IMG/VR virus record: IMGVR_UViG_3300027969_004220
Span: 41,622-105,621 of that record
DNA from: a virus
DNA: 64,000 nucleotides
Reading direction: 5' to 3' (one strand)
In this document: positions 1 through 64,000 of the stretch, in pieces
Position numbering within the stretch: the first letter of the stretch is position 1
Layout of the letters: each line of letters begins with the position of its first letter
Made by a program: the position numbers and the translations under genes
The notes under the pieces: model-generated
What the model was told of the DNA's origin: nothing
The model's input: the letters and a program-made list of their open reading frames with translations, nothing else
Databases searched by the model: none

Positions 1-195
1 AAAGGTTGGGGATTATGGGTAAATCAATGGACTGATGGAATTGTTGATTGGTCATTCACAAAAGAAGAAATACTAAAAGAATTTGAATTAAGAGATATAG
101 AAATACCAGAATCACTAATGATTGAATGGGATAAATTGATACTAAAAAGAAAGATTATACGTAACGAAAATTATATGAAGTCTATTAAAATCTGA
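1..195 (+). CDS. C-terminal end of a truncated unknown protein
   Basis: An open frame runs from base 1 to a TGA at 193-195 and encodes about 64 residues, Trp- and Ile-rich (for example KGWGLWVNQWTDGIVDW), with no start inside the window. It is followed at once by a hairpin terminator. No family is recognised. The gene is real but partial; its function cannot be given. Confidence 0.6.
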   Translation, partial: KGWGLWVNQWTDGIVDWSFTKEEILKEFELRDIEIPESLMIEWDKLILKRKIIRNENYMKSIKI

Positions 196-216
196 GATTA
201 TTCTCAGATTTTTTTA
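188..216 (+). terminator. Intrinsic terminator, probably bidirectional
   Basis: Hairpin AAATCTGAGA / TCTCAGATTT with a short loop followed by a T run. It sits between the plus-strand partial gene and the 3' end of the convergent minus-strand gene, so it can serve both. Confidence 0.75.
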
Positions 217-1176
217 TATACCTTTACTTAAATTTGTTAAGTGTTCAGTAATATCGGCAATTGTTAAAATGGCTGATTTTTCTGCATCTTCACTACTAAT
301 TTCCTTATTATTCTTATCAATTCCAGTAACCAATGAATCTATATCAAAATGTAAGTCTGATATTTTTAGGTAAATTTCATCAATTGAGGTTTTTATTTCT
401 CTTGCACAAATATTTATTAAACCCTCTAGATCAGAAATAGGTAAGGTAACTTTTTTAGTATTATTATTACTAATTTTATTGGTATTTAATTCAACATAAC
501 TTTTCACACCACTAACTACAATATTTCTATTTACATTTGTTTTATCACCACCACGTTTACTAACTGCAAAATCATCACTTATTATCTGACTATAATCTAA
601 AATATGTACATCTATATTGCTATCAGATTGATTTTTAAGACATATTACATAGTAGTCACATGGTTTTAATGTATTAACTTTAATAACATTACCTGCTTTA
701 TATAATTTTATTTGATATGTTACAATATCTTCACCGGTATCTTCCTCAGATGGAACTGTTTTAAATTCAGCAACAGATAATTCACTATATGATTTTGATG
801 CAGTAATATCTGCAATTGCACGACCAGCAGTTAATTTACCATGAATTAGTGAAGCAAGAAATCCTTCTAATAAAAATCCAGCACTTGACTCATTGAAATT
901 GGTTCTTAGTTCATTTAGATATTGTAATATTGTAATTAATGAAATTTTGTCTTTAATAGTTATATTATTATCATTTACTAGTTCATTTATCTGTGATAAT
1001 AATTTTACTTTTTTCTGTAAATCATATTTATCTTTTTTTCTACTATTTGGATTTTTAGTTAATATCTTATCTAATATCGTAACGTATCTAGCCATTCTAA
1101 TATACATATCATCATCCACTTTAATATTTACCCAACCTCTCGGATAAGTAAAGTTTTCAAATTTCATTATTTCCAT
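214..1176 (-). CDS. Unknown 320-aa phage protein, possible nuclease-like fold
   Basis: Encodes 320 residues. The first third is Lys/Asn-rich and helical. The middle reads AGFLLEGFLASLIHGKL, then a beta-rich stretch with VAEFKT and YQIKLY. Phage proteins with an 'AG..EGFLA.L' helix followed by acidic/Lys strands have a restriction-endonuclease-like look, but I do not see a clean PD-(D/E)XK motif, so this is only a suggestion. The C-terminal part is helical. A TTTAATATATA box lies just upstream of the ATG. The gene stands alone on the minus strand, ending at a shared terminator. Confidence 0.55.
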   Translation of the reverse strand: MEIMKFENFTYPRGWVNIKVDDDMYIRMARYVTILDKILTKNPNSRKKDKYDLQKKVKLLSQINELVNDNNITIKDKISLITILQYLNELRTNFNESSAGFLLEGFLASLIHGKLTAGRAIADITASKSYSELSVAEFKTVPSEEDTGEDIVTYQIKLYKAGNVIKVNTLKPCDYYVICLKNQSDSNIDVHILDYSQIISDDFAVSKRGGDKTNVNRNIVVSGVKSYVELNTNKISNNNTKKVTLPISDLEGLINICAREIKTSIDEIYLKISDLHFDIDSLVTGIDKNNKEISSEDAEKSAILTIADITEHLTNLSKGI

Positions 1177-1180
1177 ATTG

Positions 1181-1191
1181 TATATATTAAA
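1181..1191 (-). promoter_or_regulatory. TTTAATATATA late-type promoter box
   Basis: Read on the minus strand this is TTTAATATATA, ending 4 nt before the ATG of the 320-aa gene. The same box recurs before many minus-strand genes here, in a position like the T4 late promoter TATAAATA. Its function is inferred. Confidence 0.4.
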
Positions 1192-1200
1192 TCTTTTACT

Positions 1201-1208
1201 TACTTTTG
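1201..1208 (+). promoter_or_regulatory. Bacteroidetes-type -7 box TACTTTTG
   Basis: TACTTTTG fits TAnnTTTG and lies 15 nt before the ATG at 1224, consistent with a short 5' UTR. Confidence 0.55.
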
Positions 1209-1223
1209 TAAAAATTAAAGATT

Positions 1224-1493
1224 ATGGAGTTAAAAGATTTTCTAATAAAAACAGGTTTAAAATCTTCTGAGGTTTCATTTTTCTATAAGAATAGAACTGA
1301 TGAAAGACCGGTTGAAGTAAAAATAATTCAATCTAATAAAAAAGGAATGTGGGAAATAATTAGAAAAAGTCAAATTCAAGATAGAACTGAATATTCTGGT
1401 TTTTTCACAACTTTTTCTACTCTCTGGATTAAAACTCCATCAAGATTTTTAAAGGTAGGTAAATTATTACAAGAGTTGGATGCAGTTGAATAA
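1224..1493 (+). CDS. Unknown 89-aa protein
   Basis: Starts at an ATG shortly after a TACTTTTG promoter box. Basic, mixed alpha/beta composition, no membrane segment, no recognised motif. It overlaps the next gene by 14 nt in another frame, so the two are probably co-transcribed and translationally coupled. Confidence 0.6.
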   Translation: MELKDFLIKTGLKSSEVSFFYKNRTDERPVEVKIIQSNKKGMWEIIRKSQIQDRTEYSGFFTTFSTLWIKTPSRFLKVGKLLQELDAVE

Positions 1494-1962
1494 AGATACA
1501 CCAAGAAGAATTAAACAACGTAAAGATTGTCGTACTGTACAAGAGATTAGAGATTTCTTGTTACAGTATTTTGACTTACACGATAGATACGAAAACAGAC
1601 AGTTTGGTCACCAAAGTAATTTCACTTTAACTTATAAAGATAAACCGAGAGGTAATAATCATACCGATATTAGTATAAAACTTGTGTGGTATAATGATGA
1701 AGATTTAGTTACTGAGGTTAAACTAGAATGGTATAAAGGTTGGAGAGACAACGATCGAGAATATAAAAATTACGAATGGACATTTAAGAATGAAGATTAT
1801 AATGATGAATGTTGGTTTCTATGGAATGATCAAGGTCGAAGAGATATAGTTGAAAACTGTGACATATTGACAGAGATTACAAATTTTATCATTAAATATG
1901 AAAAAAGATTACCACGTGCTCTCTCAAGAGATAATAAATTAAAACAATTGCTCGGGTTATAG
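1480..1962 (+). CDS. Unknown 160-aa protein, Trp/Tyr/Asp-rich
   Basis: Overlaps the preceding gene by 14 nt. The middle is unusually rich in Trp, Tyr and acidic residues (WYNDEDL, EWYKGWRDNDREY, CWFLWNDQGRRD) between basic ends. No catalytic motif or membrane segment is seen and the family is not recognised. Confidence 0.6.
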   Translation: MQLNKDTPRRIKQRKDCRTVQEIRDFLLQYFDLHDRYENRQFGHQSNFTLTYKDKPRGNNHTDISIKLVWYNDEDLVTEVKLEWYKGWRDNDREYKNYEWTFKNEDYNDECWFLWNDQGRRDIVENCDILTEITNFIIKYEKRLPRALSRDNKLKQLLGL

Positions 1963-2030
1963 TATAAGTTTATATTATATATCATGATGTTACATGTTTT
2001 TGAAAATACTAATAAAAAATTAAATATAAA

Positions 2031-2636
2031 ATGAAGAAAATTGAATACGATCCATTTGTAACCAGACAATTCTCACAGAATTTTTCTGGAACTAAAGTAT
2101 CACTAGAAATTAAAGATGAACTTTTAGAAGTGATAAATGATGCTTATGAGCATTCTTCATCTGAAACCATGTTAAACTCTGACTGGGGTTTCTGTAAGTA
2201 TCTTATCTTACCAAATGAATTTGGAGTTAAATGTGCAGTTAGAGAAATCACACTAGATATTTATCCTTATATTAGAACTGACTATGTTCAAAGAACACCT
2301 GAGGAATTACCAATCTTGTCCAGATTTGCTCAATTACCTCCTGGGTTTAAGTCACAAGAAGCCAATTATATTGTCTTAGTTCTTTACACAAGAAGACAAT
2401 TAGAAAAAGAATTTAAACCTAAAGAAGAAGGACAAGAGTTTTACTTTGATGATTCTGTTAAATGGGGTATTGTTTCGATAATGGGAACTATGGAACCGAA
2501 GCCAGATCCACTTGTGCCAATTACAATTATGAGAAATGCTTTAGGTGTTGAAGAAGGTGGTAATGGAGAAACACTAGATAGAAAAGTTTATAACGAATCA
2601 GTGGAATTCTGGTCTAAATATATTTTAGTTAAGTAA
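2031..2636 (+). CDS. DUF3228-family protein
   Basis: 201 residues. The C-terminal half matches what I recall of DUF3228, a family of unknown function found in bacteria, some eukaryotes and phages: a strand YIVLVLYTRRQLEKE, then VKWGIVSIMGTME, PITIMRNALGVEEGG and finally VEFWSKYILV. Length is normal for the family. The stop codon overlaps the ATG of the downstream membrane protein by one base, so the two form a coupled pair. No biochemical role is known to me. Confidence 0.7.
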   Translation: MKKIEYDPFVTRQFSQNFSGTKVSLEIKDELLEVINDAYEHSSSETMLNSDWGFCKYLILPNEFGVKCAVREITLDIYPYIRTDYVQRTPEELPILSRFAQLPPGFKSQEANYIVLVLYTRRQLEKEFKPKEEGQEFYFDDSVKWGIVSIMGTMEPKPDPLVPITIMRNALGVEEGGNGETLDRKVYNESVEFWSKYILVK

Positions 2637-2875
2637 TGAAAAAATTTATAATCACATTTATCGTATCATTTATCGTATTCTATTTAATAGAGTATTCACT
2701 ACACTATTTCTTTGATATAGATCTCGATACACTTGAATTAGGATGGCTAGGATGGCTTGGTTTCATAATTGCTTATGGATTTAAGTTTCACATCTTTTGT
2801 TGTCTTATACCTCTTATTTTTACTTCGTATAAGTGTAAACATAAAAAATGTGAACACGATCACTGTAAAAAATAA
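2636..2875 (+). CDS. Small two-pass membrane protein with Cys/His tail
   Basis: 79 residues with two hydrophobic helices (about residues 3-23 and 38-63, the second containing WLGWLGFIIAYGF) and a hydrophilic tail CKHKKCEHDHCKK that could bind a metal ion. It overlaps the DUF3228 gene by one base. No family is recognised; a phage inner-membrane protein is the simplest reading. Confidence 0.6.
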   Translation: MKKFIITFIVSFIVFYLIEYSLHYFFDIDLDTLELGWLGWLGFIIAYGFKFHIFCCLIPLIFTSYKCKHKKCEHDHCKK

Positions 2876-2910
2876 ATCACCTTTTAATAGGTAAATACAA
2901 ATATATGTTG

Positions 2911-2918
2911 TATATTTG
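2911..2918 (+). promoter_or_regulatory. -7 box TATATTTG
   Basis: A perfect TAnnTTTG box 22 nt before the ATG at 2940. It also rules out an upstream TTG start at 2916, which lies inside the box. Confidence 0.7.
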
Positions 2919-2939
2919 CAAAACAAAATAAATAAAAAT

Positions 2940-3701
2940 ATGGAACTTAAAGACATAAACGTAGATACAATTACATCAGATGAACTTTCAAAGGTTGACT
3001 TTTCAGTGTTTGCTAGTTTACTAACAGACTTAAAAAATGAACATTTAACAACTGATGAAGAAAGAAAAACTTTCTTAACTGTTTTAAAAAGAATGTATGG
3101 TGGAGACTCATTTCCACACGTTGACATCTATCTTAAAAATACTCAATCTGGAGAACTTATTGAGAAGAAATTCGTTGATATGGTAAACGGAGTTACTAGA
3201 GTAACTAGTGAGAACTATGACTTTTCATATGATGAAAATAATAAGAAAGGTGAAATTAAATCTATTAGAGTAATGTCTAGCAAAGATAAAGATAAGTATC
3301 CTGTACAAAGATCAATGTCTATCTTTGAAAAACAAACCTGTCTTTCTAATACAAGTTTTCAGCAAATTAAACCAAGTGAGTTTGACTCAATGGTTGGTGT
3401 GTTAGTTTACAAAGATGGTATAAGTATATACAATGTTCCAAATACAGTATTCCACCCAACAGTAATTAAGAAAACTGATAAGACTAAGAAAGCTTTTATC
3501 AAAGAATTAAATGATGCTGGTAAAATTGTACTATCTGGACAACACAAGTCTAACTTAACAGAAGGACAAATTGGATTTAACGAATTAAAAAAATATCTTA
3601 AATTCTCACTTTATGTAAAAGATGGTAACTACTACTACATTGAGAATGGTAAGAAAACTGACAAACTATACACTAACTTAGATTTTAGTGATTTACTATA
3701 A
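2940..3701 (+). CDS. Unknown 253-aa soluble protein
   Basis: The start is set at the ATG at 2940 because the promoter box lies just upstream and an A-rich leader precedes it. The protein begins MELKDINVDTITSDELSKV and is charged and Lys/Asp-rich with beta-strand-like segments later (KIVLSGQHKSNLTEGQIGF). No membrane segment or family motif is seen. Monocistronic: promoter immediately upstream, terminator immediately downstream. Confidence 0.65.
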   Translation: MELKDINVDTITSDELSKVDFSVFASLLTDLKNEHLTTDEERKTFLTVLKRMYGGDSFPHVDIYLKNTQSGELIEKKFVDMVNGVTRVTSENYDFSYDENNKKGEIKSIRVMSSKDKDKYPVQRSMSIFEKQTCLSNTSFQQIKPSEFDSMVGVLVYKDGISIYNVPNTVFHPTVIKKTDKTKKAFIKELNDAGKIVLSGQHKSNLTEGQIGFNELKKYLKFSLYVKDGNYYYIENGKKTDKLYTNLDFSDLL

Positions 3702-3702
3702 T

Positions 3703-3731
3703 AAAAAAGGAGACTAATGTCTCCTTTTTTT
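3703..3731 (+). terminator. Intrinsic terminator, bidirectional
   Basis: AAAAAAGGAGAC / GTCTCCTTTTTT hairpin with a 4-nt loop between two convergent genes. A runs on one side and T runs on the other allow use in both directions. Confidence 0.85.
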
Positions 3732-5157
3732 ATTTCTTATATTTAAACTCTTCCATAAATTCTACTGGAACTCCAAAGTAAAACTTACTATAAGTTTTCT
3801 TAATATTCTTATACCAATCAGACTTATAGATAAATATCATATACTCATAAATCATATCAATTGGCATTTCAGTATTTTCATACCAATACTTTTTAAATTC
3901 ATCAGTAAGATTATCTTCTATACCTGCAAGAGGAACTGTTCTTATACTCCCAGGACTTGAGTTTCTATTTGCATCATAATCTGTGTATCCATAATAATCA
4001 GTTGATATTGATGTTGGATTACTTGTAAAGTAAAAAGACTCCCCAGGATTACTATTTATAAGATAAACAAATGAAACCTTTTTAATACTCTCGTGTCTAA
4101 AATAGAATCTCCATTCATTTCTATGTTTTATTCTTTTATAATTATCAATATTCTGAAATACTGATAAATCATAAGAATCTTTGATCTCATTTATATAACC
4201 TAAAATTATTACCAATTTGTTATCATCGATTTTACTCAAGTGATAAGAATTATTATAAGACAGTTTATCTTTTAAATTAGTAAGATTAGTTTCTTCAAAA
4301 AAGATACTACAGATTCTTTGCATAAAATGTTCTTTAGGTTCATCTTTACAAGAAAGTAAAAAGGATTCTGCAGGAACACTACCTAAATATGTTTTCTTAA
4401 AAATCTTATTATAAGGTATGATATTTTGATTAGCACCTAAGAAATCTTCTAATAAAACTTCTTCATCATTATATAACATAGTTTTACTATTAGTAATAGT
4501 AGTAGTAAAGTGAACCAGAATTAAATTCTGGCTAACATTCTCGAAATTACTTTTATCAATATCTTTTATAGAAACGATATTCAAATGGTTATTTAAGAAA
4601 GTATAAAATGACTTAAATGCCTTTGTTGGATTTTGAAAGATTGTTTTCGGTAGAATATAAAAAACATCAGCTTCTTTATTTACATTTTTAATTACATCCA
4701 GTGTTTTTACTATAAAGAATATACATTCTTCTTTAACACCATCAATATTATATAATCTTTTCAATCTATCAATCTCAGGTTTTCTATCTTTTAAAGATAA
4801 TGCTGGGGTTCTATAAGGTGGGTTACCAACTAATAAAATTCTATCACAATCTTCGATGAAATCTTTATCTAAATCAAAGTCATAAATATTCTGATTTATC
4901 AACTGACAATTATCTATTGGTGCAAACTCAGAGAAAACTTCTTCATCTATCTCAACTGCAACAATCTTATTTTTATAAATCTTTCTAAATGATTTTACAA
5001 AGTTACCAGAACCAAAAGATGGTTCTATAAAAACAGTTTTATCAGTAATCTCAACAGGTAGTTCTGAAATAATTTTATCAGTACCTTCTATCTTAGTATT
5101 ATACTGACCAAGTATCTCTACCTTTGTATAATTATCTTTATTTGTTGCTTTTCTCAT
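3730..5157 (-). CDS. N6-adenine DNA methyltransferase, orphan
   Basis: 475 residues. SAM-binding motif I is EPSFGSGNF (about residue 45), followed by an acidic strand end VAVEIDEEV and the catalytic motif IV NPPY (about residue 115), the order of gamma-type N6-adenine methyltransferases. The roughly 300 residues after NPPY would form the target-recognition part. No restriction endonuclease gene lies next to it, so it more likely protects phage DNA or marks it for regulation than forms a restriction system. It stands alone on the minus strand between a terminator and a divergent Nudix gene. The target site cannot be read from sequence. Confidence 0.85.
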   Translation of the reverse strand: MRKATNKDNYTKVEILGQYNTKIEGTDKIISELPVEITDKTVFIEPSFGSGNFVKSFRKIYKNKIVAVEIDEEVFSEFAPIDNCQLINQNIYDFDLDKDFIEDCDRILLVGNPPYRTPALSLKDRKPEIDRLKRLYNIDGVKEECIFFIVKTLDVIKNVNKEADVFYILPKTIFQNPTKAFKSFYTFLNNHLNIVSIKDIDKSNFENVSQNLILVHFTTTITNSKTMLYNDEEVLLEDFLGANQNIIPYNKIFKKTYLGSVPAESFLLSCKDEPKEHFMQRICSIFFEETNLTNLKDKLSYNNSYHLSKIDDNKLVIILGYINEIKDSYDLSVFQNIDNYKRIKHRNEWRFYFRHESIKKVSFVYLINSNPGESFYFTSNPTSISTDYYGYTDYDANRNSSPGSIRTVPLAGIEDNLTDEFKKYWYENTEMPIDMIYEYMIFIYKSDWYKNIKKTYSKFYFGVPVEFMEEFKYKK

Positions 5158-5234
5158 TGTAAAAATTCTTTATTATTATATGAGTTTATATGATTAAAGT
5201 TTCAACTTTTACTTGTATTACCAATACAATTCAC

Positions 5235-5242
5235 TATCTTTG
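5235..5242 (+). promoter_or_regulatory. -7 box TATCTTTG
   Basis: A TAnnTTTG box 13 nt before the ATG at 5256. The very short leader sets the Nudix start downstream of the box. Confidence 0.7.
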
Positions 5243-5255
5243 TAATCTAAAATAT

Positions 5256-5642
5256 ATGAATATGAACGGAACTGTGCAAGTTGTGCTAGTGAATAAAGAA
5301 GGATTAGTATTAGGTGTATCAAGAAAGACAGACCACAATGATTTTGGTTTAGTTGGAGGATCATTAGAAGACTATGATGTAACACCAGAAGCTGGTGCTT
5401 TAAGAGAAACAAAAGAAGAAACTGGATTAGATATTACTAATCTAAAATTGATATATGTAAAAGTAACTAGAGACGGAAGAATAGGTTATACCTATTTGGC
5501 TGACTATTCTGGTGAAATAGAATATGACGAACCACACGTAGTTAAATGGACAACATTTAGCGAATTGATTAAAGGTTCATTTGGTCATTGGAATTTACAA
5601 GTTTATCAATCAATGTTAAATTTAGGAATAGAAGTTAAGTAA
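5256..5642 (+). CDS. Nudix hydrolase
   Basis: About 128 residues. The Nudix box is GGSLEDYDVTPEAGALRETK then EETGL, with the essential RE..EE..G core intact; the segment before it is one residue longer than the consensus and has Asp where Glu is usual. Family members hydrolyse nucleoside diphosphates linked to another group; the substrate is unknown. The start is placed at the ATG at 5256 (5262 also possible) because the promoter box overlaps the longer frame. It overlaps the next gene by one base and leads a three-gene operon ending at 6272. Confidence 0.85.
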   Translation: MNMNGTVQVVLVNKEGLVLGVSRKTDHNDFGLVGGSLEDYDVTPEAGALRETKEETGLDITNLKLIYVKVTRDGRIGYTYLADYSGEIEYDEPHVVKWTTFSELIKGSFGHWNLQVYQSMLNLGIEVK

Positions 5643-6085
5643 TGAGTAAAAAAGAAAAATTAGAAGAACTTTATAAAAAACTAACAGACGGACAAAGATT
5701 TGGATTTAATTTTTTGTATGGTTCACCACATACTATAAGTGATGATAAAATAGATAAAGCCATTTCAATCTGTGAAAAGTATAGCAGTATAAAACCTAAT
5801 GTTATTACTACACTACCTGGTATAAATTTTACAAGTTCAACCGCATCTGTTACACCAACAGTAACATATTGTTTGTGTGGGAATATTCCATCAAAAGGCG
5901 ATATATTTTATTATCAATCAAAGTATAGTAAAGTTCCACTTGAAGGTATCGTTGATATTATTTATCATGACTCAATTCGTTCCAAAAATGGAACTGCTTA
6001 TAAATTTGATGAAATCATTGTTAAACCAAAGTTTGTAATAAGAGACGAAATACTAAATGAAATACTAAATGGGAAAGATAACTAA
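5642..6085 (+). CDS. Unknown 147-aa protein
   Basis: Starts at an ATG overlapping the Nudix stop by one base, so translation is probably coupled. The N-terminal half is helical and Lys-rich; the C-terminal half is beta-rich with CLCGNIPSKGDIFYYQ and VDIIYHDSIRSKNGTAYKF. The single CxC pair is not a full zinc site. No family is recognised. Confidence 0.65.
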   Translation: MSKKEKLEELYKKLTDGQRFGFNFLYGSPHTISDDKIDKAISICEKYSSIKPNVITTLPGINFTSSTASVTPTVTYCLCGNIPSKGDIFYYQSKYSKVPLEGIVDIIYHDSIRSKNGTAYKFDEIIVKPKFVIRDEILNEILNGKDN

Positions 6086-6272
6086 AGAACAAGTACAAAA
6101 ACTTCAAGAACAACAAGACAATCCAAGGTATCATCCTTATACGTGTTGTTCTTATGATGGATGCGAACGAGATAAACAACCAAATTGGGGAGCTTTAATT
6201 CCAACAGAAGATTGTTGGATCTGTCCGTGTGGAAAATATAAACAAGAATATCGTGAAGAAGCCTCAAATTAA
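6069..6272 (+). CDS. Small Cys-rich (zinc-ribbon-like) protein
   Basis: 67 residues overlapping the previous gene by 17 nt. Six cysteines: TCCSYDGC in the middle and CWICPCG near the end, spaced so that they could form a zinc ribbon. Short Cys-rich proteins of this type are common in phages and generally uncharacterised. It is the last gene of the Nudix operon, followed by a terminator that begins inside its final codons. Confidence 0.65.
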   Translation: MGKITKEQVQKLQEQQDNPRYHPYTCCSYDGCERDKQPNWGALIPTEDCWICPCGKYKQEYREEASN

Positions 6273-6293
6273 ATTTTGAGGTTTTTCTTTTTT
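6261..6293 (+). terminator. Intrinsic terminator
   Basis: CCTCAAA / TTTGAGG hairpin with a 6-nt loop and a T-rich tail. The 5' arm overlaps the last codons of the Cys-rich gene. Confidence 0.7.
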
Positions 6294-6309
6294 ATTCAAA
6301 TAATTTACT

Positions 6310-6317
6310 TATATTTG
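6310..6317 (+). promoter_or_regulatory. -7 box TATATTTG
   Basis: TATATTTG 23 nt before the ATG at 6341, directly after the upstream terminator. Confidence 0.7.
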
Positions 6318-6340
6318 TAATCTAATACAAAATATAAAAT

Positions 6341-7567
6341 ATGCAATCTGAAATTAAATATTCCAGTAAGTTCACAAACTTATTAAGACTTATCGACCAC
6401 CGTGTCGCAAAAATACTTTTAGACATTGAAAATAAAAGTCTTATAGTTACACAAAACTATATTGATCTTACCGACAAAAAAGATACTGTATCTTTTACAC
6501 CTGATAGAAAAGTTGCTGAAATAAAAGCCAGTATACCTCAGTTGTGGAAAACTACCGAAGATACAAGACATCTTACACACGGTTCTGCAAATGATAAAAT
6601 TTACGAAGATTTAGGATATGAAAAACCTAATAGAGATCCTTGGTCACCAGAGTATGGTACTTTAGGAACTATCTTAGGTGAAGCTAAGTCACGCACTACT
6701 GATAAAGTTTTTGTTATTTTTCAACAATATGAAGGTGACTATAAAGTTGTTGTAAACAAAGCTACTTTGATACAATCAAGTAATTTTAATAAAATCTGGT
6801 CTTCTAATAGAAACTCTATTAGAATCGGTAGATTGACTAGATCAATTCTATCTTCTGTTGGTGCAACATTTACAGAGAAAGACATTGAAGAATTTACTAA
6901 TAAGTTTAAGGCGGCTTATGACTTTAATAAAGATGCTACCAATAAATTTGATATAGTATCCGGTGAAGATATTGCAAAATGGTATCACTATGAGAAATAC
7001 ACTAAAGGTGGTGGTACACTTAATAACTCTTGTATGGCTAATGTAAAATCAGATTTCTTTGATATTTATGTTCAAAATCCACAAGTTAAATTAGTTATTC
7101 TTTATGATGATGCTGGTAAACTCGAAAATGGCAAATATACTTCTGATAAAATCAAAGGTAGAGCTATTCTTTGGGAAGGTGCTAAATGTGTTGGTGTAGA
7201 AGGCAATATAAACTTTATGGATAGAATTTACACAAGTAATGATTCTGATACAGATTTGTTTATAACATTTGCACAATCAAAAAACTTTTGGTATAAAAAA
7301 TCACAAAGTATGGATTTTGAGTGTACTATCTGTAATGGAGTTATCGAACAAAAAGCTAACATCACAGTTGATTTGGATGAAACTAACTTTTCTTTTTATC
7401 CTTATACTGATACAATGTCTTTTGCTAACTTAGATGATAATACATTGATGAACTTCAATGATAAATATGATAGAAGACTTAGAGGTACAAACGGTGGATA
7501 TGAAGGTTCAGACGATCACTATTATGATCCACAAGAATACGATGAAGATTATTATGAAGAAGATTAA
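6341..7567 (+). CDS. Unknown 408-aa protein with SCMA domain (paralogue of 29435-31339)
   Basis: The region from about residue 160 to 330 aligns by eye with the 634-aa minus-strand protein at 29435-31339. Shared landmarks in order: IEEFTNKFK, a GEDIAKWYHYEKY helix, NNSCMA, F-x-IY-x-x-NP, GRAILW, FMDRIYT-x-x-DSD. The invariant Ser-Cys-Met block could be catalytic or structural; I cannot name the fold. The C-terminus is very acidic and Tyr-rich (DDHYYDPQEYDEDYYEED). Its own promoter and terminator make it monocistronic. Confidence 0.65.
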   Translation: MQSEIKYSSKFTNLLRLIDHRVAKILLDIENKSLIVTQNYIDLTDKKDTVSFTPDRKVAEIKASIPQLWKTTEDTRHLTHGSANDKIYEDLGYEKPNRDPWSPEYGTLGTILGEAKSRTTDKVFVIFQQYEGDYKVVVNKATLIQSSNFNKIWSSNRNSIRIGRLTRSILSSVGATFTEKDIEEFTNKFKAAYDFNKDATNKFDIVSGEDIAKWYHYEKYTKGGGTLNNSCMANVKSDFFDIYVQNPQVKLVILYDDAGKLENGKYTSDKIKGRAILWEGAKCVGVEGNINFMDRIYTSNDSDTDLFITFAQSKNFWYKKSQSMDFECTICNGVIEQKANITVDLDETNFSFYPYTDTMSFANLDDNTLMNFNDKYDRRLRGTNGGYEGSDDHYYDPQEYDEDYYEED

Positions 7568-7570
7568 ATA

Positions 7571-7597
7571 AAAATCCTCCAATGTGAGGATTTTTTT
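7571..7597 (+). terminator. Intrinsic terminator
   Basis: AAAATCCTC / GAGGATTTT hairpin with a T7 tail. The T run abuts the -7 box of the next gene, an extremely compact terminator-promoter junction. Confidence 0.8.
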
Positions 7598-7598
7598 G

Positions 7599-7606
7599 TA
7601 TCTTTG
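7599..7606 (+). promoter_or_regulatory. -7 box TATCTTTG, near-leaderless
   Basis: TATCTTTG ends only 4 nt before the ATG at 7611, so the expected transcription start falls at or within a few bases of the start codon. Confidence 0.65.
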
Positions 7607-7610
7607 TACT

Positions 7611-7964
7611 ATGAAAATCAAACTACAAGATGTTAAAGAAGAAATCGAAGATATAATCGATGGTGTTCTTGTAGAACTAATTGATGATGATTTTGAAGTT
7701 AGAAAAGTTTTTGTAGATTCTGATACTTATAATTTTGGTGCTAGACATATTATAGATGTTTATATAACCAAAGATAAAAAAGGATTTAAAATAAGTAAAA
7801 TACAACCAAAGGTTTTAACAGTTGTTGATTTTATGAAACGAAGATATAACGCAATTATATCTTATCAAACAATGGAAAGTAATAGTAAAAGAGAATTTCA
7901 TAAAACCTTTCCTCTTTTTAAATATAATCTTATAAAGAAATTTAAAATAACTATAACTATTTAA
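7611..7964 (+). CDS. Unknown 117-aa protein
   Basis: The start is fixed at the ATG at 7611 because the promoter lies inside the longer frame that could begin at a GTG upstream. Begins MKIKLQDVKEEIEDIIDG, an acidic first half and a basic second half ending KKFKITITI. No recognised motif. The mRNA would be almost leaderless. Confidence 0.6.
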   Translation: MKIKLQDVKEEIEDIIDGVLVELIDDDFEVRKVFVDSDTYNFGARHIIDVYITKDKKGFKISKIQPKVLTVVDFMKRRYNAIISYQTMESNSKREFHKTFPLFKYNLIKKFKITITI

Positions 7965-8020
7965 TAAAAAAATCATATAATTTATGATAGTATTTATACT
8001 AAAAAGAAACAACGATTCAA

Positions 8021-8218
8021 TTGGACTATTCAAGTATCGAAACCCTAAAACAAGGTATCATTGATACTTTAAGGAATTGGGAATGGAATGTAACTGATAT
8101 ATTAATCGAAAATGATCAAATTAATATATCTTTTAATGCAGAAACTGATGGTGTTATAAAGTTTTATGAGGAAGACACCACCGGAAGTTGGCACTTTGAC
8201 GAAGTAACTGTTATTTAA
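8021..8218 (+). CDS. Small unknown protein, probable TTG start
   Basis: 65 residues if started at TTG 8021. There is no in-frame ATG between the preceding in-frame stop at 8000-8002 and the end. Composition is acidic with conserved-looking Trp residues (RNWEWNVTDILIEN, TGSWHFDEVTVI). It sits 18 nt before the NAD-salvage gene and may be its upstream partner. The start is uncertain; an ATT at 8015 is the only other plausible choice. Confidence 0.5.
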   Translation: MDYSSIETLKQGIIDTLRNWEWNVTDILIENDQINISFNAETDGVIKFYEEDTTGSWHFDEVTVI

Positions 8219-8236
8219 AAAATTAAAACATATATT

Positions 8237-9232
8237 ATGATAATCAAATCAGAAATAAACCCGAAAGACTTTGAAGTTGGTACAATTATTGGCCGTTTTC
8301 AAGTAAACAAACTACACGATGGTCATAGATCACTAATCAACTACGTATTAGATAACCATAAAAAAGTAATCATACTTTTAGGTGTATCAAGAGTTCAAAA
8401 CACTCGTAAAAATCCACTAGACTTTGCTTCTCGTAAAGCAATGATTCAAAAAGAATTTCCTTCTGTTATGATCTTACCTATTCAAGATCAAAGATATAAC
8501 GAAAAATGGTCTCACGATGTTGATTCTATTATCCCTATTCCATTCGGTGAGAAAAAAACTGTAATCTACGGAAGTAGAGACTCTTTTATTCCTTACTACT
8601 CTGGTAAATTCCCAGTAATCGAATTAGAAGAAAGTGTTACTTACAACGGTACAAATATCCGTGAAGAAGTTGCCAAAGAAACTTTAGACTCTGACGACTT
8701 TAGAGCAGGTGTTATCTACTCTTCTTTTAACCACAGACCTACAACTTTCCCGACTGTTGATATTGTTGCACACGATAATGAAGGTAATATACTTTTAGGT
8801 AGAAAACCTAATGAGAAATTATTTAGATTTGTTGGTGGTTTTGTTGATACTTCAGATAGTTCATTTGAAGCAGCAGCTTTAAGAGAACTTAATGAAGAAA
8901 CTGGTGGTAACTTAGTGGTAAATAAAAACTTAACATACATTACTTCTCAAAAAGTAAATGACTGGAGATACAAAGGTGAAGAATCTGGTATAATGACTAC
9001 ATTATATTTGGCAACAAGACACTTTGGATTTGCGAAAGCTTCTGACGACATAGCTGAAGTAAAATGGGTACCTGCTCAAAAATTTAGTAATTATGATGGT
9101 ATTAGAACTGGAATTGTTCCAGAACACAGAGAGTTGATGAAAACTTTCATTGATAAAGTTTACGATCAAAATCTTATGCCAATTGGTGAAAGATTAGAAG
9201 AAAGAACTAATGTAACCTATACAGCAGAGTAA
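8237..9232 (+). CDS. nadM: Bifunctional NMN adenylyltransferase / Nudix hydrolase
   Basis: 331 residues with two domains. The N-terminal nucleotidyltransferase (about 1-170) has GRFQVNKLHDGHRSLI, the (H/D)xGH ATP-binding motif, and YGSRDSFIPYYSG. The C-terminal Nudix domain (about 180-320) has GGFVDTSDSSFEAAALRELN then EETGG. It joins NMN and ATP to make NAD+; the Nudix part may hydrolyse ADP-ribose or related products. It overlaps the next small gene by one base and lies 340 bp before NAMPT, so the pair makes a complete nicotinamide-to-NAD+ route. The gene symbol follows bacterial NadM-Nudix fusions. Confidence 0.93.
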   Translation: MIIKSEINPKDFEVGTIIGRFQVNKLHDGHRSLINYVLDNHKKVIILLGVSRVQNTRKNPLDFASRKAMIQKEFPSVMILPIQDQRYNEKWSHDVDSIIPIPFGEKKTVIYGSRDSFIPYYSGKFPVIELEESVTYNGTNIREEVAKETLDSDDFRAGVIYSSFNHRPTTFPTVDIVAHDNEGNILLGRKPNEKLFRFVGGFVDTSDSSFEAAALRELNEETGGNLVVNKNLTYITSQKVNDWRYKGEESGIMTTLYLATRHFGFAKASDDIAEVKWVPAQKFSNYDGIRTGIVPEHRELMKTFIDKVYDQNLMPIGERLEERTNVTYTAE

Positions 9233-9567
9233 TGAATAATCCAGTTATAAAGGTAGGAAATGGTTTAATGATGTTACAATCTTATCCATTTAATTGGATA
9301 AGAGAGTCAGTTTATACTGGCAGTTTTGGACCACCATTTTACTATTACATATTTTTAGGTGATATGTCTGGTGGTCCTACGTGTGTCTATAAAGAGGAAG
9401 AAAATGAACTAGCTATTTCTGACTTAAAGTTTAAAGTTGAAAGTATAGAAGAAGCAGGTAAAATAGTTCTTAAACTTACACAAGGTATGGGAAAGAATTT
9501 GGAAGGAACTGTACATGAATCTGCTGCAGACATTAGAGATAAAAAGATAGAAAAAATATTAAATTAA
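9232..9567 (+). CDS. Unknown 111-aa protein between the NAD-salvage genes
   Basis: Starts at an ATG overlapping the nadM stop and ends 5 bp before nadV, so it belongs to the salvage operon. The middle is aromatic and Gly-rich (GSFGPPFYYYIFLGDMSGGP); the end is helical. No family is recognised. The context suggests an accessory role in NAD metabolism, but nothing in the protein itself shows it. Confidence 0.65.
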   Translation: MNNPVIKVGNGLMMLQSYPFNWIRESVYTGSFGPPFYYYIFLGDMSGGPTCVYKEEENELAISDLKFKVESIEEAGKIVLKLTQGMGKNLEGTVHESAADIRDKKIEKILN

Positions 9568-9572
9568 ATATT

Positions 9573-11165
9573 ATGAGTTTACAAAGACAAATTACTCGAA
9601 AATTAGAAAGAGCCATTGCTGATAAAGATTGGACTTCTTTACAAGGTATTCAAAAATACCTAACAAAAATTATTACAAAACCAGACAATTTAATTCTTTG
9701 CTCTGATGCTTACAAATACTCACACCATAAATTCTATGGTGATGAAATGACCAAAATGGTTTCTTATATGGAATCTCGAGGTGGTAAATTCTCAGAAACT
9801 TTGTTCTATGGTTTACAAATCATTATCAAACAATACTTAGAAGGTATCGCTATTACCAAAGAAGAAGTTGATGAAGCAGATGATTACTTAGCATCTAAAC
9901 TAGGAGTATTCGGTAGAGACGATGTATTCGACCGTTCTAAATTTGATTACATTGTTGATAAATATGATGGTAAATTACCTATCAGTATTAAAGCAGTTCC
10001 AGAGGGAACTGTTGTAAATACAAAGAATGTACTTTTCATCATTGAAAGTTTAGACGAGAAATGTGCTTGGATAACAAACTTCTTAGAAAGTATCTTACTT
10101 CAAGTTTGGTATCCAATTACTGTTGCCACTCTTTCAAGAGAAGTTAGAAAAATTGTAACCAATTCATTTTTAGATTCTACTTCTTATGATGATAAAACAA
10201 TCAATTTCTTAGTTGATTTTGTTTTAAATGACTTTGGTTTCAGAGGTGTATCTTCTGTACAATCAGCGAAAATTGGTGGGTCTGCACATCTTGTCAACTT
10301 CTTAGGTTCTGACACTGTAATCGCTTCTAAATTGATTAGAGACGTATATAATACTGAACGAATCTACGGATTATCAATTCCTGCAACCGAACACTCTATT
10401 ATGACACTTAAAGGCGAAGAAGGAGAGTTAGAACTAATGATGCGAGTTTTAAAAACATTCCCAACTGGATTAGTTGCTTGTGTATCAGATTCATACAATA
10501 TCTTTAGAGCTTGTTCTGAATATTGGGGAACTGAGTTAAGAGATTTAGTTCTTTCAAGACCAACAACACCTGGTAATCAATTAGTTATTAGACCTGACTC
10601 TGGTCACGTTTTAAGAACTTTAAAAGAAATCTTTGATATTCTATTTGATAAGTTTGGTTATACTGTAAATGAAAAAGGTTATAAAGTTCTTCCACCACAA
10701 ATTAGAGTAATTCAAGGTGATGGTGTGAATTTAGAATCAATTGGTGAAATCTATATGATGTTAAAATCAGAAGGTATCTCTCCAGAGAACTTAGCATTGG
10801 GTATGGGTGGTAAATTATTACAAGCTGATATAAATCGTGATACAAATAACTTCGCAACCAAAGCATGTTTCGCAATTGTTGATGGTCAAGAAAGAAATGT
10901 AGTTAAATCTCCTACAGAAATGGATGCAGATGGTAACATTACAAAATCTTTCAAAAAATCTAAACAAGGTCGTTTGAAACTTGTTAAAAATGATGATGGT
11001 ACTTACAGAACTGTTACATCAATGGATGCAGACTTTGATACTGTTAAAGATGAGTTAGTTGAAGTATTTAGAATGGGTAACATCACAAAAGAGTGGAACT
11101 TTGATGAAATTAGACAAAGAGCTGCTGTTTTAGTAGAACAAGAATTAGAAGAATTGATAGCATAA
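9573..11165 (+). CDS. nadV: Nicotinamide phosphoribosyltransferase (NAMPT)
   Basis: 530 residues, slightly longer than the usual 470-490. Family landmarks: DAYKYSHHKFYGDEM near residue 47, SYMESRGG, FGFRGVSSVQSAKIGGSAHL, TEHSIMT, VSDSYNIFRA, LVIRPDSGH (PRPP/substrate region), VIQGDGVN and MGGKLLQ. It converts nicotinamide and PRPP to NMN, which the adjacent NMN adenylyltransferase turns into NAD+. This two-enzyme pair is the NARP2 pathway that phages use to rebuild NAD+ after NAD-depleting defences. It overlaps the next gene by one base. Confidence 0.95.
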   Translation: MSLQRQITRKLERAIADKDWTSLQGIQKYLTKIITKPDNLILCSDAYKYSHHKFYGDEMTKMVSYMESRGGKFSETLFYGLQIIIKQYLEGIAITKEEVDEADDYLASKLGVFGRDDVFDRSKFDYIVDKYDGKLPISIKAVPEGTVVNTKNVLFIIESLDEKCAWITNFLESILLQVWYPITVATLSREVRKIVTNSFLDSTSYDDKTINFLVDFVLNDFGFRGVSSVQSAKIGGSAHLVNFLGSDTVIASKLIRDVYNTERIYGLSIPATEHSIMTLKGEEGELELMMRVLKTFPTGLVACVSDSYNIFRACSEYWGTELRDLVLSRPTTPGNQLVIRPDSGHVLRTLKEIFDILFDKFGYTVNEKGYKVLPPQIRVIQGDGVNLESIGEIYMMLKSEGISPENLALGMGGKLLQADINRDTNNFATKACFAIVDGQERNVVKSPTEMDADGNITKSFKKSKQGRLKLVKNDDGTYRTVTSMDADFDTVKDELVEVFRMGNITKEWNFDEIRQRAAVLVEQELEELIA

Positions 11166-11491
11166 TGATTAGAGTTAGTCTATCAGAACATAGTATTCAA
11201 CAAGGGTACAAAAGATTACAGATCAATTCTGATGAATTATCTATAATATGTCACAATGCTATTTCAGATGGCATACCTAAAGAAAAAGTTCGTACATTAC
11301 TAAGGAATAAAATTAAAAGAGTTACAAATAATACTCTAATAAATGGATGTCAGAACCCATTTATTAGAGTTTATGATAAAAAAATATTTATATTTAACCA
11401 TTCTTCTAGTACTAAATATAAAGATTATAAACTAATAACATTCTTTAAAATTGATATGTCGGATAATTTATATTATTCAATGATAAAATAA
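11165..11491 (+). CDS. Unknown 108-aa basic protein
   Basis: Overlaps the nadV stop by one base. Basic, mixed alpha/beta, beginning MIRVSLSEHSIQQGYKRLQI, with a Lys/Arg-rich helix (RTLLRNKIKRVTNN). No recognised motif. Co-transcription with the NAD genes is likely from the overlap. Confidence 0.6.
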   Translation: MIRVSLSEHSIQQGYKRLQINSDELSIICHNAISDGIPKEKVRTLLRNKIKRVTNNTLINGCQNPFIRVYDKKIFIFNHSSSTKYKDYKLITFFKIDMSDNLYYSMIK

Positions 11492-11502
11492 ATAAAAATA
11501 AT

Positions 11503-12132
11503 ATGGAAGAAAGAAAAACACTTGGATTGTCACCACTTATAATAGTTGAACCAGATCCTACTCTTATAGAATACTACAGAATTGCAAAACATTTTGAAGT
11601 AAGTGATATGCTTGTAAGTAAAACAGAAGATGGTGAGTGGTTATACATTCAAAGTAATTTAGATCAAAATATATTCTTGTTGAAGAAGTTGGATGATATG
11701 GGATTACTTACAGATTCTGGAAAGATATGTGATTGTGGTATTGGATTAGGAACTGCGATTTTTGATATTTATCTTCAATCAAAAAAAATTGAAAAGAATT
11801 ATTCTTTTGTAGGGATAGAGAAACAATCTAAATATGTAAATTATCTTAATGAAAATCTTTTAGATTATTGGAATAATGATTTACAAATAGTAGAAGGTGA
11901 TTTAATGGATCAAAAATATGATGATTATAATATCATATATTGTTACACACCTTTTAGAGATATAGAAAAACTTAAAACTTTCTATTTAAAAGTAATAGAA
12001 GAAATGCAACCAGGTTCTATTCTTATTGAGAATAAAAATTATGGATTGGGAGAAAGAGATATTCTTACTTCTTTATCAGATAAATTATCTGAAATAGAGT
12101 TAGATGGAATAACAGTATTTAAGAAATTATGA
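11503..12132 (+). CDS. Class I SAM-dependent methyltransferase
   Basis: 209 residues. Motif I is CDCGIGLGTAIF (about residue 76) and the following acidic strand is FVGIEKQSKYVNYL; a later strand reads VEGDLMD, then IIYCYTPFRDIEKL in place of a D/N-PP-Y motif, so it is not an N6-adenine DNA enzyme. The YCYTPF block is reminiscent of small DOT1-like or ribosome/RNA methyltransferases, but the substrate is unknown. It overlaps the DUF4326 gene by 4 nt (ATGA) in the salvage operon. Confidence 0.75.
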   Translation: MEERKTLGLSPLIIVEPDPTLIEYYRIAKHFEVSDMLVSKTEDGEWLYIQSNLDQNIFLLKKLDDMGLLTDSGKICDCGIGLGTAIFDIYLQSKKIEKNYSFVGIEKQSKYVNYLNENLLDYWNNDLQIVEGDLMDQKYDDYNIIYCYTPFRDIEKLKTFYLKVIEEMQPGSILIENKNYGLGERDILTSLSDKLSEIELDGITVFKKL

Positions 12133-12461
12133 GTAAATGTAAAGTAGTACATTTTAGAAAAGCACCTTATGATATAATGATAGATAGGACAACCAAATGG
12201 GGTTGTCCTTTCTCTCATATAAGAGATAGAAAAACAAAAGCTAAGTTCCTTGTAAACTCAAGGAAAGAAGCTATTGAAGCTTATAAAGAATGGATTACAA
12301 ATGGAGAAGGTAAACATTTATTGAATGATCTACACGAGTTAAAAGGTAAAACATTAGGCTGTTGGTGTAAAGATGTTGATGGTAAAGGAAAATCTTGTCA
12401 CGGTGACGTACTAGTTGAATTAGTAAATGATATGTTTAGAACAGATGGGTTTACTATTTAG
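12129..12461 (+). CDS. DUF4326-family protein
   Basis: 110 residues matching the DUF4326 pattern: KVVHFRKAP, KWGCPFS, RKEAIEAYKEWI, LKGKTLGCWCK and SCHGDVL. The conserved Cys/His (GCWC...CHGD) look like a metal or active site. The family is widespread in phages and its function is not known to me. It is the last gene of the plus-strand run and overlaps tail to tail with a minus-strand gene by 8 nt. Confidence 0.85.
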   Translation: MSKCKVVHFRKAPYDIMIDRTTKWGCPFSHIRDRKTKAKFLVNSRKEAIEAYKEWITNGEGKHLLNDLHELKGKTLGCWCKDVDGKGKSCHGDVLVELVNDMFRTDGFTI

Positions 12462-12930
12462 GTAAACCAACAACAAAACTAATTGATCTCAATTTTTTAC
12501 CTTCAAGAAGAGCACCATCAAGTAATTCTTTAGTTTTAAATCTACTATTAGTTCCAGTGGCAAATTCTAAACCGAAACAGTATTTAATAGTAGATCTAGG
12601 ATCTATCTTCAAAAGGTTATAATTATCTATTAGATATTTTACAAATGGTATAAATCTATCTGATACTTCCTCCCATAAAAATATTCCAAAGATAGGATTT
12701 ATATCAGTTTTATAAAAACTTACTCTAAAATAATTTGTTTGATAACCTAATTCCGGATAATCTTTATTACCAACAGATGGCCATGAATCACTGGCATTAT
12801 GTTCTCGTATCTCTATTTCAAAACCTTCATCTAAAAGGTAAGCTAAATACATTTCACAGAAGTCTTGTAATTCCTCTTTTTGTAGTTTAAGTTCTTCTCG
12901 ACTTTCGTTAAATCTTTTTAAATGTTTCAT
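12454..12930 (-). CDS. FNES-leader paralogue 1
   Basis: 158 residues. Starts MKHLKRFNES, a leader shared with the three genes behind it and with 63173-63655. After the leader comes EELQDFCEMYLAYLLDEGFE then IEIRE, a helix-strand block conserved in all copies; a VSDRFIPFVKYLIDNYNLLK helix follows. No catalytic motif. The leader fits a capsid-targeting peptide with cleavage after F-N-E, so it may be an internal head protein. It is the last of a four-gene tandem array on the minus strand. Confidence 0.7.
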   Translation of the reverse strand: MKHLKRFNESREELKLQKEELQDFCEMYLAYLLDEGFEIEIREHNASDSWPSVGNKDYPELGYQTNYFRVSFYKTDINPIFGIFLWEEVSDRFIPFVKYLIDNYNLLKIDPRSTIKYCFGLEFATGTNSRFKTKELLDGALLEGKKLRSISFVVGLPK

Positions 12931-12933
12931 AAT

Positions 12934-13371
12934 TTATTTAATAGTAACCATAAAGTATACCTCTCTTAATTGTTTTGTATCCAAAGCATTATGTCTTTCT
13001 TCAAGAAGTCCTTTAGTTTGATACATTATACTATGCCATCTATAATCTACAAATTTTATATCTGTCTTTCTGTGGTAAGGTACAGTTGAACTTGGATCTA
13101 CTTTTTCTAAGTTATAATTATCTTTTAGAAATTTAAGAAATGGTAAAAAGTGATTTATTATATCTTGCCATAAAAAAATAGATTTATCTTGTTTTACTAA
13201 AGAAACTTGAAAAGGTGTTACACCCGCCGCTAGTTCAGCTCCTCCATAAATCTTCAACTCAAATCCTTCATCTAAAAGATAAGCTAAATATGTTTCACAG
13301 AAATCACGTAACTCTTCTCTCTGTAAAGTAAGTTCTTCTTGACTTTCATTAAATCTTTTTAAATATCTCAT
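12934..13371 (-). CDS. FNES-leader paralogue 2
   Basis: 145 residues, MRYLKRFNESQEELTLQ then REELRDFCETYLAYLLDEGFE. Closest to paralogue 1, which follows 3 bp downstream, so a recent tandem duplication is likely. The central WQDIINHFLPFLKFLKDNYN matches the WDDI.DHYIPF block of the other copies. It overlaps the preceding gene by 4 nt. Confidence 0.7.
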   Translation of the reverse strand: MRYLKRFNESQEELTLQREELRDFCETYLAYLLDEGFELKIYGGAELAAGVTPFQVSLVKQDKSIFLWQDIINHFLPFLKFLKDNYNLEKVDPSSTVPYHRKTDIKFVDYRWHSIMYQTKGLLEERHNALDTKQLREVYFMVTIK

Positions 13372-13850
13372 AAACTATCATCGTTTATTTTAAATGTTAT
13401 TCTAGAAAGATCCCAATATATATTAACATTATCTAAAGTACTAATATACTCAGATTTTAAATCCATACCATTTGATGAAGTGAAATTTATATAATTAGTA
13501 GCTAATTTATAACTCTTTTGTATTCTTAATATAAATGGTATATAATGATCTTTTATATCATCCCACTTAAAATAAGAAGTATGAACACCGTTTTGATTTG
13601 TAGTTAAACTTTTTCTAAGAATAATATAGTAACCTCCACTACGTGGTTGTATATCAATAAAAAATCCTTCATCTATTAGATAAGCTAGATTCATTTCACA
13701 ATAATCTTTTAACATTGCGGTATCATACTCAGCTTTTACCATTTTATATTGTTTATCATCAACAGGTATCATATCTAAATTCTCTTCTGTCCAAGCCAAT
13801 ACTTCTGGGTCAAAATCTAAGGATTCATTAAACTTTTTTAAATGTCTCAT
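13368..13850 (-). CDS. FNES-leader paralogue 3
   Basis: Start placed at the ATG giving MRHLKKFNES (13850); a start four codons upstream exists but would overlap the previous gene and break the leader pattern. This copy has an insertion of about 25 residues between leader and core (DFDPEVLAWTEENLDMIPVD), then LKDYCEMNLAYLIDEGFFID and KWDDIKDHYIPFILRI. No recognised enzyme domain. Confidence 0.7.
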   Translation of the reverse strand: MRHLKKFNESLDFDPEVLAWTEENLDMIPVDDKQYKMVKAEYDTAMLKDYCEMNLAYLIDEGFFIDIQPRSGGYYIILRKSLTTNQNGVHTSYFKWDDIKDHYIPFILRIQKSYKLATNYINFTSSNGMDLKSEYISTLDNVNIYWDLSRITFKINDDSL

Positions 13851-13854
13851 ACCA

Positions 13855-14316
13855 TTACTCATCTTTTATATAAACATTTATTTGCCATATATTATAAAGT
13901 TCAAGATTATCTAAGTCTTTAATATTCACAATTTTATAATACGGTAAATAACCCTTCTCTTTCTTGTGAGGTACTTGATAAATAATCTCTACAGATTGAT
14001 AATCAAAAAAATTATTAGTTTCTTTAGAATAACCTATTATTTTAGATTTATTATTTAAGTGTGTTAAAAATGGTATATAATGATCCTCTATATCCTTCCA
14101 ATCAAAACCTGGTGAACCCCAGGCCCCCTTGTGTATAGAGTCAGTCACTAGGCTTATTTTATAAACCCAGTAATCTTCACCATCTTTTATTCCACACACA
14201 CTATCTACTTTAAGACTGAATTGTGGATCATCAAGCAGATAAGCTAAATTTACTTCACAAAACTCTTTTAACTGGTCTTCACCTAAACTTTCATTAAATC
14301 TTTTTAAATGTCTCAT
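13855..14316 (-). CDS. FNES-leader paralogue 4 (first of array)
   Basis: 153 residues, MRHLKRFNESLGEDQLKEF then CEVNLAYLLDD and DWKDIEDHYIPFLTHL. First gene of the tandem array, with a TTTTATATATA box just upstream on the minus strand. Same core as paralogues 1-3, no added domain. The function is unknown; the leader suggests packaging into the head. Confidence 0.7.
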   Translation of the reverse strand: MRHLKRFNESLGEDQLKEFCEVNLAYLLDDPQFSLKVDSVCGIKDGEDYWVYKISLVTDSIHKGAWGSPGFDWKDIEDHYIPFLTHLNNKSKIIGYSKETNNFFDYQSVEIIYQVPHKKEKGYLPYYKIVNIKDLDNLELYNIWQINVYIKDE

Positions 14317-14320
14317 AATC

Positions 14321-14332
14321 TATATATAAAAA
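14321..14332 (-). promoter_or_regulatory. TTTTTATATATA late-type box
   Basis: On the minus strand the box ends 4 nt before the ATG of FNES paralogue 4 and could drive the four-gene array. Confidence 0.4.
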
Positions 14333-14372
14333 CATTTGACTAATAAAATCATATAATAAGAAAAAACTTTTT

Positions 14373-15026
14373 ATGGAATTATTCATGTTTGATATAGAAA
14401 CGGCCGGACAATATAAAGACTTTACAGAATTTGAAAAAAATGATGAACGTGGTTCAAACCTTTTTAAAGGCAAATACCAAAAAATGGGTTGGGAAGAAAA
14501 ATACGGAAACATATACGAAGCTTATTTAGATAATGCAGGTATTGTACCAACTTATGGTAGAATAGTTTGTATCTCATTTGGTTACTTAGATAACGGTCAA
14601 GAAAGAATCTCAAGTTTCTACGGAGACGATGAAAAAGAAATTGTAGAGAAATTTAATAACCTACTTAAAAAGATTGAGAAGAAAGATTTTAATTTATCTG
14701 GATTTAGAATAGCTTATTTTGATATTCCTTGGGTAGCTCATAAGTTAGCTAAGTATGGTATTAAACCAGCTGATATAATTACCACTTATAATAAGAAACC
14801 TTGGGAAATGAGAATCACTGATATGTCTGATGATTGGAAGTCAAAATTTGCTTGGGCATTCTCATTTGATGAGATGTGTTATGAGTTGGGAATTGAATCT
14901 CCAAAGGATAATATGAATGGTGGAGACGTACATGATGCTTACTGGGAAGGTAGAGTTGAAGAGGTAAAAATCTACTGTGAGAAAGACGTAAAAGCCTCAA
15001 TTAAAGTATCTCAGGTTATTTATTAA
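14373..15026 (+). CDS. DEDD-family 3'-5' exonuclease
   Basis: 217 residues. The DEDD metal ligands are visible: FDIETAG near the N-terminus (D-x-E), RIAYFDIPWVAHKL in the middle (second Asp) and YCEKDVKASIK at the end (third Asp). It resembles the family of predicted 3'-5' exonucleases related to the PolB proofreading domain, usual length 200-230 residues, with no polymerase attached. A role in DNA or RNA trimming or repair is likely. An AT-rich weak hairpin follows. Confidence 0.85.
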   Translation: MELFMFDIETAGQYKDFTEFEKNDERGSNLFKGKYQKMGWEEKYGNIYEAYLDNAGIVPTYGRIVCISFGYLDNGQERISSFYGDDEKEIVEKFNNLLKKIEKKDFNLSGFRIAYFDIPWVAHKLAKYGIKPADIITTYNKKPWEMRITDMSDDWKSKFAWAFSFDEMCYELGIESPKDNMNGGDVHDAYWEGRVEEVKIYCEKDVKASIKVSQVIY

Positions 15027-15061
15027 AAAACTTCAAAAATAAGGTTTTTTGATATATTTTT

Positions 15062-15409
15062 ATGATATATAGTTTTATGGAAAACCTCACTATCACGTAC
15101 ATAAAGACACATGGACAAACTTTGGAAATGTGGTCCGCAATAGATACAAAAAACAACCTTTCGGTAGGTCATATTTGTATGAATGTAGAGAAAGACAACA
15201 GGATAAAATTCCTAGATGCTTGGGTTCATGATGATTATCGCAGAAGAGGAATTTATAGACTTCTATGGGAAACCAGATGGAAATATGTAAATGAAGAATA
15301 TAAAGGTTATACTATATATGCTTGGTGTAAAGAAACATCATTACCATTACTTTTAGAGAAGGAATTCACTCCAGGTGAAATAGTTACCTATGTTGAGAAA
15401 AAAATTTAA
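15062..15409 (+). CDS. GNAT-family N-acetyltransferase
   Basis: 115 residues from ATG 15062; ATG 15077 (MENLTITYIK) is an equally good start. Motif A is FLDAWVHDDYRRRGIYRLLW, where RRRGIY is the acetyl-CoA pyrophosphate loop (R/Q-x-x-G-x-x). The N-terminal strands and the short C-terminal strand (VTYVEKKI) fit a minimal GNAT fold. The substrate is unknown; phage GNATs can modify host or phage proteins or small molecules. Confidence 0.8.
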   Translation: MIYSFMENLTITYIKTHGQTLEMWSAIDTKNNLSVGHICMNVEKDNRIKFLDAWVHDDYRRRGIYRLLWETRWKYVNEEYKGYTIYAWCKETSLPLLLEKEFTPGEIVTYVEKKI

Positions 15410-15438
15410 ACTTTTTATAAAATAAAAATATAAGTTGC

Positions 15439-15624
15439 ATGATGAGACCCTTAAAATCAGTAGCTAAGTACTACTCAAAAGGATTTTTTTTAGCATACGG
15501 TTTATTAGCAGTAATAAATCTACCAGAGTTTAACTTCTCTACATTAGCGGAACAGTCACTTATTTTTGGTATAGGTATGGCACTTCTAATTCATGCATTT
15601 GAAGACTTCTATAAAACAAAATAA
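15439..15624 (+). CDS. Small membrane protein
   Basis: 61 residues with two hydrophobic segments (about 13-26, containing GFFLAYGLLAVI, and 38-52, IFGIGMALLIHAF) and a short basic N-terminus. No family is recognised. It ends 3 bp before the RHH gene, so they are co-transcribed. Confidence 0.55.
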   Translation: MMRPLKSVAKYYSKGFFLAYGLLAVINLPEFNFSTLAEQSLIFGIGMALLIHAFEDFYKTK

Positions 15625-15627
15625 ATT

Positions 15628-15807
15628 ATGGCAAATAAAGACAGAAACTTTATAATTAGAATCTCTGAAAAACTATTAGAAGATTTTCAAGAGTTCTGTG
15701 ATGATAATTCAATGAATGCTTCTAAAAGAATTAGAAAGTATATTGAGAATGATGTAGAAGCTTGGAAGAAAAGAAAATTACAACAACAACAAAATAATCA
15801 AAAATAA
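15628..15807 (+). CDS. Ribbon-helix-helix DNA-binding protein
   Basis: A 59-residue gene. It begins MANKDRNFIIRISEKLLEDF: an Arg/Ile-rich strand (FIIRIS), helix 1 (EKLLEDFQEFCDDN), a turn and helix 2 (NASKRIRKYIENDVEAW), the RHH (CopG/Arc-like) pattern, with a Lys/Gln tail. RHH proteins bind DNA as dimers through the strand. It lies immediately before the first tRNA control region, so a regulatory role there is possible but unproven. Confidence 0.75.
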   Translation: MANKDRNFIIRISEKLLEDFQEFCDDNSMNASKRIRKYIENDVEAWKKRKLQQQQNNQK

Positions 15808-15839
15808 ATTAGGTACTACAAAATTTATTCGTATCTTTG
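15808..15839 (+). promoter_or_regulatory. Promoter: ATTAGGTA box and TATCTTTG
   Basis: ATTAGGTA (15808-15815) about 17 nt ahead of TATCTTTG (15832-15839). This is the same two-part layout as the three tRNA-array promoters, though without the GAT that extends their upstream box. It would transcribe toward the 14-codon ORF at 15861. Confidence 0.55.
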
Positions 15840-15860
15840 TCATCTAATAAAAATAAAGAT

Positions 15861-15905
15861 ATGTTTATACTAGTCGGGTACCTTATTTGGGGCAATAAAG
15901 AATAA
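15861..15905 (+). other. Possible 14-codon hydrophobic mini-ORF
   Basis: ATG to TAA encoding MFILVGYLIWGNKE, 22 nt after a TATCTTTG box. Its codons include GTC, GGG and GGC, uncommon here. It could be a tiny membrane peptide or a leader, but no terminator hairpin follows it, unlike the three tRNA leaders. Confidence 0.3.
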
Positions 15906-15915
15906 AAACAAAAAA

Positions 15916-15948
15916 ATTAGGTAGATAAGTAAACTTTTATTACTTTTG
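15916..15948 (+). promoter_or_regulatory. tRNA-array A promoter (ATTAGGTAGAT + TACTTTTG)
   Basis: ATTAGGTAGAT followed about 14 nt later by TACTTTTG. The same pair precedes the other two tRNA arrays (17095-17127 and 25819-25851), each followed by a conserved AACAAAAAG...TTTAATATATA leader ending at a short ORF. Confidence 0.75.
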
Positions 15949-16005
15949 TACTATAAAAATAACAAATAAACAAAAAGAGAGAATAAACTTTTAATATATA
16001 CAATA

Positions 16006-16110
16006 ATGAAAACAACTAATCTAAATATTAACTTAACGCTGAATGTCTTATGTCTAAGACAAAGACCGGGTTTTGCCTTATTTAGAGCAACTGATTTTGA
16101 TGGTGTGTAA
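16006..16110 (+). CDS. Leader peptide of tRNA array A (Leu/Arg-rich attenuator)
   Basis: 34 codons beginning MKTTNLNINLTLNVLCLRQR. It contains six Leu codons (CTA, TTA, CTG, TTA, CTA, TTA) and three Arg AGA codons; the array directly downstream encodes five Leu and two Arg tRNAs or tRNA-like genes. Codons 21-24 (CCG GGT TTT G) hold CGGGTTTTG (16067-16075), exactly complementary to the 5' arm of the terminator at 16138-16146. A small hairpin, GTCTTA / TAAGAC (16045-16060), precedes it. A ribosome stalled on the Leu codons up to codon 15 would leave this segment free to form an antiterminator. The conserved MK..N.NIN start matches the other two leaders. Confidence 0.75.
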   Translation: MKTTNLNINLTLNVLCLRQRPGFALFRATDFDGV

Positions 16111-16137
16111 TCATTAAATTCAAACTAAATATACAAA

Positions 16138-16172
16138 CAAAACCCGAAATTTAAAAGTTTCGGGTTTTTTTG
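16138..16172 (+). terminator. Attenuator terminator before tRNA array A
   Basis: AACCCGAAA / TTTCGGGTT hairpin with an 8-nt loop and a T7 run, 28 nt after the leader stop and 19 nt before the first tRNA. Its 5' arm (CAAAACCCG) can pair instead with CGGGTTTTG inside the leader ORF (9 of 9 bases), a mutually exclusive antiterminator. Confidence 0.8.
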
Positions 16173-16190
16173 TGGAAAAAAATAAATAAT

Positions 16191-16264
16191 GGCCCCGTAG
16201 CTCAGCTGGATAGAGCAACTCACTTCTAATGAGTAGGTCACAGGTTCGAATCCTGTCGGGGTCA
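16191..16264 (+). tRNA. tRNA-Arg(TCT)
   Basis: 74 nt, full cloverleaf: acceptor GGCCCCG/CGGGGTC, D arm GCTC..GAGC, anticodon stem ACTCA/TGAGT with loop CTTCTAA, T arm ACAGG-TTCGAAT-CCTGT, discriminator A. CCA is not encoded. First gene of array A; reads AGA, the Arg codon of the leader. Confidence 0.93.
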
Positions 16265-16279
16265 CAAAAATAATCACCT

Positions 16280-16349
16280 GTCGGGGTGGTGGAATGGTAG
16301 ACACGCAGCACTTAAAATGCTGTGCTCCAGAAGAGTCCCTTTCCCGATA
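16280..16349 (+). tRNA. tRNA-Leu(TAA)-like, T arm missing
   Basis: 70 nt. Acceptor GTCGGGG pairs with TCCCGAT (two G-T pairs); the D arm is Leu-like (TGGTGGAATGGTAGACA); anticodon stem CAGCA/TGCTG with loop CTTAAAA. After the variable region there are only about 19 nt before the acceptor strand and no GGTTCGA T arm. A deletion of a T arm (about 17 nt) explains it. Probably a decayed copy; an intact Leu(TAA) follows 8 nt downstream. Confidence 0.6.
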
Positions 16350-16357
16350 CAAAAAAT

Positions 16358-16444
16358 GCGTCTGTGGTGAAATTGGTAGTACACGCTGGGTTTAAGCCCC
16401 AGTGGTCAGGAATGATCGTGAGGGTTCGACTCCCTCCAGACGTA
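16358..16444 (+). tRNA. tRNA-Leu(TAA)
   Basis: 87 nt class II tRNA: acceptor GCGTCTG/CAGACGT, anticodon stem CTGGG/CCCAG with loop TTTAAGC, long variable arm, T arm GAGGG-TTCGACT-CCCTC, discriminator A. Reads TTA/TTG. Confidence 0.92.
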
Positions 16445-16453
16445 CAAAAATAT

Positions 16454-16534
16454 GCCTCAGTAGTCCCAGTTGTCTTCTAAACAACTACGGGTAATTGGAA
16501 ACTGAAAATGTAGGTTCGAATCCTATCTGGGGTA
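16454..16534 (+). tRNA. tRNA-like, Arg(TCT) anticodon, arms in unusual order
   Basis: 81 nt. Acceptor GCCTCAG/CTGGGGT and T arm GTAGG-TTCGAAT-CCTAT are normal. Only 8 nt separate the acceptor from the stem GTTGT/ACAAC with loop CTTCTAA (anticodon TCT), so there is no D arm in the usual place. Instead 24 nt with a D-loop-like TAATTGGAAACTG lie between anticodon arm and T arm. The Ile-type gene at 17524 has the same 81-nt layout. Confidence 0.55.
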
Positions 16535-16545
16535 CTAATACACAA

Positions 16546-16628
16546 GCCGAGGTGGTGGAATGGTAGACACGCTGGTCTAAGAAGCCAGTGTCCGAAAGGA
16601 CGTGCGGGTTCGAGTCCCGCTCTCGGTA
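16546..16628 (+). tRNA. tRNA-Leu(AAG)
   Basis: 83 nt class II: acceptor GCCGAGG/TCTCGGT, anticodon stem CTGGT/GCCAG with loop CTAAGAA, variable arm TGTCCGAAAGGACG, T arm GCGGG-TTCGAGT-CCCGC. A34 in the anticodon is uncommon for bacterial Leu tRNAs and would need inosine or four-way wobble for codons beyond CTT. Confidence 0.9.
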
Positions 16629-16630
16629 CA

Positions 16631-16897
16631 ATGAAAGAAATAAATTATATACAGTACACATCATATACATTATTATCAAGTGGTGGTGTATTTAAGGTAA
16701 ATTCAGCAATGCCTTTACCGAATTTAGATAAACACTTGAATGAGAGTATAAACTTAATTATGTTTGTAGTTCATAATATAAAGTGTAATGATAAAGAAGT
16801 AATGTTTTATAATAGAGATCTATTTAGATTGACATATGGATCAAAAGAATGTTCTGAAATGATTATGAAAATGAAACATTCACATATATTAGAATAA
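16631..16897 (+). CDS. Unknown 88-aa protein inside tRNA array A
   Basis: Starts at an ATG 3 nt after a tRNA-Leu and ends 1 nt before the next tRNA-Leu, so it is embedded in the array. Begins [20 protein letters not shown]; the middle has [21 protein letters not shown]. It is not an HNH or GIY-YIG homing endonuclease by eye and no family is recognised. Its mRNA would have to survive tRNA 3'- and 5'-end processing on both sides. Confidence 0.6.
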
Positions 16898-16898
16898 T

Positions 16899-16980
16899 GT
16901 CGGAGTGATGAAATGGTAGACGTGCTTGGCTCAAGACCGAGTGTCCAAAAGACGTGTGGGTTCGAATCCCACCTTCGATA
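16899..16980 (+). tRNA. tRNA-Leu(CAA)
   Basis: 82 nt class II: acceptor GTCGGAG/CTTCGAT, anticodon stem CTTGG/CCGAG with loop CTCAAGA, T arm GTGGG-TTCGAAT-CCCAC, discriminator A. Reads TTG. Confidence 0.92.
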
Positions 16981-16988
16981 CAAAATAT

Positions 16989-17075
16989 ACCCCTATGAGC
17001 AAATAGGCAAAGCTTGCTGGCTTAGACCCAGTGGAAAACAATGATACATTCTCGGTTCGAGTCCGAGTAGGGGTA
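16989..17075 (+). tRNA. tRNA-Leu(TAG)
   Basis: 87 nt class II: acceptor ACCCCTA/TAGGGGT perfect, anticodon stem GCTGG/CCAGT with loop CTTAGAC, T arm CTCGG-TTCGAGT-CCGAG, discriminator A. Reads CTA/CTG, both present in the leader. Last gene of array A. Confidence 0.9.
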
Positions 17076-17094
17076 CAAAGAAAAATTAAAAAAG

Positions 17095-17127
17095 ATTAGG
17101 TAGATTAAAAAACTAATAGTATATTTG
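17095..17127 (+). promoter_or_regulatory. tRNA-array B/C promoter (ATTAGGTAGAT + TATATTTG)
   Basis: ATTAGGTAGAT at 17095-17105 and TATATTTG at 17120-17127. Same element as before arrays A and D. It follows the last tRNA of array A with no strong terminator between, so some read-through from array A is possible. Confidence 0.75.
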
Positions 17128-17181
17128 TACTATAAATAAAGATAAACAAAAAGGGACAATAAAAATTTAATATATAATATA

Positions 17182-17271
17182 ATGAAAACAAATACTGTAA
17201 ATATTAATGTGATTACGATTACGAATTGTGTGAATAGCACGACTTCGGGTAATGAGATATGTATGGTATAA
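17182..17271 (+). CDS. Leader peptide of tRNA array B/C (Asn/Thr/Val/Ile/Cys attenuator)
   Basis: 29 codons beginning MKTNTVNINVITITNCVNST. 22 of 29 residues are Asn (6), Thr (6), Val (4), Ile (4) or Cys (2). The tRNAs downstream are Asn x2, Ile x2, Val x2, Cys x2, Thr x2 plus one of unclear type: the same set. Codons 21-23 (ACT TCG GGT) contain TTCGGGT (17244-17250), complementary to ACCCGAA in the terminator 5' arm (17303-17309). Nearly all diagnostic codons precede this segment, as needed for stall-dependent antitermination. Confidence 0.8.
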   Translation: MKTNTVNINVITITNCVNSTTSGNEICMV

Positions 17272-17300
17272 AGTTAAAGTATATTATAATAAATTCATAA

Positions 17301-17330
17301 AAACCCGAACTCAAAAAGTTTGGGTTTTTT
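17301..17330 (+). terminator. Attenuator terminator before tRNA array B
   Basis: AACCCGAACT / AGTTTGGGTT (10 bp, one G-T) with a 5-nt loop and a T run, 30 nt after the leader stop and 20 nt before tRNA-Asn. ACCCGAA of its 5' arm is also complementary to TTCGGGT in the leader ORF. Confidence 0.8.
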
Positions 17331-17349
17331 CATGTCAAAAAATAAATAT

Positions 17350-17420
17350 TCTTCTATAGTGAAATGGTATCACGTCTGACTGTTAATCAGTTATTCCAGG
17401 TTCGAGCCCTGGTGGAAGAG
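17350..17420 (+). tRNA. tRNA-Asn(GTT)
   Basis: 71 nt: acceptor TCTTCTA/TGGAAGA, anticodon stem CTGA/TCAG with loop CTGTTAA, T arm CCAGG-TTCGAGC-CCTGG, discriminator G as expected for Asn. Confidence 0.9.
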
Positions 17421-17426
17421 CAAAAT

Positions 17427-17514
17427 TACTGGGTTGCCATAGCCAGGTCGAATGGTTCGGACTGTTAATCCGATGAGCATCGCTCCACCGTGGGTTCGAA
17501 TCCCACCCCAGTAG
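17427..17514 (+). tRNA. tRNA with Asn anticodon (GTT) on a Tyr-like class II body
   Basis: 88 nt: acceptor TACTGGG/CCCAGTA, D arm GCC..GGT, anticodon stem TCGGA/TCCGA with loop CTGTTAA, a variable hairpin GAGC-ATC-GCTC, T arm GTGGG-TTCGAAT-CCCAC, discriminator G. The long variable arm and the flanks of the anticodon (GGACTGT.AATCC) are those of tRNA-Tyr(GTA), but the third anticodon base gives GTT, and G73 is the Asn discriminator. It looks like a Tyr tRNA converted to Asn. Confidence 0.8.
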
Positions 17515-17523
17515 CAAATATAT

Positions 17524-17604
17524 TGGCAAATACCAGCCCAACCTGATAAGTTGGAGAACTGTAGTGGTAAGTTGAAAACGTGGGTTCGAATCCCACTTTG
17601 CCAA
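17524..17604 (+). tRNA. tRNA-like, Ile(GAT) anticodon, arms in unusual order
   Basis: 81 nt. Acceptor TGGCAAA/TTTGCCA and T arm GTGGG-TTCGAAT-CCCAC are perfect. Seven nt after the acceptor comes the perfect stem CCAAC/GTTGG with loop CTGATAA (GAT). A D-arm-like AACT-GTAGTGGTA-AGTT follows the anticodon arm instead of preceding it. Same design as the gene at 16454. Confidence 0.6.
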
Positions 17605-17728
17605 CAAAAAAAATAAAATAATAATTATGAAAATGAAAGAGAATTTATTAAATAGTTCGGTTAGTAGTTAAAAAAAGTGATAAAAGTGAGTTATAATTTT
17701 TTATATATACAATAAATAAAAAACTATA
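17605..17728 (+). other. Short AT-rich spacer before the HNH gene
   Basis: Contains a 14-codon ATG-to-TAA frame (17628-17672, MKMKENLLNSSVSS) and a TTTTTTATATATA box (about 17697-17709) upstream of the HNH gene. No terminator hairpin or antiterminator pairing is seen, so it does not look like a fourth attenuator. Confidence 0.4.
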
Positions 17729-18265
17729 ATGGAAAAAGATAAAATGATAGAACTAATCGAGTTAGGTTACTCACAAAGGAATCTTGCGGAAGAACTAAAA
17801 ACATCACAATCTAATGTTAAATATTGGTTAAAAAAATTTGAAATAAGTACAAAATATAAAAAAAATAATATAGATAAACATATAATTGATGGTGGTAAAA
17901 ATTGTCCTAAATGTAATGAGTTAAAAGATGTGGATGACTTTTATAAAAGAAGTAGTATAAATAGAAACGGAACCGCGGGTTATTGTAAAAAATGTAGTAA
18001 TATTTATCATGGTGCTAGATTAAAGAAAGTTAAATTAAAAATGATTTTATATAAAGGTGGTAAATGTTGTGATTGTGAACTAAACCATGAAAATACACAC
18101 TATTGTGTTTTTGATTTTCATCACTTAGATCCAAATACTAAAGACCCAAACTTTAATAAAATTAAATATCAAAAATGGGAAAAAATTAAAGAAGAAATTG
18201 ATAAATGTGTATTATTGTGTGCGAATTGTCACCGTTTAAGACACTCTGTTATCAGTGGATGGTAA
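17729..18265 (+). CDS. HNH homing endonuclease inserted in the tRNA array
   Basis: 178 residues. N-terminal helix-turn-helix (about 5-38, GYSQRNLAEELKTSQSNVKY), then a Cys4 zinc site (NCPKCNELKDVDDFY...GYCKKCSN) and a C-terminal HNH nuclease with DFHHLDP and LLCANCHRLRH. It is a typical selfish phage endonuclease. It splits what appears to be one tRNA operon: the upstream leader peptide carries codons for tRNAs on both sides of it. A TTTTTTATATATA box just upstream may give it its own promoter. Confidence 0.9.
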   Translation: MEKDKMIELIELGYSQRNLAEELKTSQSNVKYWLKKFEISTKYKKNNIDKHIIDGGKNCPKCNELKDVDDFYKRSSINRNGTAGYCKKCSNIYHGARLKKVKLKMILYKGGKCCDCELNHENTHYCVFDFHHLDPNTKDPNFNKIKYQKWEKIKEEIDKCVLLCANCHRLRHSVISGW

Positions 18266-18277
18266 ATAAATAAAAAT

Positions 18278-18360
18278 AGGTCTATGGTGTAATGGCAACA
18301 TCCTTCTTTTACATGGAAGAGACGTGAAGTATAATCTCGGTTCGAGTCCGAGTAGACCTA
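18278..18360 (+). tRNA. tRNA-Val(TAC), long variable region
   Basis: 83 nt: acceptor AGGTCTA/TAGACCT, anticodon stem CTTCT/GGAAG with loop TTTACAT, an unusually long 16-nt variable region (AGACGTGAAGTATAAT), T arm CTCGG-TTCGAGT-CCGAG, discriminator A. Position 38 is T rather than the usual A or C. Confidence 0.8.
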
Positions 18361-18366
18361 CATAAT

Positions 18367-18442
18367 GGTTCCTTAGCTCAGTTGGTTCAGTAGCGTCTGT
18401 TTTACACGCAGAAGGTCATAGGTTCGAATCCTATAGGAATCA
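18367..18442 (+). tRNA. tRNA-Val(TAC)
   Basis: 76 nt: acceptor GGTTCCT/AGGAATC, D arm GCTC, anticodon stem TCTGT/GCAGA with loop TTTACAC, T arm ATAGG-TTCGAAT-CCTAT, discriminator A. Reads GTA/GTG. Confidence 0.92.
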
Positions 18443-18448
18443 CAATAT

Positions 18449-18522
18449 TGGTAGTTAGCTCAACTGGTTAGAGCACTTCGCTGATACCGAAGAGGTTATG
18501 GGTTCGACTCCCTTACTACCAA
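18449..18522 (+). tRNA. tRNA-Ile(GAT)
   Basis: 74 nt canonical cloverleaf: acceptor TGGTAGT/ACTACCA, anticodon stem CTTCG/CGAAG with loop CTGATAC, T arm ATGGG-TTCGACT-CCCTT, discriminator A. Confidence 0.93.
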
Positions 18523-18530
18523 CAAAAAAT

Positions 18531-18618
18531 GGCATAGTGTCTGAGTGGTCGAAAGATGCGGTCTGCAAAACCGTAATGATTAAGTTCATCATCGTAGGTT
18601 CAAATCCTACCTATGCTT
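18531..18618 (+). tRNA. tRNA-Cys(GCA) with long variable arm
   Basis: 88 nt: acceptor GGCATAG/CTATGCT, D arm of Ser type (CTGAGTGGTCGAAAGA), anticodon stem GCGGT/ACCGT with loop CTGCAAA, long variable arm with GATGA-type pairing, T arm CGTAGG-TTCAAAT-CCTAC, discriminator T as required for Cys. A class II body on a Cys tRNA is unusual. Confidence 0.8.
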
Positions 18619-18624
18619 CTAAAT

Positions 18625-18704
18625 GGTTGGTCACTGTAAATGGCTTCACAGTGGGACGGTACGTGGAATTTATTCCTAAGTGGGTTCGAGACCCACATCA
18701 ACCT
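18625..18704 (+). tRNA. tRNA-like gene, isotype unclear
   Basis: 80 nt. Acceptor GGTTGGT/ATCAACC and T arm GTGGG-TTCGAGA-CCCAC are good, discriminator T. Between them lie a long hairpin (CACTGT / ACAGTG with a 10-nt loop containing TGGC) and a second one (GGAA-TTTA-TTCC) that looks like a variable arm. I cannot place a 7-nt anticodon loop with T33, so the isotype is not called. Confidence 0.5.
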
Positions 18705-18711
18705 CAATAAT

Positions 18712-18785
18712 GGCGCGGTGGCCGAGTGGCACGTAGGCGGTGGATTGCAAACTCACACACACTGGTTCGAATCCAGTCCGCGCCT
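18712..18785 (+). tRNA. tRNA-Cys(GCA)
   Basis: 74 nt: acceptor GGCGCGG/CCGCGCC perfect, loop TTGCAAA, T arm ACTGG-TTCGAAT-CCAGT, discriminator T. The anticodon stem GTGGA/CTCAC is weak (one mismatch, one G-T). Confidence 0.85.
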
Positions 18786-18792
18786 CGAGACG

Positions 18793-18848
18793 AGACTGTT
18801 ACTAATTCATAGGGGCCCATACGATGTAAGTGTCTGCGTAGAATTAGA
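18793..18848 (+). ncRNA. Pseudoknot-like small RNA, copy 1
   Basis: Sits between tRNA-Cys and tRNA-Thr. Ordered elements: AGAC, (T)GTTA, CTAATTC, ATAGGG, then GTCT, GCGTA, GAATTAG. AGAC can pair with GTCT and CTAATTC with GAATTAG in interleaved order, an H-type pseudoknot. The same elements recur at 26461-26510 in array D with different filler, so the motif is conserved within this phage. Not a tRNA; the function is unknown. Confidence 0.55.
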
Positions 18849-18852
18849 AAAT

Positions 18853-18925
18853 GCCGATATAGCTCAATAGGTAGAGTGCCAACTTGGTAGGTTGGAGGTT
18901 AAGGGTTCGATTCCCTTTATCGGAT
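18853..18925 (+). tRNA. tRNA-Thr(GGT)
   Basis: 73 nt: acceptor GCCGATA/TATCGGA with a G1-A72 mismatch, D arm GCTC, anticodon stem CCAAC/GTTGG with loop TTGGTAG, T arm AAGGG-TTCGATT-CCCTT, discriminator T. Reads ACC/ACT. Confidence 0.88.
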
Positions 18926-18933
18926 CAAATAAT

Positions 18934-19014
18934 GCTGGTGTTGCGTAGTGGCCGATCGCACCTACCTTGTAAGTAGGAATTCCAACGTCGCAGGTTCGAA
19001 TCCTGTCACTAGCT
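18934..19014 (+). tRNA. tRNA-Thr(TGT), extended variable region
   Basis: 81 nt: acceptor GCTGGTG/CACTAGC, anticodon stem CCTAC/GTAGG with loop CTTGTAA, about 12 nt of variable region (AATTCCAACGTC), T arm GCAGG-TTCGAAT-CCTGT, discriminator T. Reads ACA/ACG. Last tRNA of array C. Confidence 0.85.
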
Positions 19015-19020
19015 CGACAA

Positions 19021-19052
19021 AAAAGACTTCTTTTAATTAAGAAGTCTTTTTT
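19021..19052 (+). terminator. Intrinsic terminator ending tRNA array C
   Basis: AAAAGACTTCTT / AAGAAGTCTTTT hairpin with a 6-nt loop and T run, 6 nt after tRNA-Thr. Confidence 0.85.
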
Positions 19053-19069
19053 ATTTTAAACTAAATCCA

Positions 19070-19077
19070 TATCTTTG
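19070..19077 (+). promoter_or_regulatory. -7 box TATCTTTG
   Basis: TATCTTTG, 24 nt before the ATG at 19102; it rules out a TTG start at 19075. Confidence 0.7.
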
Positions 19078-19101
19078 TATAGAATAATAAATACTACTAT
19101 T

Positions 19102-19554
19102 ATGAAAGATATAAAACCTCGTTGCTTCGTGGATATGGATGGCGTCCTATGTGATTTTTTCGGAGCATTCTCAGATGTTCGTAGAAAAGACCCAAACTTT
19201 AAATTTCCTCAATCCAGAATAGGGTTCTTCAAAAATCTTGAACCAATACCAGATGCAATTGAGTCTTTTAATAAATTAAAAGAACATTATGACGTTTGGA
19301 TTTTAACACGTCCTTCATTTAAAAACATTAGTTGTTTTAACGAGAAAGCTGAATGGGTATTAGAACATTTAGGTTTTGATATATTAGAAAAAACGATTAT
19401 GTGTGGTGATAAATCTTTGGTGAAAGGTGATTACCTTATTGATGATAATGGTCAAAATGGCCAACCTGAATTTGAAGGAGAATGGATTGAATTTGCTTCA
19501 GAATCCTTTCCGGATTGGACTGCGGTTATTGATTATTTAATACCGACTATCTAA
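19102..19554 (+). CDS. HAD-family 5'(3')-deoxyribonucleotidase
   Basis: 150 residues. HAD motif I is FVDMDGVLCDFFGAF, motif II ILTRPS, and the last motif is YLIDDNGQNG. This is the compact dNT type (NT5C-like) that dephosphorylates deoxynucleoside monophosphates; nearby NrdB and IMPDH/GMPR-like genes fit nucleotide-pool control. Monocistronic, with its own promoter; it overlaps the convergent GGCT-like gene by 8 nt. Confidence 0.85.
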   Translation: MKDIKPRCFVDMDGVLCDFFGAFSDVRRKDPNFKFPQSRIGFFKNLEPIPDAIESFNKLKEHYDVWILTRPSFKNISCFNEKAEWVLEHLGFDILEKTIMCGDKSLVKGDYLIDDNGQNGQPEFEGEWIEFASESFPDWTAVIDYLIPTI

Positions 19555-19879
19555 GCCACCAATCACCACCTTTTACTTCTTCAAAGTCTTTAATATCATA
19601 TTTATACTTATAAACCCAACACTCAATATCTTTTGATGTGTTTATTTTAACTCTTATATACTCATCACCTTCAAACTCATCTAGCTCTGGGAATATTGAT
19701 GGGTCTATAAGATATATATCTCCTAAAACTTCTCCAGGTCCACTTACAAAACCAGGGTAGAATTCATTTACTCTATAAATTTTACCTTTAATTGTTGCTC
19801 TTCCAAAAAAAACGGGTTTCTTTAGTAAATTTTTGGCAGTATCTCTAAACTGACCATATACAAATAAATATTCTTTCAT
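19547..19879 (-). CDS. Gamma-glutamylcyclotransferase-like (AIG2/GGCT) protein
   Basis: 110 residues. Starts MKEYLFVYGQFRD with the VYG-x-x-R substrate loop, later GKIYRVNEFYPGFVSG, and the acidic block LDEFEGDEYIRVKI holding the expected catalytic Glu. GGCT-like enzymes release 5-oxoproline from gamma-glutamyl amines; the phage substrate is unknown. It lies 2 bp downstream of the HIT gene on the same strand. Confidence 0.8.
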   Translation of the reverse strand: MKEYLFVYGQFRDTAKNLLKKPVFFGRATIKGKIYRVNEFYPGFVSGPGEVLGDIYLIDPSIFPELDEFEGDEYIRVKINTSKDIECWVYKYKYDIKDFEEVKGGDWWLR

Positions 19880-19881
19880 AA

Positions 19882-20280
19882 TTAGTAATAACCTTTCCCA
19901 ATAACAGAGTGTCTAACTCCACCTCTTGGATTTTCTACGTCACCAGTATATCTTGGAATTAAATGACAATGAAATTGCATTACAGTTTGTCCTGCTGTTT
20001 CACCACAATTCATACCTATATTGTAACCATCTGGTTCATATTGTGATTCAACTATCTCCTTTGCTTTATCTAGCATTTCAGATAGTTTATTCCTTTTAGA
20101 TTGACTTAAATCAAAGTAAGTTTCTTCTGGTCCATTTGTTATAATAAGTATATGACCTGGACTTGTTGGAAATCCATCAAACATTATAAAGAAGTCACTA
20201 TCTTGATATAAGATTTTATCATCTTCTATCATATGTCTTCCGAACTTAACATCTTCATTTAAACTTGTAAATTTTCTCAT
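19882..20280 (-). CDS. HIT-family hydrolase with leader-like N-terminus
   Basis: 132 residues. The histidine triad is FHCHLIPRY (H-x-H-x-x-P-R), preceded by MNCGETAGQTVMQ; GHILIITNGPEETYFDL is the usual upstream block. HIT enzymes of this branch hydrolyse dinucleoside polyphosphates or AMP-linked substrates. The first residues MRKFTSLNEDVKFG are not part of the HIT fold and match the leader pattern of other minus-strand genes here (hydrophobic-x-E near residue 9), so it may be packaged. A late-type box precedes it. Confidence 0.9.
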   Translation of the reverse strand: MRKFTSLNEDVKFGRHMIEDDKILYQDSDFFIMFDGFPTSPGHILIITNGPEETYFDLSQSKRNKLSEMLDKAKEIVESQYEPDGYNIGMNCGETAGQTVMQFHCHLIPRYTGDVENPRGGVRHSVIGKGYY

Positions 20281-20284
20281 AATG

Positions 20285-20296
20285 TATATATTTTAT
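20285..20296 (-). promoter_or_regulatory. AAAATATATA late-type box
   Basis: Lies 4 nt before the HIT ATG on the minus strand, overlapping the 3' end of the upstream virion gene. Confidence 0.35.
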
Positions 20297-22500
20297 TCAA
20301 ATAGTTGGAAATTTGGTAAAACCAGACGAGTATTTGCGTTGTCTGCAAAAACTAAATACTTAGAATCGTCTCTAATAATAGCTTGATTAAGTATCTTATC
20401 AAATGTAGATTCTGGTATAATATCAGTAAATAATCTAATATTAGTTGCTTTCATATCAGATCCTAATAATTGAGGATTCGTATTTTCAATTGTAAATTCA
20501 ATTGGAGTCATATCTTGTTCATCAGAATAAACTTTTCTTAGGAAGTTATTTGTAAGTTTACCAGCCTCATCTTCAAAATCAACATTACGCTTATAAACAA
20601 ATTGAGAAATTTTTCTATTTCTTTGATCAACATTTAATGTATAGCAATACCAAACTTCTTCATCTAATATTAAATCAGAATTAGTTGTATAAGTATCACC
20701 ATTTAATGTAACTGTTATTACATCATTTACTAAGTTTACTTTCCAACCAATTAGATTCTCATCATCATAGAAGTTAAAGAAGTTATAAATCTCACCATCT
20801 ATATAATTATTGATACTAAACCAAATAGTAAATCCAATATTATCAGAAACTTTTAGAATAGGATCAGAGTTAAAGTAATTTACAGCTGGTATTCCTGCAT
20901 CAACTGAGAATAAGTCATAATTTGATTTAGATATTATAGTAGATGAGTTTTCAATTAGTTCTTTATTTATACTAGCTAAGTATTCTAATCTAATTAAATC
21001 CTTAGTTAAAGTTCTTGTTTGAACCTTATTAGCTACTGCTCTCTTATCATCAGTATTCTCAACACCAAATAATGAATCAATTGTAGTATTCTGTGTAAGC
21101 ATATCCAATTTGTTTTGGATCTCTGTTGTACCAGCTTGTACATTTGCTTTTTGGTTGTATTTTTTCAGAATCAATTTATAATAAACTGAAGAGTTATTAA
21201 ATCCTCTAAATTGAGATACGTGATCTACTTGAAACATTCTACTTAATTGACAGAAAAACATAAAGTCTTCTTTACCTGGTCTTCTTTGAGCACCAAATAC
21301 ACTTTTAAATTGCTCTTTGGTAATATGTACTTCCATATTATCAAATAAACTTAAATCAAATTGATTCATCGTAATTTGTGAGTCTGGAAATTCATTATTA
21401 TTTACCGATACTTTAACATCACCTTCACAAACAATATTATACAATTGATATTCGTGCATTGAGTAATCTTGTCCTTTTGCATCTGGATCAGTTACAAAGT
21501 AAACAACTTGATGTCCAAACATCATTTGAGCATCAGTACTTAATTTATTCAAAAGATTTAGTGCAGTACTTTGATTATAAGGATTGTAAAGAAGTGCTTG
21601 TTGGTCTTTAGTCATTGGTGAAAAAATATTAGCGGTATCACAACTTCCTTTACCATCTGAATTTAGATTAGTATTAGGTATGAAATTTCCATTAGCATCA
21701 TATGTACCAGTTAAATTAGACTGACAACATTCTCTTAAACCATATAAATTACTTTTCTGATAATCTAAAGTAACATTTTGAAAATTACCAATTAAATTTA
21801 TATCTTGTATCTTTACAGGAACACCAGATTTATTTTCTATTGAGTATTCAACTTCAAAAAATCTTGTTGGAGTTAGTCTTTTTGTAGATACATTTTCTTT
21901 AGTTAAAAATTCCCAATCTGACCAAGTTCTTGAATTATCTTGTGAGTATCTCCATTTCAAATCTACACCTTGTATACCAGTAGATGATATTACTTCAACA
22001 TCTTCTAACTTAAAAACTTTATAGATAAAAGGTGGTTTAATTACCTGAATACCACCAGAAACCAATTGAACTGCAGAACCATCATCGGTCATAGGTCTTT
22101 CAGTTTCACATTCAATTGCATATTCTAATATTCTAATTGAACCAAGTGAATTAGTTCCCTTTCTAACCCACTTTATATCTAGGTATAAAGGGTCCAAAGG
22201 ATCGATTGGTGGAAAGTTATCAATATATTTTTTTAAGTCAAACCAAGTAGTCCATTTTTGACCATCTCTTGATAAACGATAATATTGTGCTAAATATCTT
22301 GTAGTAGATAAACCTAAAGTATCGTAAGTAAATTTGGTTATCTTACTAATATTTTGTAAATTTGTAAAACTGATTATGTACTCTTCTTCTATATTATTAA
22401 TATAAGGTGTTGCATCGGGTGCTGAAGCACTAGCACTTATGTTAAATTTATCAGAAATAACAGTGGAACCATTTAAAACATTTGTATCTATTGTAAACAT
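20293..22500 (-). CDS. Large virion structural protein with lectin-like C-terminal domain
   Basis: 735 residues, beta-rich, no signal peptide. Repeated blocks such as YYRLSRDGQKWTTWFDLKKY and WRYSQDNSRTWSDWEFL are typical of beta-sandwich tail or baseplate proteins. Residues about 560-650 (IGFTIWFSINNYI, FNFYDDENLIGWKVNLV, VITVTLNGDTYTTNSDLI, EEVWYCYTLNVDQRNRKI) have the rhythm of a laminin-G/concanavalin-like sandwich, often glycan-binding. An assigned role in the tail is inference. It is preceded by a TTTAATATATA box, consistent with late expression. Confidence 0.65.
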   Translation of the reverse strand: MFTIDTNVLNGSTVISDKFNISASASAPDATPYINNIEEEYIISFTNLQNISKITKFTYDTLGLSTTRYLAQYYRLSRDGQKWTTWFDLKKYIDNFPPIDPLDPLYLDIKWVRKGTNSLGSIRILEYAIECETERPMTDDGSAVQLVSGGIQVIKPPFIYKVFKLEDVEVISSTGIQGVDLKWRYSQDNSRTWSDWEFLTKENVSTKRLTPTRFFEVEYSIENKSGVPVKIQDINLIGNFQNVTLDYQKSNLYGLRECCQSNLTGTYDANGNFIPNTNLNSDGKGSCDTANIFSPMTKDQQALLYNPYNQSTALNLLNKLSTDAQMMFGHQVVYFVTDPDAKGQDYSMHEYQLYNIVCEGDVKVSVNNNEFPDSQITMNQFDLSLFDNMEVHITKEQFKSVFGAQRRPGKEDFMFFCQLSRMFQVDHVSQFRGFNNSSVYYKLILKKYNQKANVQAGTTEIQNKLDMLTQNTTIDSLFGVENTDDKRAVANKVQTRTLTKDLIRLEYLASINKELIENSSTIISKSNYDLFSVDAGIPAVNYFNSDPILKVSDNIGFTIWFSINNYIDGEIYNFFNFYDDENLIGWKVNLVNDVITVTLNGDTYTTNSDLILDEEVWYCYTLNVDQRNRKISQFVYKRNVDFEDEAGKLTNNFLRKVYSDEQDMTPIEFTIENTNPQLLGSDMKATNIRLFTDIIPESTFDKILNQAIIRDDSKYLVFADNANTRLVLPNFQLFE

Positions 22501-22504
22501 AATT

Positions 22505-22515
22505 TATATATTAAA
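22505..22515 (-). promoter_or_regulatory. TTTAATATATA late-type box
   Basis: Read on the minus strand TTTAATATATA ends 4 nt before the ATG of the 735-aa virion gene. Confidence 0.45.
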
Positions 22516-22556
22516 AAAATAATTCTATAATCTTTTGTTATATTAAATAATATGTG

Positions 22557-22564
22557 TATATTTG
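22557..22564 (+). promoter_or_regulatory. -7 box TATATTTG
   Basis: TATATTTG 36 nt before the ATG at 22601; divergent from the virion-gene late box about 45 bp away, so this short gap separates two promoter types. Confidence 0.7.
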
Positions 22565-22600
22565 CATGTTATTAATTATAATAATAAAAAAATCGCTAAA

Positions 22601-23824
22601 ATGAATATAACAAAAAAATTCTTACAACTAACATCTAGAACTTACCCTCACGGTACTGAGCAAGAACTTTTTCACTTGTTACCGAAAAGTTTGAAAGAGG
22701 ATGAATTTGGTAACTTATTTATTAAAATAGGTGAAAGTGATGTTATGTTTACTTCACACTTAGATACCGCAACTAAAGCAAATACAGAAGTCGTTCACAT
22801 TTTTGACGGAGATATTATCAAAACTGATGGTAAATCTATCTTAGGTGCCGATGATAAAGCTGGTGTAACAATTATGTTAAACATGATAGAAAAAAATATT
22901 CCAGGTTTATATTACTTTTTCTTAGGAGAAGAAGTAGGTTGTATTGGTTCGAGAAAAGTTGCAGACGTACAAAAAGTAGAGAAAATTCCAGGTATCAACA
23001 AAGTAATTTCTTTTGACCGTAGAAGTACTGATTCTATCATTACATTTCAAAGTTCAAAAAGATGTTGTTCAGATACATTTGGTGAAGCTCTTGCAAAAGC
23101 ATTTAATGATGTTGAAGAAACATTCTCATATAAATTAGACAAAAATGGTGTTTTAACTGACTCTATACAATTTATTAGTATTTATCCAGAATGTACAAAC
23201 ATTTCTGTTGGTTATTACTCTGAACACACTTTCTCTGAAAGACAAGATATTGGTCACTTAACTAAATTAGCGGCAGCTTGTTTAAAAGTTGACTGGTCTT
23301 CTTTACCAGTAGAAAGAGATCCTTCAAAAGTTGAGTACGATTACTCTTGGGGTGGTTATGGTTACGGTGATGGTGATTGGGGTGCTTGGGGTGGTTCAAG
23401 ATATGACACTGGTAACTATACCAATGCCTATGCTTCAACAAATGTGATGGATAACGATTATAGTTCTTCAAGAACTAGACAACAAGGAGCTTACAGAGTG
23501 AAAACTGAAAAGTCTTATTTCTATGATGAATTGTTCCAATACTTATCTATGATTGAAACAAATGCCACAACTGGTAAAATAGTTAAAGTAGAGTTGATTG
23601 AGGATAGAATTAAATATGAAGCTCAACTTATTACAAGATTGTTCAAAGATATTGAACTACACTATACTAAATTAGAATGGGATGGTTTCAAATGTACTGT
23701 ATTCTATGAGTTAGAGCACAGAACTGAATGTGATAGAAATGATTTACTAGAATACTTACCAGACTTAGATTACCGTGGTATTGAAATATTAGGTGATTAT
23801 GACGATAGTGTCTATATGTGTTAA
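22601..23824 (+). CDS. M20/M28/M42-type zinc aminopeptidase with extra C-terminal domain
   Basis: 407 residues from the ATG at 22601. The peptidase core (1-220) has all expected metal or catalytic blocks: FTSHLDTA (His-x-Asp), LGADDKAG (bridging Asp), FFLGEEVGCIGS (Glu-Glu), SFDRRSTD and GYYSEHTFSE (last His). A Gly/Tyr/Trp-rich linker (SWGGYGYGDGDWGAWGGSRY, about 250-275) leads to a charged C-terminal region of about 120 residues of unknown fold. Such enzymes trim peptides or amino-acid derivatives in the cytoplasm; a phage role is not known to me. Own promoter and terminator. Confidence 0.85.
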   Translation: MNITKKFLQLTSRTYPHGTEQELFHLLPKSLKEDEFGNLFIKIGESDVMFTSHLDTATKANTEVVHIFDGDIIKTDGKSILGADDKAGVTIMLNMIEKNIPGLYYFFLGEEVGCIGSRKVADVQKVEKIPGINKVISFDRRSTDSIITFQSSKRCCSDTFGEALAKAFNDVEETFSYKLDKNGVLTDSIQFISIYPECTNISVGYYSEHTFSERQDIGHLTKLAAACLKVDWSSLPVERDPSKVEYDYSWGGYGYGDGDWGAWGGSRYDTGNYTNAYASTNVMDNDYSSSRTRQQGAYRVKTEKSYFYDELFQYLSMIETNATTGKIVKVELIEDRIKYEAQLITRLFKDIELHYTKLEWDGFKCTVFYELEHRTECDRNDLLEYLPDLDYRGIEILGDYDDSVYMC

Positions 23825-23854
23825 AAAAAGTCGAGAGAAATCTCGACTTTTTTG
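23823..23854 (+). terminator. Intrinsic terminator
   Basis: AAAAGTCGAGA / TCTCGACTTTT hairpin with a 4-nt loop and T6 run directly after the peptidase stop. Confidence 0.88.
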
Positions 23855-23871
23855 TTTTCTTATAATTGTAA

Positions 23872-23883
23872 TTTAATATATAA
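23872..23883 (+). promoter_or_regulatory. TTTAATATATAA box
   Basis: Late-type box 18 nt before the GATase-like gene; one of the few plus-strand occurrences. Confidence 0.35.
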
Positions 23884-23901
23884 GAAAATTGATTACATTA
23901 A

Positions 23902-25119
23902 ATGACAAACATATTTGATAAGGAAGTATGGATTAAACTTCTACCTAAAAAACTTACTATTGTTGATAATAATGGTACTTACGAATTAGTATATTCTGAT
24001 TGTTCAGTAAATGGTGTTTCTCATAAAGTAGAAATTATGTACTTTCACTCTACACCTAATAATCCTAATGATGTAAATAAAGATGGTGAACCAGATATGT
24101 TACAGTTTGATATACATATGGTTAAAACAAATGATGGCACCGAAGCAAATCCAGACAATCTTAAATTAAATATAGATGTTACTTACGGAGATGCAATGTT
24201 ATCTCAATTTAGTATTTCAAAACCTGATCAGATTGAGGTCGGTCAATATAATGGATTTGGATCTAAATATGACAAAGAAACATTTTTTGGATTTGAAGAT
24301 GATTCAATAAAAGATTTAGTAGAGTTTTTTAATAGATTAGGATTTGAACTAACAGTAAAGGATTTTACTTTTATCGATAAATATCCTGATACATATACTT
24401 ATACCGAATCAATTAAACTAATGCCTAGTTTTAATGGTGATGTTGTTTTAGTAGTAAATAATACAAAACCACAGGAAAATAGATATTTAACAAATGTTAC
24501 AAACTATTTAAAAGAAAGAGGTATTGATCATGTCATTGCTTCTAATGAAGAAGAAATTAAAAAGAATAATAATGACAAAGTAATTGGTGCAATTTCAACT
24601 GGATCTGAATATAGATTATCTAATCCAGAATCTGACAGTGAATTTTCTGCAAGTTCAGAAGCTCTAAAATCTTTACAATGTCCTATATTAGGAATGTGTT
24701 ATGGAATGCAACATATGGGTATTGAAAATGGTGCTAATTTAGCAACTTTGGATAAAGTTTATACTAACCATTCTACGTTAGATGATTATGATAAAGAACA
24801 TCCTTTATTTAAAGATGTCGATTTATCAAATACTCAAGCAAGCTTTGATTTTAATGACTATTTAGAAGATTGTCCCCAGGGATTTAAAACAATTGCTAAA
24901 TTAGGTGATAAAGTTGCCGGTATATCAAATGATGAAAAGAAACATTATGGTTTACTTTTTCATCCAGAAGATATAGAAGATACACAAGGAATATTAGATA
25001 ATTTTATAAATATGTGTAAGTCAGGAAGATCTAATAATGACGAACAAGGTATAGATCAATCTAAGAATGATATGAAATACATACAAACTTACGAAAGTTT
25101 TAGAAAAAAAAGAAAATAA
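23902..25119 (+). CDS. Two-domain protein with class I glutamine amidotransferase domain
   Basis: 405 residues. The N-terminal 180 residues are beta-rich and unrecognised. The C-terminal part is a GATase1 domain: DVVLVVNNTKPQENRYL, then the nucleophile elbow ILGMCYGMQHM and the His/Glu block HYGLLFHPED, as in the GuaA glutaminase. No ATP-pyrophosphatase domain is attached. The last 15 residues read MKYIQTYESFRKKRK, very like the N-terminal leader found on other proteins here but at the wrong end. It may supply ammonia to a partner or be a degradative amidase; the substrate is unknown. Confidence 0.75.
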   Translation: MTNIFDKEVWIKLLPKKLTIVDNNGTYELVYSDCSVNGVSHKVEIMYFHSTPNNPNDVNKDGEPDMLQFDIHMVKTNDGTEANPDNLKLNIDVTYGDAMLSQFSISKPDQIEVGQYNGFGSKYDKETFFGFEDDSIKDLVEFFNRLGFELTVKDFTFIDKYPDTYTYTESIKLMPSFNGDVVLVVNNTKPQENRYLTNVTNYLKERGIDHVIASNEEEIKKNNNDKVIGAISTGSEYRLSNPESDSEFSASSEALKSLQCPILGMCYGMQHMGIENGANLATLDKVYTNHSTLDDYDKEHPLFKDVDLSNTQASFDFNDYLEDCPQGFKTIAKLGDKVAGISNDEKKHYGLLFHPEDIEDTQGILDNFINMCKSGRSNNDEQGIDQSKNDMKYIQTYESFRKKRK

Positions 25120-25124
25120 ATAAT

Positions 25125-25358
25125 ATGAGTACAATTCCACAAATCGAGACAACAGAAGATCAAACTCAACGTTCAATCTCAGCCGCATTTGATTCAGTAA
25201 ATTTAATCAATGAGTTAAAAACAAAACCTTCTTTAACAGAAGAAGAACAAGATAGATTAGACAGAAACAAAGAACACTTAACAATAATGTTAGGTAAAGA
25301 TTGGTTTGATGCTGGTTTAACAGAACAACAAAGAAATGACATAAACGCTTGTCTATAA
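25125..25358 (+). CDS. Unknown 77-aa acidic protein
   Basis: Starts 5 bp after the GATase-like gene. Charged and helical (MSTIPQIETTEDQTQRSISA ...). Probably co-transcribed with its neighbours; no family is recognised. Confidence 0.6.
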   Translation: MSTIPQIETTEDQTQRSISAAFDSVNLINELKTKPSLTEEEQDRLDRNKEHLTIMLGKDWFDAGLTEQQRNDINACL

Positions 25359-25375
25359 AAAAATAAATAACCAAC

Positions 25376-25639
25376 ATGGCTGAAGTTGATGATAAAATTG
25401 AAGGTTTGGAAGAATCTAAAATAAATGAATCTAGTATTGACTATGATGTATTAGATAAAATGGTTAAATTACCTTGTTATAACAAACTAAGAGAAGATCT
25501 TAGAGGTGCTATACAAGAGTTTACATCATGTATATCTGATAGTTCATCAGAAATCGGATATGATGAAGGTGATACAGACCATGATATGGCTTTTAATGCA
25601 GCAATACAACAAGCAATTGACGAAATAGTTGGTTGGTAG
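25376..25639 (+). CDS. Unknown 87-aa acidic protein
   Basis: 17 bp after the previous small gene. Asp/Glu/Ser-rich and helical (EVDDKIEGLEESKINESS; SSEIGYDEGDTDHDMAF). No motif is recognised. Confidence 0.6.
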   Translation: MAEVDDKIEGLEESKINESSIDYDVLDKMVKLPCYNKLREDLRGAIQEFTSCISDSSSEIGYDEGDTDHDMAFNAAIQQAIDEIVGW

Positions 25640-25662
25640 TTTGGATAAAAGAAAAATATTTG

Positions 25663-25670
25663 TATCTTTG
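25663..25670 (+). promoter_or_regulatory. -7 box TATCTTTG
   Basis: TATCTTTG 17 nt before the ATG of the 41-aa basic gene at 25688. Confidence 0.65.
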
Positions 25671-25687
25671 TCAAAATAATAGAAATA

Positions 25688-25813
25688 ATGGCTGGTAAAA
25701 AAGGACAGTTTGCTGTTTGTAAAGAATGGGCTAAACACTTGAGAAAGAAATACAAAAGAATCTTTTGGAGCTCAGAAAGAGCACTTTCCAAAAAAGAAAT
25801 TAAAAAAATCTAA
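25688..25813 (+). CDS. Small basic protein (41 aa)
   Basis: Begins MAGKKGQFAVCKEWAKHLRK and is strongly basic (about 13 Lys/Arg) with aromatic residues, ending KKEIKKI. It has its own TAnnTTTG promoter and ends just before the array D control region. It could bind nucleic acid; no family is recognised. Confidence 0.6.
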   Translation: MAGKKGQFAVCKEWAKHLRKKYKRIFWSSERALSKKEIKKI

Positions 25814-25818
25814 TAATA

Positions 25819-25851
25819 ATTAGGTAGATTGAAAACTTTATATTACTTTTG
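25819..25851 (+). promoter_or_regulatory. tRNA-array D promoter (ATTAGGTAGAT + TACTTTTG)
   Basis: ATTAGGTAGAT at 25819-25829 and TACTTTTG at 25844-25851, followed by the same A-rich leader with AACAAAAAGG and TTTAATATATA as arrays A and B. Confidence 0.75.
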
Positions 25852-25907
25852 TAGTATAAAATCAAAGAAAAACAAAAAGGAACAATAAAAGTTTAATATA
25901 TAGTAAT

Positions 25908-26006
25908 ATGAAAAATGTAAATGTAAATATCGTAGTTATGCCGCAGCCGATGCAGGATCAGGATCGTTTCACGAACCAGACTAACTATGTATTTATATCA
26001 CATTAA
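25908..26006 (+). CDS. Leader peptide of tRNA array D (Met/Pro/Gln/Asp attenuator)
   Basis: 32 codons beginning MKNVNVNIVVMPQPMQDQDR. Residues 11-19 (M P Q P M Q D Q D) consist only of the isotypes encoded by array D: Gln x2, Asp x3, Pro x2 and a Met(CAT)-like gene. It uses CCG and CAG, G-ending codons atypical of this AT-rich genome. The segment GACTAAC (25979-25985) is complementary to GTTAGTC in the terminator 5' arm (26036-26042). The diagnostic block ends about 15 nt before this segment, the spacing expected if a ribosome stalled there frees the antiterminator strand. Confidence 0.8.
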   Translation: MKNVNVNIVVMPQPMQDQDRFTNQTNYVFISH

Positions 26007-26029
26007 GAAATTACGTGTATAAAAATTAC

Positions 26030-26064
26030 AAATCCGTTAGTCTTTGAGACTAACGGATTTTTTT
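26030..26064 (+). terminator. Attenuator terminator before tRNA array D
   Basis: AAATCCGTTAGTC / GACTAACGGATTT hairpin (13 bp, 5-nt loop) with a T7 run, starting about 24 nt after the leader stop and ending 20 nt before tRNA-Gln. GTTAGTC can pair alternatively with GACTAAC in the leader. Confidence 0.85.
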
Positions 26065-26083
26065 ATGGAATAAAATTAAATAT

Positions 26084-26155
26084 TGGAGTATCGTATAATG
26101 GTAATTATTCAGGGTGTTGGCCCCTGCGATTTGGGTTCGAATCCTAATACTCTAA
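26084..26155 (+). tRNA. tRNA-Gln(TTG) with unusual anticodon loop
   Basis: 72 nt: acceptor TGGAGTA/TACTCTA, Gln-like body (U1-A72 and GTATCG after the acceptor), anticodon stem CAGGG/CCCTG with loop TGTTGGC, T arm TTGGG-TTCGAAT-CCTAA. With a 7-nt loop the anticodon is TTG but position 33 is G, not the near-universal T. A Pro(TGG) reading would need a shifted loop. Confidence 0.75.
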
Positions 26156-26164
26156 CAAAATTAT

Positions 26165-26226
26165 GGGACCATGGTTGAATGGTTTACAATGCCACCCTGT
26201 TGCGGGTTCGAATCCCGTTGATCCCG
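26165..26226 (+). tRNA. Truncated tRNA-like gene, anticodon arm deleted
   Basis: 62 nt. Acceptor GGGACCA/TGATCCC (one mismatch), D arm GTTG..CAAT and T arm GCGGG-TTCGAAT-CCCGT are present, but only about 10 nt (CCACCCTGTT) remain where 22 nt of anticodon arm and variable loop should be. The isotype cannot be assigned; probably a decayed tRNA. Confidence 0.55.
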
Positions 26227-26233
26227 CTAAAAT

Positions 26234-26306
26234 AGTTATATAGCTCAGTGGTTAGAGTGCTAGGTTGTCGCCCTAGAGGTCGCGGGTTCGATCCCCGTTA
26301 TAACTG
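26234..26306 (+). tRNA. tRNA-Asp(GTC)
   Basis: 73 nt canonical: acceptor AGTTATA/TATAACT, D arm GCTC, anticodon stem CTAGG/CCTAG with loop TTGTCGC, T arm GCGGG-TTCGATC-CCCGT, discriminator G. Confidence 0.93.
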
Positions 26307-26309
26307 CAA

Positions 26310-26373
26310 ATGTAATCCTTCAGTCAACAGTGAGGAGAATGAATACCCTAATGCTTGTGTAGGGAGGTTACAT
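26310..26373 (+). ncRNA. Three-way-junction small RNA between tRNAs
   Basis: Closed by TGTAATC / GGTTACA (7 bp like an acceptor stem), with inner hairpins CTTCA-GTCAACAG-TGAGG and CCCTA-ATGCTTGTG-TAGGG. It has the size and outer stem of a tRNA but no T loop (TTCGA) and no credible anticodon loop. Could be a degenerate tRNA or a stable RNA like T4 species C and D; no match is known to me. Confidence 0.45.
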
Positions 26374-26378
26374 AAATT

Positions 26379-26451
26379 GGTTTATAGGTCAAATGGCTAA
26401 GATGTCCGGCTGTCGCCCGGTACGGAGAGGGTTCGAATCCCTCATAGACCG
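26379..26451 (+). tRNA. tRNA-Asp(GTC), second copy
   Basis: 73 nt: acceptor GGTTTAT/ATAGACC, anticodon stem TCCGG/CCGGT with loop CTGTCGC, T arm GAGGG-TTCGAAT-CCCTC, discriminator G. Its body differs clearly from the Asp tRNA at 26234, so it is not a recent duplicate. Confidence 0.9.
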
Positions 26452-26460
26452 CTGCATGGT

Positions 26461-26510
26461 AGACCGTTACTAATTCATAGGGACAGAAAGTTGGTCTGCG
26501 TAGAATTAGA
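26461..26510 (+). ncRNA. Pseudoknot-like small RNA, copy 2
   Basis: AGACC, GTTA, CTAATTC, ATAGGG, then GGTCT, GCGTA, GAATTAG. AGACC/GGTCT (5 bp) and CTAATTC/GAATTAG (7 bp) interleave as a pseudoknot. Shares its elements in the same order with 18793-18848 in array C; the filler between ATAGGG and GTCT differs. Confidence 0.55.
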
Positions 26511-26514
26511 ATTA

Positions 26515-26587
26515 CTAGGTGTAGGAAAGTTGGTATTCCGCGTGCTTTGGGAGCACGAGATCGCAGGTTCGAGCCCTGTCACTTAGA
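26515..26587 (+). tRNA. tRNA-Pro(TGG)
   Basis: 73 nt: acceptor CTAGGTG/CACTTAG with the C1-G72 pair typical of Pro, anticodon stem CGTGC/GCACG with loop TTTGGGA, T arm GCAGG-TTCGAGC-CCTGT, discriminator A. Confidence 0.92.
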
Positions 26588-26591
26588 CTAA

Positions 26592-26666
26592 CGCGTAACG
26601 ATCCACAGAGAGAGGTTACCCGCCTTGGACGCGGGGTTATTGCAGGTTCGAGTCCTGTTTACGCGA
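26592..26666 (+). tRNA. tRNA-Pro(TGG), second copy
   Basis: 75 nt: acceptor CGCGTAA/TTACGCG perfect with C1-G72, anticodon stem CCCGC/GCGGG with loop CTTGGAC, 8-nt variable region, T arm GCAGG-TTCGAGT-CCTGT. The D arm is irregular (GATCC ... GGTTA). Confidence 0.85.
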
Positions 26667-26672
26667 CTAAAT

Positions 26673-26757
26673 AGCTACAGCGCATAATGGCTGGTGTGCC
26701 TGACTGTCACTCAGGTGTTGATTTTCAACGTAGCGGGTTCGATTCCCGTTGTAGCTG
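26673..26757 (+). tRNA. tRNA-Asp(GTC) with long variable arm
   Basis: 85 nt: acceptor AGCTACA/TGTAGCT perfect, anticodon stem CCTGA/TCAGG with loop CTGTCAC, a class II-like variable hairpin GTTGA-TTT-TCAAC, T arm GCGGG-TTCGATT-CCCGT, discriminator G. A long variable arm is foreign to tRNA-Asp. Confidence 0.82.
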
Positions 26758-26763
26758 CAATAT

Positions 26764-26834
26764 TGGAATATGATGTAACGGTAGCATCACATCTTTTGAC
26801 GGTGTTTGTGGAGGTTCGAATCCTCCTATTCCAA
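26764..26834 (+). tRNA. tRNA-Gln(TTG)
   Basis: 71 nt: acceptor TGGAATA/TATTCCA perfect, anticodon stem ACATC/GGTGT with loop TTTTGAC, T arm GGAGG-TTCGAAT-CCTCC, discriminator A. Reads CAA and by wobble CAG, the Gln codon of the leader. Confidence 0.92.
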
Positions 26835-26844
26835 CAAATAAAAT

Positions 26845-26916
26845 GGCGTTGTAGCTCAGAGGCAGAGCGGTCGGTTCATATCCTTCAGGACGGGATCTCG
26901 GAATTCCCCAACGCTA
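26845..26916 (+). tRNA. tRNA-Met(CAT)-like, degenerate T loop
   Basis: 72 nt fitting the standard spacing: acceptor GGCGTTG/CAACGCT, D arm GCTC-AGAGGCA-GAGC, anticodon loop TTCATAT, T stem GGGAT/TTCCC with loop CTCGGAA instead of TTCGAAT. The anticodon stem GTCGG/CCTTC has two mismatches. Possibly decaying, but Met codons in the array D leader are consistent with it being meant as a Met tRNA. Confidence 0.55.
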
Positions 26917-26923
26917 CTAAAAT

Positions 26924-26954
26924 AAAAATCCTCTCAAATTGAGAGGATTTATTT
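26924..26954 (+). terminator. Intrinsic terminator ending tRNA array D
   Basis: AAATCCTCTC / GAGAGGATTT hairpin, 5-nt loop, T-rich tail. It also faces the 3' end of the convergent minus-strand gene. Confidence 0.8.
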
Positions 26955-26955
26955 G

Positions 26956-27150
26956 TTAGTTTTCTAATACCTTATCGATATTAGCTTCTCTAACTTTAGC
27001 TTTTACAATACTTGGACTTTGCATATCCTCGTCTGTAATTCCTAATTGAGTTTTGATGATATTTAATAAATATCTTTCATTCTCCCATCTGTAGTCTGGT
27101 GCTTCTGACATAGTCTCTGACATCATACCACCACTAAGATTCTTATTCAT
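26956..27150 (-). CDS. Unknown 64-aa protein
   Basis: Starts MNKNLSGGMMSETMSEAPDY; the second half is helical and charged (TQLGITDEDMQSPSIVKAKV). A TATATATA-rich stretch lies upstream on the minus strand. No family is recognised. Confidence 0.55.
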   Translation of the reverse strand: MNKNLSGGMMSETMSEAPDYRWENERYLLNIIKTQLGITDEDMQSPSIVKAKVREANIDKVLEN

Positions 27151-27217
27151 AGTAATTAATTATTTTTTAATTATATATAGAAACATAAAATAAGTTTAAT
27201 AAAAATAATAATAACCA

Positions 27218-27469
27218 ATGAAAACACTTACCGTTAAATCTCCAACTCAACTTTGGACTATTCTTAAAAATAAAGAAGAGATTTTTGAATCTAATAGAGA
27301 ATTAGAAAGATTTATATTTGTTACAGAGAAATTCATCAAAGGATGTCAATGTGGCTCAGATAATAAGACTCTAATGGATAATCAATATAACTTTATCTCA
27401 ACAAGTGAAGAAATCATTTCCCTTTTAAAAGAAGAATTAGGATATGATGAAATAATCTTTGATAAATAA
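27218..27469 (+). CDS. Unknown 83-aa protein
   Basis: Begins MKTLTVKSPTQLWTILKNKE; helical, with one CQC pair (FIKGCQCGSDNK). First gene of a plus-strand accessory run. No family is recognised. Confidence 0.6.
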   Translation: MKTLTVKSPTQLWTILKNKEEIFESNRELERFIFVTEKFIKGCQCGSDNKTLMDNQYNFISTSEEIISLLKEELGYDEIIFDK

Positions 27470-27506
27470 ATAACTTTTCGTATCTTTACAATTAAATATA
27501 TACATT

Positions 27507-27962
27507 ATGATGAAACGTGTATATAAAGTAAGATATTCAAAATCCTCATTAGAACTAAATGAAGACTATGATAACCTATCCGACTTTGAGAAAGAACAAA
27601 TTTCAGAATTAGATGCTGAAGGTTTTTTTGATTACGAAGATAATAGTATTTATTGTTGTTATGTTATATCAACACCTGTAGAAGTAGTAAAATATAGTAA
27701 GATACTTACTAATAATCTAATTCAACACGAGTATTTAGATTTATCACAAGAAATTCTAAATAATAAAATAGATATAGAGTTAGAATTAGAACATAAATTA
27801 GACGAAAAGAATTTATTTAAGTATGATTTCTTTTTAGATGATTTAGAACACTGGATTTATAATAACTTAGAAATAGACATCGTGTTAGATAGAATAACTG
27901 ATGTCGGAATAAACTCATTAAGACAAGTCGAGAAAGACTTTTTAAAACATTACTCAATATGA
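27507..27962 (+). CDS. Unknown 151-aa acidic protein
   Basis: Starts MMKRVYKVRYSKSSLELNED; acidic, rich in Leu/Asp/Glu helices. A TATCTTTA box (27481-27488) lies 18 nt upstream. It overlaps the next gene by 4 nt (ATGA), showing coupling. No family is recognised. Confidence 0.62.
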   Translation: MMKRVYKVRYSKSSLELNEDYDNLSDFEKEQISELDAEGFFDYEDNSIYCCYVISTPVEVVKYSKILTNNLIQHEYLDLSQEILNNKIDIELELEHKLDEKNLFKYDFFLDDLEHWIYNNLEIDIVLDRITDVGINSLRQVEKDFLKHYSI

Positions 27963-28375
27963 TCAATATTTTTTTAGACGATATCCGTATTCCATCAATG
28001 TCTCACAATGTGAGTAAAGGTCTTGGTGTGGACTATTCTAACAAAGATAAATGGGTAATAGTTAGAGATTACTTTGGCTTCATCGACTTAGTAGATAAAC
28101 ATTTTGATGAAATTGACTTGATTTCTTTTGACCACGATTTGGCTTGTTACAAAGACGGTGTTGAGTTCACCGGTAAGTCGGCAGTTGATTATTTAATTGA
28201 TTACTGTTTAGATAATAACAAAAAGTTTCCAGATTGGTATGCTCACACAGACAACACTTCTGGAAAAAGAAATATAATAGGAGCGGTACTAAACTACATA
28301 AATAAAGTAGAAGGTAAAGACATTACAAACTTTAGATACTATCACAATGGTATCGTAAACAACAAACCAGTATGA
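27959..28375 (+). CDS. Receiver-like protein (cyclic-phosphate-processing REC type)
   Basis: 138 residues with the pattern of the cREC family: INIFLDDIRIPS at the start (paired acidic residues), WVIVRDYFGF, LISFDHDLACY in the middle, FTGKSAVDYLIDYC, then WYAHTDNTSGKRNIIGAVLN. The conserved acids and DHD/H-x-D-N look like a metal-dependent site rather than a phosphorylated receiver. The family has been linked to nucleotide or RNA cyclic-phosphate processing in conflict systems; its activity here is unproven. It overlaps both neighbours by 4 nt. Confidence 0.7.
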   Translation: MINIFLDDIRIPSMSHNVSKGLGVDYSNKDKWVIVRDYFGFIDLVDKHFDEIDLISFDHDLACYKDGVEFTGKSAVDYLIDYCLDNNKKFPDWYAHTDNTSGKRNIIGAVLNYINKVEGKDITNFRYYHNGIVNNKPV

Positions 28376-28695
28376 CATTTTTAGATACACATCTAATTAT
28401 TAAAATTAGAGATAAAGTAAAAGCCATAGATCATATCGGATTTATATGGCTTGACCGACCTATCTATGATAAAAAAGTTGTCATTGATAGAATTAAACTA
28501 GATCCTTACGAATGTGACGAGATAATGCCAATCAGTTGGTATGCAGTAAGTCCTAAAGCACGTTTAAAGATTTATAACGCATTACGTAGAGAAGAGGTTT
28601 ATATTAAACAAAAATTAAACGAAAATGATGCTTGGTGTAACTATTACATAAATATTAAACCAAGTCAAAAATTAAAAAAAAATGAACTTAGATAA
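28372..28695 (+). CDS. Unknown 107-aa basic protein
   Basis: Overlaps the REC-like gene by 4 nt and the next gene by 14 nt. Begins MTFLDTHLIIKIRDKVKAID; basic, mixed alpha/beta. Its position in a tightly overlapping operon suggests a shared function; no family is recognised. Confidence 0.6.
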   Translation: MTFLDTHLIIKIRDKVKAIDHIGFIWLDRPIYDKKVVIDRIKLDPYECDEIMPISWYAVSPKARLKIYNALRREEVYIKQKLNENDAWCNYYINIKPSQKLKKNELR

Positions 28696-29404
28696 AATAG
28701 ACTTACATTATCGTTGTGTCGATATAGATTATCACACAGAATATGACTGCGAGAATAATGGTTGCAATGATGAAGGAATTTGTCGTTGTGGTAGTATTTA
28801 TGACGCAGTGGTTACACATGTTGATATTTCTCAAATGGTAAATCTAATTTATGATGAACTATTTGACAGTAGTACTGTTTTAGGTAAAAGAGAAGATAGA
28901 TTAAACCAATTACTTTATGGTATAGGTGAAGACATAAACCGTTATACTATTGATAGAATTTTAAGAAAATATAAAGTATGGAATTCTGATAACTTTGAGG
29001 TTGAAGTTTGTGGTGGATACTATGGACAAGAAATTGATGGTGCATTCATTATTAAAAATATTTCAGATAAAATAGAAAACGAATTAGAAATAGCTTTCTC
29101 TATTGAAGACTTATCTGGTAGAGTTGAGTATTTATTAGGTTTAGAGTATGGTAATTTATTACCAGAGTTAGAAAACTGTCAATATGAAATAGTTGAACTT
29201 GATAAAGCAGACATCAACTTTGGCGCCATCGATCATCATAGTAAAGTAAAGAAAAAAGACTTAGAATTCTATAGTGATAAAAACTATAAAGGTATAAGAG
29301 GTGTTGTTACATTTGTAAATGGTAAATACCGACTTATAGATGGTTATCATAGAGTACATACAACCTCTGGGTATAAAGTTAAAGTTTTAAAAGCCTTTAA
29401 ATAG
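28682..29404 (+). CDS. Protein with C-terminal ParB-like domain
   Basis: 240 residues. The N-terminal part has a Cys-rich patch (YDCENNGCNDEGICRCGSIY) that may bind zinc. The C-terminal 60 residues contain KYRLIDGYHRVHTTSGYKVK, the DG-x-HR motif of ParB/sulfiredoxin-like nucleotide-binding domains. Such domains occur in phage accessory proteins that act on DNA or nucleotides. Last gene of the operon, followed by a terminator. Confidence 0.65.
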   Translation: MNLDKIDLHYRCVDIDYHTEYDCENNGCNDEGICRCGSIYDAVVTHVDISQMVNLIYDELFDSSTVLGKREDRLNQLLYGIGEDINRYTIDRILRKYKVWNSDNFEVEVCGGYYGQEIDGAFIIKNISDKIENELEIAFSIEDLSGRVEYLLGLEYGNLLPELENCQYEIVELDKADINFGAIDHHSKVKKKDLEFYSDKNYKGIRGVVTFVNGKYRLIDGYHRVHTTSGYKVKVLKAFK

Positions 29405-29431
29405 AAAAAGACTCCAATTGGAGTCTTTTTT
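29405..29431 (+). terminator. Intrinsic terminator, bidirectional
   Basis: AAAAAGACTCC / GGAGTCTTTTT hairpin with a 4-nt loop between convergent genes. Confidence 0.87.
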
Positions 29432-29434
29432 ATT

Positions 29435-31339
29435 TTATTCAAACCATTTTTGTAAAAATTCAGATCTTTGTGTCCAATAGTGAGGATCTAATTTTTCAGT
29501 ATCCTCTTTTTCCGAATCTATGATTCCATCTATTTTATTTTTCAATTCTTCAACTGTTATAATTGGTTTGTCTCTGAATAAAGTAGGTTTGTCTTTATAA
29601 GTTTCTATATCTTTATAATAGTCAAACCAATCAGTTATTCTTCTATACTTATCAAGATTATCATTATCATCACTTACTTTATCAATTTCATATCCGAGTA
29701 ATTCAGCATCTTCTTCAGTTAGATAGAAGTATTCTTTTTCATTATCAGTTTTTAGTAAAAATGTTTTTATTTGAAAAATGTTTAATACGTATTCATTTTT
29801 ATAATCTAATGTAACAAGTTCTAACTTAATAGCTTCTTTATCTCTCCAATCACGATCTTCAGTTTTTAATTTTTTATACCATTCCTTTTCTTTTACTTTA
29901 TCCATTAAGATAATAGTATCTTTATCATCTTTGTGATAGTATTCGTCACCCCAACCACCTGAAATAGTACCATCATCATCAACACTCGTAACTGTTGTAA
30001 CTCCATCTTCTTCAAAGATATAATCTTGATAATCTTCACACCAAATCGCATTATCCTCGTGATAGTATTGATCATCCCATTCTGACCAATTAAGACTATC
30101 ATATCCATCAGGATAAACACCTCTACGAGATCCTCTTGTAACAGTAATAGAATCTTCTCGGTATATCCAATCTCCTAATCTTTCAGAATAGATTGCATCG
30201 TCTCTCTCAATATCACAATCATGCCAATCAGAATAAACAGTGTCATTTATTTCACTATAACCACCTGATGTACTATCTAAAATATAACATCCAATATTTT
30301 TTGTATCTTCATTTTCATTATCATTGTAAAGTATTCCAGTTCTTGGGTCATATCTTCTAAATGTATCAACATAAGGAAATCTATTAAATTTCTTTATATT
30401 AAGTTGAACTCTCATCTCTAATCTATAGTTTTCATCTTTGAATGTTACAGATTCCAGACTATGATGATTATTATGTGTTTTATACGCCCAACCTCTTTCC
30501 GAAGCATAAGTTCTGAACTTTTCTACATCAGAATCTTTGATAGTATATTGTCTGTCTAAGAAATATTCAATATCTAAGTGATCTTCTTTAGAAACTGTAT
30601 CAGAGTCATCCTTTATTTTCCAAATAAGTGATCTTCCAATTAGTTTATCATCTTCTAATAAAACTAACATTCTACACACTTCTGGATTAGCAGTATATAT
30701 TTCAAATGTTCTTTTTTCTGCTCTTGCCATACAAGAACTACCTAATGAGCCATTCATAATTTTATAACTATTGTAGTCATACCACTCTGCAATTTCATCA
30801 CCTGATACTTCAATGAATCTTTCACCACTTTGTTCTAATGTAGATTTGAATTTATTTACAAATTCTTCTACTTCTCTTGCAGTAAATTTACCTGGAAATA
30901 TATTATTTATAAAACGGCCTAACTTAATAGGATTTCTAGCTTTTTCATATGGATCTGCATCACCTAACATACCTTGTCCTCTTAAAGGAGACTCGCTTCT
31001 AATAGTATTAGCACCATCGTGTAAGTTCCATATATCGTCACCAATAAGTGGATCATTGTTTAATGTGTCTTCTAAACCTTCTTCATCAAAAACATCGGAG
31101 AATCTATCCGCCAAAATCTTTTTAGTATTTTTCATTGTTGTAAATGAAACATAACCTTCTTTGTCTAAATTGACAAATGTTATATCTGGTTTTATATCAG
31201 TTCTTTCCGTATCTAATAGTATTTTAGAAATAGGTTCATTAGATAACTTTTTTAAGACCTTTTTAAATGGTGGTGCATAAAATATTACTGACTCATTTAG
31301 TAATTTCTCAAGTATAAAATCATTATATTTACTTATCAT
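29435..31339 (-). CDS. Unknown 634-aa protein with SCMA domain and acidic Tyr/Trp-rich tail
   Basis: Paralogue of 6341-7567 over about residues 20-300: VEEFVNKFK, VSGDEIAEWYDYNSY, GSSCMA, F-x-IYTANPE, GRSLIW, FLDRQYT-x-x-DSD. The C-terminal half adds three imperfect aromatic/acidic units (WSEWDDQYYHEDNAIW, EDYQDYIFEEDG, GWGDEYYHKDDKDTI). The N-terminus MISKYNDFILEKLLNES is another leader-like sequence. A TTTTTATATATA box lies about 28 nt upstream. The function is unknown. Confidence 0.65.
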   Translation of the reverse strand: MISKYNDFILEKLLNESVIFYAPPFKKVLKKLSNEPISKILLDTERTDIKPDITFVNLDKEGYVSFTTMKNTKKILADRFSDVFDEEGLEDTLNNDPLIGDDIWNLHDGANTIRSESPLRGQGMLGDADPYEKARNPIKLGRFINNIFPGKFTAREVEEFVNKFKSTLEQSGERFIEVSGDEIAEWYDYNSYKIMNGSLGSSCMARAEKRTFEIYTANPEVCRMLVLLEDDKLIGRSLIWKIKDDSDTVSKEDHLDIEYFLDRQYTIKDSDVEKFRTYASERGWAYKTHNNHHSLESVTFKDENYRLEMRVQLNIKKFNRFPYVDTFRRYDPRTGILYNDNENEDTKNIGCYILDSTSGGYSEINDTVYSDWHDCDIERDDAIYSERLGDWIYREDSITVTRGSRRGVYPDGYDSLNWSEWDDQYYHEDNAIWCEDYQDYIFEEDGVTTVTSVDDDGTISGGWGDEYYHKDDKDTIILMDKVKEKEWYKKLKTEDRDWRDKEAIKLELVTLDYKNEYVLNIFQIKTFLLKTDNEKEYFYLTEEDAELLGYEIDKVSDDNDNLDKYRRITDWFDYYKDIETYKDKPTLFRDKPIITVEELKNKIDGIIDSEKEDTEKLDPHYWTQRSEFLQKWFE

Positions 31340-31366
31340 ATTATTATTAAAACTTTATTTATTTCT

Positions 31367-31378
31367 TATATATAAAAA
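31367..31378 (-). promoter_or_regulatory. TTTTTATATATA late-type box
   Basis: On the minus strand, upstream of the 634-aa gene; back to back with the plus-strand TATATTTG promoter at 31401. Confidence 0.4.
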
Positions 31379-31400
31379 TTGTCAAGTCAAATTTTATTTG

Positions 31401-31408
31401 TATATTTG
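31401..31408 (+). promoter_or_regulatory. -7 box TATATTTG, near-leaderless
   Basis: TATATTTG ends 5 nt before the ATG at 31414, implying a leaderless or nearly leaderless mRNA for the kinase gene. Confidence 0.65.
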
Positions 31409-31413
31409 TAATT

Positions 31414-31890
31414 ATGAAAACAAAATCACCATTCGTTATAATATTATCAGGAATACCAATGTCTGGTAAATCTACTTGGGTAAGAGAAAACTACCCAGAT
31501 ACTCTTGCTATATCCAGAGACGAACTCGTTATGGAAGTTGCAGGTACAAGAGATTATAACTTAGCATTTAAAACTGTTGATCAAAAAGCAGTTGATAAAT
31601 TATTAGCTAAAAGAATAACTGATGCAGCTACTCAAAAAGTAGATGTTATCATCGACATGACTAACTTATCAAGAAAAGTAAGAGTAAAAAACCTTTCTTA
31701 CTTCTCTAATGATTATTACAAAGTATCTGTTGTATTACCAATCCTAGATTCAGAAGAATACAAAAGAAGAAACGATTTCAGATCAATCAATGAAAATAAA
31801 TTCATACCACCATTTGTAATTAAATCAATGATGGACTCTTTCGTTTTTCCAACAGATGATGAAGGTTTCGATAAAATAATTTTAGTATAA
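31414..31890 (+). CDS. Polynucleotide-kinase-type P-loop kinase
   Basis: 158 residues. Walker A GIPMSGKSTW near residue 15, SRDELVMEVAG after it, and VIIDMTNLSRKVR as the second acidic block, the layout of the T4 PNK kinase domain (AAA_33 family). The 3'-phosphatase half of T4 PNK is absent. It would phosphorylate 5'-OH ends of RNA or DNA; with the tRNA arrays nearby, tRNA repair is a reasonable guess, but I see no RNA ligase in the window. It overlaps the next gene by one base. Confidence 0.82.
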   Translation: MKTKSPFVIILSGIPMSGKSTWVRENYPDTLAISRDELVMEVAGTRDYNLAFKTVDQKAVDKLLAKRITDAATQKVDVIIDMTNLSRKVRVKNLSYFSNDYYKVSVVLPILDSEEYKRRNDFRSINENKFIPPFVIKSMMDSFVFPTDDEGFDKIILV

Positions 31891-32315
31891 TGGCAGGAAA
31901 GATTGAAAATTGGGAACGTATGAAAGACAAAATTAATCGTGCTAATGGTGTAAAAGGTCCCGCACTTCCAAAAGGATGGTACGTAACAAAGAAAGAAGAA
32001 GAAAAAAACAAAAATATGGATATAATAAACATTTTATTAGATGCAGTTGTTGCATCAGGGAAGAAATTTAGTGAGATACCTAAAGAGTCAGTTTATGCTT
32101 ACCTTGAAAAGGCAGGAATAAATAAAAGTAAATGGCAGGGTATCTATGAAACACTAGCCGGTAAATTTAAAGAAACTAAATCTACTGTTAAAGTTGTAGA
32201 AGATAGAACACCAAAAAACATCGTAGATTATACTGAAAACAGTTCAAGAAATGATGTTATGACAAGAGTACCTAGAAAAACTATTTTCTCTGAAATTAAG
32301 AAATTAACAAAATAA
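31890..32315 (+). CDS. Unknown 141-aa basic protein
   Basis: Overlaps the kinase stop by one base. Begins MAGKIENWERMKDKINRANG; the middle has KKFSEIPKESVYAYLEKAGI, resembling a small helical fold, with a basic tail ending RKTIFSEIKKLTK. A partner of the kinase by position only. Confidence 0.6.
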   Translation: MAGKIENWERMKDKINRANGVKGPALPKGWYVTKKEEEKNKNMDIINILLDAVVASGKKFSEIPKESVYAYLEKAGINKSKWQGIYETLAGKFKETKSTVKVVEDRTPKNIVDYTENSSRNDVMTRVPRKTIFSEIKKLTK

Positions 32316-32341
32316 TTTTTGGATTTCTGGAGTAATCACCG

Positions 32342-32349
32342 TATATTTG
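32342..32349 (+). promoter_or_regulatory. -7 box TATATTTG
   Basis: TATATTTG 21 nt before the ATG at 32371; it excludes a TTG start at 32347. Confidence 0.7.
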
Positions 32350-32370
32350 TACTCTAATAAAGAAACAGAT

Positions 32371-32706
32371 ATGACAAACTTCGACAACTTAAAATTTATT
32401 GATGGTGATTTCTTAACTACTGAAAGTCTTGCAGATATGATCTATGAGAACGAAGGTTCTTTTACACAAAAAGATCAATCTATGTCATTTGATGTAGATG
32501 GGAAAGATGTTACCGTAAACTATGAAGTTTATGTTGAGGGAACTATCGAAGAAGAAAGTGGTGACTATTGGACACCAGGTTCTTGTGATGTTGAACTTAC
32601 TGATGTTGATGTTACTATCAACGAAGTTTTTATCGATGGTGAGTTAGTAGATCTAGATAAAGAAGACTTTTTCAAAGTAGAAGTTTTATTAAAAAATAAC
32701 TTATAA
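32371..32706 (+). CDS. Unknown 111-aa very acidic protein
   Basis: Starts MTNFDNLKFIDGDFLTTESL. Strongly acidic with alternating strands (VDGKDVTVNYEVYVEGTIEE; CDVELTDVDVTINEVFIDGE). It could be a DNA mimic, but nothing specific shows that. Own promoter and terminator. Confidence 0.6.
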   Translation: MTNFDNLKFIDGDFLTTESLADMIYENEGSFTQKDQSMSFDVDGKDVTVNYEVYVEGTIEEESGDYWTPGSCDVELTDVDVTINEVFIDGELVDLDKEDFFKVEVLLKNNL

Positions 32707-32738
32707 TAAAAAAACCCAGATTTTTATCTGGGTTTTTT
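32707..32738 (+). terminator. Intrinsic terminator
   Basis: AAAAAACCCAGAT / ATCTGGGTTTTTT hairpin with a 4-nt T loop. Confidence 0.88.
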
Positions 32739-32750
32739 ATATATAGTATT

Positions 32751-33233
32751 ATGAGAAAGATAAAAACAATATTAGAGTTCTTCGATACTGATGATTTTAA
32801 ATCGCAATATGAGATACCTTATCTAAAAGGTGAAATGCCTAAAGTTATAAGTAAGTTTAAAAACTATGAGACTAGTGAAGATATTAGATTTTTAGATGTA
32901 ATGAGATACCAATTTCCAGTACTTAACAACTTCAATTATAAAGTAGTTGAAAAAGGTGAAAATAAAATACACCTTCTTTTCGCAACATCATTAAAACATG
33001 TAAATGGAGACGACTACTATGCTTCTATAACATTTGCTTTCCATAAACAAAAATATACAGTAATTACAATCTTTAGAAAATTAAAGAGTCATGATAAATC
33101 TAAATGGGATGTCAAAGAACATAAATTTGACGATATACAATCAACATTCACAATTGTTGAGGATTTTATAAAAAGATGTGAAGACTTTAACATCATTGAA
33201 CACGAAGACAACTTTAATTTACAAAGTAATTAA
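32751..33233 (+). CDS. Unknown 160-aa protein with leader-like N-terminus
   Basis: Starts MRKIKTILEFFDTDDFKSQY, matching the leader pattern (hydrophobic-x-E at residues 7-9). The rest is a mixed alpha/beta domain (HLLFATSLKHVNGDDYYASI, KQKYTVITIFRKLKSH) without recognised family. A TTTTTTATATATA box (about 32733-32745) precedes it on the plus strand: the only clear leader-bearing gene on this strand, and it too has the late-type box. Confidence 0.6.
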   Translation: MRKIKTILEFFDTDDFKSQYEIPYLKGEMPKVISKFKNYETSEDIRFLDVMRYQFPVLNNFNYKVVEKGENKIHLLFATSLKHVNGDDYYASITFAFHKQKYTVITIFRKLKSHDKSKWDVKEHKFDDIQSTFTIVEDFIKRCEDFNIIEHEDNFNLQSN

Positions 33234-33277
33234 ACTAATCATACACATTCTCGTATAACATAAAAATTACTTTTTTT

Positions 33278-33598
33278 ATGTGGGTAAAAATTGACGATGA
33301 AGTATTTCATGTCGAAGATATAAGTGTGCAACTTTCTATTTCAAAACATGCAACTATTTATCTGGATTTAGACATCGAGAATAATAAAAACTACTACGAC
33401 TTTTTTATAGATAAATATGAGAAGGTTAAGAACTTCACAATTGAACACACAAAATATATTGCAAAGGGATGTAGAATAAAAACTATTGATATAGTTTTTA
33501 ATTCTAAGTTAAATTTAAACATTTACTGTGAACATATTGATACTGATGTATCTGAGAGAAGAGATTCAATTATCGAACAAATTTTAAAGGAAAAGTAA
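33278..33598 (+). CDS. Unknown 106-aa protein
   Basis: Begins MWVKIDDEVFHVEDISVQLS, beta-rich at the start and end (TIDIVFNSKLNLNIYCEHID). No family is recognised. It lies between the leader-bearing gene and the AAA+ unfoldase. Confidence 0.58.
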   Translation: MWVKIDDEVFHVEDISVQLSISKHATIYLDLDIENNKNYYDFFIDKYEKVKNFTIEHTKYIAKGCRIKTIDIVFNSKLNLNIYCEHIDTDVSERRDSIIEQILKEK

Positions 33599-33653
33599 AA
33601 ACTTTAAACAATTACCGAATATAAAACTTATTATAAATCTTATTAAATAAATT

Positions 33654-35759
33654 ATGGAGATAAACAAACAATTACTTACGAAAACACTTGACATTAAAGC
33701 TTCCTTAGAAGATGATGATGACGATGACTACAACAAATTCGGAGGTGGTAATGGTAAAAAATCTGACACTAAATCTAAAACTCCGGTATTAGATACATAC
33801 AGTCGTGATTTAACTAAATACGCCGAAGAAGGTAAGTTAGATCCAATTGTTGGAAGAGATAAAGAAATTGAAAGAGTTTCGCAAATTCTTTCCAGAAGAA
33901 AGAAAAATAATCCTATGTTACTTGGTGAAGCTGGAGTTGGTAAGTCTTCTATTGCAGAAGGATTAGCACTTAGAATCGCACAACGTAAAGTTAGTAGAAT
34001 CTTATTTGACAAAAGAGTTGTTATGTTAGATCTAGCTTCTATGGTTGCTGGTACTAAATACAGAGGACAATTTGAAGAAAGAATCAAAGCACTTATGGCA
34101 GAGGTTGAAGATGATAAATCTATTATCCTTTTTATTGATGAGATTCATACAATGATTGGTGCCGGTGGATCAAGTGGTTCTATGGACGCTTCTAATATGT
34201 TTAAACCTGCTTTAGCTAGAGGTGAAATACAAATCATTGGTGCAACAACCCTTGATGAATATAGAAAACACGTTGAAAAAGATGCTGCATTAGAAAGACG
34301 TTTCCAAAAAGTAGTTGTTGAACCTGCTACTCCAGAAGAAACTATACAAATCTTAACAAACATAAAAGATAAGTATGAGTCTCACCACAACGTAACTTAC
34401 ACTGATGAGGCAATTAAAGCTTGTGTTGATCTAACTGTTAGATATATGTCTGACCGACACTTACCAGATAAAGCTATTGATGCGTTAGATGAAGCCGGTG
34501 CAAGAGTACACATTTCTAACATAGTAGTTCCTAAAGAAATTACTGATGTAGAACAAAAGATCATCGAAATCAAAGAAAAGAAAAATGATGTAATTAAACG
34601 TCAGAAGTACGAAGAAGCAGCTAAATTGAGAGATGTTGAAAAACAATTAAACACTCAATTACAAGTAGCTAAAGAAAGATGGGAAGAAGACACGTTGAAA
34701 AACAGACAATTAGTAAGTGAAGATAATGTAGCTGAAGTTGTTGCTATGATTACTGGTATTCCAGTTCAAAAAGTAAATCAAAGTGAAAACAAAAAACTTT
34801 CTAAAATGTATGAAAACATTGCTGGTAAAGTTGTTGGGCAAGATGATGCTGTTAAGAAAATCATCAAATCTATCCAGAGAGGTAGAGTTGGTATGAAAGA
34901 TCCTAACAAACCAATCTTTAGTGGTATCTTAATTGGTAACTCTGGTGTTGGTAAAACAGAACTTGCAAAACAATTATCTAAGTATTTATTTGAATCAGAA
35001 GATTCTTTAATCAGATTAGATATGTCTGAATATATGGACAAAATCTCTTTAACAAGAATTCAAGGAGCAGCCCCTGGATATGTTGGATATGATGATGCGA
35101 ATGTTTTAGACAAGATTAGAAGAAAACCTTATTCAGTTATTCTTTTAGATGAGATTGAAAAAGCTCATCCAGATATATTTAACCTTTTCTTACAAATGTT
35201 AGATGAAGGACATATTACAGATTCTCACGGTAGAAAAGTTAGTTTTAAAAACTGTGTAATCTTAATGACTTCAAATGTTGGTACTAAAGTTGTTAAAGAA
35301 TTTGGTGCTGGTGTTGGATTCTCTACCAAAACTAAAGAAGATAAAAGAGAAGATGATATAAAAGGTATCTTAGAAAAAGAGTTGAAGAAAAAATTCGCAC
35401 CTGAATTTATCAATAGATTAGATGAAATCATTTACTTTAGAGATTTGGGTAAAGAAGAGATAATGAAAATTGTTGACTTAGAATTAAGAAAAACTTTAGC
35501 AAGAGGTTTAGAAATTGGATTTACTTTAGAAGTATCTGATTTATTAAAAGAACATTTAGTTGAGATTGGTTACGACCCTCAATTTGGTGCTCGACCTTTG
35601 AAAAGAGCAATTCAACGAAGTATTGATGATGCAGTAACTGAATTCATTATTGAAAGTGAACCAAAAGAAGGTACTACTTTAGTACTTGACTATGATGCTG
35701 AAAAAGAAGAGACAACAGTCAACTTGAAAAAGAGAAAGAAAACAAAAAAAGAAGAGTAA
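33654..35759 (+). CDS. ClpA/ClpC-type AAA+ unfoldase without N-domain
   Basis: 701 residues, two AAA+ modules. D1: Walker A GEAGVGKS (about residue 88), Walker [23 protein letters not shown], arginine finger ERRF. A short UVR-like linker ([18 protein letters not shown]) takes the place of the ClpB middle domain. D2: [53 protein letters not shown]. The usual 140-residue Clp-N domain is replaced by about 45 charged residues. A VGF tripeptide after D2 Walker B ([15 protein letters not shown]) sits where ClpC has its ClpP-docking loop, so it could work with host ClpP. No phage ClpP in the window. Confidence 0.92.
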
Positions 35760-35776
35760 TACTCTTCTTTTTTTTT
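35745..35776 (+). terminator. Intrinsic terminator, bidirectional
   Basis: AAAAAAGAAGAGT / ACTCTTCTTTTTT hairpin with a 3-nt loop at the convergent gene ends; its 5' arm lies in the final codons of the unfoldase gene. Confidence 0.82.
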
Positions 35777-35778
35777 AT

Positions 35779-36273
35779 TTAATTGAAAGCTAATTTTCCT
35801 TTCGCTACTGGATCATGTGTGCCCCAAGTATATAGAACTTCACCATCTTGTTGTAGATAATTAGACTTTCCATTAGTTGGTGTTGAATATATTGCAAGTG
35901 TACACATTTTACCAGGTATTTCATTATAACTAATAGTTAGGTCTTCACTTCTTGTAGGCTTTCTAAGAATTTCAATACCACCTTCTGGTGAGATTACAGA
36001 GAAACTTTGACAAGTTTGTCCAGTCCACTGCATAATACCATATGCGTTCTCATCACCTTGTTTTACTTTATCATATGCTTCTGCATATAACTTATTAGTT
36101 TCATTACTAGATTGTGAATTCTTAGTTATTACTTTTAATCCTTTTTTAACTAAATCTGACTCATATCTTTTTGCCATATCTACTAAAGATTTAGTATTAT
36201 TTTCCATTTTTCTATTAGTTTCATGATCTATATCTAATTCTTCAAAGATTTTGAATGATTTTAAGTATTTCAT
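35779..36273 (-). CDS. Unknown 164-aa protein with leader-like N-terminus
   Basis: Starts MKYLKSFKIFEELDIDHETN, a good match to the leader pattern with I-F-E at residues 9-11. The rest is helical at first, then beta-rich (GIMQWTGQTCQSFSVISPEG; MCTLAIYSTPTNGKSNYLQQ). No enzyme motif. The late-type box TTTTAATATATA lies about 24 nt upstream. Confidence 0.62.
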   Translation of the reverse strand: MKYLKSFKIFEELDIDHETNRKMENNTKSLVDMAKRYESDLVKKGLKVITKNSQSSNETNKLYAEAYDKVKQGDENAYGIMQWTGQTCQSFSVISPEGGIEILRKPTRSEDLTISYNEIPGKMCTLAIYSTPTNGKSNYLQQDGEVLYTWGTHDPVAKGKLAFN

Positions 36274-36297
36274 AATAATTTATTTCTTTTTATAATG

Positions 36298-36309
36298 TAT
36301 ATATTAAAA
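36298..36309 (-). promoter_or_regulatory. TTTTAATATATA late-type box
   Basis: On the minus strand, upstream of the leader-bearing gene at 35779-36273 and divergent from the glycan operon start. Confidence 0.4.
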
Positions 36310-36340
36310 CAAAAATCACATTTTCTATATAAAAAGAAAA

Positions 36341-36349
36341 TAATTTTTG
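36341..36349 (+). promoter_or_regulatory. Possible promoter box TAATTTTTG of the glycan operon
   Basis: TAATTTTTG differs from TAnnTTTG by one extra base and ends 2 nt before the fcl ATG. It is the only promoter-like element found before the 15-kb plus-strand operon. Confidence 0.35.
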
Positions 36350-36351
36350 TA

Positions 36352-37272
36352 ATGCAAAAAGACTCAAAAATATTTATAGCTGGTCATAAAGGTATGGTCG
36401 GTTCTGCTATTTTAAGAAAGCTAACCGAACTAGGTTACACTAATATAATAACTGCTACAAAAGAAGAATTAAATTTAAAAAATCAAGAAGACGTTAGAAA
36501 CTTTTTCTGGCATCATTCTTTTGAATATGTCTTCTTATGTGCTGCCAAAGTTGGTGGTATAAAAGCAAATAGTGACTTTAAAGCAGACTTTATCTATGAC
36601 AATATAATGATACAATCTAATATCATTCACTCTGCTAAACATTTTGGAGTTAAGAAATTACTTTTCTTAGGTTCATCTTGTATTTACCCTAAGTTATGTC
36701 AACAACCAATCAAAGAAGAATACTTACTAACAGGTTCATTAGAACCAACAAATGATGCTTATGCAATTGCAAAGATTGCGGGTATTAAAATGTGTCAAAG
36801 TTTCAATGAACAATATGGTACTAATTTTATTTCAGTTATGCCAACTAATCTGTATGGTTATAATGATAACTATGATTTAAAAAATTCTCACGTACTTCCT
36901 GCAATGATTAGAAAGTTTCACGAAGCAAAAATCAATGATAATCCACACGTAGAAATATGGGGTGATGGAACACCAATGAGAGAGTTTTTATTTGTTGATG
37001 ATCTAGCAGATGCTTGTTTGCATTTAATGGAAAATTACAATGATTCTGAAATAGTAAACATTGGTACTGGTGAAGATATAACAATTAAAGACTTAGCTTA
37101 CTTAGTAAAAGAAGTAGTTGGTTTTAAAGGTAATATACTCTTCAATTCACAAATGCCAAATGGAACACCTAGAAAATTGTTAGATGTTTCCAAAATTACA
37201 AATTTAGGATGGCAATATAAAATATCTCTTAAAGAAGGTATAGAAAAAACATATGTAGAATATGTCAAATAA
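36352..37272 (+). CDS. fcl: GDP-L-fucose synthase
   Basis: 306 residues. Rossmann start FIAGHKGMVGSAI, LNLKNQEDVRNFF, CAAKVGGIKAN, FLGSSCIYPK (catalytic Ser region) and the Y-x-x-x-K pair DAYAIAKIAG, all as in WcaG. It epimerises and reduces GDP-4-keto-6-deoxymannose to GDP-L-fucose using NADPH. The start is placed at ATG 36352, where homology begins, rather than 19 codons upstream. With the adjacent gmd it makes the donor for the GT10 fucosyltransferase at 42201. First gene of the glycan operon. Confidence 0.94.
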   Translation: MQKDSKIFIAGHKGMVGSAILRKLTELGYTNIITATKEELNLKNQEDVRNFFWHHSFEYVFLCAAKVGGIKANSDFKADFIYDNIMIQSNIIHSAKHFGVKKLLFLGSSCIYPKLCQQPIKEEYLLTGSLEPTNDAYAIAKIAGIKMCQSFNEQYGTNFISVMPTNLYGYNDNYDLKNSHVLPAMIRKFHEAKINDNPHVEIWGDGTPMREFLFVDDLADACLHLMENYNDSEIVNIGTGEDITIKDLAYLVKEVVGFKGNILFNSQMPNGTPRKLLDVSKITNLGWQYKISLKEGIEKTYVEYVK

Positions 37273-37360
37273 AAGTGTTTTTATCTCTGGTATAGAAGGA
37301 TGTCGACTTTTTACAATGGATATCAAGAGATATAGAAATACAAAAAGAATATTTATATAA
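37262..37360 (+). other. Possible 32-codon ORF between fcl and gmd
   Basis: ATG to TAA in another frame overlapping the fcl end (MSNKSVFISGIEGCRLFTMD ...). The first dozen residues resemble the start of a short-chain dehydrogenase, so it could be a remnant of a lost sugar-nucleotide enzyme. It could equally be chance. Confidence 0.25.
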
Positions 37361-38407
37361 ATGGAAAAAATAAAAAAAGCACTAATAACAGGAATTACAG
37401 GACAATCAGGAAGCCACCTTGCTGATCTCCTTTTAGAGAAAGGTTATGAAGTACATGGTATTATTAGAAGATGTTCATCATTTAATACTGCACGTATCGA
37501 TCATATTTATGATAGAATAAAACTACACTATGGTGATCTAACTGATCCATTAGTTATTTCAGACCTAGTTACGAAAATACAACCAGATGAAGTTTATAAC
37601 TTAGGTGCTCAGTCACACGTTAGAGTTTCATTTGAAATACCTTATTATACCGCACAAGTTGATGGCTTGGGTACTCTGGTAATACTAGAGGCCGTAAAAA
37701 ACCACTGTCCTAATGCAAGAGTTTATCAAGCATCTACTTCTGAACTATATGGTGGTATGTCTTATAATATGCCAGTAACCGGATACACCGAAGAATCAGT
37801 TATGCATCCACGTTCACCTTATGGTTGTGCTAAGATGTATGGTCTTTGGATAACAAAGAACTATAGAGAATCTTATGGAATGCATATTAGTAATGGAATA
37901 CTTTTCAACCACGAAGGTGAAAGAAGAGGTGAGACATTTGTTACCAGAAAAGTCACAATGGCACTAGGTCTTATTAAAAACTATTTAGATCACGGTCACA
38001 CTGATTTTCCTACATTAAAATTAGGTAATCTTTACTCTAAAAGAGATTGGGGATATGCCAAAGATTATGTTTATGGTATGTGGCTAATGACACAACAAGA
38101 CACTCCAGACGATTATGTTTTGGCAACTAATGAAACACACTCAATTAAAGAATTGGTTGACCTAGCTGCTTTAGAATGTGGAATGGAACTGAAATGGATT
38201 GGAGAAGGAATAAATGAGAAGGCTTATTTTGAAGATAATATAATTGTGGAGATTGATGAAAGATATTACAGACCTGCAGAGGTTGATACACTTTTAGGAG
38301 ACTATACAAAAGCAAAAGAAAAATTAGGTTGGGAGCCAAAAGTTAAGTTTGAGGACTTAGTTAAAATTATGATGAATCATGATATAAAAAATCAACAAAC
38401 CCCATAA
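37361..38407 (+). CDS. gmd: GDP-mannose 4,6-dehydratase
   Basis: 348 residues, normal length. NADP-binding [52 protein letters not shown] (catalytic Ser/Thr-Glu), [10 protein letters not shown] (Y-x-x-x-K) and [15 protein letters not shown]. It converts GDP-D-mannose to GDP-4-keto-6-deoxymannose, the substrate of the preceding fcl product. The GDP-mannose itself must come from the host or another part of the genome. It overlaps the next gene by one base. Confidence 0.96.
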
Positions 38408-39099
38408 TGAAGCTTATTATTGAATACTTTAAATCTACAAATCAAAATCGTGATGTAGAATATAAATCTTGTATAAATGAGAATATTAAGAATACTTTAA
38501 TTGAAAAGATATATATCTTCATATCAGATGATTCTATACTAGATTTACAATCAGATAAAATTGAAATTGTTAAAATAGATAATAGACCTTCATTTAAGTT
38601 TTTATTTGAATGGTGTAATACTAATCTACCAGATGAGATTTGTATTGTTGCAAATACGGATATTTTCTTTGATTCGACAATCGAACACTTAAAAAACACT
38701 GATCTTACTAATACATTTCTTGCTTTAACAAGATGGGACTTAATACTCAAAGATAATCAATGGTTTGTTGATTTTTATAATAAGCCTTGGAATCAACATG
38801 GTGTAACAACTGGTATGTTATCACAAGATTCTTGGATATTTAAAACTCCTATAAAAATAGATGAACGAAGTAACTTTCTAATGGGTAAACCTGGGTGTGA
38901 TAATAGAATTGTTCAGATTTACTTAGAGAACAATTATAATGTTAAAAATCCAAGTATACAGATAGTTAGTAAACACTTACATATTTCTAATCACAGAACT
39001 TATAATAATACAGATATGGTATTTGGTCCATATCTTTTGGTTGAACCAACCAATGATATAAATATCGATAGCCAAAAGAAAACAATACCACACTTTTAA
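38407..39099 (+). CDS. Probable glycosyltransferase (GT-A-like)
   Basis: 230 residues, overlapping gmd by one base. A central CIVANTDIFFDSTI gives a D-x-D-like metal site at the end of a hydrophobic strand, and SQDSWIFKTP / GKPGCDNRIVQIYLE resemble acceptor-side blocks of GT-A enzymes. No exact family is recognised. The operon context supports a role in building a fucosylated glycan. Confidence 0.6.
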   Translation: MKLIIEYFKSTNQNRDVEYKSCINENIKNTLIEKIYIFISDDSILDLQSDKIEIVKIDNRPSFKFLFEWCNTNLPDEICIVANTDIFFDSTIEHLKNTDLTNTFLALTRWDLILKDNQWFVDFYNKPWNQHGVTTGMLSQDSWIFKTPIKIDERSNFLMGKPGCDNRIVQIYLENNYNVKNPSIQIVSKHLHISNHRTYNNTDMVFGPYLLVEPTNDINIDSQKKTIPHF

Positions 39100-39932
39100 T
39101 GAGAGTAGATAAAAGATTTAATTCACAACAAAGTAATGATGCAATTGCTAACTTAGTAAAAGAAAATAAAAGTTTTTTAATATCAAGAGTTGGATTAGGT
39201 GGAGAAACTGCCATATCTGCTTTAGTATTAGCAAACCAAGAAATACCACAACACGTTTACAATTGGTTTTATATAAATGCGGGATTCTATGGATCACAAG
39301 ATTTTTTAACTTATGCCAGATATTATAAATCTGCATGTGACTCTTGTGACTTACATGCATATTGGAACTATCCAGGATTTATTGAAATGGAAGACTTTTT
39401 AGTACCAGAAGAAAAACAACTTGTTGATGTAGGTGCTTTAGAATCTTTTAGATTTGATAACCCTTGGACAGAACATTTAAAAGGGAAAAAGATACTTATT
39501 ATAAATCCATTTAAAGAAACAATAGATAAACAACTATTAGTTAAAGATAAGATATGGGAGAATAAAAATATACTACCTGATGCAGAATATATTACATATA
39601 AGTCTACCCAATCAATTGGTGGTCAAGGTCCCGATAAAGATTGGTATGAATCATATAATAAAATGTGTGAAGATATATCAAAGATAGACTTTGATGTTGC
39701 TTTACTAGGTTGTGGTTCATATGGACTACCACTATGTGATTATATTAAAAATAAATTGAATAAATCCGCTGTTTATATTGGTGGTGGACTTCAGTTATAT
39801 TTTGGTATAAAAGGTAAAAGGTGGGAAGGTAGTGAAGACATTACAAAATTCTATAATGAATATTGGGTAAGACCAAATACAGAAGAAACACCTACAACAA
39901 GTACAATGGTTGAGGGTGGTTGTTACTGGTAA
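39099..39932 (+). CDS. Putative glycosyltransferase, GT-D-like
   Basis: 277 residues. N-terminal SFLISRVGLGGETAISALVL and C-terminal VALLGCGSYGLPLCDYIKNK followed by SAVYIGGGLQLYFGIKGKRW are a well-conserved pair of blocks found in bacterial polysaccharide loci; I associate them with GT-D-fold proteins but am not certain of the family. A Rossmann-like arrangement (KKILIINPF) lies between. It overlaps the preceding gene by one base. Confidence 0.55.
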   Translation: MRVDKRFNSQQSNDAIANLVKENKSFLISRVGLGGETAISALVLANQEIPQHVYNWFYINAGFYGSQDFLTYARYYKSACDSCDLHAYWNYPGFIEMEDFLVPEEKQLVDVGALESFRFDNPWTEHLKGKKILIINPFKETIDKQLLVKDKIWENKNILPDAEYITYKSTQSIGGQGPDKDWYESYNKMCEDISKIDFDVALLGCGSYGLPLCDYIKNKLNKSAVYIGGGLQLYFGIKGKRWEGSEDITKFYNEYWVRPNTEETPTTSTMVEGGCYW

Positions 39933-39947
39933 AAAATAATAAATTAA

Positions 39948-41432
39948 ATGAAAATATACACATATTATACAGAAAGTCATAAAGACTTATTTGAAAACTA
40001 TTTTTCTAAGACTGTAGAAGATTTAGAAATTGATTCAACAATAGGAGAGCAAGAATGTAAAAGTGGTTCTTACTATTCTGATGGTTGGAAAACAACAACA
40101 ATGAAAAAGGTTGATGTTTTTATAAAAGCAGTAAATGAAAATATGGGAGATATATTTGTATTTTCTGATGTTGATATACAGTTTTTTGGACCTATTAAAG
40201 ATGCTTTAATACAAGAATTAGGTGAGTTTGATATTGCAATACAAAATGATTATAATGGTGGACTTTGTTCTGGATTTTTTGTTTGTCGTGGAAATGAGAG
40301 AACACTTAAAATGTTTGAAAGTATGAGAGATAATCACGACCAATACTTAGAGGATCAACACGCATTAAATATGAATCTAAATCATTGCAACTATACGGTC
40401 TTATCAACAAGATTTTGGACATTTGGATCATTTGGAACACAATGGAAAAATCAAAACTTTGATATACCAGATAATTTACTTATGCACCATTCAAACTGGG
40501 TAGAAGGTATTGATAAGAAAGTTGAACTATTAAAAATTGTTAGATTTAAAAATAATCTAAAAAAACAAAACTTATTGGGTAAAGATAAGTATCAATTATT
40601 TCTTAATAATTTCTTTCAGGAATTTAGACCTAATCCTACTTATACAGTTTATCCACCATATCATACAGGTAAATACATAGAAGGGTTTTTCTTTGATTAT
40701 TATAATAAGAACTTAAATAGTGATATTTATTATATTCCAGTTGATTGGACAACCTGTTATATACAAAATGTAAGTCTATCTTTATTACAAGAAAAGTTAC
40801 TAAGTTTAGATAAAACTAAAAAGTACTTTACTGTTAGTCAACATGATGATGCAATAAAAGAGTATTTTCCCTATGAAGTTATAAAATTCTCTGCCGGTGG
40901 TAATATGCCAGGAATTCCGATTCCATTAGTTTGTTCACCTATCCCTGAATCTATAAAGGTTATTAGAGATAAAGACATTTTTTGTTCATTTGTTGGATCC
41001 CTTACACATCCAATAAGACAACAAATGGTGAGTGTATTGGGTAAAAACAGTAAATATAATTTACAATATAAAACTTGGACTGATAAAGTTAGTCAGTCTG
41101 ATCTAACTAACTTTATTGATATTACATCAAGGAGTATATTTACACTTTGTCCTAGAGGGTATGGAAAAAACTCATTTAGAATGTATGAGGCAATGCAATT
41201 AGGTAGTATTCCTGTTTATATATATGACGAGGATTGGAGAGCGTTTACTGATACTATAAACTGGGATGAATTTTCTATTTCCATACATAGTTCAAACCTT
41301 AATAATATTGATAGTATTTTATCAAATATTAGTGATGATAAAATAAAACAAATGCAAGAAAATGTCATAAAAGCATATGACGATTACTTTTCACTAGAGA
41401 GTATGTCAAAACAAATAATAGATAAATTATGA
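39948..41432 (+). CDS. Two-domain glycosyltransferase (GT-A plus exostosin-like GT47)
   Basis: 494 residues. N-terminal domain (1-230): MKIYTYYTESHKDLFENYFS, metal-binding FVFSDVDIQFFGP, NDYNGGLCSGFFVCRGN and DQHALNMNL, as in nucleotide-sugar transferases of the GT77/DUF-type. C-terminal domain (about 260-494): DIFCSFVGSLTHPIRQQMV, SIFTLCPRGYGKNSFRMYEA and GSIPVYIYDEDW, the exostosin pattern also seen in the gene at 43752. Fusion of two transferases suggests addition of two consecutive sugars. It overlaps the next gene by 4 nt. Confidence 0.75.
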   Translation: MKIYTYYTESHKDLFENYFSKTVEDLEIDSTIGEQECKSGSYYSDGWKTTTMKKVDVFIKAVNENMGDIFVFSDVDIQFFGPIKDALIQELGEFDIAIQNDYNGGLCSGFFVCRGNERTLKMFESMRDNHDQYLEDQHALNMNLNHCNYTVLSTRFWTFGSFGTQWKNQNFDIPDNLLMHHSNWVEGIDKKVELLKIVRFKNNLKKQNLLGKDKYQLFLNNFFQEFRPNPTYTVYPPYHTGKYIEGFFFDYYNKNLNSDIYYIPVDWTTCYIQNVSLSLLQEKLLSLDKTKKYFTVSQHDDAIKEYFPYEVIKFSAGGNMPGIPIPLVCSPIPESIKVIRDKDIFCSFVGSLTHPIRQQMVSVLGKNSKYNLQYKTWTDKVSQSDLTNFIDITSRSIFTLCPRGYGKNSFRMYEAMQLGSIPVYIYDEDWRAFTDTINWDEFSISIHSSNLNNIDSILSNISDDKIKQMQENVIKAYDDYFSLESMSKQIIDKL

Positions 41433-42214
41433 ATAAATATTTAATAGTAATTGCTAGATATAATGACTGGCGACAGGAATTTTTTGAATCTAACTTTTCT
41501 CCAAGAAATAAAGAGTATTGTGATAAATGGGGGTTTAACTATATAGAAATAAAAAATGATACTAATTTAACACTCCATAGAAATAATCCTACCTGGTGGA
41601 AGTTTACCATTGTTAGAGATATGATAAAAGATGGTATTCTAAAGGATGGTGACATTGTAACTCACCTAGATGCTGACATGGCAATAGTTGATATGGAACA
41701 AGAATTCGTAACAAATAAATCATTCTCTTACTCAATTGACTCTGGTAATACACACTGTATGGGATGCTATAGTATTAAAATAAATGATTGGTCAAGAAAA
41801 ATGATAGATCTTATCTTAGATGAAGATAGATATAAGTTATTAAATGATAAAGTAACTCAACATGAAGCATTTGGACATTTCTCATCGTTTTGGCATGAAT
41901 TTAGAGAACAAGCTTCTTGGTACTCACTTGCGGGTGTAAAGAGACATAGCTGGGAACCATTTTTTAATCTTTCTGATTTTGGATGGCACAGTGATAAAAA
42001 TGAAACAACCATATATTCTTTAGAAGAATTGTATGAGAATGTAGAAATACTTCCTACTGCTTGGAATGTAACAGAGATGGTTGGAGAAACAGATGGTCAG
42101 TTTAATATAAATAAACTAAGTCCTGATGAAGTAATAATAAGACACTTTTCTGGTGGACAACCTTGGAGAAAAGAATGGCTTACAAAAAACAATAATAATA
42201 ATGAAAGAAATTAA
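41429..42214 (+). CDS. Glycosyltransferase, GT34/DUF273-like
   Basis: 261 residues. NKYLIVIARYNDWRQEFFES, WWKFTIVRDMI and the metal-binding VTHLDADMAIVD, followed by HCMGCYSIKINDW and HEAFGHFSSFWHEFREQASW, and near the end IIRHFSGGQPWRKEW. This resembles galactosyl/mannosyltransferases of the GMA12/MNN10 type. Sugar and acceptor unknown. It overlaps neighbours on both sides. Confidence 0.7.
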   Translation: MNKYLIVIARYNDWRQEFFESNFSPRNKEYCDKWGFNYIEIKNDTNLTLHRNNPTWWKFTIVRDMIKDGILKDGDIVTHLDADMAIVDMEQEFVTNKSFSYSIDSGNTHCMGCYSIKINDWSRKMIDLILDEDRYKLLNDKVTQHEAFGHFSSFWHEFREQASWYSLAGVKRHSWEPFFNLSDFGWHSDKNETTIYSLEELYENVEILPTAWNVTEMVGETDGQFNINKLSPDEVIIRHFSGGQPWRKEWLTKNNNNNERN

Positions 42215-43076
42215 AATTGGATACTCTGATTTTTGGGGAGAACTAATACCCGATGACAATTATTTTTATAATCTATTATCACTAAAATATAAAGTTATAA
42301 TAGATAATATAAATCCTGATATACTATTCTATACGGTCTATGGAAATAATCATCTCAGATATGATATGAATAAAGTTATAAAGATTTTATATACCGGAGA
42401 GAACTATAGACCAAACTATAATGAATGTCACTACTCATTATCTTTTGATTACTCTAATGATAGTAGAAACTATAGATTACCACTTTGGGTTTTAACTCTT
42501 AATTGGTTCGACCGACCATACAGACCGGAGAGAGATCAAGCATACCTTCATTCCGTTGATGATTTTTTAAATAAAAAACTATTAGATAAAACAAAATTTT
42601 GTAGTTTTATTGCATCTCAACCTAAAGGCAAAAGAATGGAGTTTGTACCTAAATTATATAAATACAAACATATTGATTGTGGTGGTAGAGTTTTCAACAA
42701 TATAAACCCAGTAGAAGGTAGAGGTGACCAAATACAAAAGATAGACTTTCTAAAAGACTATAAGTTTAATATTAGTTTTGAGAATAGTTCTAATCCAGGA
42801 TATTGTACTGAGAAAATAATACATTCTATGTTTTCAGGTTGTATTCCTATATATTGGGGTGATACGCTAGTTGAAAATGACTTTAATCATAATTCATTCT
42901 TAGATTTGAATAAATTCAAGTCTGATGAACACTTAATTGATGAGATTATAAAAATAGATAATGATCAAAGACTATATAATGAAATTATTAACCAACCATG
43001 GTTTACTAATAATCAAATACCAGAATTTGCCAAACCGGAATCGGTTTTATCATTTTTTGAAAAAATAATAAAATAA
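42201..43076 (+). CDS. GT10 alpha-1,3-fucosyltransferase
   Basis: 291 residues from ATG 42201; overlaps the previous gene by 14 nt. The GT10 signature is clear: FCSFIASQPKGKRMEFVPKL, ENSSNPGYCTEKIIHSMFSG and IPIYWGDTLVENDFN, the conserved GDP-fucose-binding end. It uses the GDP-L-fucose made by gmd and fcl in the same operon to fucosylate a glycan. This makes a self-contained phage fucosylation route. Confidence 0.88.
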   Translation: MKEIKIGYSDFWGELIPDDNYFYNLLSLKYKVIIDNINPDILFYTVYGNNHLRYDMNKVIKILYTGENYRPNYNECHYSLSFDYSNDSRNYRLPLWVLTLNWFDRPYRPERDQAYLHSVDDFLNKKLLDKTKFCSFIASQPKGKRMEFVPKLYKYKHIDCGGRVFNNINPVEGRGDQIQKIDFLKDYKFNISFENSSNPGYCTEKIIHSMFSGCIPIYWGDTLVENDFNHNSFLDLNKFKSDEHLIDEIIKIDNDQRLYNEIINQPWFTNNQIPEFAKPESVLSFFEKIIK

Positions 43077-43077
43077 T

Positions 43078-43752
43078 ATGAAGTTAAATATAGAAAAAGT
43101 GTATGTAATACACTATACAAAATTAGAAGATAGAAGAAAAAAAATAATGGATCAATTTTCTAATATCTCTAATTTAGAATTCATTAACGATTATGATAAA
43201 GATGATCTAAATACTGAAATATTAGAAAAGTTTTACTATCCATCACCAATGGAATGGATAAAAAAAGTATCACCACTTTGGAATCCAGAAATACACAGGT
43301 TTAGAAACCTCAACCTAGCAGAAATATCATGTACAATTAAGCATATTTTGGCAATAAAAAAAATTTCAGAAAATGGAGATGGATTTATTATTGAGGATGA
43401 TCTTTTATTAAAAGAAAATTTTGTTGAGGAATTTAATTTGATGATTTCTAATCTACCTGATGATTGGGATCTAGTGATAGTTGGTGCGGGTTGTAATTTA
43501 CATTCAGATAATATTACCAAAGATAAAAGACTTTATAAGGCAAAAAATCCAGCTACTCGATGTTTAGATTCATATCTAATTTCACAAAAAGCAGCAAAGA
43601 AGATTATGGATACTATTATACCATTTCAATTAGTTTCGGATTGGGAACTAGCATACCATATATACCTACATAATCTTAATACCTACTGGTTAGAACCAAG
43701 TCCATGTTTTCAAGGTTCTGAATCAGGAGAATATAAATCAACTTTAAGATAA
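43078..43752 (+). CDS. Glycosyltransferase family 25-like
   Basis: 224 residues. KVYVIHYTKLEDRRKKIMDQ at the start, CTIKHILAIKKISENGDGFI then IEDDLLLKENF (E-D-D metal motif), DWDLVIVGAG, and LDSYLISQKAAKKIMD. This is the LPS-type GT25 layout (usually galactosyl- or glucosyltransferase). It lies 1 bp after the fucosyltransferase. Confidence 0.8.
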   Translation: MKLNIEKVYVIHYTKLEDRRKKIMDQFSNISNLEFINDYDKDDLNTEILEKFYYPSPMEWIKKVSPLWNPEIHRFRNLNLAEISCTIKHILAIKKISENGDGFIIEDDLLLKENFVEEFNLMISNLPDDWDLVIVGAGCNLHSDNITKDKRLYKAKNPATRCLDSYLISQKAAKKIMDTIIPFQLVSDWELAYHIYLHNLNTYWLEPSPCFQGSESGEYKSTLR

Positions 43753-44594
43753 TGGAAGAGATAAATTTAATATGGTTAGTTAAAAGTGATTACGAAGTAA
43801 ACTTTTCATTTGATTGGATACAAAATATATTTTCAAATTTTATAATTAAAAATCACTATGATATTGAAAATCAATTTGATTTAGTTATCGATAACTCTAT
43901 TTTAATTGTTTGTGTAAATAAAGACTCTAATGAACGATTGAGTAATTATATAAATGAATATAACAAATTAAGTTTTAATTATAGTATTCTACATCTTTCG
44001 GATGAAGCATTTGAACAAAACATCGACTTTTACAATGTTTCTAAAAAAATAATTAGAAACTATTATAATAAAGAATATGTAGAAAAATATAATATATTAA
44101 CAATACCACTTGGATATCAAACGGGTATTAAGAGGTCAAATATTGATAGAAGTTTAGATATTAATTTTGTAGGACAGTTAAAATCCGATAGATATGAAAT
44201 GTTAAATATTTTTAATAGTGTAGATAGTAAATATATTTTATTAACTCAAAGATGGGCAGATCCAAACGGGTTAGGAGTTAAAGAATTTTCTAATATTTTA
44301 AATATAAGTTATTTCACTCTTTGTCCAAGAGGTTGGATAAGTTTAGATAGTTTTAGAATAAATGAGGCCTTAGAATGTGGATCAATACCTATTACAATAT
44401 TAGATAATGATGGTACAGACTATTTTATTAAGATATACGGAGAACATCCCTTTATAATTGGACATAATTGGAATGATGCTTTTGAAAAAATGAATAAATG
44501 TAATAAGGAACAACTAAGTTATCTATGTTCAGAGTGGTGGGATAACTATAAAAAGTCTTTGAAATTAAAATTAGAAGACTTTATAAAAAAATAA
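43752..44594 (+). CDS. Exostosin-like glycosyltransferase (GT47-type)
   Basis: 280 residues overlapping the GT25 stop by one base. INFVGQLKSDRYEMLNIF, YFTLCPRGWISLDSFRINEA and CGSIPITILDNDGTDYF match the C-terminal half of the two-domain enzyme at 39948, so the two are related within the operon. Single-domain version with a shorter N-terminal half. Confidence 0.72.
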   Translation: MEEINLIWLVKSDYEVNFSFDWIQNIFSNFIIKNHYDIENQFDLVIDNSILIVCVNKDSNERLSNYINEYNKLSFNYSILHLSDEAFEQNIDFYNVSKKIIRNYYNKEYVEKYNILTIPLGYQTGIKRSNIDRSLDINFVGQLKSDRYEMLNIFNSVDSKYILLTQRWADPNGLGVKEFSNILNISYFTLCPRGWISLDSFRINEALECGSIPITILDNDGTDYFIKIYGEHPFIIGHNWNDAFEKMNKCNKEQLSYLCSEWWDNYKKSLKLKLEDFIKK

Positions 44595-44602
44595 TAAAAG
44601 AA

Positions 44603-45544
44603 ATGAAAGTATGTTTTCACGATAATGGATTAAGCGTAAGAGGTACATCCAATGCTCTTTGGGATTACGCAGAGCAGTCACAAAAGTTATTTAATATTGA
44701 ACCAATTATTATGTATAACGAAAATTCTATACATAATATGCAAGTTGCAATAGATAGGTTTGAATCCAAATTTGATGTTTTTTCCTATAAAGAAACTAAT
44801 CAAATAGATAATATACTTAGAGAACAAAAATGTGATGCGTTTTTTATGATAAAAGGTGGTAGATATGATGGTGTTATATCTAACTACTGTGACAATTGGA
44901 TAAATGCCATTGCAATATGTAATACTAATGATATTCATGGACAAAGATATGCTATGGGATCAAAATGGTTAAGTAAAATAACAAATAATCAAATTGACTA
45001 TGTTTCATATATGGTTAATTTACCAAATATCGAAACTGATCTTAGAGAAAAACTCGGTATACCAAAAAACGCAATCGTTTTTGGTAGAAATGGTGGTCAC
45101 GATACATTTGACTTAGACTTTGCAAAACATGCAGTTGTAGAGTCACTTAGATTAAGAAATGATATATTTTTCTTATTTCAAGGTACTGATAAATTTTATG
45201 AACACGAAAGAATTATTTATCTACCAGCATCTCCTGATTTAGATGAGAAGGTTGAATTTATAAATACGTGTGATGTATTACTACATGCTAGAGATATTGG
45301 TGAATCTTTTGGTTGTACCTGTGCAGAATTCTCTATGAGAAATAAACCAGTTATAACATGGTTTGGTTCAAAGGAAAGAAACCATATAGACTACTTAGGT
45401 GATAAAGGTTTCTATTATAATAATTATGATGAATTGTTAAAAATTTTAATAAACTTTGAACCAAATAATAGTATAAACTGGAGATGTTATGATGAATGTC
45501 TACCAGAGGTAGTAATGGAAAAATTCAAAAAAATATACCTATAA
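44603..45544 (+). CDS. GT4-type glycosyltransferase
   Basis: 313 residues. MKVCFHDNGLSVRGTSNALW (N-terminal Gly-rich acceptor loop), REKLGIPKNAIVFGRNGGHD, FLFQGTDKFYEHERIIYLP, and the GT-B donor motif ARDIGESFGCTCAEFSMRNK with E-x7-E geometry. Retaining GT-B enzymes of this kind use NDP-sugars. Confidence 0.78.
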   Translation: MKVCFHDNGLSVRGTSNALWDYAEQSQKLFNIEPIIMYNENSIHNMQVAIDRFESKFDVFSYKETNQIDNILREQKCDAFFMIKGGRYDGVISNYCDNWINAIAICNTNDIHGQRYAMGSKWLSKITNNQIDYVSYMVNLPNIETDLREKLGIPKNAIVFGRNGGHDTFDLDFAKHAVVESLRLRNDIFFLFQGTDKFYEHERIIYLPASPDLDEKVEFINTCDVLLHARDIGESFGCTCAEFSMRNKPVITWFGSKERNHIDYLGDKGFYYNNYDELLKILINFEPNNSINWRCYDECLPEVVMEKFKKIYL

Positions 45545-45560
45545 AAAAATAAATTTAAAA

Positions 45561-46346
45561 ATGACTAAAATAACACTATGTATAACAACACATTGTATAA
45601 AAACAGAAAGCCATGGAATCTATACTGGTATACAGAATACTGTTCCCTCAGCACCATCAACTAGACTAATTGAAAACATTATAGATGACTTTTTCAAAAA
45701 ATCATCCATAGATCCAGAAGATGTATATATACACATAGGATATGATAAAAGAAATAATCGACCAATTGATGAACAATATCATCAAAATTTAATTGAATTG
45801 AAAAATAAGTTTAAACACTATGAACTAATAGTTAATTCATCGGATATAACTGATCCAATTATCACAGCACCTATAAATTTTTTAAACTTAATCAATTCGG
45901 TTAAAACAGATGTTTATATTTTCTGGGAACATGATTGGATTTTGAAAAGAGAAATTGACTTAAATCCAATCATAGATGAAGTACTTTTAAATGATAAAGT
46001 AAATTATATTAGATTAAATCAATTTGATAATAATAATATAAGATATGATAATCTTATACAAGATGGTAAAATCCCATCTGATAAAATTCCTTTGATAGCC
46101 ACCTTTAGATGGTCAAATAATCCATATATATGTAAAACTAAAATTTTTCAAAATTGGTGGTCAACATTTGTTTATTCAACCTCAAATGAAGGTGGATTTG
46201 TAGAAGGACCATTAAATGAATTCTATAAATTTTACATCGATAAGATGGGATTTGACATGGCATCAGAAAAATTTGGATGTTTTGTATATGGTAACTGGGA
46301 TGATGAATCCATAGTAGAACACTTAAATGGAAATGCTTGGTACTAA
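45561..46346 (+). CDS. Probable glycosyltransferase (GT2-like)
   Basis: 261 residues. ITLCITTHCIKTESHGIYTG at the start, FFKKSSIDPEDVYIHIGYDK, then VYIFWEHDWILKREIDLNPI with an acidic motif at a strand end, and FRWSNNPYICKTKIFQNWWS. The overall layout suits a GT-A fold, but the exact family is not recognised. It ends on the A of the next ATG. Confidence 0.6.
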   Translation: MTKITLCITTHCIKTESHGIYTGIQNTVPSAPSTRLIENIIDDFFKKSSIDPEDVYIHIGYDKRNNRPIDEQYHQNLIELKNKFKHYELIVNSSDITDPIITAPINFLNLINSVKTDVYIFWEHDWILKREIDLNPIIDEVLLNDKVNYIRLNQFDNNNIRYDNLIQDGKIPSDKIPLIATFRWSNNPYICKTKIFQNWWSTFVYSTSNEGGFVEGPLNEFYKFYIDKMGFDMASEKFGCFVYGNWDDESIVEHLNGNAWY

Positions 46347-47110
46347 TGAAAATACTTTTAATTATACACGGTCTTGTTAGACCTAATTTGGATTCCGTTT
46401 TAGAAATAAAAAGAGTTCTATTAGAAAACTTCAAAGAGTATGAATGTCATACTCTTTTATCAACTTGGTTTAATGATCAAGGTCTAGATCAAGACTCTAA
46501 ACATTATGAACTAGATATAGATGAAATAAAAAGTAATTTTAACTATTATCTAATAGATAAACAACCAACTAAAAATGAACTTTTATCACAAATAAAAAGT
46601 TTACCTAGTTTGGATATATCTAAAAATACACATCTTTCAAATATATATGGGTATTTTCATTTTTATAAGAAAAATAATTTAATTGCTAACTTATTTCAAG
46701 ATTATGATTATTATGTTTTTTGTAGAAGTGACTTAAAAATTATAGTTAGGGATATTAAATTACAAAAATTCTCTTTACCAAAACTTTTTTGGAAAAATAA
46801 TGGAAATACAAATGAATTAAATGATCATTTTTTTATTTCCAATAAGGATACATTTTTGAAAGTTTTTAAAGAGCTTTCAATTGATAATATTAATGAACTT
46901 TGTTACTTAGATAGTCCAGAAAAAGTTTTCACAGAACTTATAAAAAGAAATGTTACTGAATTTAATATTATTGAGAATAATTGTATAGAAGAATACTATA
47001 TTGTAAGAGAATATAGAAAATGGGAACAATCAGACTTGGATGAAGTTGGAAGAGATAGTACACAGGTATCTATTGATAACTCTCTAAATATTAAACGATC
47101 TAAAAAATAA
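46346..47110 (+). CDS. Unknown glycan-operon protein, possibly a glycosyltransferase
   Basis: 254 residues, start at ATG 46346 overlapping the previous stop by one base. MKILLIIHGLVRPNLDSVLE, YYVFCRSDLKIIVRDIKLQK, FWKNNGNTNELNDHFFISNK: the F-C-R-S-D-L-K strand end resembles the metal-binding region of capsule GT-A proteins. A Lys/Asp-rich body. Assignment rests mostly on context. Confidence 0.5.
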   Translation: MKILLIIHGLVRPNLDSVLEIKRVLLENFKEYECHTLLSTWFNDQGLDQDSKHYELDIDEIKSNFNYYLIDKQPTKNELLSQIKSLPSLDISKNTHLSNIYGYFHFYKKNNLIANLFQDYDYYVFCRSDLKIIVRDIKLQKFSLPKLFWKNNGNTNELNDHFFISNKDTFLKVFKELSIDNINELCYLDSPEKVFTELIKRNVTEFNIIENNCIEEYYIVREYRKWEQSDLDEVGRDSTQVSIDNSLNIKRSKK

Positions 47111-47117
47111 TAAAAAA

Positions 47118-47810
47118 ATGTTACAAATTTTAATACCTGCTGCGGGTAGAGGTTCCAGATTTATAAACTCTGAGTTTACTGAACCTAAACCTCTAATATC
47201 TTGGAATAATAAAAATATGATACAACATGTTATAGATAACTTCTCTGACGATGATGTTAATTTTTTCATAATTAAAAGAAAGGAACATTCTATTAGTTTC
47301 GAAAATGATGAAGTCAATATAATAAATATTGACTATATGACGGATGGTCCAGCAACCACCGCATATTTATCTAAAGACTTAATTGATCTAGAACAAGAAC
47401 TGATTATAACTAACTGTGATCAAATAATAAAAGATTGGGATAAAAGTTTATTTCTATCATTTGCTAGAAAATATGATGGTGTCTTCGGATGTTTTATCTC
47501 AAACTCTAATAAAAATTCATATGTTAAAGTTGATGATAATAATTTAGTCACTGATGTAAAAGAAAAAATTGTTATTTCAAACATTGCCACAAACGGACTA
47601 CACTATTGGAAAAAAGCCAAATATTTTTTTGAATCATATGATAAAATGAAATTAAATAATGATAAAACTAATAGTGAATTTTATGTAGCACCAAGTTACA
47701 ACTATCTAATTAAAGATGGATATAAAATTGGAATTTATATGTTTAATCAACACTTTCCAGTTGGTACTCCGGATGACTTAAAAAAATATCTACAAAATGA
47801 AAATAACTAA
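47118..47810 (+). CDS. Sugar-phosphate nucleotidyltransferase
   Basis: 230 residues. LQILIPAAGRGSRFINSEFT gives the G-x-G-x-R loop and EPKPLISWNNKNMIQHVIDN the substrate Lys; later TDGPATTAYLSKDL and IITNCDQIIKDWD (metal Asp). It activates a sugar phosphate (or similar) with an NTP. The 14-nt overlap with the cupin gene and neighbouring RuBisCO-like gene suggests a pathway for an unusual activated sugar or acid. Confidence 0.87.
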   Translation: MLQILIPAAGRGSRFINSEFTEPKPLISWNNKNMIQHVIDNFSDDDVNFFIIKRKEHSISFENDEVNIINIDYMTDGPATTAYLSKDLIDLEQELIITNCDQIIKDWDKSLFLSFARKYDGVFGCFISNSNKNSYVKVDDNNLVTDVKEKIVISNIATNGLHYWKKAKYFFESYDKMKLNNDKTNSEFYVAPSYNYLIKDGYKIGIYMFNQHFPVGTPDDLKKYLQNENN

Positions 47811-48117
47811 ACTAGAAAACTACTTCAGAGGTTGGTTTATTGGCAACTTTGAACCAACCTGTTATAAAAATGAAGACTTTGAAGTTGGACTTCTAACACA
47901 TAAAAAGGGTGAATTTTGGGCACCACATATTCATAAAATTTCCACAGAAATTAATTTACTTGTAGAAGGTGAAATGATTATGAATGATGAAAAAATAAAT
48001 AAAGGAGATATATTTATTATAGAACCAAATGAAATTGCGACACCAATATTTTTAACTGACTGTAAGGTATTGGTTATCAAAACCCCATCTTTACCAGGTG
48101 ATAAATACAATATATAA
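47797..48117 (+). CDS. Cupin-domain protein
   Basis: 106 residues, one small beta-barrel: FWAPHIHKISTEINLLVEGE (cupin motif 1 with H-x-H and E) and MIMNDEKINKGDIFIIEPNE (region before motif 2). Could be an isomerase, epimerase or dioxygenase-like enzyme acting on the sugar; metal ligands His-His-Glu are present in motif 1. Overlaps the nucleotidyltransferase by 14 nt. Confidence 0.8.
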   Translation: MKITKLENYFRGWFIGNFEPTCYKNEDFEVGLLTHKKGEFWAPHIHKISTEINLLVEGEMIMNDEKINKGDIFIIEPNEIATPIFLTDCKVLVIKTPSLPGDKYNI

Positions 48118-48133
48118 AAAAATAAATTAAATT

Positions 48134-49312
48134 ATGAATATTTTTAGAAAAAAGATAAATAAAGAAGACTACTTTATAGTAACCTACTTCTTAGAGTCCA
48201 CGACAACACTTAGAGATGCTGCTTGGAATCTTGCAATAGGTCAAAGTGTTGGTAATCCAAATGTTAGAAATCAATGGGAATCAGACGAATTATTTAATAA
48301 TCATTCTTGTATAATATTAGATGATGAACAGATACTAAAAACAAAAAATTCTGGAACTATAGAAATAGCTTTCCCAATTATAAATATAGATTTCAAAACA
48401 GATGGTATCTCACACTTACTAGTTAATATAATGGGTGGTCAACTAGATATTGATAATATTGTAAAATGTCAAGTTTTGAATATTGTATTTCCTGAATCAG
48501 TTGAGAAGCTATTTTTAGGACCAAAGTTTGGAATTAAAGGAATAAGAGAATATACAAAATGTTTTGATAAACCACTATTCGGTGCCATTGTTAAACCAAA
48601 AACTGGAATATCACCACAGACTCTTCTGGAAATGGTTAAAGAGTTAGTAGAAGGTGGTGTAAACTTTATTAAAGAGGATGAGATTTTGAGTAATCCATCA
48701 TTTTGTACAATTGAAGAAAGAGTTCCACTAATTATGGACTACTTAAAAGATAAAAATGTTATTTATGCGGTTTCTATACATGCGGATTACCCATATGTAA
48801 TTGATAGAGTAAAGAAAGTTTATGAACTAGGTGGTAATGCAGTACATATTAATTTTTGGTGTGGACTAGGAGTTTATAAAACAGTAAGAGAATTAGACTT
48901 ACCAATCTTTATACACTTTCAAAAAAGTGGTGATAAAATATTGACTAATAAAAATCACGATTTTCATATTGATTGGAATGTAATTTCCAAAATAGCTGGA
49001 ATGATGGGTGTCGATTTCATACATGCGGGTATGATTGGTGGTTATTATAAATGGGATGAATCCGAAGTATTAAATTCTGTTGAAACATTACATAAATATA
49101 ATGTAATGCCTGCTCTTAGTTGTGGATTTCATCCTGGACTAACTGAATGGGTTACTTCTAAAGTTGGAATTGATTATATGGCTAATGTCGGTGGTGCTAT
49201 TCACGGGCACCCAGATGGTACACTAGCTGGAGCAAAGGCAATGAGACAATCAATCGATGGTGAGCAGTCTAGCGAATATCAAATCGCTATTGAAAAATGG
49301 GGCAAAATTTAA
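48134..49312 (+). CDS. RuBisCO-like protein (form IV-type large-subunit homologue)
   Basis: 392 residues, shorter than carboxylases (about 450-475) and similar to RuBisCO-like proteins. N-terminal alpha/beta domain (YFIVTYFLESTTTLRDAAWN), then the TIM barrel. Visible equivalents: GAIVKPKTGISPQTL (K175 motif), GGVNFIKEDEILSNPSFC (carbamylated K201, D203, E204), IFIHFQKSG (H294 strand), HAGMIGGYYKWDE where G-K-L-E-G with K334 should be, ALSCGFHPG (S379 region) and VGGAIHGHPDGTLAGAKAMR. Metal site kept, loop-6 Lys apparently lost. It probably catalyses an enolase, isomerase or similar reaction on a sugar-derived acid, not CO2 fixation. Confidence 0.9.
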   Translation: MNIFRKKINKEDYFIVTYFLESTTTLRDAAWNLAIGQSVGNPNVRNQWESDELFNNHSCIILDDEQILKTKNSGTIEIAFPIINIDFKTDGISHLLVNIMGGQLDIDNIVKCQVLNIVFPESVEKLFLGPKFGIKGIREYTKCFDKPLFGAIVKPKTGISPQTLLEMVKELVEGGVNFIKEDEILSNPSFCTIEERVPLIMDYLKDKNVIYAVSIHADYPYVIDRVKKVYELGGNAVHINFWCGLGVYKTVRELDLPIFIHFQKSGDKILTNKNHDFHIDWNVISKIAGMMGVDFIHAGMIGGYYKWDESEVLNSVETLHKYNVMPALSCGFHPGLTEWVTSKVGIDYMANVGGAIHGHPDGTLAGAKAMRQSIDGEQSSEYQIAIEKWGKI

Positions 49313-49336
49313 TAAAAATAAAAATAAAAATATAAT

Positions 49337-49978
49337 ATGAGAAGTATAAATATAAATGGATACAACGTAGAATTTAGAGAAGATAAAACCGATATACTTG
49401 GTCTTTCTTTTCTACCACAAATGATTGAATATGACAATGATGAAGATTGGAGTGTTTTTACAAGAGGATGTAAACAAGAAGTTTCACCACAAAACTTCAA
49501 TTTAGTTAAGGAAATCTCTAAAAATTACATGACACATGGTATTATGGAGATTGGTGTTTCACGTAATGGTATGGCATCATTTACTCAGGCGATGTTTCAA
49601 TCTAAACCTGATCACATAAAATATTTAGGAATCGATTTAGATGATAAAACATACTTAGATAACAAAGATAAAAATATATTTACAATAAGAGAAAATTCTT
49701 ATAATAGGGATTTGGTGAAGAAATACTTAAATGAGATAGGTTTAGAAAAAATTTCAATACTATTTATTGACGGATGGCATTCGGTAAATGCTGTTATCAA
49801 TGACTGGCAATATGTTGATATGCTTTCAGATAATGGTATAGTAATATTCCACGATACAAATTATCATCCAGGTCCTACTATTTTTTTAGAAGCCATTGAT
49901 GGTAAAATTTTTAAAGTAGAAAAATACTTTGAAAACGAAGATGATTATGGTGTCTCTATAGCATATCGATTAAAATAA
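49337..49978 (+). CDS. Class I SAM-dependent methyltransferase (Methyltransf_24-like)
   Basis: 213 residues. HGIMEIGVSRNGMASF is motif I, KYLGIDLDDKTYL the acidic strand end, ISILFIDGWHSVNAVINDW and GIVIFHDTNYHPGP follow, with His/Asp residues typical of metal-assisted sugar O-methyltransferases in natural-product and capsule loci. Probably methylates the glycan or its precursor. Confidence 0.8.
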   Translation: MRSININGYNVEFREDKTDILGLSFLPQMIEYDNDEDWSVFTRGCKQEVSPQNFNLVKEISKNYMTHGIMEIGVSRNGMASFTQAMFQSKPDHIKYLGIDLDDKTYLDNKDKNIFTIRENSYNRDLVKKYLNEIGLEKISILFIDGWHSVNAVINDWQYVDMLSDNGIVIFHDTNYHPGPTIFLEAIDGKIFKVEKYFENEDDYGVSIAYRLK

Positions 49979-49987
49979 TTAAATACT

Positions 49988-50428
49988 ATGAAATACATTT
50001 CACATAGAGGAAATACAAATGGTAGATTTGAATCTTATGAAAATGAACCAAACTATATTGATATAGCTATTAAAAAAGGATTTGATGTTGAAATAGATGT
50101 GTGGTATAAAGATAATATGTTATGGTTAGGACATGACAGACCCGATTACTGTACTGATTTTAGATGGTTTAGAGATAGAATATCAAAACTGTGGATTCAT
50201 TGTAAAAATATTGAAGCAATTGAATACTTTTCGACAAGTGGTTACGACTACAACTATTTTTGGCATCAGGATGATCTATTGACACTAACATCACACAAAT
50301 ACATTTGGGTTTTTACTGGAAAACAACCAGTAAAAGGTTCTATTGCGGTTATGCCAGAATTAAATGATGAGGATATAAATCAATGTTTAGGTATATGTTC
50401 TGATTATATAGAAAAATATAGAAAATAA
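49988..50428 (+). CDS. GDPD-like phosphodiesterase-family protein
   Basis: 146 residues. ISHRGNTNGRFESYENEPNY (H-R-G-x-x and E-N motifs), KGFDVEIDVWYKDN (E-I-D metal ligands), WLGHDRPDY: the start of the GDPD/PLC-like TIM barrel, but shorter than full enzymes (about 240). Short versions of this type are common in bacterial polysaccharide loci. Ends right at the next ATG. Confidence 0.75.
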   Translation: MKYISHRGNTNGRFESYENEPNYIDIAIKKGFDVEIDVWYKDNMLWLGHDRPDYCTDFRWFRDRISKLWIHCKNIEAIEYFSTSGYDYNYFWHQDDLLTLTSHKYIWVFTGKQPVKGSIAVMPELNDEDINQCLGICSDYIEKYRK

Positions 50429-51289
50429 ATGAAAGTTTTAGTAACAGGTGGGGCCGGTTTCGTAGGATTCAATCTAATAAAAGAATTGAAAAGTAGATAT
50501 AAAAATCAAGAAATACATAGTCTTGATAACTATTTTACTGGTAAGAAATCTAATCATATCGATGGAGTAACCTACCATACTGGAAACACATGGGATATTA
50601 ATCATATATTTGAAGATTATAAATTTGATATAGTATACCATTTTGGTGAATACTCAAGAATTGTAAAATCTTTTGATGATATTGAATATGTTGAAAAAAC
50701 AATTATGTATGGTACACCTAAGGTTTTAGAAATGTGTAGAAAATGGAACGCAAAGCTAATTTATTCCGCATCTTCATCAAAATTTGGAAATGATGGTAAA
50801 GATGAGAACCTCTCACCATATTCCTGGATGAAGTCAAAAATGGTTGAGCTAATTAAAAACTATTCCAATTGGTTTGGACTTGACTATGAAATATGTTACT
50901 TCTTTAATGTTTATGGAGAAGGTCAAATAATAGAAGGTGATTATGCAACTGTTATAGGCATTTTTGAGAAACAATATAATGATGGTAAACCACTAACTGT
51001 AGTATCACCAGGTAAACAAACAAGAGACTTTACACATGTTGATGATATTGTTGACGGTATTATTCGTAGTGTAGAAAAAGGCCTAAGAGGTGAGTGGTAT
51101 TTACGTTCTGGTAAAAATATATCAATTATTGAAATTGTTGAAATGTTTAAACACGAATGGAATTTTATACCAGAACGAAAAGGAGAAAGAGTTTATAGTA
51201 TAGAAATTAAGACAGATACTGAAGAAAAACTAGGCTGGAAACCTAAACATAATGTTGAAGATTGGATTAAAAAAATAATAAAAAAATAA
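50429..51289 (+). CDS. NAD-dependent epimerase/dehydratase (extended SDR)
   Basis: 286 residues. MKVLVTGGAGFVGFNLIKEL (NAD-binding G-x-x-G-x-x-G), NYFTGKKSNHIDGVTYHTGN, FGEYSRIVKSFDD, SASSSKFGND (catalytic Ser), and SPYSWMKSKMVELI (Y-x-x-x-K), then TRDFTHVDDIVDGI. A UDP-glucose-4-epimerase-type enzyme; the exact nucleotide sugar is unknown. It overlaps the GT2 gene by one base. Confidence 0.86.
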   Translation: MKVLVTGGAGFVGFNLIKELKSRYKNQEIHSLDNYFTGKKSNHIDGVTYHTGNTWDINHIFEDYKFDIVYHFGEYSRIVKSFDDIEYVEKTIMYGTPKVLEMCRKWNAKLIYSASSSKFGNDGKDENLSPYSWMKSKMVELIKNYSNWFGLDYEICYFFNVYGEGQIIEGDYATVIGIFEKQYNDGKPLTVVSPGKQTRDFTHVDDIVDGIIRSVEKGLRGEWYLRSGKNISIIEIVEMFKHEWNFIPERKGERVYSIEIKTDTEEKLGWKPKHNVEDWIKKIIKK

Positions 51290-51903
51290 TGCATAAGATA
51301 AGTGTAGTAATACCAACAATGTGGAAATCAAAAAAATTAGAAATTTTATTAAATAATCTACATAAATGTGATAGAATCGGTGAAATTTTAATTATTGATA
51401 ATGATCATATTTCAAAAAATGTAAATATTGATAACTATAATAAAGTAGTTTACTTAAATATGGAACAAAATATTTATGTAAACCCATCTTGGAATTTAGG
51501 AGTATCAAAATCTAATTTTGATATAGTTGCACTATTAAATGATGATATATTATTCGATGTAAGTTTTTTTGATCAACTAATTGTTTCTGATGAAACACTT
51601 ATAGGAGTTTCAGAAAAATCATATAAAGATCAAAATGATAATAACTTTAGATTAGAAGATACCGATAATAGAAATTGGGGATTTGGATGTATGATTATTT
51701 TTAATAAGAAATACTATGTTCAAATACCAGAAGAATTAAAAATTTGGTTTGGTGACGACTATTTATTTAGAAAATTTAAAAATAGATCTATTATAAAAGG
51801 TGTTTACTTTGATACTACAATGAGTGTTACATCCGATCTACCTATTTTTAATGAAGTTAAAAGTAATGATGAGATTTTATATAAATCAAAATATTCAATA
51901 TGA
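51289..51903 (+). CDS. GT2-family glycosyltransferase
   Basis: 204 residues, short. HKISVVIPTMWKSKKLEILL, EILIIDNDH, NPSWNLGVSKSNFDIVALLN then DDILFD (D-D-x metal site), NWGFGCMIIFNKKYY. Inverting GT2 enzyme probably adding one sugar in the cytoplasm. No membrane segment. Its stop codon overlaps the next small ORF (ATGA). Confidence 0.8.
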   Translation: MHKISVVIPTMWKSKKLEILLNNLHKCDRIGEILIIDNDHISKNVNIDNYNKVVYLNMEQNIYVNPSWNLGVSKSNFDIVALLNDDILFDVSFFDQLIVSDETLIGVSEKSYKDQNDNNFRLEDTDNRNWGFGCMIIFNKKYYVQIPEELKIWFGDDYLFRKFKNRSIIKGVYFDTTMSVTSDLPIFNEVKSNDEILYKSKYSI

Positions 51904-52037
51904 ATATCGATGTAGTAGATAAAATAACACAAATGTTAGCAGATGAGCTGACAAAGTCAATTGATGCAGACATCATGAAAGAACTATTTAGTAAGAGAAA
52001 TAGAAGAAAAATTAAGATTGAAAATCTTTTTAAATAA
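51900..52037 (+). CDS. Small 45-aa protein, structural-fragment-like
   Basis: ATG overlaps the GT2 stop (ATGA). Begins MNIDVVDKITQMLADELTKS and continues IDADIMKELF then a Lys/Arg-rich tail ENLFK. The motif 'adeLtksIDaDIMkeLf' is reminiscent of helices in T4-like capsid-family proteins, so it could be a fragment or a small virion part. It ends 8 nt inside the convergent tail gene. Confidence 0.5.
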   Translation: MNIDVVDKITQMLADELTKSIDADIMKELFSKRNRRKIKIENLFK

Positions 52038-52629
52038 TCTGAATAATCTGAGGTACATTACCAAGTTCAAGTACCTTACTTTGATTAAGTAAGAACTCAA
52101 TATCATAAAAGTTAAAGTGAAAAGTAATTGTAAATTCTTTCGCATTAACTTTTTGTTGTGAGTAGTTGAAAGTATTCTCAGATAAAGATTTAAGTATTAT
52201 TTCATAAAAACGAATTACATAAATTGCATCTCTATGTATATCAACACAAGTAATTGTAAATGGTTCTAAAAATGCATTATCTGTATCTAAATAATGTTTA
52301 CTCATAATATCAAACATCAACCAATAATTTAAGTCAGAATCAACTGATCTAAATGTAACAGTTAAATCATGTGTAGTTGGTATATCTTGAATATTTTTTG
52401 CAGGTTTTAAGAATCTTTCTTTACCTCTAACTTCAATACGCTTAACTAATTCAAATGATATTCCAGGAAAATTTACACCCTTAATAGTAGAGTTCAAATA
52501 ATCAATAACATTCTCATACTGAACCCAATTCTTTTCAAGAATTGGTGTATAAGTATCTATAATCTCAGGCTTTAAAAAAGCTTGAGGTAGATTAAATATA
52601 AACTGACTTGCCTGACTGGATAATCTCAT
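52030..52629 (-). CDS. Putative tail tube or baseplate protein
   Basis: 199 residues. MRLSSQASQFIFNLPQAFL at the start, STIKGVNFPGISFELV, then IPTTHDLTVTFRSVDSDLNY and FTITCVDIHRDAIYVIRFYE: a single beta-rich domain of the size of T4-like tube/baseplate tube-initiator proteins. The assignment is by look and context (adjacent large virion genes), not by a diagnostic motif. Confidence 0.5.
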   Translation of the reverse strand: MRLSSQASQFIFNLPQAFLKPEIIDTYTPILEKNWVQYENVIDYLNSTIKGVNFPGISFELVKRIEVRGKERFLKPAKNIQDIPTTHDLTVTFRSVDSDLNYWLMFDIMSKHYLDTDNAFLEPFTITCVDIHRDAIYVIRFYEIILKSLSENTFNYSQQKVNAKEFTITFHFNFYDIEFLLNQSKVLELGNVPQIIQII

Positions 52630-52645
52630 TTGTTACATATTATTT

Positions 52646-54556
52646 TTATGATGTTGCACCTGGTTTTATAATAGGAGCTTGTTCATTTATTAGTTTTCTT
52701 GTTACAATCGCAGTTTCTTTAGTTGTACTTGGATCTAAAATAATACTTGGATTATTGGCTTGCATATTAGCAGCTTGATCATTTAAAGCATTTACATTTG
52801 ATCTACTGTCATATATCTTGAATAAACCGGTATATATTACTGATGTAGTAGATTGACTCTTACCTGTGATATAAAATATATTTATACCACCATCATATAT
52901 CTTTTTAATCTCCGCGAATCTACTTTGGGTTACTTTAAATACTACTTGGCCAATTGCTAAATTAATATCTCCTGATTCTGTAAATAACGGAAATGTAATT
53001 TGATTCTGATCATTCTTTACAACAAAGCTAATTTCACTTATACTAGTCATATTAAAATAATCTGGTTTATTCTCAGGTCCAGTTGCAATTGAAAATTTAA
53101 TAACATTATCAAATGGATAAAGTAAGATTTGAATCTTTCCAAAACCATAGAACATAGTATTATTAAAAAGTGCATTATCAGATTTAGCAATTATATTAAA
53201 TCTATCCACTAAAACCGGGAAAGGAACTTTAATAGTTTCAATAACTACACCATTTTGTGAACTTAGATTATTCAAACCTTGACCACTACCATTACCATTA
53301 TTCATACTACCAGGTGCCATACCAGTATTACCCAATACTAATGACCCATTTGCATTACCTAAACCACCAATTAAAGTAGTATTGATAGATGATTTAATAT
53401 TATAGATTTTCGGTTTAGAAACATTCTTAACATTGATTTTCATCATATTTATTGCATATTTAGATAACTCATCCTGTAACATACCATAAGAAGCTCTTCT
53501 AATAATAGTACTATCATCAACACTATCAATAAGTCTCATCTCAACATCAATTATAGCCGTTGTAGATGAATATTTTATTATAGGTCTATATTCTATTGTT
53601 TCATTAAAATTATCTGTTACAGTTATCGTGGTAGTTTTTCCACGAATATTTTGTTCATATAAAGTAATATCATATTGAACATAGTAATTTCTATCTAACG
53701 TAAATGAATCATCAATAAATTTTTTAAATCCATATATTGTATCATTATAAACTCCATATATCTCGAAAAAATCTCCATTAGATGAATGTTGAACTACTAA
53801 TCCTAATCTCTCAAATTCTGGTGACTGAGGTATTGATATTGTATTGTTTGCACTTAATAAATAAGATTTAACATTATTTATTGTTTGTATATTAGTTATA
53901 AAGTGAAAATCAATAAAAATTGGTGCAGTTGAACTTAAACCAATATTATCAGTAAGATTATAGTTTATACTATTTTCCTTTGGTTTACCATCTAAAATCT
54001 GTGAAGATAACTCACTTAATGCAGGAATCTCAACTGTAATATTCTTACCCCATAATTTTTCTTGGAACAATAGTGGTGGTGATGTAAAATTCAATAAATA
54101 TTGTTGTTCTATAGAAGTCATATCAAAGTAAAAATTTGATAAATCATATATTTTACTATTTGTATAATCATGTGCATAAACCTTTATATAGAATCCTAAG
54201 TACTCTCCAAAAGTCCAATTTATCGGTAAGTGAATTTTTAAGGTATCATGTCTCAATGGGTTACCTGATGTATAATCTTTTACTTGTAAAAATGAATAGT
54301 TATTAGAAATAATACCAGGAATTTGTGTTGGTGAAGAACTTACTTTACCATATCTTCCAGAGATAGTATCAAGTTTAAATAGTTGATTATTTATATCATT
54401 ACCAGTTATACTTGATGGACTAGCCATATAAGCGTTTGTTTTATATTTAGAATTAACTAAAATACTATATGGTTCAGATATTAGATTTGAATCATTATAG
54501 ATATACTCCAATAGAATATTTTTGTCAAGTTTGATGTATTTAGAAATCTTAGACAT
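52646..54556 (-). CDS. Large virion structural protein
   Basis: 636 residues, beta-rich, Ser/Thr/Asn-rich, no membrane segment. A Gly/Asn-rich flexible stretch (GGLGNANGSLVLGNTGMAPG, about 395-425) separates two halves. It lies 16 bp upstream of the tube-like gene on the minus strand, with a TTTTTTAATATATA late-type box. Likely a baseplate or tail protein; no family is recognised. Confidence 0.6.
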   Translation of the reverse strand: MSKISKYIKLDKNILLEYIYNDSNLISEPYSILVNSKYKTNAYMASPSSITGNDINNQLFKLDTISGRYGKVSSSPTQIPGIISNNYSFLQVKDYTSGNPLRHDTLKIHLPINWTFGEYLGFYIKVYAHDYTNSKIYDLSNFYFDMTSIEQQYLLNFTSPPLLFQEKLWGKNITVEIPALSELSSQILDGKPKENSINYNLTDNIGLSSTAPIFIDFHFITNIQTINNVKSYLLSANNTISIPQSPEFERLGLVVQHSSNGDFFEIYGVYNDTIYGFKKFIDDSFTLDRNYYVQYDITLYEQNIRGKTTTITVTDNFNETIEYRPIIKYSSTTAIIDVEMRLIDSVDDSTIIRRASYGMLQDELSKYAINMMKINVKNVSKPKIYNIKSSINTTLIGGLGNANGSLVLGNTGMAPGSMNNGNGSGQGLNNLSSQNGVVIETIKVPFPVLVDRFNIIAKSDNALFNNTMFYGFGKIQILLYPFDNVIKFSIATGPENKPDYFNMTSISEISFVVKNDQNQITFPLFTESGDINLAIGQVVFKVTQSRFAEIKKIYDGGINIFYITGKSQSTTSVIYTGLFKIYDSRSNVNALNDQAANMQANNPSIILDPSTTKETAIVTRKLINEQAPIIKPGATS

Positions 54557-54581
54557 TTGTTATAGAAACAATATTTTATTG

Positions 54582-54596
54582 TATATATTAAAAAAG
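54582..54596 (-). promoter_or_regulatory. TTTTTTAATATATA late-type box
   Basis: On the minus strand, upstream of the 636-aa virion gene. Confidence 0.4.
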
Positions 54597-54624
54597 AAAA
54601 CCTTTCTTATGAAAGGTTTTCTTT
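54593..54624 (-). terminator. Intrinsic terminator
   Basis: AAAGAAAACCTTTC / GAAAGGTTTTCTTT hairpin with a 4-nt loop at the 3' end of the coiled-coil gene; its T-rich side overlaps the late-type box of the next gene. Confidence 0.75.
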
Positions 54625-55020
54625 AATTAATCTATCTCTAACGGATTCAATTATCTGCTCATCTGTTAAAGTAAAATGTTTTTCTCTTATTTTTCTATAA
54701 AGTTCTTGCTCTTCTAATGCCAATTTCTCAATCTCTTTGTTTAAAGGATTTACCAAATCTTCTAGTGATTTTCCCTCATCATCTACCTCTTGTAGCGCTT
54801 TCATTAGTTCATTTAAAAAATACTCTGTATTATTTGAACTTGTTTTTGAATTTCTACTTTCTTTAGCTTCTTTTTCAATCTCCTCAATTCTAGAAAGTGT
54901 TTCATCTAACTTATCCGAGACTTTTTGAGCTTTCTTTTGGTAAAGATCCATATTATTAGATAACTTTAAATAAGTTCTTCTAATTCTTACTGCATTTTGT
55001 AAAAATACCTCATCAACCAT
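54607..55020 (-). CDS. Coiled-coil protein (137 aa)
   Basis: Nearly all helical with heptad-like repeats (YQKKAQKVSDKLDETLSRIE; NKEIEKLALEEQELYRKIRE). Overlaps the upstream gene by one base. Possibly a virion assembly or scaffold-like part; no family is recognised. Confidence 0.6.
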   Translation of the reverse strand: MVDEVFLQNAVRIRRTYLKLSNNMDLYQKKAQKVSDKLDETLSRIEEIEKEAKESRNSKTSSNNTEYFLNELMKALQEVDDEGKSLEDLVNPLNKEIEKLALEEQELYRKIREKHFTLTDEQIIESVRDRLIKENLS

Positions 55021-55946
55021 TATTTAACTACTTCTTTTTTTACACGTGGCTTACGTGGTGCTCTAGGTTTAGTAACCTTAACAGGAGTTCCAGGAACTTG
55101 TGTAACTGAATCTGTTATCTGATCATTTATCGGTGTTGGGAATGTAACTTTGTCCTCACCATAAACCAAAGTATTTATTTTACTTTTAATCATATCTTTA
55201 ATAGTCGTTGGGTTTTTCAAAAGTTCATTTGTAAATTCATCTGCTAAGAAATCAATAATACTTGTCTCATAAGAATCCTCCATCATTTCGATAAAATCTA
55301 AACGAGGTATTTTATTCTGAATATCTAAACTAATATTAAACTCAACAATTCTTTTTACTCCTTTAAACATTTTAATAATAGGGTCTTCAACTTCTATTCT
55401 TTGAACTGGTTGAACATACTCTACCTTTTCTTCTCTATTTACTTCAACACGTTGAACCACCTCTTGGACTGGTTGTTGATATTGTGGTACTCTTGGTAAC
55501 TCAGATTCAGATTCTTCACCTAATATTTTAGCAAATGCATCATTTTGTCTTTGTAAAGATTCTACTGGTGGTGAAACAATACCATACTTGGCCGCCAATG
55601 CCGCTTTCTCATCTTCTTCTGAAGACATTGTAATAAGAGATTCTTCTTGATCGACACCTCTCGGTACATCAATTCGATTTACACCAGAAACATTTATTTC
55701 ACCATTGTCATCACCTATTTGATCTTGTGGTATGCTCTTAATCTTTTCTGCTAATATATTATAAGCACCTTGATTATTAAAGAAACTCATTGGATCAATC
55801 TCTTCTGTATATAGTGCAGGATTCATAAGTGCAGTAACATTTAATTTTTGTTTGTTTTCTAAAATTGCAATGTTCTCAAATGAATCAATAACGGTAACTA
55901 CTTCACCGGTTAAGTTATTTTTAAAACTTTTATTTGCTAAACTCAT
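55020..55946 (-). CDS. Unknown 308-aa protein, probably virion-associated
   Basis: N-terminal beta domain (FKNNLTGEVVTVIDSFENIA), a low-complexity Gln/Val/Glu-rich middle (QYQQPVQEVVQRVEVNREEK), a helical domain (IVEFNISLDIQNKIPRLDFI) and a basic Pro/Lys tail (KVTKPRAPRKPRVKKEVVK). The modular, linker-rich layout fits a virion-linked protein that may contact DNA through its tail. No family is recognised. Confidence 0.58.
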   Translation of the reverse strand: MSLANKSFKNNLTGEVVTVIDSFENIAILENKQKLNVTALMNPALYTEEIDPMSFFNNQGAYNILAEKIKSIPQDQIGDDNGEINVSGVNRIDVPRGVDQEESLITMSSEEDEKAALAAKYGIVSPPVESLQRQNDAFAKILGEESESELPRVPQYQQPVQEVVQRVEVNREEKVEYVQPVQRIEVEDPIIKMFKGVKRIVEFNISLDIQNKIPRLDFIEMMEDSYETSIIDFLADEFTNELLKNPTTIKDMIKSKINTLVYGEDKVTFPTPINDQITDSVTQVPGTPVKVTKPRAPRKPRVKKEVVK

Positions 55947-55999
55947 AGTTTATTTATATTTTTTTTCAGTCTTCCTTAATAGATTATACTTTTTATTTA

Positions 56000-56635
56000 C
56001 TAAAAGTTTTCATAAAAATCTACTTTATCACGTTTAACATTTCTATTTATATGAGAGTCTAATGGTTGTAAATTTGTATAGTGATTTAACTCCAAAACTT
56101 GCTCCTCGGTTACTGCAGTCGATAATGGTATCTTATGATCTATATCCCAATAAGTACCATAATTATCCCACGACATATCATCAATGAACCTCTCTTCTAT
56201 ATAAGCTTTAAAGAATTCTATACTACATCCCAAAATTTCTATAGAATTTTTACTCTTTGATAAACCTTTACATTTAAGAGAATTTCGTATCATACGACCA
56301 ACAACATACTTCAACTTATAAACAGGATCAGTCTTTCTCCTATTTCTCTGGTACTCCATCTTATAAACGGAAATCTTCTCCTTATTTAGAGATGCATATT
56401 CCTTTTGATACTCAAGTTTTTTATCCTTGTTATTGGAGTAATTCTCCTTTCTCTTATCTAATATATCTTCTTTATTAGAGTTATAGTATTCTTTTTTTAA
56501 TGAACTTATATTATCCTTATTCTTTAAATGATATGACTTTTTATAATCCTTCATACATTCCTTACATAAATTTCTATTCTTTACAAATAGTTCTATACCT
56601 TTTTCTAAATTACATTCCTTACATATTTTTTCCAT
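56000..56635 (-). CDS. HNH homing endonuclease with zinc motif
   Basis: 211 residues. N-terminal Cys4 pair (KICKECNLEKGIELFVKNRN then LCKECMKDY), a long Lys/Asn/Tyr-rich repeat-like helix, and a C-terminal HNH core: YWDIDHKIPLSTA and HYTNLQPLDSHINRNVKRD. A typical selfish endonuclease sitting between virion genes and gp32. Late-type box immediately upstream. Confidence 0.88.
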   Translation of the reverse strand: MEKICKECNLEKGIELFVKNRNLCKECMKDYKKSYHLKNKDNISSLKKEYYNSNKEDILDKRKENYSNNKDKKLEYQKEYASLNKEKISVYKMEYQRNRRKTDPVYKLKYVVGRMIRNSLKCKGLSKSKNSIEILGCSIEFFKAYIEERFIDDMSWDNYGTYWDIDHKIPLSTAVTEEQVLELNHYTNLQPLDSHINRNVKRDKVDFYENF

Positions 56636-56639
56636 ATAC

Positions 56640-56650
56640 TATATATAAAA
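56640..56650 (-). promoter_or_regulatory. TTTTATATATA box
   Basis: On the minus strand TTTTATATATA lies 4 nt before the HNH ATG. Confidence 0.4.
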
Positions 56651-56679
56651 AAGAAAAAATGCTAATTTAGCACTTTTTC
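56650..56679 (-). terminator. Weak terminator after the gp32-like gene
   Basis: On the minus strand AAAAAGTGCTA / TAGCATTTTTT with one mismatch and a T run; it lies about 50 nt downstream of the ssDNA-binding-protein gene. Confidence 0.5.
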
Positions 56680-56730
56680 TCCGAACATAATGTTCTTTCT
56701 ATTTTATGTAACTAATTGATTATCAGATAG

Positions 56731-57690
56731 TTACAAGTCACTAAAGAAGTCATCTTCTTCTTCGGTAGCAGTTGCACTTGTTGCAGTGTTTGTGAAACTA
56801 TCTTCAAATTCAAAGTCTTCTGAAGCTGGTTTAGCTTGTTGAGCTGTTGGATAAGTAGAAGAAGATTTACCAGTTAAGAAATTACCAATTTCACTGATTT
56901 TTGATTGTTGTTCGTCAGTTAAATGTTTCGGAGCAAAATCTTCAAGTTCATTAGTTCTGTCAAGTAAAAATTCTTTTACTTTACCTTGAGCAGCTGGATC
57001 AATTTTACCTTCTACAAGTGGAGCGTTTTTGAAAACTGCTTTATCTTTAAAGTAGATTGGTAAAGAAGTAGCTTCAGGTTTGAACATACTCATTTTGTAA
57101 TCTGGGTAAGTTTCGTCTCCTGTTTGGATTTCTTTAACAACTAATACGAAATCTTTACCAGCTGATAAATCAAATACGTTACAAGGAACGCCAGAGATTT
57201 CACCATTTTTCTCAGCAGAGATTTTATCTTTAATCGTTTTACCGTATTGGAAAATTAAGATCTTACCAACTAATTCTGGTTGCTGATCATCTTCTATTAC
57301 TAATACATAAGAGTAATATTTTTTAGAATACTTCAATTGTTTTGATTTCTCAATCAAGATTGCATTCTTTGAGTTTTGCATTGTGTAATACAAATCTGTT
57401 AAAGGACATTTCTCGTTGAAGTTTTTCGGTGAATCAAACCATCCACTTAATTCTTTTTGATTTTTAATATCAACATAGTGAGTGATTTTCTCAATTGCTG
57501 ATTGTCCGATTTTACCTTCTTGTGTTAAGTTAGGTAAAAATCTTACTACAGATCTCCATCCTTTTTTCTTGTCTTTACATTTCGATAAATCTACTCTGTA
57601 AATTCCGTCATTGTTTGTTGCTTTTGCTTCATTTAAGAAGTCCATCTTGCTGTCTAGGCCGCCATTAAATAGGTCATCTAATTCATTCAT
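56731..57690 (-). CDS. Single-stranded DNA-binding protein (T4 gp32-like)
   Basis: 319 residues, close to T4 gp32. N-terminal MNELDDLFNGGLDSKMDFLN, OB-fold core with KKGWRSVVRFLPNL, a zinc-type cluster region (EKCPLTDLYYTM), KYYSYVLVIEDDQQPELVGK and ILIFQYGKTI, and the acidic tail EDFEFEDSF ... EEEDDFFSDL used by gp32 to recruit replication proteins. It coats ssDNA in replication, recombination and repair. Monocistronic, with a TTTTATATAAATA box upstream. Confidence 0.9.
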   Translation of the reverse strand: MNELDDLFNGGLDSKMDFLNEAKATNNDGIYRVDLSKCKDKKKGWRSVVRFLPNLTQEGKIGQSAIEKITHYVDIKNQKELSGWFDSPKNFNEKCPLTDLYYTMQNSKNAILIEKSKQLKYSKKYYSYVLVIEDDQQPELVGKILIFQYGKTIKDKISAEKNGEISGVPCNVFDLSAGKDFVLVVKEIQTGDETYPDYKMSMFKPEATSLPIYFKDKAVFKNAPLVEGKIDPAAQGKVKEFLLDRTNELEDFAPKHLTDEQQSKISEIGNFLTGKSSSTYPTAQQAKPASEDFEFEDSFTNTATSATATEEEDDFFSDL

Positions 57691-57731
57691 AATTGCTTTT
57701 AATTGTTTTTTATTATCAGTTACCTGATTAG

Positions 57732-57746
57732 TATTTATATAAAAAA
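57732..57746 (-). promoter_or_regulatory. TT-rich TATATAAATA late-type box
   Basis: On the minus strand the sequence contains TATATAAATA, including the T4 late consensus TATAAATA, about 42 nt before the gp32-like ATG. Confidence 0.45.
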
Positions 57747-57864
57747 GATTGATAAAAGTTTAAAAAAAAGTTGTATTTTATTAGGTTATTTCTAACTTTT
57801 TTTGTATAAAAGAATATCTATCCGTTTTATAATTTAAAGTTATATCCAATAAGAATTGATTAGT

Positions 57865-58386
57865 TTAGAATTTCATATCTAATATGAACTCATAACTGAT
57901 ACCTCTATCATTATGAGTAACATTTAAAGTGTGTGTAAGTGTAGTAATTGGGAATTCTTCACCAAAGATACTTTCATCTTTGAATTTTGCTTGTAAGTGT
58001 TTAAGACCAGTTTCTATATCAAGAAAGTCATTACTAAGTCCATTAAAAGTTGCAGCATAACCAGATAAAGTTTTATCTGATTTAGCATAGTTACCCACAA
58101 TTCTATATCTACCATAGAATCCAACATGATCTGCTTTATTTACTTTAGATATAGATGTTTTGGCATCACGATCAAGTGCTTCTACAAAGTATTCATCTAA
58201 TAAGTCTTTAGTATCTTCTAAGATCTCAGGAAAGATAGTTTTTAAATATAACATATTCTGCTTACCAAGATTAAGTTTTCTTTCTACTTCTTCATGCCAA
58301 GCTTTTTGGAATCTAGCAACATCATTACCTTCTTTATCATATAAATGACCTTCTTCAAATGCCTCGTTATACTTTCTTAATTTCAT
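57865..58386 (-). CDS. Unknown 173-aa protein with leader-like N-terminus
   Basis: Starts MKLRKYNEAFEEGHLYDKEG, matching the leader pattern with Y-N-E at residues 6-8. The rest is helical then beta-rich (GFYGRYRIVGNYAKSDKTLS; TTLTHTLNVTHNDRGISYEF). No enzyme motif is visible. It overlaps the 2H/DnaQ gene by one base. Confidence 0.6.
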   Translation of the reverse strand: MKLRKYNEAFEEGHLYDKEGNDVARFQKAWHEEVERKLNLGKQNMLYLKTIFPEILEDTKDLLDEYFVEALDRDAKTSISKVNKADHVGFYGRYRIVGNYAKSDKTLSGYAATFNGLSNDFLDIETGLKHLQAKFKDESIFGEEFPITTLTHTLNVTHNDRGISYEFILDMKF

Positions 58387-59678
58387 TACTTTGTTCTAAT
58401 ACTTTTTATCCTTTCGGTTTGATACTTTGATATATCTATATTATTATATTGATTTAATAAATCAACTATTCTTTTATACATTTCTATCGTAATACGACAA
58501 TCCGTTAATGCATCATGATAACCAGACATATTGATTCCAAGTGCCGGTCCAACTTTACTCATTGAAGATGAAATTAAACCGTTATCTCTCGGTGAAGTTC
58601 CGATACCGTCTACCATTTTTTGATAAGTTACATCAGTTTCTGCTAACTTTTGAATAAGTGGTAAGAAATATAATTGAATCAACATTTTAGTGTCTAAGAC
58701 TTCATTTGTTATTTTATGACCGTATCTACCAGATAACATTTGCATATCAAATCCAGCATTCTGTGCTACTAATAAACAAGGTGAGAACTCACTCATCCAA
58801 TCAAAGAACTCATCAACGATTTGCCTTTCATCTTTATATTTATAACCACCTGAACCATAATGATTGAAACTTAATATTCTTCTATTACCACCATCAGGTT
58901 GATTATATCTTGTCTTTAATTCAGAGGTTAGTTTAATCTTCTCATCAAAAGAACCAATCTCATCAAATGTATTAGAACTGAAATTATATTTAGTAGAAAG
59001 AGAAGATACTTGTGTTAGTTGTTCGTGTTTTGGTCCTAATAGTCCGGTAGTTTCGGTGTCCAACCACAACCAATGTAGGTTAGACTTACTTTTAAGAAAG
59101 TTTAACATTTCTGGTATTGTTTTATACCACATTTTATTTTCATTTAACTTATATAAACTATCTTCACCTTTATGTGAATATGTTATTGTATCAATTCCAT
59201 TTATTTCTAATCTTAAATCTTTACAATACTTATCACCAGTACCTTTCTTAATATAACCAATTGTTATATGAGGATTAAATGAATGTTTATTATAGTTCGG
59301 TAAATGAGAACTTAAATAGTTATGTACTTTCTTTAAATAAGGATTGCCTTCTACTTTGATAACTAATATATCATAATTACTACCATCAAAGACTTCTATA
59401 TTTTTTGTAACTACATTTATTGATTCATCTTTTACAACTTCATCTAATTTTTGTTTAACCTGATCAAAGGTTACATCATTTTTAATTGGATAAAGTAAAG
59501 TTAGGTGAGCTCTTTTTTGAAGGCCGAATGGTATACTACCACCTTGTACATCATAAATATCTTCCTCATCTATTATTGATAAAATATCATCCCAATTAGA
59601 AATTGGAAGTTCTAACATTATACAACCATTTTTATAAGCAAATGATTCAAATAGATTATACTTTATTATATTTCTCAT
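58386..59678 (-). CDS. 2H phosphoesterase fused to a DnaQ-like exonuclease, with leader
   Basis: 430 residues. N-terminus MRNIIKYNLFESFAYKNGC is leader-like. Domain 1 (about 15-185) has the two H-x-T motifs of 2H phosphoesterases: AHLTLLYPI and NPHITIGYI, as in 2'-5' RNA ligase-like and anti-CBASS Acb1-type enzymes. Domain 2 (about 200-430) is a DEDD(h) exonuclease: WLWLDTETTGLL, LVAQNAGFDMQML, GYHDALTDCRI. Fusion of these two activities is unusual. It could degrade cyclic nucleotides or process RNA ends; the substrate is unknown. Confidence 0.87.
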   Translation of the reverse strand: MRNIIKYNLFESFAYKNGCIMLELPISNWDDILSIIDEEDIYDVQGGSIPFGLQKRAHLTLLYPIKNDVTFDQVKQKLDEVVKDESINVVTKNIEVFDGSNYDILVIKVEGNPYLKKVHNYLSSHLPNYNKHSFNPHITIGYIKKGTGDKYCKDLRLEINGIDTITYSHKGEDSLYKLNENKMWYKTIPEMLNFLKSKSNLHWLWLDTETTGLLGPKHEQLTQVSSLSTKYNFSSNTFDEIGSFDEKIKLTSELKTRYNQPDGGNRRILSFNHYGSGGYKYKDERQIVDEFFDWMSEFSPCLLVAQNAGFDMQMLSGRYGHKITNEVLDTKMLIQLYFLPLIQKLAETDVTYQKMVDGIGTSPRDNGLISSSMSKVGPALGINMSGYHDALTDCRITIEMYKRIVDLLNQYNNIDISKYQTERIKSIRTK

Positions 59679-60013
59679 TATTTCTTTACTTTACCTTGTT
59701 TCTTTTCATAATCTAAATCAAAATCAACTTTTGGTTTAGGCTCTGGTGCAAATGGTCCAATTAAATGTTTTAAATTCCAAGAAGGAACAAACTTTTTATT
59801 ATGTTTTTCATAATCTTCATATGATTCAATACCTGTATCAATAGGATTGTGAATATAGTCTATATTAGCACCTTGTTTATTCATATCAGATATTCTGTTA
59901 CCAATGTCAGTCTTTGCAGACATTTTCATAACTTTTTTTAGCTGATCTACTGATTGTTGTCTAGGAAGTGCTTCGTTTACTTCTTCAAACTCATTAAATT
60001 TTAATATTTTCAT
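59678..60013 (-). CDS. Unknown 111-aa protein with leader-like N-terminus
   Basis: Start at the ATG giving MKILKFNEFEEVNEALPRQQ (60013); an upstream ATG exists but breaks the pattern. F-N-E falls at residues 6-8. The rest is charged, with SYEDYEKHNKKFVPSWNLKH and a Pro/Lys-rich end. No recognised domain. The late-type TTTTAATATATA box lies 5 nt upstream; the gene overlaps the 2H/DnaQ gene by one base. Confidence 0.58.
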   Translation of the reverse strand: MKILKFNEFEEVNEALPRQQSVDQLKKVMKMSAKTDIGNRISDMNKQGANIDYIHNPIDTGIESYEDYEKHNKKFVPSWNLKHLIGPFAPEPKPKVDFDLDYEKKQGKVKK

Positions 60014-60018
60014 AAAGT

Positions 60019-60030
60019 TATATATTAAAA
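60019..60030 (-). promoter_or_regulatory. TTTTAATATATA late-type box
   Basis: On the minus strand, just before the three-gene leader-bearing operon 60013-57865. Confidence 0.45.
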
Positions 60031-60037
60031 TTATCAA

Positions 60038-60067
60038 ACAAAAAACCCACTCGAAAGTGGGTTATTT
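60038..60067 (-). terminator. Intrinsic terminator after nrdB
   Basis: On the minus strand AACCCACT / AGTGGGTT hairpin with a 4-nt loop and a T6 run immediately after the nrdB stop. Confidence 0.82.
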
Positions 60068-61030
60068 TTAGAAATCTTCATTAAGATTATCAAAGTCAAT
60101 TACTTTATCAGAAACTTTTTGATAATCACCATTTCTTTTCTCAAAGAAGTTTACCTTACCTTGTAGTGATAGCATTTCCATAAAATCAAATGGATTTTCA
60201 GAATTATAAACTTTAGAACAACCTAATTCAACTAACCAGAAGTCAGCAACGAACTCAATATATTGTGACATAAGTTTTTCATTCATTCCAATTAAAGATA
60301 CTGGTAATGAATCAGAAATAAATTCTTTTTCAATTTCAACCGCATCACAGATAATTTCTTTGATTCTTTCTTCTGTTACTTTGTTTTGAATATACTTATT
60401 ATGTAATAAACAAGCAAATTGACAATGCAACGCCTCGTCTCTTGAGATCAACTCATTAGAGAAAGATAATCCTGGCATTAAACCTCTTTTCTTTAACCAG
60501 AAAATTGCACAAAATGATCCAGAAAAGAATATACCTTCAACTGCAGCAAATGCAATCAATCTTTCAGCGAATGAATCAGAATCAATCCATTTTAAAGCCC
60601 ACTGAGCTTTCTTTTGAACTGAAGGAACAGTATCAATTGCATTAAACAAACGATCTTTCTCATCATTATCTCTGATATAAGTATCAATCAATAAAGAGTA
60701 AGTTTCAGAGTGTACATTCTCCATCGCGATTTGAAATCCATAAAAAGATTTTGCTTCAGGGTATTGCACTTCTTTTAAGAAGTTTTCTGCTAAGTTTTCA
60801 TTCACGATACCATCTGATGCCGCAAAGAAAGCTAATACGTTTTTAATGTAATGTCTTTCATTATCATTCAATTTTTCATCCCAGTCAGTCATATCCTGTG
60901 CTAGGTCTATCTCTTCTGCCGTCCAGAATGACATTTCCTCAACTTTATAAAGATCCCATATATCGTGATACTTTAAGGGAAACATTACAAATCTGTTAGG
61001 ATTTTCGGTCAATATGTGTTCTTTTTCCAT
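60068..61030 (-). CDS. nrdB: Class I ribonucleotide reductase, small subunit
   Basis: 320 residues from the ATG at 61030. Di-iron ligands are visible: [20 protein letters not shown] (Asp/Glu), [22 protein letters not shown] (E-x-x-H), [10 protein letters not shown] and [10 protein letters not shown] (E-x-x-H); the radical-bearing Tyr region is present (HSETYSLLI). Reduces ribonucleotides together with NrdA, which is not in the window. The upstream 5' region (61031-61190) is unusually structured, see separate entries. The longer frame starting at 61099 lacks homology. Confidence 0.95.
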
Positions 61031-61088
61031 GTTTATGTTATTTTTATTTATTTTATATACTAATTTATTACAAAGTTGTTTAGAAAGT

Positions 61089-61119
61089 GAAAACACCAAG
61101 GAGCGAATTTGGTGTTTTC
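61089..61119 (-). terminator. Hairpin with terminator-like tail in the nrdB leader
   Basis: GAAAACACCAA / TTGGTGTTTTC, 11 bp, 9-nt loop, about 60 nt upstream of the nrdB ATG on the same transcript. The flanking T run on the minus strand is weak, so it may be a regulatory hairpin rather than a full terminator. Confidence 0.45.
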
Positions 61120-61134
61120 TTTTATAGCCTAAAC

Positions 61135-61175
61135 TATACCGGTCCTAAAGCTGGGTTCTATGACCCCCGGTTATA
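61135..61175 (-). ncRNA. Structured element in the nrdB 5' leader
   Basis: Outer stem TATACCGG / CCGGTTATA (one bulge) enclosing GGGT-TCTATG-ACCC and a short single-stranded CCTAAAGC. A late-type box at 61178-61190 lies just upstream on the minus strand, so this would form the 5' end of the nrdB mRNA. GC-rich against an AT-rich background. Possible riboswitch-like or stability element; no known class is recognised. Confidence 0.45.
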
Positions 61176-61177
61176 AA

Positions 61178-61190
61178 TTATATATTAAAA
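61178..61190 (-). promoter_or_regulatory. TTTTAATATATAA late-type box
   Basis: On the minus strand, about 150 nt before nrdB, with the structured leader element starting a few nt downstream. Confidence 0.4.
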
Positions 61191-61272
61191 ATTCACTTTA
61201 TGTTTCAAACTTTTTATCGAAAAAATATAAAACATAAGTAAATAATTTATTGTCTAATTAAAAACCAAAAAA

Positions 61273-61578
61273 ATGGTAAAACACGAAATTAAAGTAGAAT
61301 TTTCTGACTCTACTACAATCCAAACACTTATCGAGAAATCTTACTTTGAAGAAGGATTCAAAGGTAAAATCTTAGGTAAGAAAAACTTCCTAACAATTGA
61401 CGAGAGTGATGAAATCAATCACACAATTTTTAAAGGACTTAACAACGCAACAGTTAAGATCACTAATGAAATCATTGATGGAACAATGAGATTTTTAGTT
61501 GATGAAACTGAAGGTGATGTGAGACTTTACCCAATCTCAATCTATTGTGTTAAAGAAGAAAAATATACCTTTTACTAA
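61273..61578 (+). CDS. Unknown 101-aa protein
   Basis: Begins MVKHEIKVEFSDSTTIQTLI; beta-rich, acidic. It ends at the base before the ATG of the IMPDH/GMPR-like gene, so the two are probably translated from one mRNA. No family is recognised. Confidence 0.62.
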   Translation: MVKHEIKVEFSDSTTIQTLIEKSYFEEGFKGKILGKKNFLTIDESDEINHTIFKGLNNATVKITNEIIDGTMRFLVDETEGDVRLYPISIYCVKEEKYTFY

Positions 61579-62598
61579 ATGAAAAAATTTGATTGGAATG
61601 ACATCACAATAATACCAGATACTCTGAGTACTATTGCTTCTCGTAGTGAGATAAATCCATTACAAAATGGAAAGCTTCCTATCTTTACTGCACCAATGGA
61701 TATGGTTATTGATGAAAATAACATATCCGAATTTGAATTAAACAATGTAAACGTTTGTTTACCTAGAAATGTTAAATTCGATAGTTTAAAGAATGATAAT
61801 TACTTCTATTCTTACGGACTTGATGAAATGATTGATTTATTTGAGTCTGGTAAAGAGTTACCTAAAAAAGTGCTAATCGATGTGGCGAACGGTCACATGT
61901 TTAAGCTGTGGGAAATCTCTAAAAGAATAAAAGAGAAATACGGTAATAACATTGAACTAATGGTTGGTAATATTGCTAACCCTGATACTTATAGAAAGTA
62001 TTGCGAGATTGGTGTTGATTGGATCAGAGTTGGTATTGGTGGAGGTTCTGCTTGTACTACATCTGCAAATGTTTCAATTCATTTTCCTATGGCATCATTG
62101 GTAAATGAATGTTATGAAATATCTAAAGAGTTTGATAATCCTACTAAAATCTTGGCAGATGGTGGATTTAGAAGTTTCTCTGATATAATTAAAGCATTAG
62201 CACTTGGTGCTCATGCTTGTATGTTAGGTGGGATTTTCAATAAATGTTTAGAAAGTTGTTCCGATAACTTCTTAAAAGATTCTGTTGGTATATTTCATTT
62301 AATAGATGAAGAACGTGCGATCACTAATTTTAATAGTGGTATAGATGTTTGGAAATATTATAGAGGAATGTCAACGAAAGAAGTTCAGAAGTCTTGGAAT
62401 AGAAAAGAACTTAAAACTGGTGAAGGTATTTCTAAATACAATAAAGTAGAATATACTTTATCTGGATGGAGAGAAAACTTTACAGACTATTTAAGATCTG
62501 CAATGTCTTATTCTAATAGTAGAACTTTAGAAGAGTTTATTGGTCAAGCTAACTGGGTTAAAATATCACAGAATGCTTTTGATAGATTTAATAAGTAA
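61579..62598 (+). CDS. IMP dehydrogenase / GMP reductase family enzyme
   Basis: 339 residues, no CBS domains. Barrel motifs: IFTAPMDMVIDENNI, VLIDVANGHMFKLW, MVGNIANPDTYRKYCEIGVD, the catalytic loop WIRVGIGGGSACTT (Cys nucleophile; consensus G-I-G-P-G-S-x-C-T-T), KILADGGFRSFSDIIKALAL, and GACMLGG-like HACMLGGIF. The Pro-to-Gly change in the loop is uncommon. Substrate (IMP or GMP) cannot be fixed by eye; the short length without CBS fits GMP reductase slightly better. Fits phage purine-pool control. Confidence 0.88.
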   Translation: MKKFDWNDITIIPDTLSTIASRSEINPLQNGKLPIFTAPMDMVIDENNISEFELNNVNVCLPRNVKFDSLKNDNYFYSYGLDEMIDLFESGKELPKKVLIDVANGHMFKLWEISKRIKEKYGNNIELMVGNIANPDTYRKYCEIGVDWIRVGIGGGSACTTSANVSIHFPMASLVNECYEISKEFDNPTKILADGGFRSFSDIIKALALGAHACMLGGIFNKCLESCSDNFLKDSVGIFHLIDEERAITNFNSGIDVWKYYRGMSTKEVQKSWNRKELKTGEGISKYNKVEYTLSGWRENFTDYLRSAMSYSNSRTLEEFIGQANWVKISQNAFDRFNK

Positions 62599-62601
62599 AA
62601 G

Positions 62602-62629
62602 AAAAACCACTCAAATGAGTGGTTTTTTT
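62602..62629 (+). terminator. Intrinsic terminator, bidirectional
   Basis: AAAAACCACTC / GAGTGGTTTTT hairpin with a 4-nt loop between convergent genes. Confidence 0.87.
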
Positions 62630-63164
62630 ATTCTCTTTCTAAAAAGAAATTTAATCCAAGCCAGTACATATAACTAAAATTGATCTCACTGTTTATTTTA
62701 TTAATCTCGGTATCACCTGTTTGTACTTGATAAACACAATTAGGATATTGTTGCTTCACTAATGTTAAGCAAGATAAAACATCTTTATATGTCTCATTTA
62801 CATAATCATTATATTGTATTAAATTACTGATAACATTTTCCGAATCAATATTACGGAAAGGTGGTGTGATAGAACTAATTTTAGTTACTTGCGAAGGTGG
62901 TCGTAAATCAATATACATAATCATTGAAGGTTTTTCTTTATATTCATTATCTTCTTCATTGATCTGAATAATATCTTCATCATTTAATCCATTTGCTTCT
63001 GCTCGTTCAATTAAATTTATAAAGCAAGATTTAACATAATCATAGAACTCATCTCTATTGTGTTTTCTCATCTCTTTCAATCTCTCTTGATCTTCTTTTT
63101 CCCATCTTCGACGTTCTTCTTGATCTGCAGGATGCCACTCTTCGTTATATTTCTTAATTTTCAT
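62628..63164 (-). CDS. Unknown 178-aa protein with leader-like N-terminus
   Basis: Starts MKIKKYNEEWHPADQEERRR, with Y-N-E at residues 6-8. A charged helix (KEDQERLKEMRKHNRDEFYD) precedes YVKSCFINLIERAEANGL and a beta-rich C-terminal half. Distantly similar in layout to the FNES paralogues (helix, then 'DEFYDYVKSCFINLI' where they have 'DFCEMYLAYLL'). Confidence 0.6.
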   Translation of the reverse strand: MKIKKYNEEWHPADQEERRRWEKEDQERLKEMRKHNRDEFYDYVKSCFINLIERAEANGLNDEDIIQINEEDNEYKEKPSMIMYIDLRPPSQVTKISSITPPFRNIDSENVISNLIQYNDYVNETYKDVLSCLTLVKQQYPNCVYQVQTGDTEINKINSEINFSYMYWLGLNFFLERE

Positions 63165-63172
63165 ATCTATTC

Positions 63173-63655
63173 TTAGTTTTCTCCTCTAACATCCCAAGTA
63201 TCATCTAAGTTGGAAAAATTTACCGTACCCAGTTTTCCTTTTTCTAATGGGATTCTTTTTATATTTTTTGGTAATATAAAAGTTAAATGTATATAAGCAT
63301 CAAAAGGATCACCATCATTATATCCTTCTCTCTCTATATCAAATTCAACTTCTATATTTGTATGTTTTATTTTTACTTTTTTTATACAAGTATTTATCTC
63401 ATCATAGAAATCATAAAGCTCTTTACTCGATTTTAAAAGATCATCAACAGTCTTTCTTTTATTTTTATTGATAAATGTACTATTTTTAATTTCTATACCT
63501 GGTAAATCAATCATAAATTCAATATATTTTCTACCACCTTCATCATTCTCAATTTCAATATCACAACCTTGGTCAATAAAATCAACAAAACACATCTCGA
63601 TATAATCGGTGTCTAATTCTTCGGTACTTTCAAAAATTCTTTTTAAATGTTTCAT
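63173..63655 (-). CDS. FNES-family paralogue 5
   Basis: Start set at the ATG giving MKHLKRIFESTEELDTDYIE (63655), 2 nt downstream of the previous gene; the longer frame overlaps that gene. Leader MKHLKRIFES and core YIEMCFVDFIDQGCDIEIEN match MKHLKRFNES and DFCEMYLAYLLDEGFEIEIR of the array at 12.4-14.3 kb, so this is a dispersed member of that family. No catalytic motif. Confidence 0.65.
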   Translation of the reverse strand: MKHLKRIFESTEELDTDYIEMCFVDFIDQGCDIEIENDEGGRKYIEFMIDLPGIEIKNSTFINKNKRKTVDDLLKSSKELYDFYDEINTCIKKVKIKHTNIEVEFDIEREGYNDGDPFDAYIHLTFILPKNIKRIPLEKGKLGTVNFSNLDDTWDVRGEN

Positions 63656-63657
63656 AT

Positions 63658-64000
63658 TTAGCGTTTTACCATTACAAACCAAGAAGAGTTTGATTGTCCT
63701 TTGATTTCTTCTTCAACTTCTTTATATTCGGCTTGACCTTGTGTAATCAAGTTAGCATGATTTATCTTAACACCACCAGGTAATGTAAAATCATACATAC
63801 CAATCATATTTCCTAATTGAACTTTAGCCCAACCAACACAATACTTGTAGAACAAATCATCTTTAAATAAATTTTCTTGTGGGATATTAGCATAAGCTTC
63901 AATAATCACATCATAGTCAACTTTTGTTAAAATATGTAATCTATGATTTAATTGATTAAATGAGTATTTAAGTGTATATTTATTTAATTGATTTAACATA
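63658..64000 (-). CDS. Virion-type protein, 5' end may lie outside the window
   Basis: At least 113 residues. The C-terminal block DLFYKYCVGWAKVQLGNMIG MY and TLPGGVKINHANLITQGQAE resembles a conserved region of small head/neck or tail proteins of T4-like phages ('lg...f..tLPGGv.in...i..qg..e'). An ATG at 63999 gives MLNQLNKYTLKYSFNQLN, but the protein may well begin upstream of the window edge. Confidence 0.5.
   Translation of the reverse strand, partial: MLNQLNKYTLKYSFNQLNHRLHILTKVDYDVIIEAYANIPQENLFKDDLFYKYCVGWAKVQLGNMIGMYDFTLPGGVKINHANLITQGQAEYKEVEEEIKGQSNSSWFVMVKR

Follow-up and report, generated by a model that had tools for sequence, protein, structure and literature searches.

The window, by which we mean the whole stretch of 64,000 nucleotides that was analysed (positions 41622-105621 of the 105,621-base virus record G000), carries three tRNA arrays, each preceded by a short open reading frame and a hairpin. 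The array of main concern here, array D, and the elements around it are as follows:

25820..25851, + strand: Bacteroidota-type promoter of operon D, assigned by consensus only, with TTAGG at 25820 and TACTTTTG (a TAnnTTTG -7 box) at 25844-25851
25908..26006, + strand: predicted leader D open reading frame, 32 codons and a stop, MKNVNVNIVVMPQPMQDQDRFTNQTNYVFISH
25938..25964, + strand: control codons 11-19 of leader D, ATG CCG CAG CCG ATG CAG GAT CAG GAT
25978..25985, + strand: region 2, the 5' antiterminator strand AGACTAAC, from duplex prediction (z = -3.06 for the hairpin)
26030..26060, + strand: predicted intrinsic terminator D, AAATCCGTTAGTCT-TTG-AGACTAACGGATTT followed by a T-run, -17.8 kcal/mol; its 5' arm is region 3
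26084..26916, + strand: tRNA array D (Gln, a degenerate tRNA-like gene, Asp, Asp, Pro, Pro, Asp, Gln, Met), from ARAGORN and Rfam RF00005
26926..26950, + strand: terminator-like hairpin at the 3' end of array D, the probable terminator of operon D

The promoter lies 56 bases 5' of the leader start codon, and an alignment of promoters shows that the TAnnTTTG kind is common to most of the other modules. The terminator has a stem of 14 bp and a loop of 3 nt. ARAGORN places the array genes at 26084 (Gln), 26234 and 26379 (Asp), 26515 and 26592 (Pro), 26673 (Asp) and 26764 (Gln), and both Met(CAT) at 26845-26916 and the degenerate gene at 26165-26226 pass the Rfam tRNA cut-off. The degenerate gene has a shortened anticodon arm and resembles a tRNA-Asp of LR745206.1. 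A repeated element that is not a tRNA (..GTTACTAATTCATAGGG..TCTGCGTAGAATTAG) is found between tRNA genes at 26455-26512 and 18785-18850 of the window, on the minus strand of L073 near 2862, and in L090-L094. It has pseudoknot-like interleaved stems, one arm of which reads CTAATTC/GAATTAG but AAATTTC/GAAATTT in the 735-kb phage described below, and it has no match in Rfam.

The original prediction held that residues 11-19 of the leader contain only the isotypes of array D, and this agrees with the frame and the array listed above: the codons read M P Q P M Q D Q D, exclusively Met, Pro, Gln and Asp. It also pointed to CAG and CCG as the codons used for Gln and Pro in an AT-rich genome. These are indeed rare, at 14% of Gln and 5% of Pro codons in the long open reading frames of the window, but two of the nine residues are written with the common GAT (82% of Asp codons). 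Over the six leaders of G000 the control codons are rarer than the genome-average usage, and of the 49 degenerate ones 20 have G or C in the last position, as compared to 6.5 expected. Homologues of leader D are present in L018, L060, L022, L030 and others.

Module D had been described as a third attenuator. This reading passed nearly every sequence test. The window contains three (A, B and D) of six leader-terminator-tRNA modules in G000. The other five are:

16006..16110, + strand: predicted leader A open reading frame, MKTTNLNINLTLNVLCLRQRPGFALFRATDFDGV and a stop
16139..16168, + strand: terminator of module A
16191..17076, + strand: tRNA array A, Arg and Leu genes
17182..17271, + strand: predicted leader B open reading frame, MKTNTVNINVITITNCVNSTTSGNEICMV and a stop
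17299..17329, + strand: terminator of module B
17350..19015, + strand: tRNA array B, Asn, Ile, Val, Cys and Thr genes
Outside the window: module E, Lys/Trp/Phe/His, leader ..FSKSFKWFSHKF..
Outside the window: module S, Ser/Arg, leader ..SSSSSSRSS..
Outside the window: module F, Tyr/Glu/Ile/Gly/Ala, leader ..IAIEAIGGYEAGY..

Jointly the six modules span all 20 amino acids, with Met counted from Rfam and Ala from L010. Protein genes interrupt the arrays between tRNA genes at 17729-18265 of the window, at 3101-3946 of L009 and in many relatives; for the gene inserted in L009 there is a weak match to an HNH endonuclease, and others look like homing-endonuclease genes.

The design is not confined to this genome. 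DNA similarity led from G000 to the unannotated records LR745206.1 (634,780 bases) and LR756502.1 (642,428), and then to LR756501.1 (735,411), and a search with GlnRS led to eleven IMG/VR loci on contigs of up to 508 kb. The tRNA arrays of the relatives were located with a tRNA model, and modules were scanned for as a short open reading frame, a terminator and a tRNA within 250 bases, ignoring codon content. In this codon-blind scan leaders precede nearly all large arrays, and the collection comprises about 80 modules in 15 phage records and singletons, huge phages of 634, 642 and 735 kb among them. That the DNA comes from a phage, as originally supposed, was borne out. The array isotypes are those called by ARAGORN, some miscalls included; the leader was picked by eye at several loci with more than one candidate frame, and for L073 and L040 it was read by hand. 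In the 735-kb phage, ..IINMIQEQMQQIQ.. precedes Glu/Met/Gln/Ile tRNAs, KYNDYCIND a bL12 gene and Ile/Cys/Asp/Asn/Tyr/His tRNAs, ..ILHINLLNSLCLLGIKL.. five Leu tRNAs, and ..TPAPAVAFRRGTGTGTGT.. Arg/Pro/Ala/Thr/Val/Gly tRNAs. The region of that genome first matched by BLAST, L071, is without tRNAs; the arrays lie elsewhere, with leaders. The bL12 ribosomal protein gene is the first gene of its attenuated tRNA operon (L073, 4463-4831, minus strand). The same scan found no matching module in Lak-A1 or KVP40, both of which are tRNA-rich, and the design is therefore not general to tRNA-rich phages. The genome sizes of the Mahaphages of Al-Shayeb et al. match those of the module-bearing records (634, 642 and 735 kb), and that study assigns its genomes above 634 kb to the Mahaphage clade and predicts Bacteroidetes as their hosts (PMC7162821).

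How the 20 isotypes are grouped varies by lineage, and the composition of each leader tracks its own array. When leaders and arrays were permuted within each genome, the true assignment ranked first in 14 of 14 genomes (1/720, 1/5040, etc.), with 920 in-set residues as compared to a null mean of 407 and a null maximum of 570 (20,000 draws, 14 genomes). The lineage of G014 (306 kb), reached via a pattern for the unrelated repeated RNA element described above, served as an out-of-sample test. In G014 the isotypes are divided among four modules in a new way, {I,H,M,S,N,W,R}, {L,V,C}, {F,D,A,E} and {P,K,G,Q,Y,T}, with all 20 present and each amino acid used exactly once. Its leaders are ..INIHMISISNWRRNSHQMS.., ..LVLLSLCLLVV.., ..FDFAFFAAEED.. 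and ..TQTTYQTQYQPKGGKP.., and 34 of 36 residues in the control zone are cognate, against 2 of 108 with swapped arrays. The match also depends on the frame that is read, with 0.74 for the leader frame versus 0.16 and 0.12 for the other two. Compositional chance is ruled out by the permutation, frame and out-of-sample tests, and in our judgement the choice of leaders by eye or hand and the isotype miscalls cannot explain the permutation and out-of-sample results.

These tests bear on two other explanations of the short frames. They could encode functional small peptides whose composition has nothing to do with the tRNAs, and their similar starts (MKT/MKN, N-rich) would suit such a role; the order of residues is however free between phages while the composition keeps to that of the array, and leaders match their arrays under different groupings of the isotypes, so that we find this explanation scarcely credible. 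A hairpin ahead of a tRNA array could in principle also be an insulator or an RNA-processing site and nothing else, with the match of the reading frame a by-product of composition. Both the frame specificity and the tRNA-rich phages Lak-A1 and KVP40, in which the same scan found no matching module, speak against this, and its probability is in our opinion equally negligible.

The spacing between control codons and hairpin is also regular. The cognate fraction has its peak of 94% at the codon located 13-15 nt 5' of the predicted antiterminator strand (offset -5), is 63% at offset -4 and about 0.2-0.3 from -3 on, whereas with swapped arrays it is 0.04-0.19 throughout. In leader D the last control codon begins 16 nt upstream of region 2. 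Given the size of its footprint, a ribosome whose A site holds a codon at 13-15 nt would stop just short of covering the strand. The sharp cognate boundary is thus, as far as geometry goes, a fitting one for a ribosome that would spare the strand when stalled and cover it when advancing.

The terminator 5' arm pairs with the 3' part of its own leader at a mean of -13.5 kcal/mol, as compared to -8.8 with swapped leaders. The duplex of the own antiterminator is better than in shuffled leaders (p < 0.05) in 50 of 76 modules, and the own partner is the best pairing in 42 of 76, against 14 expected; the antiterminators of modules A and B reach -14.5 kcal/mol (p 0.005) and -12.9 kcal/mol (p 0.025). 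As to the earlier statement that each antiterminator matches its own terminator, the 8-bp duplex of D is marginal when taken alone and was not the best partner in the swap test. For D the pairing of GACTAAC (25979-25985) with GTTAGTC (26036-26042) had been proposed, and the coordinates are right. The complete hairpin (25975-26046) is supported, with -13.1 kcal/mol, z = -3.06 and only 1 of 200 shuffles equally good, while the 8-bp region 2:3 duplex by itself is among the weaker cases (p = 0.085 versus shuffled leaders). A comparison with relatives had been suggested for this pairing, and the pairing segments of the D family are indeed conserved; the core ACTAAC/GTTAGT barely varies, so the covariation comes from comparison between modules and not from within D.

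It was also possible to follow the predicted exchange of the two structures. In nascent D RNA up to the terminator loop, regions 2 and 3 are predicted to share 0.0 bp without a ribosome and 8.1 bp once one has stalled on the last control codon. Folding at equilibrium favours the terminator over the antiterminator in most modules, and does so even when a ribosome is stalled, and therefore the exchange must be kinetic; an equilibrium switch fails for most modules, and the kinetic model alone fits. A protecting pairing between regions 1 and 2 is predicted for D and otherwise in a minority of modules, which implies that in many modules transcription would pass the terminator if the leader were not translated. 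The dominance of the terminator at equilibrium could alternatively suggest that translation of the leader is tied to tRNA expression by RNA decay or by some effect independent of the terminator, such as ribosome protection or a Rho-like factor. We consider this improbable, as every module has an intrinsic terminator, and the 5' arm of that terminator is generally a match for the leader of the same module, at 13-15 nt past the last control codon.

The leader, the match between its codons and the array, the spacing, the terminator and the complementarity are all observed, and the design is conserved. Based on the sequence and on the folding models, we put the probability that each tRNA operon of this phage is under ribosome-mediated transcription attenuation at about 0.88. 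The Bacteroidota-type promoter would start a transcript with the short leader, the control codons of which would be those decoded by the tRNAs encoded downstream. With plentiful aminoacyl-tRNAs the ribosome would clear the control codons and sit on the antiterminator strand, and with this strand occupied the terminator would form and leave the tRNA genes untranscribed. If any one of the aminoacyl-tRNAs were short, the ribosome would stall on a control codon, its front edge would come to lie immediately 5' of the strand, and the freed strand would capture the 5' arm of the terminator before the 3' arm is made, so that transcription would enter the tRNA genes and, in relatives, also reach the cognate synthetase gene. 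New tRNA would then relieve the stall, a negative feedback specific for each isotype group. The model assumes that transcription and translation are coupled in Bacteroidota hosts. It further takes it that the leader is translated, that the ribosome stalls and that antitermination is kinetic, and induction would presumably take place during infection, triggered by loss of tRNA, by demand or by amino-acid shortage.

Several of the attenuated operons contain synthetase genes, each cognate to its leader: GlnRS in many, a GlyRS-like gene in W01, a HisRS-like fragment in G002, ThrRS and LysRS in G003, TrpRS in the 735-kb phage and an AlaRS-like gene in G008. In L040 a Gln-rich leader, MSQTQTHIQQLQQQFDTKG, and a terminator precede GlnRS, and no tRNA was found beside them at that locus; in W01 and W02 a Gln leader lies inside the Asp/Pro operon, making a tandem attenuator. 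Initiator-like tRNA-Met genes, with a mismatched 1:72 pair, are outside the attenuated arrays in 9 of 12 cases, and the 735-kb phage accounts for all three exceptions. We count this as support because a codon in the A site cannot sense the initiator.

We think it fairly probable that the attenuators form a complete circuit of surveillance and repair of the tRNA pool, by which these phages would keep watch on the supply of all 20 aminoacyl-tRNAs and replenish no group but the missing one, as tRNA and in some cases also as synthetase, and that may have been selected against host defences that cleave tRNA or against tRNA decay in long infections. The leaders could instead sense amino-acid starvation, that is charging and not loss of the tRNA molecules, as in amino-acid operons of the host. 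Attenuators answer to charged tRNA, so that both inputs look alike to them, and more tRNA and synthetase would lift the charging capacity, with the synthetase genes under the same control. Extra tRNA is however useless when the amino acid is absent, the arrays are mostly tRNAs, and no biosynthesis genes are seen in the operons, which makes starvation sensing rather unlikely as the explanation.

The enteric trp, his, leu, thr and ilvGMEDA attenuators have cognate leader codons, an intrinsic terminator and an antiterminator about one footprint downstream, and the ilv and thr leaders sense several amino acids. The phage modules are similar in having a leader frame of cognate codons, a terminator and a competing antiterminator strand. 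They differ in that the products are viral tRNA arrays of up to about 20 genes, that one leader would sense up to about eight isotypes, and that the leaders of one genome jointly span all or nearly all 20 amino acids. In E. coli the pheST operon, which encodes an aminoacyl-tRNA synthetase, is controlled by leader-peptide attenuation with cognate codons. The Gln leaders that precede GlnRS in L040 and W01/W02 are alike, but viral, and such synthetase genes are usually joined with tRNA genes of the same specificity. T-box riboswitches also sense tRNA charging and act by antitermination of synthetase and amino-acid genes, but they bind uncharged tRNA directly, without translation, while the predicted phage sensor is an open reading frame of the translated type. 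Leader D has only chance-level matches in Rfam, to no known leader family, and no T-box match at the gathering threshold nor at E up to 5 in 25800-26080.

Van den Berg et al. proposed that phage tRNAs replace host tRNAs depleted in infection; their subject is anticodon-loop mutations as a counter-defence to tRNA-cleaving nucleases, and the words leader, promoter and terminator are absent from the text (PMC10264068). Al-Shayeb et al. reported tRNAs and synthetases for huge phages in a text without words beginning with leader or attenuat (PMC7162821). We found no earlier report of tRNA genes attenuated through their own codons in a search made mostly without subscription journals and preprints. 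The mechanism is of a known kind; the literature searched gave no precedent for its target in tRNA arrays, its carriers among huge phages, the coverage of all 20 isotypes or the varied grouping.

The purpose of phage tRNA genes has been debated for decades. If the circuit is real, some phages gauge the shortage of each tRNA group and make tRNA on demand under end-product feedback, and thereby go beyond topping up rare codons. It would give a regulatory logic to the tRNA arrays of the largest known phages and provide ready-made sensors of multiple tRNAs. The tRNA-depletion hypothesis would also become directly testable, by asking which arrays answer to the cleavage of a single host tRNA.

Other genes were observed elsewhere in the window. 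At 39948-43752 there is a cluster of glycosyltransferases (exostosin GT47, GT10 fucosyltransferase and GT25) downstream of two nucleotide-sugar epimerase genes. The protein encoded at 58386-59678 on the minus strand matches a 2'-5' RNA ligase/Acb1-like domain, with an RNase T exonuclease domain just under the cut-off, and its sequence suggests a possible function in anti-CBASS or RNA processing. A RuBisCO large-chain-like protein is encoded at 48134-49309 (PF00016, 6e-35); its best NCBIfam match is TIGR03326, type III, at 5e-55, which is below the cut-off of that family.
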